Both the position numbers and the translations under genes were made by a program. The notes under the pieces were generated by a model that saw nothing but the letters and a program-made list of their open reading frames with translations, searched no databases and was not told the origin of the DNA. Positions 1-23,674 of a stretch of DNA of 23,674 nt are shown here, piece after piece; position 1 is the first letter of the stretch, and every line of letters starts with the position of its first letter. Source of the stretch: a virus; the IMG/VR virus record IMGVR_UViG_3300021197_001061, positions 1 through 23,674 of that record. One strand, written 5' to 3'.

Positions 1-151
1 GAAAAATCATTGTAATCATTGTTTTACCTTAGTAAGTGTTGTTGTTATGTCCCCCATTATACATACTTATCGGCATTTGTCAATAGGTGTGTGCAGTTAT
101 TCTAGAAGTTTTACAAAGAAAGTTTTTTTTGTCTTTTTGCTTGATTTGCTA

Positions 152-180
152 TTGACGGGGGTTTTATCTTGTGGTAAAAT
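152..180 (+). promoter_or_regulatory. Sigma70-like promoter, rightward
   Basis: TTGACG (152-157) and TAAAAT (175-180) are separated by 17 bases, and a TGG sits just before the -10 box (extended -10 like). The predicted start near 187 lies at the foot of the C7/G6 hairpin. No rightward gene begins before 976, so the transcript would be either a long leader or an antisense RNA across the DUF1289 gene at 311-511. The match to the bacterial consensus is visible; that the site is active, and that it is an early host-polymerase promoter, is inference. Confidence 0.6.
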
Positions 181-190
181 GTACTTGCTT

Positions 191-209
191 CCCCCCCGAA
201 AGAGGGGGG
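191..209. other. GC-only hairpin (C7 / G6)
   Basis: Seven Cs (191-197), a short GAAAGA spacer (198-203) and six Gs (204-209) can form a 6-bp all-GC stem. No T-run follows on either strand, so it is not a standard intrinsic terminator. It would be the first structure in a transcript from the 152-180 promoter and might protect the 5' end. On the other strand it lies about 100 bases past the DUF1289 stop and could mark the 3' end of that message. Confidence 0.45.
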
Positions 210-310
210 TGGTTCAAACACAATCACCAAAATATATGTATATGTATCACCTAATCTATTCCTTTTGACTCTTCTCGGTTCGCTCGTCCCTACACAAAAC
301 ACATTTGAAT

Positions 311-511
311 CTATTCTTCCCGGTCATTATGAAAACCTTGGTCCCGCATTTCCTGCATACCGGAGACCCGTATACTACTTTGCCTAAGTATTTCTCGTTT
401 TTCTTCGTCACTTGCGCTTCTCCAAATTCTAATATCCCTGACAGTCATTCCACAACCAACACATACGTTCTGATCGTTCAATGAACACACCCTGACACAC
501 GGTGATTTCAT
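311..511 (-). CDS. DUF1289-family Cys-rich small protein
   Basis: This 66-residue protein is the only gene read leftward in the window. It begins with SPCVRVCSLNDQNVCVGCG, so four cysteines (C5, C9, C17, C20) form a CxxxC...CxxC cluster. RDIRIW and a short charged helix with DEEKREIL follow. This is the typical layout of DUF1289 proteins, small presumed metal or Fe-S proteins common in Proteobacteria and also found in phages; their biochemical role is not established. The start is supported by AAGGAG on the reverse strand (519-524), seven bases before the ATG. It is isolated from the rightward operon, so it may be expressed at a different time. The rightward promoter at 152-180 would make RNA antisense to it. 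The family call is confident; the function is unknown. Confidence 0.8.
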   Translation of the reverse strand: MKSPCVRVCSLNDQNVCVGCGMTVRDIRIWRSASDEEKREILRQSSIRVSGMQEMRDQGFHNDREE

Positions 512-852
512 TTTTACACTCCTTTAAAAATTGCTGTATCTATAAACCCCTAGCTTTTATCCTACCAAGCAAGTACTCAGCAGGATACAAGAACCTAATT
601 AGTGAGCCATGAACCAGACGCTTGCTTGAGGGTGTGGGTGAGAGCCATCAACTCACAACGTTCGTGTTTTTACTACGAAGTTTTCTATTACTAGAACCGC
701 CGTCTGCCAAATGTAGTAGGCAAGGGTAATACCTACTTCCAACTCCTAACAATCTTATTAAATTTTTTATCTGCTTTCGCGTCCAAGCGCCACGGACAGG
801 ACAGGGTTTTTACGTGACTGCGTTATAAAAAATCATCAATTCTTAGATTCCC

Positions 853-864
853 GGCATATATGCC
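853..864. promoter_or_regulatory. Perfect 12-bp palindrome, possible operator
   Basis: GGCATATATGCC is a perfect dyad lying about 50 bases upstream of the -35 box at 916. Its position would suit a regulator of the operon promoter. No repressor gene is visible in the window, and a 12-bp palindrome can occur by chance, so this is only a candidate. Confidence 0.3.
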
Positions 865-915
865 ATAATACTATACTGTTTTTGCTTGATTCCGACAGGG
901 TTTTATGAGAAAAAC

Positions 916-945
916 TTGAAAAAACTAGCAATACGGTGTATAATA
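916..945 (+). promoter_or_regulatory. Promoter of the 976 operon: sigma70-like, also carries GTGTATAATA
   Basis: TTGAAA (916-921), a 17-base spacer and TATAAT (939-944) make a near-consensus sigma70 promoter. The -10 lies within GTGTATAATA (936-945), which recurs before other gene blocks in the window at 7710, 9808, 12950 and 22462. Thirty bases separate it from the ATG at 976. This is the only copy with a good -35 box, so it may be read both by host sigma70 early and by the phage sigma factor late. The boxes are directly visible; the dual use is inference. Confidence 0.7.
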
Positions 946-975
946 GGTGTACGAACAACTTTCAAGGGAATAATT

Positions 976-1152
976 ATGAAAAAAGCAAAAAAAATAGAAT
1001 CTGAACTTTGCTGTCGGGCAAATGCTTCGTTGAGTGAGGAAATACAAGAAGATCTGGACAAACCAGACAAATCTTTAGGAGAACTTTTGGATGAAAAAGA
1101 ACAAGATAGAGACGAGGAGCGCGTCTGTAAGCGTAGGGACTGTTGCGAATAA
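976..1152 (+). CDS. Small charged hypothetical protein (58 aa)
   Basis: The open frame extends back to 886, but the ATG at 976 is the better start: it lies 31 bases after the promoter -10 element and has AAGGGA (964-969) just before it. The product is 58 residues, very rich in Glu, Asp and Lys, with a CC pair at residues 12-13 and a CCE end. No family is recognised. Its last 62 bases overlap the next gene in another frame, an unusually long overlap. It is the first gene after the promoter, a position where phages often place small host-takeover or regulatory proteins, but nothing in the sequence shows such a role. Confidence 0.55.
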   Translation: MKKAKKIESELCCRANASLSEEIQEDLDKPDKSLGELLDEKEQDRDEERVCKRRDCCE

Positions 1153-1744
1153 TAAGAAAGATGTAATTCTTATAAATAAACCAGATTCGCCGTATTACGG
1201 ATCGCTTCCGAAAGAAGCAGATCTCAAGCACAGCATACCTCTCAAAACTAAATTCTTTTACAAAATACAGTCTACAAAGAATGAAGTTGAGTTTTCTTAC
1301 GAAGAAACCGGTGTCGGTCACATCGAAAAGAAAGGCAAGAACAAAATTCTTGTAAGAGATCGTGCATTTTACTACTATAGTAAAAAAGAAGGTCTCTCTA
1401 GAGCAAGAAATGGCAAAGTCAACAGTATTTTACATCCAGAAGACGAATATCTAGTAGTAAGCACCTCTATACCTGAAGATTATAAGAAATTATTTTCTAT
1501 AGAGAATAGCGTTATGTGCTGCACCGATGCATTCTGCCCAACCCCTGTAGAATTACAGGATGGTACTCTCTTGGGTAAACTCAATGATACTATACAATCT
1601 ATAGATCAGAATGAGTTATGGACTATATTATTACAAAATAATAGAAAGCCCGTCGAAGGAAGCATTAGATACAACAAGAGAGATAAATGCTTTGAAGGAT
1701 ACACAGGAGAACAATGGCGCGCACTGATGTGGGGTGAAGAATGA
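1091..1744 (+). CDS. Hypothetical phage protein (217 aa)
   Basis: The ATG at 1091 has TAGGAG about nine bases upstream, and there is no other good Met until far into the frame, so I accept the long overlap with the preceding gene. No family is recognised. The N-terminal third is basic, the middle is rich in Lys, Tyr and Glu, and a CC pair lies near residue 142. The C-terminal part (IRYNKRDKCFEGYTGEQW) resembles short terminal segments often seen on phage virion proteins that present a Tyr/Trp-rich surface; this is only a resemblance. The stop overlaps the next start by four bases (ATGA), so translation is probably coupled to the sigma factor gene. Confidence 0.6.
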   Translation: MKKNKIETRSASVSVGTVANNKKDVILINKPDSPYYGSLPKEADLKHSIPLKTKFFYKIQSTKNEVEFSYEETGVGHIEKKGKNKILVRDRAFYYYSKKEGLSRARNGKVNSILHPEDEYLVVSTSIPEDYKKLFSIENSVMCCTDAFCPTPVELQDGTLLGKLNDTIQSIDQNELWTILLQNNRKPVEGSIRYNKRDKCFEGYTGEQWRALMWGEE

Positions 1745-2253
1745 AGACACCATCCAATATGACAGATGAACAAGTACTAGAGACTATGGATCTTGTTATT
1801 AATAGGATTGCACCTAGATATACCTTTTATGGTTATGCTGTTAATGATATAAAACAAGAATCCTACATTATATGTATTGAGGCCCTTGAACGATATGATG
1901 AAAAACGCCCGTTGGAAAACTTCCTCAGTGTGAACCTATCTAATCGTCTTAAAAACTTCATTCGTGACAATTATTTCATCGCAGAGTCGAATGACGAGCG
2001 AATAAAGGTCTTACAACCAGTACAACTTGATTACGAAGATACCCTCATCGACAAGAAAGAAAAGTACTCTGTAGATGAAGAAAAGATAGACAAAGATTCT
2101 TGCAATTCTTATATTGATAAATTCCTACCGGCATCCATGAGAATGGACTACCTCAAGATTATTAATAATGTTTATATTACAAAGTCTAGGCGAGATGAGG
2201 TTGTGGAAAAAGTAAAGGAAATATTAGAAGAGGCAGGTTATGAAAAAGGGTAG
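1741..2253 (+). CDS. T4 gp55-like RNA polymerase sigma factor (late)
   Basis: The 170-residue protein carries a sigma70 region 2-like segment at about residues 30-80: NDIKQESYIICIEALERYD, then RPLENFLSVNLSNRLKNFIR. This matches the core-polymerase-binding and -10-reading helices of small phage sigma factors of the T4 gp55 type. The rest is an acidic middle (about 95-120) and a short charged C-terminal helix. There is no region 4, the part that reads -35 boxes, which fits a factor that uses only a -10-like element. It starts within the stop of the previous gene (ATGA) and its 3' end overlaps the next gene by 14 bases. I infer that it directs RNA polymerase to the GTGTATAnT elements in this window, but no direct evidence links them. 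Confidence 0.75.
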   Translation: MKTPSNMTDEQVLETMDLVINRIAPRYTFYGYAVNDIKQESYIICIEALERYDEKRPLENFLSVNLSNRLKNFIRDNYFIAESNDERIKVLQPVQLDYEDTLIDKKEKYSVDEEKIDKDSCNSYIDKFLPASMRMDYLKIINNVYITKSRRDEVVEKVKEILEEAGYEKG

Positions 2254-3025
2254 GTTTTCTAAAGAAGATATACAATACATAGAAGAAAATGTATTAACAC
2301 ACTCTCCAGAGCAAATAGCAAAGGAACTCGATAGAGATCCAGAGAGCATAGAAAACTTCATAAAAAAGAAGCACGGCAAGGGCGCTTCCAGAGAAGAGAT
2401 TGCTGCTTTTGATCTTGAGAACAGACCTTACTGGATAGAAGTTAGACAACAGTTCACAGAAGAAGAATTAAAGTTATTTAAATATCACTGGGCAAGAATT
2501 ATATCACAATTCAGAGACGATGTTATACCTACAGAGGAACTGCAAGTTGTTGATCTTATAAAGTTAGAGCTTCTTATGAACAGGTCGCTCAAACAAAACA
2601 AAGACAACATACAGCAGATATCTGCGTTAGAGGGTCTAGTACAACAGGAGAGAGCGCGCGATCCAGATCAGCAAGATGCAGACATGGTATTCAACATGGA
2701 GCGTCAGGTTGCCTCTCTGAAGGCATCACAAGAATCTTTAAATAAAGACTACAGAGAACTGCAAACCAAAAAGAACTCGATGCTCAAGGAAATGAAAGCA
2801 ACCAGAGAGCAAAGAGTAAAAAGATTAGAAGACAGCAAACAGAGTCTTGTTGGTTGGATAGCATACTTAATGGGTAATCCAGATGTTACCAAGCAATATG
2901 GAATAGAAATGGAAAAGATGCGCCTCGCAATGACGCAGGAAAAAGAGAGACTAGGCGCTTATCATAAATATACAGACGGACAGGTGGACCAACCCTTTTT
3001 AAACTCAGATACTATTAAGGACTAA
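2240..3025 (+). CDS. HTH plus coiled-coil protein, possible small terminase
   Basis: The first 45 residues (FSKEDIQYIEENVLTHSPEQ...) look like a DNA-binding helix-turn-helix of the kind that begins with a Ser-Pro-Glu-Gln-Ile-Ala helix. Residues about 110-240 are strongly helical and charged and likely form a coiled coil. An N-terminal DNA-binding domain followed by an oligomerising coiled coil is the general plan of small terminase subunits (TerS), which mark the genome for packaging. The size (261 aa) fits the larger TerS proteins. Against this, it lies 2.7 kb from the large terminase gene, with six genes between. A transcription regulator linked to the adjacent sigma factor is the main alternative. 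The ATG lies within the end of the sigma gene, so translation is probably coupled. Confidence 0.45.
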   Translation: MKKGRFSKEDIQYIEENVLTHSPEQIAKELDRDPESIENFIKKKHGKGASREEIAAFDLENRPYWIEVRQQFTEEELKLFKYHWARIISQFRDDVIPTEELQVVDLIKLELLMNRSLKQNKDNIQQISALEGLVQQERARDPDQQDADMVFNMERQVASLKASQESLNKDYRELQTKKNSMLKEMKATREQRVKRLEDSKQSLVGWIAYLMGNPDVTKQYGIEMEKMRLAMTQEKERLGAYHKYTDGQVDQPFLNSDTIKD

Positions 3026-3026
3026 A

Positions 3027-4106
3027 ATGAAGACAGCTATAATCTTTGGGGTAACAGGACAAGACGGAAGTCACTTGGCGGACTTGCTACTAGAAAAAAA
3101 CTATAAAGTTACGGGCGTTACAAGAAGAACAAGCACAGATAACACGACACGTATTTCGCATTTACTTAATAACGAAAATTTCAAGTTAGCGAGTGGCGAT
3201 ATTACAGATGCGTCCAGTGTTTTAAATATACTTAGAGAACACGAACAAGTAGATGAAGTCTATAATCTTGCAGCACAATCGCACGTTGCAGTTTCATTTA
3301 AGCAACCCGGATTAACTTGGGATATAACAGGAAAAGGATGTTTAAATATTTTACAAGGATTAGTAGATCTAAACATGTTAGGTGCTAGATTTTATCAAGC
3401 AAGCAGCAGTGAAATGTTTGGAAAAAATTATGATATCGAAGTAGGCATGACCTCTGAAACCAAATATCAAAATGAAGAGACTAAATTTTTGCCGCAAAGT
3501 CCATATGCTATTGCTAAATGTGCTGCCCACTATATGACTGCTCTGTACAGGGATGGTTATGGAATACATGCAAGTGCCGGTATACTATTTAATCATGAAG
3601 GACCGCGAAGAGGAGAAACTTTCGTAACAAGAAAAATCACAAAATGGATTGGTGACTTTGTTAAATGGAACAATCCAACAAACGAGACGGGGGCGATTAT
3701 AGATATCCCTAAGCAAGACGATGAGAATATGCTTTATAACTCCCTTATGGACGGAGAGGGTTTTCCCAAGCTTCGTCTAGGCAATCTAGACGCATATCGA
3801 GACTGGGGATACGCTGGAGACTACTGTGAAGCGATGTGGATGATGCTGCAACAAGATGAAGCAGACGACTATGTTATTTGTACAGGAGAAACGCATACTA
3901 TTAGGGAATTCCTAAATGTTGCTTTTCAAGAAGCAGGGATAACCGATTGGTCTGCTTATGTTATTCAAGATCCAGAGTTCTACAGACCAGCAGAGGTTGA
4001 TTACCTTAGAGGTGATTGTAGCAAAGCAAATACGAAACTAGGATGGACACCTAAACATAGTTTTGAAGACTTGGTTAAAATGATGGTAAAGCATGATCTA
4101 GAATGA
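3027..4106 (+). CDS. gmd: GDP-mannose 4,6-dehydratase-like protein
   Basis: This is an extended short-chain dehydrogenase/reductase. GVTGQDG (8-14) is the glycine-rich NADP-binding loop, LAAQSHVAVSF (81-91) is a Gmd-type segment, and the catalytic set appears as S127-S128-E129 plus Y160-x3-K164. NHEGPRRGETFVTRKI (189-204) and LGNLDAYRDWGYAGDYCEAMW (about 252-272) are typical of GDP-mannose 4,6-dehydratase, which makes GDP-4-keto-6-deoxymannose, the precursor of GDP-fucose, rhamnose and perosamine. The 359-aa length fits the family. Between about residues 210 and 250 it carries roughly 35 residues more than the usual sequence, including an Asp/Glu-rich stretch. AGGA precedes the ATG. The next gene starts inside its stop codon. 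No later enzyme of the sugar pathway is in the window, so it probably feeds host enzymes or genes elsewhere in the phage. Confidence 0.9.
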   Translation: MKTAIIFGVTGQDGSHLADLLLEKNYKVTGVTRRTSTDNTTRISHLLNNENFKLASGDITDASSVLNILREHEQVDEVYNLAAQSHVAVSFKQPGLTWDITGKGCLNILQGLVDLNMLGARFYQASSSEMFGKNYDIEVGMTSETKYQNEETKFLPQSPYAIAKCAAHYMTALYRDGYGIHASAGILFNHEGPRRGETFVTRKITKWIGDFVKWNNPTNETGAIIDIPKQDDENMLYNSLMDGEGFPKLRLGNLDAYRDWGYAGDYCEAMWMMLQQDEADDYVICTGETHTIREFLNVAFQEAGITDWSAYVIQDPEFYRPAEVDYLRGDCSKANTKLGWTPKHSFEDLVKMMVKHDLE

Positions 4107-4351
4107 AGATTTATAAAGTACATATGGTATTAACTTTAGTTATGCCAAGGTTAAAGAAATATGAACTAGAAGACTACAATAGTTCAACACCGATAATATT
4201 TGTTGAAGCACAAGACCCCGACGATGCTTGCTATAAGGCAATGCATAAGTTAGCTTCTAAGATACTTAAATCTGATCATTCAATTGAAACCTTAAATTTT
4301 ATAAAAGATATATTCCATGACATAAGAATAATAAAGATTGAAATACCATGA
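4103..4351 (+). CDS. Small hypothetical protein (82 aa)
   Basis: An 82-residue protein that starts in the ATGA overlap with the gmd stop and ends in an ATGA-type overlap with the HNH gene. This tight packing on both sides is the main support for it being real. It reads as an alpha/beta protein with an initial hydrophobic strand (residues 2-14), a segment with IIFVEAQDPDDACYKAM in the middle and a final strand RIIKIEIP. No family is recognised and no catalytic motif is visible. Confidence 0.6.
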   Translation: MKIYKVHMVLTLVMPRLKKYELEDYNSSTPIIFVEAQDPDDACYKAMHKLASKILKSDHSIETLNFIKDIFHDIRIIKIEIP

Positions 4352-4614
4352 GAAGAAATTATGACGACCCAGTGTATAGAGACTGGAGGGTTAAAGTATA
4401 CAAAAGAGATAAATTTACATGTCAGATGCCGGGATGTAAACGTAAGAAGAGATTGAACGCGCACCACATACAGAAATGGGCTAGCGCTTCTATATTGAGA
4501 TACGACGTTGATAATGGTATAACTTTATGCAAGAACTGTCACGATAAAGTAACGGGACACGAACAGCATTATCAAGGATTATTTCAAGATATAGTGAGAA
4601 AAAATAATGGCTAA
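4348..4614 (+). CDS. HNH endonuclease
   Basis: An 88-residue single-domain HNH nuclease. C25 and C30 (CQMPGC), the AHH pair at residues 38-40, N56 in DNGITLC and the CKNCH group (61-65) match the zinc-bound beta-beta-alpha metal fold. H39/H40, N56 and H65 would be the HNH residues. HNH proteins nick or cut DNA; in phages they are homing nucleases or, when close to terminase genes, helpers of genome packaging. This one lies about 1.1 kb upstream of the large terminase gene in the same operon, so a packaging role is possible. It is not inserted in another gene and has no intron signature, so free-standing homing is less supported. It overlaps the next gene by eight bases. Confidence 0.85.
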   Translation: MRRNYDDPVYRDWRVKVYKRDKFTCQMPGCKRKKRLNAHHIQKWASASILRYDVDNGITLCKNCHDKVTGHEQHYQGLFQDIVRKNNG

Positions 4615-5110
4615 ATACAAGACCGCTCCGAGTTATACAGTTGTGAGAGACACAAGGGAGCAGCAAGGTTATTTCTTTAAAAAATTCAACACATGCCAAG
4701 GTACAGTGCAAAGAAAATTAGACACTGGCGACTATTCTATACTTGGAATGGAAGAAAAGGTTTGCATAGAAAGAAAAGCAAGCGTATCTGAGATAGCGTT
4801 AAACCTAGGCAAAGGGAAGTACGCATTTTATAACGAAGTAGAAAGGATGAGAGAGTATGAACACAAGTTTATAATTTGCGAATTTTCTATGGAAGATGTC
4901 ATGAAGTTTCCAGAAGGTGCTAACATACCAAAGGAACTAAAAAACAAAGTGAAAATAACAGGTAAGTATATACTAAGATGCTTAATGGAATTTGCAGTTT
5001 TTAATGATGTACATGTTATATTCGCTGGTAGCGAAAGAGGGGCATTTGACTTAACGAGTAGTCTACTAAAAAGAATTAACGAAAAGTACACGATAGGGCG
5101 TAAGTCATGA
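4607..5110 (+). CDS. ERCC4 (XPF-type) nuclease domain protein
   Basis: The 167-residue protein has the ERCC4 nuclease signature in order: D15-T-R17-E18, GDYS (41-44) and IERK (54-57). These are the acidic and lysine residues that bind the catalytic metal in XPF/Mus81-family structure-specific nucleases. The usual form is ERKxxxD; here the sequence reads ERKASVSE, with Ser in the Asp position and Glu next to it. This variation could change activity or be compensated by E62. A long Glu/Arg helix follows (about 75-90). There is no helix-hairpin-helix region, so it is a stand-alone nuclease domain. Probable work is on branched or flapped DNA in recombination, repair or resolving replicating DNA before packaging. 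It overlaps both neighbours, so it belongs to the same operon. Confidence 0.8.
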   Translation: MAKYKTAPSYTVVRDTREQQGYFFKKFNTCQGTVQRKLDTGDYSILGMEEKVCIERKASVSEIALNLGKGKYAFYNEVERMREYEHKFIICEFSMEDVMKFPEGANIPKELKNKVKITGKYILRCLMEFAVFNDVHVIFAGSERGAFDLTSSLLKRINEKYTIGRKS

Positions 5111-5718
5111 CAACAAATAGAGACAGCGTTGGCGAAATCCACGCTTACAATCTAGATGTAAAAAATAGAGAAATATACATTAACGAGTTTGATGACTCAG
5201 GAGAATCTGCCGGTGTAGACCACAGAATGCTCCAGAACTTTATTAAAAATATAAATATATTAAAAAATCTAAGCAAAGATCCAATTACCATACATATGCA
5301 GACTGTTGGTGGTTGTTGGTACTCTGGAATGGGTATATACGATACCATAAAAAGTTGTAAATGCAAGACCACTTTCATTGGATACGGTCAACTATGTTCT
5401 ATGGGTACGGTTATAATTCAAGCGGCAGCCAAACGTTTAATTACTGATAATTCTGCGTTTATGGTCCACTGGGGTAGCAGCGAAATAAGTGGACATTATC
5501 TAACCACACAAAACCTAGCTGACTTTGAAAAATATATTGCACAGCAAATGATAGACATATATGCAGAGAGGTGTCAAAAAGGAGAATATTTTAAAGAACG
5601 TCAGAATAATTTATCTAAAACCAAATCATACATAAAAAGAAAACTAGGAGGTGGCGACTGGTACATGACAGCAGATGAAGCTGTGTACTACGGGTTCGTC
5701 GATGGAATATATAAATGA
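5107..5718 (+). CDS. ClpP-like serine protease
   Basis: The 203-residue protein follows the ClpP/crotonase-type protease fold. PITIHMQTVGGCWYSGMGIY (59-78) is the strand and glycine-rich oxyanion region. The nucleophile is Ser98 in CSMGTVIIQAA, the histidine is His121 in FMVHWG, and Asp184 in GGDWYMTADEAVYYGFVD aligns with Asp171 of E. coli ClpP. The catalytic triad therefore looks complete. In many phages such ClpP-like proteins mature the prohead, but here a separate T4-type prohead protease lies after the portal gene, so the role of this one is open: a second head-maturation step, host protein degradation or altering of host ClpP. The start is in the ATGA overlap with the ERCC4 gene, and its stop overlaps the terminase start in the same way. 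Confidence 0.85.
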   Translation: MTTNRDSVGEIHAYNLDVKNREIYINEFDDSGESAGVDHRMLQNFIKNINILKNLSKDPITIHMQTVGGCWYSGMGIYDTIKSCKCKTTFIGYGQLCSMGTVIIQAAAKRLITDNSAFMVHWGSSEISGHYLTTQNLADFEKYIAQQMIDIYAERCQKGEYFKERQNNLSKTKSYIKRKLGGGDWYMTADEAVYYGFVDGIYK

Positions 5719-7706
5719 ACAAAAAATTAAAACAAATTGACGAAGCTTGGCTAAAAATAGATGTTGATGAGAAAAGTCTTTTCAACCCAACTTCTTTACT
5801 TAATTCTTCAGACGACGACTTTCATTTGAAGTTGACTTGGTTGATGACTAGACCAGAATACTTCTCCTTTCTTGTTAAACAAGTATTCAATATACAATTA
5901 CTGCCATCCCAAGCGCTTATCTTATACGAACTATGGAACCGTAAGTTTCCAATGCTTATAGCTAGTCGTGGTTTCGGTAAATCATTCATGTTATCGCTAT
6001 ACTGTATGCTTAGAGCATTATTGCTGCCGGGAAGGAAAGTTGTTGTTGTAGGCGCTGCTTTTAGGCAATCTAAAGTTCTTTTTGAGTACATGGAAACTAT
6101 TTGGAACAATTCTCCAATTTTAAGGGATATATGCGATGGAAACTCTGGCCCACGCAGAGATGTTGATCGTTGCGTTATGCGGATTAACGATTCTCGCGTT
6201 ACTTGCCTACCACTTGGCGACGGACAAAAAATTAGGGGTCAAAGAGCTAATGATATTATCTCTGACGAATTTGCTTCTATTCCCCGCGATATTTTCGAGA
6301 CTGTTGTGGCAGGTTTTGCTGCTGTAAGTTCAGACCCTATTGAAAACGTGAAACGTTTAGCGGCAGAAAAGAAAGCGAAAGAACTAGGAGTAAAAATAGA
6401 AGATGAAGATGAAAACACACTAGAAGATAAAGATAATCAAATTATATTGTCGGGTACTGCCTACTATGATTTTAATCACTTCGCTACATACTGGAAAAGA
6501 TGGAAGTCTATCATAAAGAGCAAAGGAGAAGAAAGTAAACTAAGAGAAGTCTTTGGTGGGGACGATGTTCCCGAAAACTTTGACTGGACAGAATACTCTA
6601 TTATGAGAATACCTTACGAGTTGTTACCAGAAGGTTTTATGGATGCCTCACAGGTCGCTAGATCCAAGGCGACAGTTCACGCTGGTATTTATCAAATGGA
6701 GTTCGGGGCAGTGTTTACGCGCGACTCAGAGGGGTTCTTCAAGAGATCCTTGATAGAATCTTGCGTAGTGGACGATAAAGAAACAACAAAAGACTCTAAG
6801 GGTAACGATATTATCTTTGAAGCAAAACTAATGGGCGATCCAAATAAAAAATATGTGTTCGGTGTTGACCCTGCTTCAGAGGTTGACAATTTTAGTATTA
6901 TAATCTTAGAGATCAATCATGATCACAGGAGAATAGTTCACTGCTGGACCACAAATAGGTCTGAACACAAAGAGAAAGTAAAAAGAGGATACTCTACAGA
7001 AACAGACTTTTACTCATACTGCGCTAGGAAAATTAGAGATCTTATGAAATTGTTTCCGTGTGTACACATTGCTATGGATGCTCAGGGTGGAGGTATCGCG
7101 GTAATGGAGTCATTACACGACAAAGATAAGATACAAGAAGGAGAAATAGAGATATGGCCTGTAATTGATGAAGACAAACCTAAAGACACGGACGATCAAA
7201 GAGGATTACATATACTAGAAATGTGCCAGTTTGCCAAGTACGATTGGCTTGCAGAGGCAAATCACGGTCTAAGAAAAGACTTAGAAGACCAAGTTATATT
7301 ATTTCCTAGATTTGACTCTGTAACAGTCGGTATATCAAATATTGACGATGGAATGAAAGGCAGGATGTATGACACCCTAGAAGAGTGTGTTATGGATATA
7401 GAAGAACTTAAAGACGAACTTTCTATGATTCAAATGACCCAAACTGCATCCGGCAGGGATAGGTGGGACACTCCAGAAGTTGTTGTTGCTGCTGGCAAAA
7501 AAAGTAAAATGAGAAAGGACAGATACTCGTCTTTAATAATGGCAAACATGGCGGCAAGAAAAATAGCAAGAACTCCAACCCCAGAGGTATATGAATTCTT
7601 TGGAGGATTTGCAGGTTCTTTACCAAGTCAATCAAAACAGAAGGGTGACGGTAAGTTATACAACGGTCCAAATTGGTTTACGGAAAACATGAAGGATATT
7701 TATTAA
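5715..7706 (+). CDS. terL: Terminase large subunit
   Basis: This 663-aa protein has the two parts of a packaging motor. The N-terminal ATPase holds the Walker A-like SRGFGKS (84-90), the Walker B IISDEF (181-186, D184/E185) and a coupling-type segment LSGTAYYDF near residue 240. The C-terminal nuclease of RNase H fold holds FGVDPASEVDNFS (D385 as the first metal ligand), IAMDAQGGG (D455) and a later acidic stretch. It drives DNA into the prohead and cuts concatemers. It is slightly longer than T4 gp17, partly through an acidic Lys/Glu insert at about residues 215-240. It starts at the ClpP-like gene stop (ATGA) and is followed by a 56-base gap with a promoter before the portal. The call is very secure. 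Confidence 0.95.
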   Translation: MNKKLKQIDEAWLKIDVDEKSLFNPTSLLNSSDDDFHLKLTWLMTRPEYFSFLVKQVFNIQLLPSQALILYELWNRKFPMLIASRGFGKSFMLSLYCMLRALLLPGRKVVVVGAAFRQSKVLFEYMETIWNNSPILRDICDGNSGPRRDVDRCVMRINDSRVTCLPLGDGQKIRGQRANDIISDEFASIPRDIFETVVAGFAAVSSDPIENVKRLAAEKKAKELGVKIEDEDENTLEDKDNQIILSGTAYYDFNHFATYWKRWKSIIKSKGEESKLREVFGGDDVPENFDWTEYSIMRIPYELLPEGFMDASQVARSKATVHAGIYQMEFGAVFTRDSEGFFKRSLIESCVVDDKETTKDSKGNDIIFEAKLMGDPNKKYVFGVDPASEVDNFSIIILEINHDHRRIVHCWTTNRSEHKEKVKRGYSTETDFYSYCARKIRDLMKLFPCVHIAMDAQGGGIAVMESLHDKDKIQEGEIEIWPVIDEDKPKDTDDQRGLHILEMCQFAKYDWLAEANHGLRKDLEDQVILFPRFDSVTVGISNIDDGMKGRMYDTLEECVMDIEELKDELSMIQMTQTASGRDRWDTPEVVVAAGKKSKMRKDRYSSLIMANMAARKIARTPTPEVYEFFGGFAGSLPSQSKQKGDGKLYNGPNWFTENMKDIY

Positions 7707-7709
7707 TCT

Positions 7710-7719
7710 GTGTATAATA
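7710..7719 (+). promoter_or_regulatory. Candidate late promoter before portal (GTGTATAATA)
   Basis: GTGTATAATA lies directly after the terminase stop and ends 43 bases before the portal ATG. A TATAAT box (7713-7718) sits in it, with TG at 7709-7710. No match to TTGACA occurs 16-18 bases upstream (the sequence there reads TGAAGG). The same element occurs at 936, 9808, 12950 and 22462. I read it as a -10-only late promoter for the phage sigma factor. Confidence 0.6.
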
Positions 7720-7762
7720 CAATAACAATCCGATTGCAATCCAAATACCAAAAAGGAACCCG

Positions 7763-9778
7763 ATGAATAAAGATAAATCTTTGATAACTTGGAATGATTC
7801 TGACGCTTCAAGCAAAGCGATTGCGTTTGATCAGTTCGCAAAAGCAGGGGAAGATTACGCAGGTATAACCAAAGCTAATCATCTAAGAGATTTTAAAGAT
7901 ATAGAGTCAAACAGATCTGTTCGTCCGGGTTTTAGAACATCTGATTATCACGCATTTAGACCAGAAGAACGAGTTCCTTACAGGCAAAAACGTGCTATAA
8001 AAATGTGCATGGATGCCTACGAAAAGGTCGGAATTATTAGAAATGTAATTGACCTTATGGGTGATTTTGGATGCCAAGGTATAAACATAGTACACGAAAA
8101 CAAAAGTGTAGAAAAGTTTTATCAACAATGGTTTAAAAAATGCAGCGGCAAAGAAAGGTCAGAAAGGTTTCTCAACTTACTATATAGATCTGGTCAAGTT
8201 CCTGTTTACAGAAGTTATGCTAACCTGACGCCAGAAGTTGTAAAGTATGTAAAATCAATCGGTCAAGACATAACCGTAGAAGTACCCAGCTTTGAAAAGA
8301 ATCAAATACCTTGGAGATACAATTTCTTCAATCCAGTGTCGCTTGATATTAAAGATAGTAATATAAACCTATTCTTAGGTACTAAAAATTTCGAGATATC
8401 ACCTTCAAGTTTTTTAGATAACTTCAAGGACGGTTCTATCCCTGCTCATATGTTAGATACTCTTCCTGTAGACATAAAGAAAAGAATCAAAAACGGGGAA
8501 AGGAAAATAACACTAGACCCAGAAAGACTTTCTATGTTTTACTATAAGAAAGATGATTGGTCTAACTGGGCAAACCCCTTGATCTACGCGATACTTGACG
8601 ATGTTATAATGTTAGAAAAAATGAGACTTGCTGACTTATCTGCTTTAGATGGAGCAATCTCAAATATCAGACTATGGACCCTTGGTAATCTAGATCATAA
8701 AATTCTACCAAACAAAGCCGCCATTAATAAACTTAGAGACATATTAGCAAGTAATGTTGGTGGAGGTACTATGGAGTTGGTGTGGGGTCCAGAACTTTCT
8801 TACACAGAGTCAAATAGTCAAGTATACAAGTTTTTAGGTTCTGAAAAGTACAACTCTGTCCTAAATAGCATTTACGCTGGTCTAGGTGTTCCTCCTACGC
8901 TTACGGGAATGGCAGGTAATGGTGGTGGGTTTACAAATAACTTTATATCCCTTAAAACTCTTGTTGAAAGATTGCAATACGGTAGAGATCAACTAACCGC
9001 ATTCTGGGAGAAGGAATGTGAAATAGTGCGGAAGGCAATGGGTTTCAGAAAGTCTCCACACATAATGTACGATCAAATGAGTCTATCTGACGAGTCTTCT
9101 GAGAAAAACCTATTAATACAACTTGCTGATAGAGATATTATCTCACATGAGACAGTACTTGAAAGATTTAAAGAAGTTCCTTCGGTTGAGAAAATGAGGT
9201 TAAAGAGAGAGGACAAATCTAGAGACTTAGATAACTTGCCGGAAAAAGCTAGTCCATTCCATAACCCTAATCACGGACAAGAACTTGAAAAGATAGACAA
9301 GCAAGCAAAAATTAACGAAAAAGTAGCGGACAAAAAAGAATCTCAAAAACCCATCAATCCTAATGGACGACCTCCAGCGAAAACCGATGAGGGACCAAGG
9401 AAGAAAAGAGTGGAAACGCCAAGGTCAAAACCCGGAGTTGCCGAACTAATAGTATGGGCAAATGCTTCCTTTGACAAGATATCTGAAATAACAAACGAGG
9501 CGTACTTGTCTGTAAAATCAAAAAAGAACATGCGATCTTTAAATAAAGCAGAAGCAAAAGAGTTAGAAGAGTTAAAGATACATGTCCTATCTAATCTACA
9601 ACCTATGTCCGAGGTAAATGTTGATAACGTCAGGAAGGTTATAGGTTCTACAAGAAAGATGCCTGAAAAACTCAAAAATCAACTTGACACACTAAATATC
9701 AATTTAGAAAACATGAATATGGAAAACTTCAGAAGACATGCTATTTCATGTTATGTGGAGTGTTTTTTAGGCAGTTAA
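7763..9778 (+). CDS. Portal protein
   Basis: The call rests on position directly after the large terminase and before the prohead protease, the 671-aa size, and a portal-like sequence. Near the N-terminus there is a YEKVGIIRNVIDLMGDFG segment (residues about 90-107), followed by alternating strands. Around residues 345-400 is the Gly/Asn-rich GVPPTLTGMAGNGGGFTNN stretch, much like the active-loop region of portals that begin LGVPP. The last 190 residues are Lys/Glu-rich and helical, likely a C-terminal crown. The portal forms the dodecameric ring at one vertex through which DNA enters. AAGGAA precedes the ATG. The last 40 residues do not look truncated, and the gene ends 55 bases before the protease gene. 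Confidence 0.88.
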   Translation: MNKDKSLITWNDSDASSKAIAFDQFAKAGEDYAGITKANHLRDFKDIESNRSVRPGFRTSDYHAFRPEERVPYRQKRAIKMCMDAYEKVGIIRNVIDLMGDFGCQGINIVHENKSVEKFYQQWFKKCSGKERSERFLNLLYRSGQVPVYRSYANLTPEVVKYVKSIGQDITVEVPSFEKNQIPWRYNFFNPVSLDIKDSNINLFLGTKNFEISPSSFLDNFKDGSIPAHMLDTLPVDIKKRIKNGERKITLDPERLSMFYYKKDDWSNWANPLIYAILDDVIMLEKMRLADLSALDGAISNIRLWTLGNLDHKILPNKAAINKLRDILASNVGGGTMELVWGPELSYTESNSQVYKFLGSEKYNSVLNSIYAGLGVPPTLTGMAGNGGGFTNNFISLKTLVERLQYGRDQLTAFWEKECEIVRKAMGFRKSPHIMYDQMSLSDESSEKNLLIQLADRDIISHETVLERFKEVPSVEKMRLKREDKSRDLDNLPEKASPFHNPNHGQELEKIDKQAKINEKVADKKESQKPINPNGRPPAKTDEGPRKKRVETPRSKPGVAELIVWANASFDKISEITNEAYLSVKSKKNMRSLNKAEAKELEELKIHVLSNLQPMSEVNVDNVRKVIGSTRKMPEKLKNQLDTLNINLENMNMENFRRHAISCYVECFLGS

Positions 9779-9807
9779 TCTTGTTTTTTTAAAAAATTAT
9801 AATTTTT

Positions 9808-9817
9808 GTGTATACTA
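9808..9817 (+). promoter_or_regulatory. Candidate late promoter before prohead protease (GTGTATACTA)
   Basis: GTGTATACTA ends 16 bases before the ATG at 9834, with AGGTG as ribosome binding site between. The region upstream is an A/T run (9783-9802) with no usable -35 box. The transcript leader would be very short, so the site is the weakest of the five by spacing, but its core fits the GTGTATAnT(A/T) pattern. Confidence 0.5.
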
Positions 9818-9833
9818 ATTGTAGAGGTGATAC

Positions 9834-11330
9834 ATGACAATAAAAATATTCCAAAACGAAATAAACGACGGCATTGGCGAACTCGTAAAGAGTACGGCTA
9901 GTGTTGCGTATTGTTCTCAAGCTACTACCTTCAGAGGGCAGCAGTTTTCCGAAAGGCTTGCGAGCGCTATGGAAAATACAGAAATTGCTGAAAAAATATT
10001 AGCAGAGAACAAAGACCAAATAGATCTCTATTATCTAGAGTCTGTTTTGGTTTCTTGTGGTTGGAACAAAAATGACGACGTGTTTATGCCAGAGGCGACT
10101 TGGGCGGCGCGTAGCACCCCAGAAGATAAACAATTTAACTTTATGCACGATGAAAACGATATCATTGGGCATATTACTGGTAGTTATGTCCTAGGTAAAG
10201 ATGGCAAAGCTGTTTCTGACGAACAGGAAATGCCAGAAGACTTCGATATAATTACTCAGGCAGTTCTTTACAATAGCTGGACTAACAGTGAAAATAAAGA
10301 AAGAATGGATCAAATTATAGCAGAGATAGAAGAAGGCAAATGGTATGTTTCTATGGAATGTCTATTTGCTGGATTTGATTATGCTCTGTCAAACGAAGAC
10401 GGTTTGAAGAAGGTTTTAGCGAGAGATGAAGAATCTTCTTTCTTAACAAAACATCTTAGATCTTACGGCGGTAGCGGTGAGTATCAAGGTTATAAAATTG
10501 GTAGAGCGCTAAAGAACATTGCCTTTTCGGGTAAGGGTCTTGTCTCTAAACCAGCCAATCCACGAAGTGTAATTTTAAAAAGTGTAGCTTTTAATTTAGA
10601 TGGCGACTCTCAATTCGATATAGGAGAATTTAATATGTCAGATAATGTACTTGAAAAGCAATTGGCAGAAGTTCGTGAAGAACTTGTTTCTGCTAAAGCT
10701 GAAAACGAAGCTATCAAGGCTAAAATTGAAGAAGCAAAAGACAAAGAGTTTGCTTCTAAGGTAGAAGCTTTTGAGGCAACTGTAGAAGAAAAAGATGCAA
10801 GCATTGCAGAACTTGAAGAGAATATCAAAAGTTCACAAGCTCGTATCGCTGAGTTGGAAGATACTCTTGCTAAGTCGCAAGAAGAACTTACTGTCGCCAT
10901 GAAAGAAATGGACGACATGAAGAAGAAAGAGAAATCCCAAAAGAGAGTTGCTGCTCTCGTAGAGGCTGGTTTCGACCAAGAACAAGCAGAAGAAACACTT
11001 GCTGCTTTTGAAAGTGTAAATGACGAGTCTTTCGACGTTATTCTTGCGGCAATGACTGAAAAGTTGCTCAAGGGAAAGAAAGACAAAAAAGACGACGAAG
11101 CTGAAGCAGCGATGCCTCCAGCGCTTAAAGAAGCAATCGAAAAGAAGAAAAAAGAGAAAGAAGCAAAAGCTGACGAAGAGGCTGAAGCTGAAGTAACTCC
11201 AGAACTTCTTGAAGATGTCGAAACTTCTGAAGCAACTTTAATTGATGCTACGGAGCAAGTAGACGAAGTAGAATCAACAAGAGCTAGCATTTCTGACTGG
11301 CTTTCAAATAACGTACTTTCAACTAAGTAA
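9834..11330 (+). CDS. Prohead protease with C-terminal scaffold
   Basis: Residues 1-250 match T4 gp21-type and HK97-type prohead proteases. LYYLESVLVSCGWNKNDDVF (65-84) is followed by FNFMHDENDIIGHI with His105, then KWYVSMECLFAG with Ser173 as nucleophile, and ends in the typical NIAFSGKGLVSKPANPRSVI (229-247). Residues about 268-450 are a long charged coiled coil rich in Glu, Lys and Ala, and the end (450-498) is acidic; this half looks like a scaffold. The protein would therefore assemble the prohead and then cut the scaffold and capsid. An internal start at 10635 can yield the scaffold alone (see that entry). Length is 498 aa, about double a lone protease, which supports a fusion. Confidence 0.88.
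   Translation: MTIKIFQNEINDGIGELVKSTASVAYCSQATTFRGQQFSERLASAMENTEIAEKILAENKDQIDLYYLESVLVSCGWNKNDDVFMPEATWAARSTPEDKQFNFMHDENDIIGHITGSYVLGKDGKAVSDEQEMPEDFDIITQAVLYNSWTNSENKERMDQIIAEIEEGKWYVSMECLFAGFDYALSNEDGLKKVLARDEESSFLTKHLRSYGGSGEYQGYKIGRALKNIAFSGKGLVSKPANPRSVILKSVAFNLDGDSQFDIGEFNMSDNVLEKQLAEVREELVSAKAENEAIKAKIEEAKDKEFASKVEAFEATVEEKDASIAELEENIKSSQARIAELEDTLAKSQEELTVAMKEMDDMKKKEKSQKRVAALVEAGFDQEQAEETLAAFESVNDESFDVILAAMTEKLLKGKKDKKDDEAEAAMPPALKEAIEKKKKEKEAKADEEAEAEVTPELLEDVETSEATLIDATEQVDEVESTRASISDWLSNNVLSTK
10621..10637 (+). promoter_or_regulatory. Internal ribosome binding site and start for scaffold
   Basis: TAGGAG (10621-10626) sits eight bases before an in-frame ATG (10635). The arrangement is nearly the same as for the neighbouring capsid genes, where AGGAG precedes the ATG through a short AT-rich spacer (11338-11353 and 11846-11862). 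A strong site inside a coding frame, exactly at the protease/scaffold border, is unlikely to be chance. Confidence 0.7.
10635..11330 (+). CDS. Nested scaffold protein from internal start
   Basis: The internal ATG (residue 268 of the full protein) would give a 231-residue product, MSDNVLEKQLAEVREELVSA onward. It is almost wholly a charged coiled coil with an acidic, Ala/Glu-rich tail, the usual composition of head scaffolds. It lacks the protease catalytic residues His105 and Ser173, so it can be made in excess and be a substrate of the longer form. Lambda C/Nu3 is the established example of such nesting. The ribosome binding site and the domain border are visible; actual separate translation is inference. 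Confidence 0.7.
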   Translation: MSDNVLEKQLAEVREELVSAKAENEAIKAKIEEAKDKEFASKVEAFEATVEEKDASIAELEENIKSSQARIAELEDTLAKSQEELTVAMKEMDDMKKKEKSQKRVAALVEAGFDQEQAEETLAAFESVNDESFDVILAAMTEKLLKGKKDKKDDEAEAAMPPALKEAIEKKKKEKEAKADEEAEAEVTPELLEDVETSEATLIDATEQVDEVESTRASISDWLSNNVLSTK

Positions 11331-11350
11331 TCATAATAGGAGATTTAACT

Positions 11351-11836
11351 ATGGCTCTCAAAGCAGATAGATATGAAGAATCAACAGACATCAGCTTCTT
11401 TTATGATGCTGGTACTGCAACTCGCGGTGGCGCAGTTGCTCTTGACGCAACTAATGCTTCAGGTGCAGCAATGGACCAAGGTGAGAACAAAGTTGCTTAT
11501 GTAGCGGCAACAAAGAATAGCGTTCCGGTTGGAATTTTGCTTAACGATGTGGTCAATAAAGACCTAACAAGAACTCACCTTAATCAATATAAGGATGAAG
11601 TTCAAAAGGGCGGTAAGGTTACTGTGCTTACCCGTGGTTGGGTTGTCACCAATAACATCACTGGTAATCCCGGTGCTGGTGACGTTGCGTATCTTGACGA
11701 AACCACAGCAGGTAACGTAGGAAATGCAACTGACCTCAGTTACTCTTCTGGAGTAATGGCAGTCGGTCGTTTCATGACCAATCAAGACGCAGATGGTTAT
11801 GCTAAACTTTACGTCAATCTTCCAAACCTTGGTTAA
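11351..11836 (+). CDS. Probable head decoration protein
   Basis: A 161-aa protein that starts MALKADRYEESTDISFFY. It is rich in Gly, Ala, Thr and Asn with few charged helices, so it should be all-beta. Segments such as AVALDATNASG, VPVGILLNDV, GKVTVLTRGWVVTNNI and GVMAVGRFMTNQDADGYAKL have the look of small capsid-stabilising proteins that sit just before the major capsid gene. Genes in this place (protease/scaffold, then a small beta protein, then major capsid) usually code for such decoration proteins. AGGAG precedes the ATG by eight bases. It is separated from the capsid gene by only 23 bases, so both are likely translated at high levels. Position carries most of the weight. Confidence 0.6.
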   Translation: MALKADRYEESTDISFFYDAGTATRGGAVALDATNASGAAMDQGENKVAYVAATKNSVPVGILLNDVVNKDLTRTHLNQYKDEVQKGGKVTVLTRGWVVTNNITGNPGAGDVAYLDETTAGNVGNATDLSYSSGVMAVGRFMTNQDADGYAKLYVNLPNLG

Positions 11837-11859
11837 TAAATAAACAGGAGAATTAAATA

Positions 11860-12867
11860 ATGTCATATACAGAAAGACCTAGCGAAGAATTTATTTCAGT
11901 ACTTCGCAAATGTGGTGACTCCGATATGGAAGTCGCCCTTGCAGCACAAAGAGAATTTGCCAAGGCTTTGGAACTTCCTTTGCGTAAAGGCGTTCTTATC
12001 GGAAATATCCTCGGTAATATTTTCGAGACTATCAATGTAGAACCGGGCGGAAGCACTGAGTATCCTCTCGATTTGCTTTCTCCGGGACTTGAGGGTGAGC
12101 ATGTTGCTTACACTAATCCGGGTCATGGTCGCGTTCCTGAGCGCGCAGTCGAAAGCGATTACGTCATGATTCCAACGTACAGCATTGCAAGTAGCATCGA
12201 CTTCTTGCTCCGCTATGCTCGCGAAGCACGTTGGGACATTACTGCTCGCGCTATGCAGGTTCTTGAGGCAGGTTTTGTCAAGAAGATGAACGATGACGGT
12301 TGGCACACACTTTTGGCTGCTGGCGTTGATCGTAACATCTTGGTTTATGATGGTGACGCAACTGCTGGCATGTTCTCAAAGAGACTTGTTAGCTTGCTTC
12401 AAACTGTCATGCGCAGAAATGCTGGTGGTAACACCGGAAGTGGAGATCGTGGTCGCTTGACAGACCTTTACGTTTCTCCAGAGGCGCTTGAAGATGTTCG
12501 CAACTGGGGTTTTGATCAGGTTTCTGATGCAACCAGAACTGCGATCTACAATGCTGGTGGAGATGGCGCTCCTATCACCAATATCTTTGGTGTAAATCTT
12601 CACGACCTTGACGAACTCGGAGAAGGTCAAGAGTATCAAACTTTCTTTGAGAATGGTCTTGGCGGTTCTGTCCAAGGAAGTGACTCAGAACTTGTTGTTG
12701 GTCTTGACCAAGGTGCAAACGACAGTTTCGTTATGCCAATGAAGCAGCAAGTTTCTATTCACGAAGATCCTACCCTCCATCGTCAGCAGAGAGTTGGTTG
12801 GTACGGTTTCGCTGAACTTGGTTTCGGTGTCCTTGATAACCGTAGAGTTATTCTCGGAAGCTTCTAA
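11860..12867 (+). CDS. Major capsid protein
   Basis: A 335-residue protein placed where the major capsid protein is expected, after protease/scaffold and decoration genes and with a strong terminator behind it. It has an N-terminal helical region, a VEPGGSTEYPLDLL stretch, a long helix (RYAREARWDITARAMQVLEAG) like the spine of the HK97 fold, RLTDLYVSPEALEDVRNWG as the typical strand-helix of an A-domain, and FVMPMKQQVSIHEDP followed by LHRQQRVGWYGFAELGFGVLD at the end, as in many HK97-fold capsid proteins. Codon use shifts to more GC-rich, frequently used codons than in neighbouring genes, as expected for the most abundant virion protein. AGGAG lies nine bases before the ATG. The fold is inferred from composition and order rather than structure. 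Confidence 0.9.
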   Translation: MSYTERPSEEFISVLRKCGDSDMEVALAAQREFAKALELPLRKGVLIGNILGNIFETINVEPGGSTEYPLDLLSPGLEGEHVAYTNPGHGRVPERAVESDYVMIPTYSIASSIDFLLRYAREARWDITARAMQVLEAGFVKKMNDDGWHTLLAAGVDRNILVYDGDATAGMFSKRLVSLLQTVMRRNAGGNTGSGDRGRLTDLYVSPEALEDVRNWGFDQVSDATRTAIYNAGGDGAPITNIFGVNLHDLDELGEGQEYQTFFENGLGGSVQGSDSELVVGLDQGANDSFVMPMKQQVSIHEDPTLHRQQRVGWYGFAELGFGVLDNRRVILGSF

Positions 12868-12868
12868 T

Positions 12869-12888
12869 TATACTAACAATTTAGTATA
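12869..12888. repeat. 8-bp perfect inverted repeat after capsid gene
   Basis: TATACTAA and TTAGTATA are separated by four bases (CAAT). The arms begin two bases after the capsid stop codon. As RNA they would form a weak AU-rich hairpin just before the terminator and could guard the 3' end. No protein-binding role can be shown. Confidence 0.5.
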
Positions 12889-12894
12889 TCTAAT

Positions 12895-12931
12895 GGAGAG
12901 GTGGTTCAAAAGAATCGCCTTTCCTTTTTTT
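12895..12931 (+). terminator. Intrinsic terminator of the head operon
   Basis: A 13-base-pair stem (12895-12907 with 12912-12924) includes three G-T pairs, closes on an AAAA loop and is followed by seven Ts (12925-12931). It lies 27 bases after the major capsid stop and points rightward. It is the clearest intrinsic terminator in the window and separates the head genes from the fibre genes, which have their own promoter at 12950. Confidence 0.9.
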
Positions 12932-12949
12932 ATGTCTACGCAAATAAAT

Positions 12950-12964
12950 GTGTATAGTACTATA
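12950..12964 (+). promoter_or_regulatory. Candidate late promoter of the fibre block (GTGTATAGTA)
   Basis: GTGTATAGTA (12950-12959) lies just after the terminator and ends 42 bases before the ATG at 13002. It overlaps the palindrome TATAGTACTATA (12953-12964). No TTGACA-like box is at 12930-12935 (TTTATG). A terminator followed by this element before a new gene block strongly suggests a real promoter. Confidence 0.65.
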
Positions 12965-13001
12965 TACATGTATGTTTAGGACTTGTTTTTAGGAGCAAAA
13001 T

Positions 13002-13493
13002 ATGTCAGCACTATCAGATTATGTAGAATCTGGTTTACTAGACCATATCTTTCGCGGGGGTTCTTTCCCCAAGCCATCTTATTTGTCAATTGCACTGTGT
13101 AGCGGTACACCTTTAGACAATCAATCTGGCGTTGATATGGGAGAATTACCACAATTTTACAGCGACGGCACAACATCAACAGGTTACGAAAGAATTCTTA
13201 TCGGTCCCCCTGCGGATTCTGGAGATGCTTTTTGGAAATTTTACGAAGAAGATTATAATGTCGGCAGCGGTGTTATTAAGAATTGCGATAAAATTATATG
13301 GAATACAGCAACAAAAGACCCAGCAAATACAGACTTTGGATGGGGTTGGGTTTCTGGAATAGCAATAATGGATCACCATACAATTGGATCTGGAAATATA
13401 ATAATGAGAGCTCAACTAGATAACCCAAGGATAGTTTATGCGGGTGACACATTAATGTTTGATGCGGAAAAACTTCTCGTTAGCTTTAAATAA
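13002..13493 (+). CDS. Phage virion structural protein (163 aa)
   Basis: It starts MSALSDYVESGLLDHIFRGG, continues PSYLSIALCSGTPLDNQSGV, has a FGWGWVSGIAIMDHHTIGSG segment in the last third and ends GDTLMFDAEKLLVSFK. This order (an S-A-L-S-D-Y helix, an L-x-I-A-L strand, a W-containing G-x-A-I-x-D strand, and a GDTL...F end) is one I recognise from small proteins next to tail or fibre genes in many phages; their structure suggests a beta-sandwich virion part. I do not know an exact function. AGGAG precedes the ATG by six bases. The gene is the first after the capsid terminator and lies eight bases before the giant fibre gene, so it may be a base or adaptor for it. Confidence 0.6.
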   Translation: MSALSDYVESGLLDHIFRGGSFPKPSYLSIALCSGTPLDNQSGVDMGELPQFYSDGTTSTGYERILIGPPADSGDAFWKFYEEDYNVGSGVIKNCDKIIWNTATKDPANTDFGWGWVSGIAIMDHHTIGSGNIIMRAQLDNPRIVYAGDTLMFDAEKLLVSFK

Positions 13494-13501
13494 GGTCCAA
13501 A

Positions 13502-16500
13502 ATGACTATTAGATCTAGAGACGAATTTCAAAACCTAATAAATTCTCTACTACCAGACAATAGTTCTAGAGAAATATCGCCAGAAGACATGAGATCAGTA
13601 TTTACTGATCTTGCAGATTCTATCGGTTCCTTCTTGGCAAAGCAAGAAATTGTTTCACTAAATTTCGCTACGCCAGATACTAGAACAACAATAGCAGGCG
13701 AAGATGCGCTAAAACAAATAGGACTAACAGGAAGATTCTCAACAGATAACTCTGCTCTAGGTTATGGTGCATTACAGTTTAGTTACACTGGAGAGAGAAA
13801 TACCGCAATAGGTTCTGAAAGTCTAAAGTTTCTCTCTTTAGGTCATGATAATGTTGCTATAGGTAAAGATACTCTTTGCGCAACGACTGCCGGTTCTGGT
13901 AATGTTGCGTTAGGAAACTTTGCGTTGCAAAAAAATAAAAGAGGTGACTTTAATATTGCCATAGGTCATGGCGCTGGTCATTATGTAGATGATAATTCAA
14001 GTTTTAAAGTATACTTAGGTTCTTTTCCTGATGCGTCTGGTGGTTGCGATATCCCACAAATCTCTGGAAAACCACCTCTTATTTATGGCGATCTATTAAA
14101 AAACCAACTTGGTATAGGTGTCAAGTCTTTTCATAATGACACCACTGCGCTTCAAGTTTCGGGCAACATAATACCACACGAAAGCGGTGGTTCATTTTCT
14201 CTAGGTAGTGGTTCGTATACTTGGGATGCTTACCTTAATAATGTCTACATTTCTGGTGAATTAAGTTATCCTCTTGCTTGGGATTTCAATGTAACAGATG
14301 GTGCAGTCGCTCCTAATCTCGTTGCAAGTGGAGACACTATTCACATAAGTGGCGTAAGTGGAATAAAAACTGAATTCTTAGACCTAAATGAAAATAAGTA
14401 TGTATTTATATCAGCAAATCCAATTTCAGGTTGGGCGGAATCAAATTTAAATTCTATATCTGGAGACAACGGTTTATTACACAGTATTTCTGGTTATCCA
14501 AATGGTTTAGTCTATCAAGCCAGCGGTTCACTTGCTAGTGAAATTAATGCTGTTTCAGGTGTCGGTGGTCAAATAGACCAAGTTAGTGGTTGGTCACAAT
14601 ATAATTTCTCTGCTATAAGCGGGTTTCCAAACGGTCTATTATATCAGAGTAGTGGATCTCTTGCTAGTGAGATAAACTCAGTATCTGGCGCGGGAGGTGT
14701 TATCGACCAAGTTTCTGGTTATCTAGCCAATTACCCTCAAGGTTTAATATATCTTGTCAGCGGTTGGAATAAGGGGTATACAGATGCGCAAGTGGGTGCT
14801 GCTGGTGGTTATACTTTCTGGGAATTAGAAGGTCAATATGGCGCATCGGGAATAATCAATCATGCAGATACGGTTATTATAAGCGGTTGCAGTGGTGTTG
14901 AAACCACACTAGATTTTAACGAAAATGGCGTAACAAATAACTACAGATTAAATATTAACGCTGCGCCGATTTCTGGTTATATAGACGCTAGAGAAGTTGC
15001 TCTAACTACTTTAATAAGCACCAACTCTAACGATATCGACGATATTACAGATGTAAGATTACCACAAATTTCTGGTTTTCCCAATGGTTTATTGTACTTA
15101 GCGAGTGGTTCGCTTGCTAGTGAAATAAATGATGTTTCTGGTGTTGGCGGGCAAATAGATTCTGTCAGTGGTTGGACTTATGATAACCTAAATCTTCTCT
15201 CTGGAGTTCATAATGGTCCTCTTTGGGGAGGTAGACCATCAGGTTTGATATTCCAAGTCAGTGGATTTTTGAAACATTATATAGACAATAAAGACTTAAC
15301 TGCCGGTGGTTACAACCACTGGAAAGTTGAAACTATAGATGATTACGACACAACAAGATCTTCTTTTAATGTTGACTCAAAAGATACAGTATTATTTTCT
15401 GGCGTTGATGGGATCGCGATTAGTGGTTACGAAGACTCTAGTCTAAATACAGTTGAGATAAGCGCATCTCCTATTTCTGGATATCTTGAGTCTAGACTTG
15501 AATCTATTATTGAAGATATAAATACAAACACTGAAACCAATAACAGTCAAGCAAATTCTATTACTGACCTTGAGGGAAATATAGCGTCAACAGGTAGAAC
15601 GCTTTTAAAAGAGATAGACACAATCAGTGGCGTAAACGGAACCTTAAAGCAAACAAGCGGAAACCTAAACAATACAATATCTTCTTTGTCGGGTTATCTA
15701 AGCAATTACCCAGAAGGTTTGATTTATTTAGTTAGCGGTTGGAATAAACAATATACCGACACTCAGGTAGACTTCAATGTAGGTGAAGATGGATACGGTT
15801 ACTGGAGAATTGGTGACGCAACAGACATTAACTACCAAGTCGGATCGACGGATAAAGTAAACGCAATCGGCAAAGATGGAATTTCAACACAAGTAAGACA
15901 AGATGCCGGTATAAACTACTTAGATATCTCTGCCTCTCCTTTATCTGGACTAATGGTAGATGACCTTAATAGTATCTCTGGTATCGGCGGTATAATAGAC
16001 GAAAGAATAAAAAATGCCGGGGGAGATGGAACGCTTTTCACTTGGATTCTTTCTGACTCAGTTAGAGATTCTCAAATACAAGGAACTGACAAAGCAAAGT
16101 TTGTCGGAGTTTCTGGTATAGAAACTTTCTTGGAAATAGACAACGACAAAGTTCTGATATCCGCACATCCTCTTTCTGGATACCTTGACTCTAGAATTGA
16201 TGGAATATCTTCTCAACTTGATTGTATAAAAGGTGTAAACTGCCCGGATTCAAACACAGAGTGCTGTGACAATGTTAGCGGCTGGACATTAACAAATCTA
16301 AACACTTTAAGTGGCATAGCGCCTACGATTTACGGTCCTAGTGGTTTGATATGGAGCGTAAGTGGCAATATTAGAGATTATATAAACAGCGAAATCCAAG
16401 GTCTGTCTCTTTCTTCTGACAGTTACTCTCATTGGAGAATAAGCGACGGAACTACAATTCGTAGTATTAGAGCCTTAGAAGAAACTCAGTTTCTGGGTGT

Positions 16501-17572
16501 TAGTGGAATAGAAACTCAAACAAGGACTACGGGTGCTAGTGGATTGACCATATCTGCCGGTCCTCTGTCGGGTTGGGCAAACTACAACTTCTATAATGAA
16601 CTTGGTCAGACAAGGATCAGAGCAAAACAAGCAAAGAACGATGCGGTTGCGCACGCCAACCTTGCTAGTGGTTCCTTGGCTTATGAGATAAATCAAGTTT
16701 CTGGTTATCCCAACGGTCTGGTTTATCAGGTTAGCGGTTGGACTGCCGGTGAACTTAACTCCATATCTGGGGTCGGTGGTCAGATAGATGCTGTTAGCGG
16801 TTGGTCTCTAGAAAATCTAACTCAAATATCTGGATTTAACGGCATAATAGATCAGGTTAGCGGTTGGACAGAATATAATTTAGATGCTATATCTGGCGTA
16901 GACGGTGTAATTGATCAAGATGTTTCCGCAATGAGCGGCGCTCTCAACAATGAATTAAATCTCCTATCTGGGGTTGCAGATAATCTCTGGAATGGTTATC
17001 CTTCTGGTTTAATTTGGCAAGTTAGTGGTATATTCAATACTGTCTCTCTTCTTAACCTTACAGCGGGTAGTGGTTTAATCTTAGAAAACGATGAGTTTAG
17101 AACTCACGGAAGCGGAACCTTCAATAAAGTTATCCTAAGTAGAAACTCCGATCCATCTGGTCAAATAGTTGCTGATTCTGGTGGTCCTAATAATATTGTT
17201 AATTCAAGTGGTTATCTTGTTACTCCTTTTTACGATAAAAGGACCACGCTAGAAACCGCAATAACTCCTTCTGCTGCAAATTCTGGTGCTATATTCTTTG
17301 CTGGAGATCATCCGGTAAGGTCTCAAGGTTCTTCTTGGTCAAGACCTGTGAATATAGAAGGTTTCTTAGTAGATGATTTACTTGCACCAACAAGTTATAA
17401 TAGTCCTACGAGCGGTAGACTTACAGTTATGGATGATCAGTTTTCAACGTCTGATGTTGTTTATGTGACAAATAGAGATACCTATCTTTCAATTAGCGGT
17501 ACACTTTTCTGCGTTGCGAGTTTAGTCAATGGAGAATATAGACCAATCTACCATGCTTGCAGTGGAGCTTAA
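13502..17572 (+). CDS. Giant repeat-rich tail fibre/adhesin-like protein
   Basis: The 1356-aa protein has an N-terminal cap (residues 1-50, ISPEDMRSVFTDLADSIGSF) that probably joins it to the virion. Next are five NxAxG repeats (83-155) exactly 17 residues apart, as in trimeric adhesin heads and phage fibres. Then a long region (about 250-1180) of Ser-Gly motifs such as ISGVGGQIDQVSGW and SGSLASEIN alternates with six larger modules that begin with a Trp (W260, W440, W607, W768, W848, W978) and end near P-I/L-S-G. A C-terminal domain (about 1190-1356) has no such repeats and probably contacts the host or ends the fibre. No chaperone/self-cleaving domain is seen. The protein is probably trimeric and made from tandem duplications. 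The receptor cannot be told. Confidence 0.8.
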   Translation: MTIRSRDEFQNLINSLLPDNSSREISPEDMRSVFTDLADSIGSFLAKQEIVSLNFATPDTRTTIAGEDALKQIGLTGRFSTDNSALGYGALQFSYTGERNTAIGSESLKFLSLGHDNVAIGKDTLCATTAGSGNVALGNFALQKNKRGDFNIAIGHGAGHYVDDNSSFKVYLGSFPDASGGCDIPQISGKPPLIYGDLLKNQLGIGVKSFHNDTTALQVSGNIIPHESGGSFSLGSGSYTWDAYLNNVYISGELSYPLAWDFNVTDGAVAPNLVASGDTIHISGVSGIKTEFLDLNENKYVFISANPISGWAESNLNSISGDNGLLHSISGYPNGLVYQASGSLASEINAVSGVGGQIDQVSGWSQYNFSAISGFPNGLLYQSSGSLASEINSVSGAGGVIDQVSGYLANYPQGLIYLVSGWNKGYTDAQVGAAGGYTFWELEGQYGASGIINHADTVIISGCSGVETTLDFNENGVTNNYRLNINAAPISGYIDAREVALTTLISTNSNDIDDITDVRLPQISGFPNGLLYLASGSLASEINDVSGVGGQIDSVSGWTYDNLNLLSGVHNGPLWGGRPSGLIFQVSGFLKHYIDNKDLTAGGYNHWKVETIDDYDTTRSSFNVDSKDTVLFSGVDGIAISGYEDSSLNTVEISASPISGYLESRLESIIEDINTNTETNNSQANSITDLEGNIASTGRTLLKEIDTISGVNGTLKQTSGNLNNTISSLSGYLSNYPEGLIYLVSGWNKQYTDTQVDFNVGEDGYGYWRIGDATDINYQVGSTDKVNAIGKDGISTQVRQDAGINYLDISASPLSGLMVDDLNSISGIGGIIDERIKNAGGDGTLFTWILSDSVRDSQIQGTDKAKFVGVSGIETFLEIDNDKVLISAHPLSGYLDSRIDGISSQLDCIKGVNCPDSNTECCDNVSGWTLTNLNTLSGIAPTIYGPSGLIWSVSGNIRDYINSEIQGLSLSSDSYSHWRISDGTTIRSIRALEETQFLGVSGIETQTRTTGASGLTISAGPLSGWANYNFYNELGQTRIRAKQAKNDAVAHANLASGSLAYEINQVSGYPNGLVYQVSGWTAGELNSISGVGGQIDAVSGWSLENLTQISGFNGIIDQVSGWTEYNLDAISGVDGVIDQDVSAMSGALNNELNLLSGVADNLWNGYPSGLIWQVSGIFNTVSLLNLTAGSGLILENDEFRTHGSGTFNKVILSRNSDPSGQIVADSGGPNNIVNSSGYLVTPFYDKRTTLETAITPSAANSGAIFFAGDHPVRSQGSSWSRPVNIEGFLVDDLLAPTSYNSPTSGRLTVMDDQFSTSDVVYVTNRDTYLSISGTLFCVASLVNGEYRPIYHACSGA
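13748..13966 (+). repeat. Five 17-residue NxAxG repeats in the fibre
   Basis: In the encoded fibre, N83SALG, N100TAIG, N117VAIG, N134VALG and N151IAIG stand at an exact 17-residue step. Regular NxAIG repeats of this type form left-handed or trimeric beta-rolls in adhesin heads such as YadA/Hia and occur in phage fibres. The step length is constant (51 bases), so it likely arose by tandem duplication. Confidence 0.75.
14279..17030 (+). repeat. SG-repeat region with six Trp-started modules
   Basis: Six related modules start at Trp codons at 14279, 14819, 15320, 15803, 16043 and 16433. Each holds a D/E-T-V/K...SGVSGIET-like strand and ends ISA-x-P-I/L-SGY/W/L. Between them are shorter Ser-Gly units. 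The SGSLASEIN unit appears at 14522-14548, 14651-14677 and 15104-15130, with a diverged copy at 16667-16693. The DNA of these copies is similar but not identical, so duplication is not recent, or selection keeps the protein. Confidence 0.75.
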
Positions 17573-17575
17573 AAT

Positions 17576-20500
17576 ATGACATGTTGTTGCGTAACACCAC
17601 CTCCAGATCCTCCTCCTGTGGGTTCTTGTTGCTTTACAGAGATAAGTAAAAGCGTACCGAAAAAGACTGGGGCTAGTCGTCAAAATCAAAGCGATCCATT
17701 AGACGTACTTAACAATGGTGATCCACTAGGTAGTTTAGATGCTGCTATAACTGCTACATCTGCTTATCTTCAGGGTGGAGGAGATCTTGGGTATTTCTAT
17801 GACGTAAATGGGGATGGGTTTATAACCGCCGCCGATTTACTTGCTTTGGTGAACCTAAGAGCTTTCTTTGAACAAAGCCTTCGCTCCAATGGTAACGTGT
17901 GCGTGGACAACATAACTCAAGCGCAATGTTTTTCAAGCGTTGGTCTATCAGAAGAAACGGTCAATGGAACGCGAACTTTTTTCAGGAGGGGTAGACATAA
18001 ATTCAATCCAAATCAAACTTGCGGAGAACAAGTTTCATGTCCTCTTGTTCCTAGTCTTTCTTACAACACTGCTTGTGGAGAAGTAGATTGCCCCGGATAC
18101 TATTGCAATGTAGAAACTGGCGACTGTGGTTTACGTAGTTCTATAGACTCAAGTTTATTAGGAAGTTATCCCTACACACTGGTTGACAATTGTAATGAAT
18201 GTGAAAAACAAAATCCCGGATGCTGCTGCTACTACTGGGAAGACCCTGAAGGAAAAATACCAGACTACAATAATGTTTTTTACGTCTCAGACGATTCACT
18301 ATGCAATGCCGGTAGAATTTTTCATGTAAATCAATTTATATTTCCTACTTCAAAGTTTGTTGGTGAAGCCAACGGCGGATTTACTAGAGACTCTAATGGA
18401 AACATTACTTGTGGTTCGATATCTCCTTGTAACGGAGATGATGATGACGATCCTCCGGTTAGCGGTTGGTATTGCCTTGAGGATTTTAGCAGTGGAAACA
18501 AGTTTTGTCAATTCTTTAACAGAGACCCTAAAGAAGAAGGGTTTATTGACACTGAAGTAAAAGGTGGTCCGTTTCAAGAGAAAAGCATTTGCGACGAGAA
18601 TTGTTCCGATGGTGATGATGATCCTCCCCATCCTCCCGCAGATCAAGGTTACATATGCTTGAGTATGGATAAAAATGGATTATCAGATATAGTCTTGACT
18701 AACGATTGTAATGTAGACCCTTTTACCATAGATGTTTCAGTAAATAGATTTAAATATGATAAAACGGGCAAGGCTGGACCTGTATCTGTTGAAGTTGTAG
18801 CTCTTCGTAACAATGTTGAACTTCTTTCTGGTACGGTAAATTTCCCCACTCCAGATATAGTAAACGAAGAGTTTACTCAAACAGTACCTTTTACTTTAAC
18901 TCTACCTAGAGATTTTTCTACTGGTGAACATCCTTTATTTGTACAACTTAGGAACCCGACAAATGGAGCGAAGATAAGCAGTTTTACGTGCCGTTTAGAA
19001 ATTAAAGTTGTAATTCCAGACGAGTGTCCATTTTGTTGCAAAGATGATGCTGTTATAGGAACAAATATTTCTCCTTGTGATTGCTTTGCTTTAGGCGGCG
19101 AATGCTCAAATACAAATGACTGCGGCACACCTAGAGATGACCTAGGTCGATGCTGTTACGGTCCACAGTGTTACGAAGCTTGTCCAGAAGACTTCATATG
19201 CGAAGACGGAATAACCAAGCGAGAGTGTGACGAAAAAATATTCACCATTAACGGAATAAGCTTCCAAACGCAAACAAATTTTTCAAAAGGCGAGAATTGC
19301 GATTCTGATCCTTGCTATACAACTACCACAACAACCACAACTCCAAGTCCATGTTCTTGCGCAGAGGCAGGAAAAATAGATTGTGAAGAAAATATAAATG
19401 AAGACGGTTGTATATTTGTATATAATTCATCGACTGATTCTTTCTCATTGACTTCAAATTGTCCAGATGGAGCATCTTGCTTAGATTACGATGTAGATTG
19501 CTTTAGAACTCCCGCGCTAAGTAACGGCGATTTATTTGGAAAACCATGTTGCTGTACAACGCCGCCGCCCGCAAGTTCAAACTGTGATTATTGCTGTGTA
19601 GATCCAGACGGAGCAGGTTCAACAACCCTTACCTCTGCTGAATGTGCTGCCCTAAAAGGTGTTTGTATAAATTCTGGAGACCTTCCCGCCTATACCGCAA
19701 GTTCTCCTTTTGGAGACGTGGCAAAATCCTACTGCAATACAAACGGTTGCGACCTAACCACGGGATACTTAGTAAGATATGAGGGAAGTGGAGTTCATAC
19801 CCCTAACAGTCAATCGTATACCATATCGACTAGCGGAAACGTTAACTTCCGTCTTTACAGTGGTCTTTTACATGATAAGTCTTTTTCTTGGACTAATCTA
19901 GATTCTGGGAATTGCCCTGTAAAAGTAACCTTAAAGAAAGATGGCGTTACCGTATGCGAATCGCCATACTTTGGTGATCCGTCTTACCAAGCAGAACTAG
20001 ACGCGGCCTTAGGTTCTTCAAGTCCAATATCTAGTTGGCAGGGTCTATTTCATAGTGGTATTTTCTTTGATGGTGCGGGAACTCTAGGTGTAGATATTAG
20101 TTCTCCACTAGATTGCGGAGAGAAGTCAACTTGGTCCTATAATGCGACCTGTCCTTATAACTGTATAAACAGTATTGTTAATAACATGACTGATGAATTT
20201 AGCGATTTTTTTATCCCCGCATTTGAAAGAAGATTTGCTCACGTAATTAATTCAGACGGGTTTTTAAATTTTGATCTATATCCAAACTTGGGATATAATC
20301 CAAACAGACTTTTTGATTTTGACACTGATACAAGCACCTTTGCTCACATTGTAGATAAAATCGAGCCGGCTGTAAGTCGTTACAGTACACAGCAATTCAA
20401 AACGGTTATGATAGGTCAAAAATATAGAGGTGTTGGTTCATCTCAATTCCGCGACTGTGGTGTTGGTACGAATTATTTTTATAAACTAGATGGCACTCCG

Positions 20501-21466
20501 GGATCACTGGATGGTTCAACTACACTGGGAGATTTAAATGGTTTTTGGCAACTAGGCACTCCCCCAGACGTTTCAGGACTTGATATAGAAGATGGTTCAG
20601 CAAGTTTTCGGGTAAACACTCTCATAGGACATCCCGATCATTCAAGTTCATATAATATAACTATCAATTATTCATATAGTATATCAGATACGCTCACTTC
20701 AAATAATTGTCAACCTGTATACGAATGGCCCGCTTACCCTCGAAATTTACTAGAATGGGACAACCCTGAGAACGTCCAAAATTTCCTCTCAAACTTCGCA
20801 AGGAATAGTCGCTATGACTATCCGACAAAAGGTTGTTCTCAAGCAAGTTTAATGCTTCACGTAAAACAAGTAGGAAACCTATGCTCTCGAAAATACATAC
20901 CCTCATCAGGAGAGCGATCAGGACAAAGCTGCTCGTATGACTTTAACGATTTTAAAATTGGTTGTATTACGGTACACTCTCAAGACAAATCGGATCAAAC
21001 CCTTCCTGATGAATTTGATTATAAATTTTTATACGAGGCGCCTTATTTATCTTTGGACGAGGTTTTATTAGCAGGTACTAATAACTATCAGGATTGTTCA
21101 TGCTTTGCAACTATGTGTTGCGACGGCTCAGACCTTAATGGCGATTGTTACGAAAATGTTTCAGAAGAAACATGCGATTGCAAAATAGGCGCTGGACTTT
21201 ATAATCCCACTACTCAAGAACTATTTGACGACCCCTGCAATCCAGTATTTTACGACTTCTCTAGTGTTTACACACACTGGAATGCGTTTTATCAGATCTT
21301 ACCTAGAGCTGGATTCCGCACTTGCACTGCTCCTCCTTCTGAAGTTCCTGAAGCAAGCGATTACGATTTCTCTGGAAGCGCCGGTTTTTGGACTTATCCA
21401 AGTTGTGGTGAAATTAAAAGAATATGCGCAGGAGAAGACCTCTCAGGAGGCGGCGGCGGAATTTAA
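17576..21466 (+). CDS. Giant cysteine-rich protein with dockerin-like loop
   Basis: A 1296-aa protein with about 80 cysteines by my count (near 6 percent), often as CC or CCC. It starts MTCCCVTPPPDPPP. Residues 76-87 (DVNGDGFITAAD) form a full EF-hand/dockerin calcium loop, followed by LLALVNL; a weaker copy may lie at 43-62. Two Asp-Pro linkers (GDDDDDPP near 285, GDDDPPHPP near 345) each lead into a G-W/Y-x-C-L segment. Residues about 355-485 look like an Ig-type beta-sandwich. Eight Thr in a row (582-589) form a linker to more Cys-rich units. No signal peptide or membrane helix is seen. It lies between the fibre and a glycosyltransferase, so it is probably a virion surface protein. GGAG (17564-17567) precedes the ATG. 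The exact role is unknown. Confidence 0.6.
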   Translation: MTCCCVTPPPDPPPVGSCCFTEISKSVPKKTGASRQNQSDPLDVLNNGDPLGSLDAAITATSAYLQGGGDLGYFYDVNGDGFITAADLLALVNLRAFFEQSLRSNGNVCVDNITQAQCFSSVGLSEETVNGTRTFFRRGRHKFNPNQTCGEQVSCPLVPSLSYNTACGEVDCPGYYCNVETGDCGLRSSIDSSLLGSYPYTLVDNCNECEKQNPGCCCYYWEDPEGKIPDYNNVFYVSDDSLCNAGRIFHVNQFIFPTSKFVGEANGGFTRDSNGNITCGSISPCNGDDDDDPPVSGWYCLEDFSSGNKFCQFFNRDPKEEGFIDTEVKGGPFQEKSICDENCSDGDDDPPHPPADQGYICLSMDKNGLSDIVLTNDCNVDPFTIDVSVNRFKYDKTGKAGPVSVEVVALRNNVELLSGTVNFPTPDIVNEEFTQTVPFTLTLPRDFSTGEHPLFVQLRNPTNGAKISSFTCRLEIKVVIPDECPFCCKDDAVIGTNISPCDCFALGGECSNTNDCGTPRDDLGRCCYGPQCYEACPEDFICEDGITKRECDEKIFTINGISFQTQTNFSKGENCDSDPCYTTTTTTTTPSPCSCAEAGKIDCEENINEDGCIFVYNSSTDSFSLTSNCPDGASCLDYDVDCFRTPALSNGDLFGKPCCCTTPPPASSNCDYCCVDPDGAGSTTLTSAECAALKGVCINSGDLPAYTASSPFGDVAKSYCNTNGCDLTTGYLVRYEGSGVHTPNSQSYTISTSGNVNFRLYSGLLHDKSFSWTNLDSGNCPVKVTLKKDGVTVCESPYFGDPSYQAELDAALGSSSPISSWQGLFHSGIFFDGAGTLGVDISSPLDCGEKSTWSYNATCPYNCINSIVNNMTDEFSDFFIPAFERRFAHVINSDGFLNFDLYPNLGYNPNRLFDFDTDTSTFAHIVDKIEPAVSRYSTQQFKTVMIGQKYRGVGSSQFRDCGVGTNYFYKLDGTPGSLDGSTTLGDLNGFWQLGTPPDVSGLDIEDGSASFRVNTLIGHPDHSSSYNITINYSYSISDTLTSNNCQPVYEWPAYPRNLLEWDNPENVQNFLSNFARNSRYDYPTKGCSQASLMLHVKQVGNLCSRKYIPSSGERSGQSCSYDFNDFKIGCITVHSQDKSDQTLPDEFDYKFLYEAPYLSLDEVLLAGTNNYQDCSCFATMCCDGSDLNGDCYENVSEETCDCKIGAGLYNPTTQELFDDPCNPVFYDFSSVYTHWNAFYQILPRAGFRTCTAPPSEVPEASDYDFSGSAGFWTYPSCGEIKRICAGEDLSGGGGGI
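19319..19342 (+). repeat. Poly-threonine linker (eight Thr) in Cys-rich protein
   Basis: Eight consecutive Thr codons are followed by Pro-Ser-Pro, a linker type often found in secreted cell-wall-binding and cellulosome proteins and a frequent O-glycosylation target. The codons are a mix of ACA, ACT and ACC, so it is not a simple slippage tract. Confidence 0.7.
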
Positions 21467-21486
21467 TATTTTAAGAAAGGAAAAAA

Positions 21487-22512
21487 ATGGAAAAGAAATT
21501 ATCAATAGGATTTGCGCACCATAATGATTTTAGTGGCGCATGGTTTACAATACAAGACATAAGAAAAGAACTTTTATTTAACGGAAGGAAAGATCTTTTA
21601 GATCAAATAGAATTTGTTGTTGTTGAGAACGACAAAAAATCCTCCCACTCAAACGAACTAAAACATTTTTTAGTCAATACGTTGAGCAAAGAAAAGTCTT
21701 TGGTCTATTCAATTATGAGTGCGAACGGCACTGGTATAGCAAAAAACGAAGTCGTCAAAATTGCAAATGCAGACTTTGTGCTTGTGCTTGATTGTCATGT
21801 GCTACTTTGTCCTGTGGTTCAAACAATAGAAAAACTGTTTAAATTTATAGAAGAAAACCCAGAAACAAACCACATCTATAACGGACCACTGGTTTATGAT
21901 GATTGCATCAATCTTTCAACGCATCTGTCTGATAAGTGGAGTGACTCCATGTGGGGTACTTGGTCAACTGCGATGTCTTGTTCTTGCAAGAACTTCAACT
22001 TTGAAATAAGAACAGATGGAGATCAGGGAAAATTCCACTCTGTTGCAACGGGAAAGGAAATAACTAAATGTGAAAATTGCGGTCATAATTTTTATACAGA
22101 CAAGAACGAGGGCATTATTCCAACTATGATGCTAAACAGCGATGAACCTTTTGAGATTTTCGCTCAAGGTACAGGTTGTTTCTTTGTTAGGAAAGATGCT
22201 TGGTTGGGTTATAATCAACACGCTAGGGGTTTTGGTGGAGAAGAATGCTACATACATGAAAAATACAGAAAAGCAGGGCATAAAGCTTACTGTTTACCGT
22301 TTCTAAAGTGGTTACACAGATTTGGTAGACCAGAAATGCCAAAATATCCCCTTAAAAACCATTATAAACTAAGAAATTACATACTTGAGTTTGTAGAGTT
22401 GGGTTTAGACCTGTCTCCCGTTAAGCAGCATTTTAGTCAGCAAAGTGATTTTGATGAAATAGTGTATAATTCTTTTGTAAGAGAAGCAAATTATCTATAT
22501 AACAGGGAATAG
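21487..22512 (+). CDS. Family 2/27-like glycosyltransferase with Zn-ribbon-like insert
   Basis: The 341-aa protein has a GT-A glycosyltransferase layout. FVVVENDK (43-50) is the nucleotide-binding start, VLVLDCHVLL (98-107) holds D102-x-H104, a metal-binding DxH as in polypeptide GalNAc-transferases rather than the common DxD. GFGGEE (248-253) is in the acceptor/catalytic segment, and LKWLHRFGR (273-281) supplies a late histidine (H277) as in the GalNAc-T HxF/HIFR motif. Between them is an insert of about 45 residues with CSC (165-167) and CENC (195-198), a zinc-ribbon-like cluster. No membrane segment is seen, so it is probably cytosolic. It lies between two giant virion protein genes and may glycosylate them (Ser/Thr-rich targets); that is inference. 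AAAGG precedes the ATG. Confidence 0.8.
   Translation: MEKKLSIGFAHHNDFSGAWFTIQDIRKELLFNGRKDLLDQIEFVVVENDKKSSHSNELKHFLVNTLSKEKSLVYSIMSANGTGIAKNEVVKIANADFVLVLDCHVLLCPVVQTIEKLFKFIEENPETNHIYNGPLVYDDCINLSTHLSDKWSDSMWGTWSTAMSCSCKNFNFEIRTDGDQGKFHSVATGKEITKCENCGHNFYTDKNEGIIPTMMLNSDEPFEIFAQGTGCFFVRKDAWLGYNQHARGFGGEECYIHEKYRKAGHKAYCLPFLKWLHRFGRPEMPKYPLKNHYKLRNYILEFVELGLDLSPVKQHFSQQSDFDEIVYNSFVREANYLYNRE
22462..22471 (+). promoter_or_regulatory. Candidate late promoter before second fibre (GTGTATAATT)
   Basis: GTGTATAATT lies within the last codons of the glycosyltransferase gene and ends 44 bases before the ATG at 22516, almost the same spacing as at 7710 and 12950. No good -35 box lies at 22442-22447 (AAAGTG). 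Confidence 0.5.
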
Positions 22513-22515
22513 AAA

Positions 22516-23674
22516 ATGGCACTTATAATAGCAGACAGAGTTAAAGAAACTACTACAACTCAGGGGACCGGAACGGTCACTCTTGGAGGTTCTACTTTTG
22601 GAGGATTTCAGTCATTCTCCGACTCTGTGGGCGAAGGAAACTCAACTTACTACTGTATCGAAAACGGTTCTAATTTCGAGATTGGAGTTGGTACATTTTC
22701 TTCTGGGACTTTTAGTAGAGATACAGTTCTTCAAAGTTCTAATTCAGATAGTAAAATAAGTTTAGTCGGCACTTCTGTTATTTTTGGCGTTCTCCCTGCG
22801 GAAAAATTAGTATTTAAAGATGAAAATAACAATACGTTATTTCCTACGCCAACTGTATTTAAAAGATCCGATAGCGGGGATTATTGGCAAGCATTTTCTA
22901 CTGATGTTCCTTCAAGGGTCGTTTCTTTTTATATTACTGAATCAACAGATGCTCAATGGAAAATTGGTTTAAAAACTTCTAGCACTGATACTGTAGAACC
23001 TTCTTATGGATATATTACCGCTAAAGAGGGATTTGTAGAGGTAAAAGGTTCTGCTCTTTCATACTTAAATATAGGTCAAGAAAATGACGAAGGACTGAAG
23101 GTCTCACACAATCTGACTGATATCGTTCATTTAAGAAAAAACGGTGGTGAGATAACCGTAGAGACACTTTCTCTGGATAGCACTAACTCTACTAAAATAA
23201 AAAATACTTCAATTGGCAACCCTGTTCTTGAAGTCGAGTCTGCTGTCAGTCATGCTTCAGATCTCCAAACATGGAATGTCGCAACCATAGAAAAAGCAAG
23301 TATAGATAAGGATGGTCATTTTCAAACAGTTGGTGATGTTATATCTCCTAGTGGTAAATTTTCTTCAGTAAGATTTAGTGACTTAACTATTCAAACAACC
23401 GCTGGGTTGCCTTTCATTAGCGGTCAATTAATAGATCAAAATAAAGCCGACATAGCAACCGTGTCTGGTTTGCTCTACAATGACGCTTCTCTTTCTGGCT
23501 ACTTCCAGTCTCGCGTAGACTCGGCAGATTCTAGCATCTCAACTAACTCTTCTAGTATCACTGCGAACTCAGGATACTTTGAGTCTAGGGTTGATTTAAC
23601 TGACGAAAACATTGTTTATATATCTGGAATTGCTGTCTTTGCTTCTGGTCACAATTTACAGTCTGTCACAGATA
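22516..23674 (+). CDS. Second fibre-like virion protein, partial at window end
   Basis: The frame is open from ATG 22516 to the window edge (386 codons), so the 3' end is missing. AGGGA lies seven bases before the ATG. The start, ALIIADRVKETTTTQGTGTV, with FGGFQSFSDSVGEGN and YYCIENGSNFEIGVGTF after it, is a common N-terminal domain of phage fibre-like proteins that carries a Tyr/Cys and FEIGVGTF strand set. A beta-rich middle follows. From about residue 295 it holds Ser-Gly units (SGLLYND, SGYFQSRVDSADSS, SGYFESRVD) that match the SGYLESRL/SGYLDSRI units of the 13502 fibre. It is therefore probably a related fibre or tail-surface protein. The last part of the function cannot be seen. Confidence 0.75.
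   Translation, partial: MALIIADRVKETTTTQGTGTVTLGGSTFGGFQSFSDSVGEGNSTYYCIENGSNFEIGVGTFSSGTFSRDTVLQSSNSDSKISLVGTSVIFGVLPAEKLVFKDENNNTLFPTPTVFKRSDSGDYWQAFSTDVPSRVVSFYITESTDAQWKIGLKTSSTDTVEPSYGYITAKEGFVEVKGSALSYLNIGQENDEGLKVSHNLTDIVHLRKNGGEITVETLSLDSTNSTKIKNTSIGNPVLEVESAVSHASDLQTWNVATIEKASIDKDGHFQTVGDVISPSGKFSSVRFSDLTIQTTAGLPFISGQLIDQNKADIATVSGLLYNDASLSGYFQSRVDSADSSISTNSSSITANSGYFESRVDLTDENIVYISGIAVFASGHNLQSVTD

Follow-up and report, generated by a model that had tools for sequence, protein, structure and literature searches.

A modular cysteine-rich protein with a putative dockerin-derived module at the tail locus of uncultured marine phages

Dockerins are calcium-dependent plugs, best known from the bacterial complexes that digest cellulose. 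Receptor-binding proteins usually combine a constant N-terminus with variable distal domains, and to our knowledge a high cysteine content and modules of the dockerin, GACC (defined below), Hint and matrixin types are unusual in phage tail-fibre and receptor-binding proteins. Full-text searching of open-licence papers brought up no account of a virion dockerin. Dockerin similarity was given as a BLAST remark for gene 40 of phage VvAW1, and that gene was discussed as a possible attP region (PMC3558961). The tailspike Gp02 of vB_EcoS_HSE2 has a module of about 106 residues, which was termed a cellulosome 'dockerin carbohydrate binding module' with reference to PDB 2WZ8 (PMC5967307).

The stretch of DNA analyzed here (the window) is a 23.7-kb fragment of an IMG/VR virus record. 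It encodes small regulator-like genes, an HNH nuclease, an ERCC4-type nuclease, a ClpP-like protease, terminase, portal, a cement protein and a head protein. The terminase, portal and head genes lie upstream of the cysteine-rich protein P0001, and together with the virus record they confirm the phage origin assumed in the earlier note. After the head gene, a 1,356-aa fibre, P0001, a glycosyltransferase and a second fibre follow in this order:

13502..17572, plus strand: fibre with YadA-head-like repeats and C-terminus EYRPIYHACSGA; PHROGs matches to virion structural (1.4e-18) and tail spike (1.6e-14) proteins
17576..21466, plus strand: modular cysteine-rich tail-locus protein P0001, 1,296 aa; orthologues L002, L003 and L004
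21487..22512, plus strand: GT2-like glycosyltransferase, sub-threshold with Pfam GT2, kept in 27 loci; 3' border of the P0001 slot
22516..23673, plus strand: second fibre-like protein (MALIIADRVKETT...), which runs off the window

Related terminase loci were abundant in IMG/VR (at least 589, among them contigs of 157-174 kb), and in INPHARED the identity was only about 27%, to Bacillus phages. The phage belongs to an uncultured marine family with no close INPHARED isolate. About a dozen related contigs conserve, upstream of their packaging genes, the DUF1289 gene that the window has at 311-511 (minus strand). Among 14 control genomes, those of E. coli and Caulobacter also encode a DUF1289 protein, and so do 2 of 59 Planctomycetota genomes. 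One possibility, that this gene came from a proteobacterial host and marks the edge of a prophage, was rejected: these phages conserve it as one of their own genes, so prophage integration at the left end of the window was rejected too. The packaging-gene block includes a GDP-mannose 4,6-dehydratase-like gene (3027-4106, plus strand); L066, L126, L127, L128 and G005 have one at the corresponding position.

The open reading frame of P0001 starts with ATG and ends with a stop codon. It has 82 cysteines, close to the 80 or so of the earlier note, which is 6.3% of the residues compared with 0-2.9% in the 14 other main ORFs of the window. The CC and CCC clusters noticed earlier are present at eight sites. 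There were 11 CC pairs against 5.1 expected, with a maximum of 14 in 2,000 residue shuffles of the same protein; clustering beyond composition is only moderate (about twofold), and the composition is the more remarkable trait. The intact loop DVNGDGFITAAD followed by LLALVNL was located at aa 76-87, and the threonine run is exactly eight residues long. The stretch previously called Ig-like does look beta-rich by eye and has no Pfam match. P0001 had no match in NCBIfam, and neither the full-length protein nor its pieces gave anything meaningful when searched directly against INPHARED. Its parts are as follows:

17576..17632, plus strand: N-terminal cap CCCVTPPPDPPPVGSCC, aa 1-19, in a form common to most slot proteins; proposed virion anchor
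17681..17890, plus strand: dockerin-type module, aa 36-105, between two cysteine sites of the first GACC module, the pair 18-19 and Cys 109; Pfam and profile matches, AlphaFold2 model
17702..17740, plus strand: first calcium loop DVLNNGDPLGSLD, aa 43-55, degenerate by alignment and wholly lost in L002
17801..17836, plus strand: second calcium loop DVNGDGFITAAD, aa 76-87, intact by sequence, Pfam and relatives
17885..18040, plus strand: putative second half of the first six-Cys GACC module, about aa 104-155; its 8.8 bits with the held-out profile do no more than match the top score among 20 shuffles, which is weak alone
18647..19021, plus strand: beta-rich stretch, about aa 358-482; resemblance to Ig domains judged only by eye
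19145..19315, plus strand: putative second GACC-type module, aa 524-580; held-out profile 6.8 bits, inside the shuffle range
19319..19342, plus strand: run of eight Thr, a linker, aa 582-589; T- or S-rich linkers recur in relatives
21116..21238, plus strand: C-terminal CC..C..C..C segment, aa 1181-1221, a possible further GACC-type module; held-out profile about 0 bits

Pfam Dockerin type I (PF00404) has a curated cut-off of 22.9 bits. P0001 stayed below it, with 17.8 bits as a protein, covering the second half only, and 21.9 bits in a six-frame search of the window. Its direct orthologue L004 (G002) passed with 27.4-30.2 bits over positions 5-54. Of 29 relatives' contigs, nine including that of L004 had a match over the cut-off at the same slot (about 30-53 bits), the best extending over positions 2-56 of 57. 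In eight of these nine, a two-loop dockerin lies inside an RCC1-like propeller, and both loops are canonical in L101, L105, L106, L107, L109, L110 and L125. The same two-loop test in P0001 gave a canonical second loop and a non-canonical first loop, DVLNNGDPLGSLD, which at 13 residues is one too long; L002 is without the first loop. The sequence DLGYFYDVNGDGFIT is invariant in L002, L003 and L004, within a segment that is only 52-70% identical. A profile of aa 1-200 plus the phage dockerins gave only four matches in PDB, all of them cellulosomal dockerins (E 0.003-0.006), and a profile of the propeller-type proteins matched RCC1-like propellers and dockerins.

AlphaFold2 modelling of aa 36-108 with 11 sequences (pLDDT 80, pTM 0.70) placed the loop in a loop-helix-loop-helix, with helices at 15-32 and 50-69 arranged as in dockerins. 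Foldseek with this 73-residue model ranked dockerins 1-3, with E values of 0.9-2.3 that are not significant. A model of the 200-aa segment including the GACC module had pLDDT 42, too low to interpret outside the dockerin. The short model suggests a dockerin-like fold for aa 36-105. So the dockerin idea of the earlier note is right at the level of homology, considering the orthologue, the eight two-loop relatives, the PDB profile and the model, and it is not supported for P0001 as a full dockerin. Because the score is below the threshold and the first loop is degenerate, yet homology to dockerins is supported, we call the module dockerin-derived and not a canonical dockerin.

Slot loci were gathered with the glycosyltransferase as anchor, giving 27 loci, some of them near-identical. 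In all of them the slot is fixed between the YadA-head-like fibre and the glycosyltransferase. Close orthologues of P0001 are L003 (87%), L002 (81%) and L004 (71%, first 343 aa only). The slot proteins nearly always start with a Cys/Pro cap, missing from two of them (L114/L115 and L121), and continue with a six-Cys GACC module. After this they diverge into dockerin, propeller, Hint or matrixin types. The RCC1-like propeller with a two-loop dockerin inside is found in L101, L105, L106, L107, L109, L110 and L125, and in L122 with a longer linker. Total cysteine in the slot proteins ranges from 1.6 to 11.7%, and therefore only the N-terminus is cysteine-rich in the propeller type. Many relatives fill the slot with dockerin-less proteins, so the dockerin is not essential to the slot.

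Hint/intein-like domains were found after the first GACC module in L066 (12419-13399), L112 (7603-9960), L113 (8467-9978), L117, L119, L123 and L124. L112 passes the intein C-terminal model and L113 just passes Hint_2; self-processing of the adhesin by such domains is possible. In the 1,833-aa protein L123 (4448-9946), 140 residues are cysteines, and a matrixin (M10) domain with HEIGHMIGIAH accompanies the Hint domain.

We defined the GACC module by the spacing GACC-x-C-x-C-x-[FW]-x-C-x-C, and tested it by a held-out profile, trained on distant members and applied to the others. The relatives scored 11-25 bits (up to 24.8), and the residue-shuffle maximum was 8.8. P0001 reached only 8.8 and 6.8 bits against that maximum, therefore the module there is assigned by analogy, and by the same analogy its dockerin would lie between the second and third cysteine of the first GACC module. 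A 53% identical copy of the second module (aa 524-580) is present in L100. GACC modules might be expected in planctomycete proteins. At E 0.001 none of 99 genomes had a match to the short profile, a result that carries no weight since such a profile is not sensitive enough for whole-genome searching.

Divergence along the protein is uneven. The dockerin insert and the next half-module are 52-70% identical between P0001 and its relatives. Across aa 161-870, L002 and L003 are 89-94% identical to P0001, and L002 departs again over the C-terminal third. Where the N-terminal part has diverged, dS rises along with dN (L002 dS 1.44 vs 0.1-0.3). The dockerin insert, with omega 0.3-0.8, is among the segments most diverged at both synonymous and non-synonymous sites. 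Because dS rises together with dN, the diverged N-terminal segment was probably replaced by recombination, rather than shaped by positive selection alone. Divergence of the dockerin segment is consistent with module swapping under purifying selection.

Taken together, we consider, with a probability of roughly 60%, that P0001 is a modular disulfide-rich adhesin or decoration protein, most likely on the virion, built of swappable modules of which one is dockerin-derived. Its slot is beside a fibre with PHROG virion and tail-spike matches, in a block of structural genes, which supports this reading, as does the apparently constant N-terminal cap with variable distal domains. Display on the virion is probable from gene position and layout, and we infer calcium binding, disulfides and a protein partner. 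P0001 would be made without a signal peptide and carried in or beside the tail-fibre assembly. The N-terminal cap and the first GACC module would be the constant part, probably attaching it to the particle, and the modules beyond would be exchangeable between phages. In P0001 the exchangeable, calcium-loaded dockerin-derived domain would sit inside the first GACC module. Its second loop would bind at least one Ca2+, and its helical surface, resembling that of a dockerin, would face a protein partner outside the host cytosol. Disulfide pairing would follow lysis or take place during release. No hydrophobic signal segment or signal peptide was found in the slot proteins examined; this agrees with the earlier proposal of oxidation outside the cytosol or after lysis, and Sec export of P0001 is not supported. 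Against the adhesin reading, the P0001 dockerin is sub-threshold with a non-canonical first loop and a Foldseek E of about 1, two slot proteins are capless, and many are dockerin-less.

The module might instead be purely structural, a calcium loop which stiffens or spaces the adhesin with no cohesin partner, and this we regard as a possibility of some weight. EF-hand-like spacers are common in extracellular proteins. The first loop is degenerate and the second stays invariant, the module is tethered at both ends inside other domains (GACC module or propeller), and a cohesin profile search at E up to 1 matched none of 12 phage contigs, four of them of 157-174 kb. However, two-loop dockerins are kept in at least eight relatives, and the helix that follows the loop and would be turned towards any partner is conserved in character.

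It is unlikely, but worth considering, that the dockerin binds a cohesin on the host surface, so that attachment exploits a cohesin-dockerin system belonging to the host. The presence of two-loop dockerins in a tail locus argues for this, and the host lead is in line with it. DUF1501 proteins are encoded by the near relative G005 (162,690 bp; its terminase is 95% identical) and by each of the four remaining long contigs (G006, G007, G008 and G025), with one to three genes per phage; those of G005, including L134:14111-16611 (minus strand; G005:114113-116493), have Tat-like RR..FLQ starts. One G005 protein is 64% identical over its full length to a protein of a Planctomycetota genome (plasmid copies 28-32%), and INPHARED gave only one weak DUF1501 match. 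The DUF1501 genes are possibly host-derived auxiliary genes and a host marker. Among 59 Planctomycetota genomes, dockerins were found in 16 and cohesins over the cut-off in 8. Because of this identity and these dockerins and cohesins, a planctomycete host is likely for the phage family and possible for the phage of the window. Working against receptor use, the host, and with it a cohesin, is only putative, the P0001 copy is without one canonical loop, and many slot relatives are dockerin-less. In a wider picture, large marine phages, probably of Planctomycetota, would display tail dockerins that dock onto cohesin-bearing host surface proteins, and at a single adhesin locus they would exchange modules of the dockerin, propeller, Hint and protease types; this is more doubtful still.

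Host assignment via MAG contigs (SAR202, Flavobacteriales and Gemmataceae) was rejected, since over the stretches examined each of the three resembles phage sequence that was binned into a MAG. The G005 genome also encodes a tmRNA with the tag ADESLALAA (L135:18989-19303, minus strand) and a thioredoxin-like protein with an N-terminal hydrophobic segment (L135:10230-10961, minus strand), which could act on the cysteine-rich protein. At about 88-106 kb (L133:8537-L134:6578) it has some 20 genes, by eye of nucleotide-sugar, glycosyltransferase and methyltransferase types.

We think it improbable that P0001 is absent from the virion and released at lysis, acting on neighbouring cells or polymers. 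The matrixin domain of L123 and the Hint domains of several slot proteins recall secreted effectors, and the cysteine content suits extracellular life, but the gene lies among head, fibre and tail genes, the N-terminal cap is common to slot proteins, and there is no export signal. Least probable is coupling inside the virion, in which a neighbouring fibre or LamG protein would have an unrecognised beta domain of cohesin type, and the module would assemble the tail by plugging into it: beta-rich fibres and Laminin_G_3 proteins are encoded adjacent and divergent cohesins are easily missed by Pfam, but the cohesin search of the 12 contigs was negative and dockerin-less phages keep the same fibres.

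On the adhesin reading, the slot is a site of modular, disulfide-rich adhesins in a phage family that is abundant but uncultured and that gains a Planctomycetota host lead from DUF1501. Display of the module on virions would mean that a virus makes use of a dockerin, and the roles of many non-cellulosomal dockerins and cohesins of environmental bacteria could then be tested from the phage side.

Compared with cellulosomal dockerins of type I (PF00404; 1OHZ, 2CCL, 3UL4 and 4FL4), P0001 has the same second F-hand loop DxNxDGxIxxxD with a hydrophobic helix, the same spacing of the two halves and, by its model, a predicted loop-helix-loop-helix. It differs in the degenerate first loop of its group and in its place, in a cysteine-rich phage protein and not at the end of a glycosidase, and any cohesin partner of P0001 is hypothetical. 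The slot proteins L101, L105 and L125 share with P0001 the slot, the Cys cap, a GACC module that is putative in P0001, and the dockerin, but have two canonical loops inside an RCC1-like propeller, which P0001 is without. With phage tail-fibre and receptor-binding proteins P0001 shares the locus, the constant N-terminus and the variable distal modules. VvAW1 gene 40 and HSE2 Gp02 resemble it in that a dockerin-type or cellulosome similarity was reported in a phage genome, whereas the HSE2 module is without the two-loop fold of this phage family.

Follow-up and report, generated by a model that had tools for sequence, protein, structure and literature searches.

Mucin-type O-glycosylation is regarded as a trait of the eukaryotic secretory pathway. 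In the mucins of animals and apicomplexans, Cys-rich stretches alternate with Thr/Ser/Pro tracts, and these proteins are paired with a GT27-type enzyme. The GT27 and GT60 enzymes use UDP-sugars as donors. A survey of GT-A folds confines the DxH motif, in place of DxD, to these two families, both of which are retaining and glycosylate Ser/Thr residues of polypeptides; it also describes the C-terminal His as general across GT-A folds and ties hypervariable region HV2 to acceptor specificity (PMC7185993). CST1 of T. gondii is an apicomplexan example (PMC5225312). Phage virion glycosylation as such is already known from mycobacteriophages (Che8 gp110, Corndog gp38 and Myrna) whose own glycosyltransferases modify capsid and tail-tube proteins (PMC12363180, PMC12619734). 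Those systems belong to isolated mycobacterial phages, and the descriptions consulted mention no Thr-tract partner gene. Like them, the locus reported here encodes its own transferase, putatively for particle proteins, a likeness by description. A literature search, with most subscription journals outside its coverage, found no paper on a phage mucin-like protein combined with a GT27-like enzyme.

The window, which is the whole stretch of DNA that was analysed, is an IMG/VR virus record of 23,674 bases from an uncultivated marine phage. The genes and the tract that matter here are as follows.

3027..4106, + strand: GDP-mannose 4,6-dehydratase (GMD), possible donor-sugar supply (in the packaging and virion block)
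13502..17572, + strand: Ser/Gly-rich tail-spike or fibre-like protein, 1356 aa (PHROG 6002 and 4636 matches)
17576..21466, + strand: Cys-rich, Thr-tract (mucin-like) protein, 1296 aa, the proposed acceptor (ORF, gene pairing)
19319..19351, + strand: TTTTTTTTPSP tract, residues 582-592 of that protein (translation)
21487..22512, + strand: GT27-like GT-A glycosyltransferase (GT), 341 aa (ORF, AlphaFold2 model, structure searches)
22516..23673, + strand: Ser/Thr-rich fibre-like protein, incomplete at the window end (ORF, relatives' gene order)

The GT gene starts 20 bp after the gene of the 1296-aa Cys-rich protein and is separated by 3 bp from the downstream Ser-rich (14.8% S) fibre-like ORF, which leaves the window. 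This confirms the gene order given in an earlier sequence-only reading, which had placed the enzyme between a Cys-rich giant protein with a Thr run and a Ser-rich fibre. The GT is held in a same-strand virion run that includes a ClpP-type protease, a terminase large subunit, a weak portal match, fibre-like proteins and a putative major capsid protein assigned by position; the fibre-like gene at 13502..17572 is kept upstream of the GT slot in relatives. The window also contains a sigma-factor region 2-like ORF recognised by eye (1741-2253, DIKQESYIICIEALERYD; no PHROG match), an HNH-like ORF, also by eye (4348-4614), and an ERCC4-type nuclease (4607-5110; PHROG 3490, E 5e-16).

The AlphaFold2 model of the GT, computed from a 20-row alignment, has a pLDDT of 87 and a pTM of 0.89. 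In a Foldseek search of the PDB with this model, rows 1-46 were all GT27 enzymes (best E 6e-12). VIA-align likewise returned GT27 enzymes in its top 29 rows (Z 22.6-18.9, rmsd ~3), with 253-274 residues aligned, so that nearly all of the model is superposed on the catalytic domain of GT27; these rows were followed by GlfT2 (Z 17.3), chondroitin polymerase (17.2), and then B4GALNT1 and the teichoic-acid enzyme RmlT. Three short elements mark the predicted active site.

21790..21798, + strand: DCH metal motif, D102-C103-H104 (sequence; D and H in 89/89 distinct aligned homologues)
22231..22245, + strand: FGGEE, residues 249-253, counterpart of the GT27 WGGEN/Q (xED) motif (alignment)
22315..22317, + strand: H277, the C-terminal metal His (C-His) (91/91 distinct aligned homologues)

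E252 and E253 are, like H277, conserved in all 91 homologues. FGGEE is found in 89 of the 91, the second G being variable in two. The Gal/GalNAc-T motif of GT27, WGGEN/Q, is absent from the 91 aligned homologues, none of which has N or Q at position 253. The residues named in the sequence-only reading (D102, H104, the CSC at 165-167, the CENC at 195-198 and H277) are at those positions in the ORF translation, and GGEE occupies 250-253. In T. gondii GalNAc-T3, the three residues corresponding to D102, H104 and H277 bind Mn2+ together with UDP and water (PMC11074326).

Sequence searches gave a weaker link. A profile of the C-terminal half, made from insert-free members, matched only GALNT7 (E 0.038) and GALNT10 (E 0.67) among PDB sequences, both weakly; the alignments put GGEE on GGEN/GGEQ, and the family His on or beside the GT27 metal His. 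A single-sequence search of the GT against PDB sequences gave no match, nor did searches against PHROGs and NCBIfam. All 20 members of the alignment match Glycos_transf_2 (PF00535; best 1e-14), the window GT with an E of 2e-4 and 21.7 bits, slightly below the 23.3 cut-off. The fold searches, the invariant DxH and C-terminal His and the weak GALNT7/GALNT10 matches together support the GT27 relationship that the sequence-only reading had proposed. Because the sequence link is weak (best E 0.038), we designate the modelled enzyme as GT27-like rather than as an established GT27 member.

With GT27 GalNAc-transferases (GalNAc-T2, T. gondii GalNAc-T3, GalNAc-T7 and T10), the phage enzyme shares the whole-domain GT-A fold in its model, DxH with the C-His, the GGE motif and Thr-rich acceptor candidates. 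In contrast to them, it is phage-encoded, has neither a lectin domain nor a transmembrane stem, carries GGEE for GGEN/Q and a four-Cys insert in HV2, and is only ~14% identical. The polypeptide GlcNAc-transferases of GT60 (Skp1 type) share DxH with it, and also the protein Ser/Thr acceptors proposed for it (PMC7185993), whereas the GT60 Pfam model PF11397 was not matched by the window GT at E up to 10. The closest viral GT-A model, A0A6J7WYC1 from an uncultured Caudovirales phage (BFVD; E 3.5e-20, 24% identity), is 288 aa long, 53 aa shorter than the window GT.

The insert that sets the enzyme apart from GT27 lies between beta6 (155-160) and beta7 (231-235) of the model, a position equal to HV2, the acceptor-side hypervariable loop.

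21967..22149, + strand: acceptor-side insert, residues 161-221, between beta6 and beta7 (model, alignment)
21979..21987, + strand: first Cys pair of the insert, C165-S-C167 (sequence, alignment)
22069..22080, + strand: second Cys pair of the insert, C195-E-N-C198 (sequence, alignment)

The insert is missing in 35 of 91 aligned homologues, which have 13-17 residues there instead. Among the 56 insert-bearing homologues, 37 have both Cys pairs, 19 have neither and none has a single pair (Fisher p 2e-15, with kinship among homologues ignored). Such a pattern would be expected of a metal site that comes and goes as a whole. In an alignment of 33 insert-bearing sequences, C165 and C198 never vary, and the conservation of C167 and C195 is at least 90%. 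The W-x-C-x-C...C-x-x-C spacing of the pairs is typical of metal knuckles. When the insert was modelled alone (pLDDT 76), no zinc ribbon was found in the PDB (best Foldseek E 0.8; best VIA Z 3.1, SH3 chains); the VIA rows include one rubrerythrin (Z 2.8). Profile searches for zinc-ribbon homology returned generic multi-finger proteins only, which we judged compositional and rejected. Of the zinc-ribbon-like insert proposed in the sequence-only reading, the co-conserved CxC and CxxC pairs therefore stand, and the ribbon fold was not recovered. From the Cys pattern, the insert is likely a zinc-binding, possibly ribbon-type element.

The enzyme belongs to a widespread family. Scanning viral contigs with a single sequence brought up 45 relatives; a profile, run against 2.9 million viral contigs, found at least 252 GT stretches, 80 of which were kept. 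One scan of bacterial and archaeal genomes added 19 relatives, mostly from Planctomycetes MAGs, with carriers outside this phylum including Chthoniobacter flavus, a Chloroflexota-type genome and Rhizocola. The 50,697 deposited phage records contained no homologue (tblastn, three different members as queries). In total, 92 distinct GT proteins were gathered, and 91 were aligned. Many relatives are 575-690 aa long with an additional C-terminal domain, which in several matches a methyltransferase profile (Methyltransf_24 or RMNT_CmcI); such fusions occur in L028-L044, L048-L060 and others. The GT copies on the Planctomycetes MAG contigs L049, L050, L054, L056 and L060 are read as prophages or misbinned phages and give a hint of a Planctomycetes host for that branch. 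The mucin-like gene of L050 follows a tape-measure gene at a distance of two genes.

The order of genes in relatives of the window type is capsid, small head or fibre protein, fibre, slot protein, GT and fibre; in one subclade the slot protein follows the GT. The GT thus lies within the virion block, flanked by fibre genes and downstream of the gene taken to encode the major capsid protein. Searching with the small head or fibre protein recovered no more than five loci.

We scored every gene around the GT for Thr tracts, defined as six or more consecutive S/T/P residues, at least four of them Thr. At position -1, a Thr-tract gene, usually Cys-rich, was present in 61 of 87 distinct loci, compared with 9/82 at -2, 9/81 at +1, 2/67 at +2 and 15/813 at a distance of three genes or more. 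When one random gene per locus was taken (20,000 draws), the mean was 8.7 and the maximum 20; in a length-weighted permutation (5,000 draws), they were 15.8 and 28. The signal persisted when loci were thinned at 60% GT-core identity (15/23 clusters vs 3/251 far genes) and at 50% (5/7 clusters). In all 61 pairs the two genes share a strand and lie -4 to 129 bp apart, and the pairing is seen in all three insert classes. This family-wide pairing is new support for virion glycosylation, which the sequence-only reading had put forward as a working hypothesis.

In a reverse test, blind to the GT, viral contigs were scanned for (ACN)12, which yielded 80 loci, 65 with a true Thr run; the GT family was present at three of these 65 (L191, L192 and L194). 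Poly-Thr as a predictor of the GT was rejected, since 62 of the 65 phage poly-Thr loci have no GT nearby. The enrichment of the GT at Thr-run loci is large, without a firm figure, the 252 per 2.9 million contigs being a lower bound. Other sugar or GT clusters of the same kind of phages contained no Thr-tract genes; the one positive among them (L270) surrounds a GT that itself belongs to this family. In the GT set, 20 of 90 loci have no Thr tract at -2, -1 or +1, including the close relatives L004, L072 and L073, and acceptors at such loci must be other than a Thr-tract protein.

Phages with the same capsid fill the slot between two fibre genes with a mucin-like protein and GT, with another protein and GT, or with a low-Cys protein and no GT. 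In one capsid lineage (at least 8 kb downstream), seven loci have GT and mucin, five GT only, nine neither and two mucin only. Two of the five GT-only loci are near-duplicates, and for one of the two mucin-only loci a GT of the family occurs in another part of the record; after correction for that locus, the co-presence is suggestive (Fisher p 0.03, small numbers).

The window's own mucin-like protein contains 82 Cys (6.3%), 7.3% Thr and a single, short Thr run (eight Thr), which is preserved in an 80%-identical relative (L001). Its counterparts in relatives often combine long Thr, PTTTTT or STTTT tracts with 6-12% Cys; those of L002, L006 and L095 are small, at 337-378 aa. Pfam contained no family for ten mucin-like proteins scanned, and PHROGs none for nine. 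A weak Dockerin type I or EF-hand-like motif (E 0.004) lies at 17789-17854 (residues 72-93, DVNGDGFITAADL region). In the isolate genome of Rhizocola hellebori (L061:6242-8828), a 434-aa Thr/Pro-tract protein adjoins a GT of this family. Animal and apicomplexan mucins are modified in the secretory pathway, in contrast to the presumably cytoplasmic phage pair, and sequence homology between the two is not demonstrated; their likeness is likely convergent.

We consider that the GT is probably a GT27-like protein O-glycosyltransferase that coats the mucin-like virion protein encoded next to it with sugar. The same activity might instead be directed to the Ser/Gly-rich fibres (13502-17572 and 22516 onward) or to the capsid, with the Thr-tract gene as a passenger of a variable fibre slot. 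Fibres on both sides of the GT in window-type relatives, the GT-bearing relatives that lack Thr tracts, and a subclade with Thr tracts in the fibre itself (L012, L021) fit such acceptors. The Thr-tract signal, however, is sharp at -1, low at -2, +1 and +2, and recurs in unrelated neighbourhoods, which makes this choice of acceptor unlikely. A role in modifying a polysaccharide of the host or of the phage (LPS or exopolysaccharide), for example at a receptor, appears less probable still. Many GT2 enzymes do modify polysaccharides, Pfam puts the GT in Glycos_transf_2, related phages possess entire sugar-nucleotide clusters that include further GTs, and the polysaccharide enzymes GlfT2, chondroitin polymerase and RmlT rank behind GT27 in the fold search. 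Such a role would leave the pairing with the Thr-tract gene unexplained, and DxH is described for GT27 and GT60 only (PMC7185993).

Two further questions concern the details of the preferred protein O-glycosyltransferase. Its donor may be a deoxy-sugar, which would make it, for example, an O-fucosyl- rather than an O-GalNAc-transferase; we regard this variant, a sub-case and not an exclusive rival, as possible but somewhat doubtful. The virion operon of the window contains the GMD gene, and copies 72-90% identical occupy the same place in the two relatives checked by sequence (L279 and L280). All seven long window-type relatives have an epimerase-family gene in the matching position, 11-18 kb before the GT, the five longest also have a GDP-L-fucose synthase-like gene (mutual identity 57-75%), and GGEE in place of GGEN/Q would suit a different donor. 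The GMD and synthase may serve other transferases, such as an alpha-1,2-fucosyltransferase-like ORF recognised by eye only (L276:9321-10124), and the GT27 and GT60 donors are UDP-sugars. Contigs L273-L277 (97-174 kb) carry long sugar clusters with GDP-fucose synthase-like and RmlA/RmlB-like genes, aminotransferases and further GTs. Judging from these genes, window-type phages can probably make GDP-fucose and dTDP-sugars; because relatives encode such genes, GalNAc is not established as the donor, and the GT may draw on these sugars or on UDP-GalNAc or UDP-GlcNAc of the host. As for the insert, its four Cys might bind no metal and form disulphides or a plain loop, as the lack of a zinc-ribbon match for the isolated model and the relatives that keep the insert length with the Cys pairs gone would allow. 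The all-or-none occurrence of the pairs, their knuckle-type spacing and the presumably cytoplasmic location of the GT argue against this, and we think it improbable.

In the mechanism that we infer for the protein O-glycosyltransferase, a metal-dependent, probably retaining enzyme would add sugar to Thr/Ser residues of virion proteins, with the Cys-rich, Thr-tract protein encoded 20 bp upstream as the first acceptor. D102, H104 and H277 would bind the metal together with the diphosphate of the donor, and E252/E253 are placed where GT27 holds the sugar. The four-Cys insert may be a metal-stabilised extension of the HV2 acceptor loop that helps to select the acceptor. As a result, a protein on the particle surface or associated with the tail would carry dense O-glycosylation.

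On a wider scale, we consider it about an even chance that a widespread and as yet undescribed class of phages produces a mucin of its own. The system would consist of a Cys-rich virion protein with Thr tracts and of a GT27-like transferase devoted to it, the latter often joined to a methyltransferase-like domain with a possible role in capping the sugar, and would give a densely O-glycosylated coat in a prokaryotic setting. If so, the phage pair would be a prokaryotic counterpart of eukaryotic mucin-type O-glycosylation, in a two-gene layout that is directly testable. It may offer a compact source of enzymes for decorating Thr-rich peptides in bacteria, and it would bear on the shielding of phage particles and on the origin of the polypeptide GalNAc-transferases.
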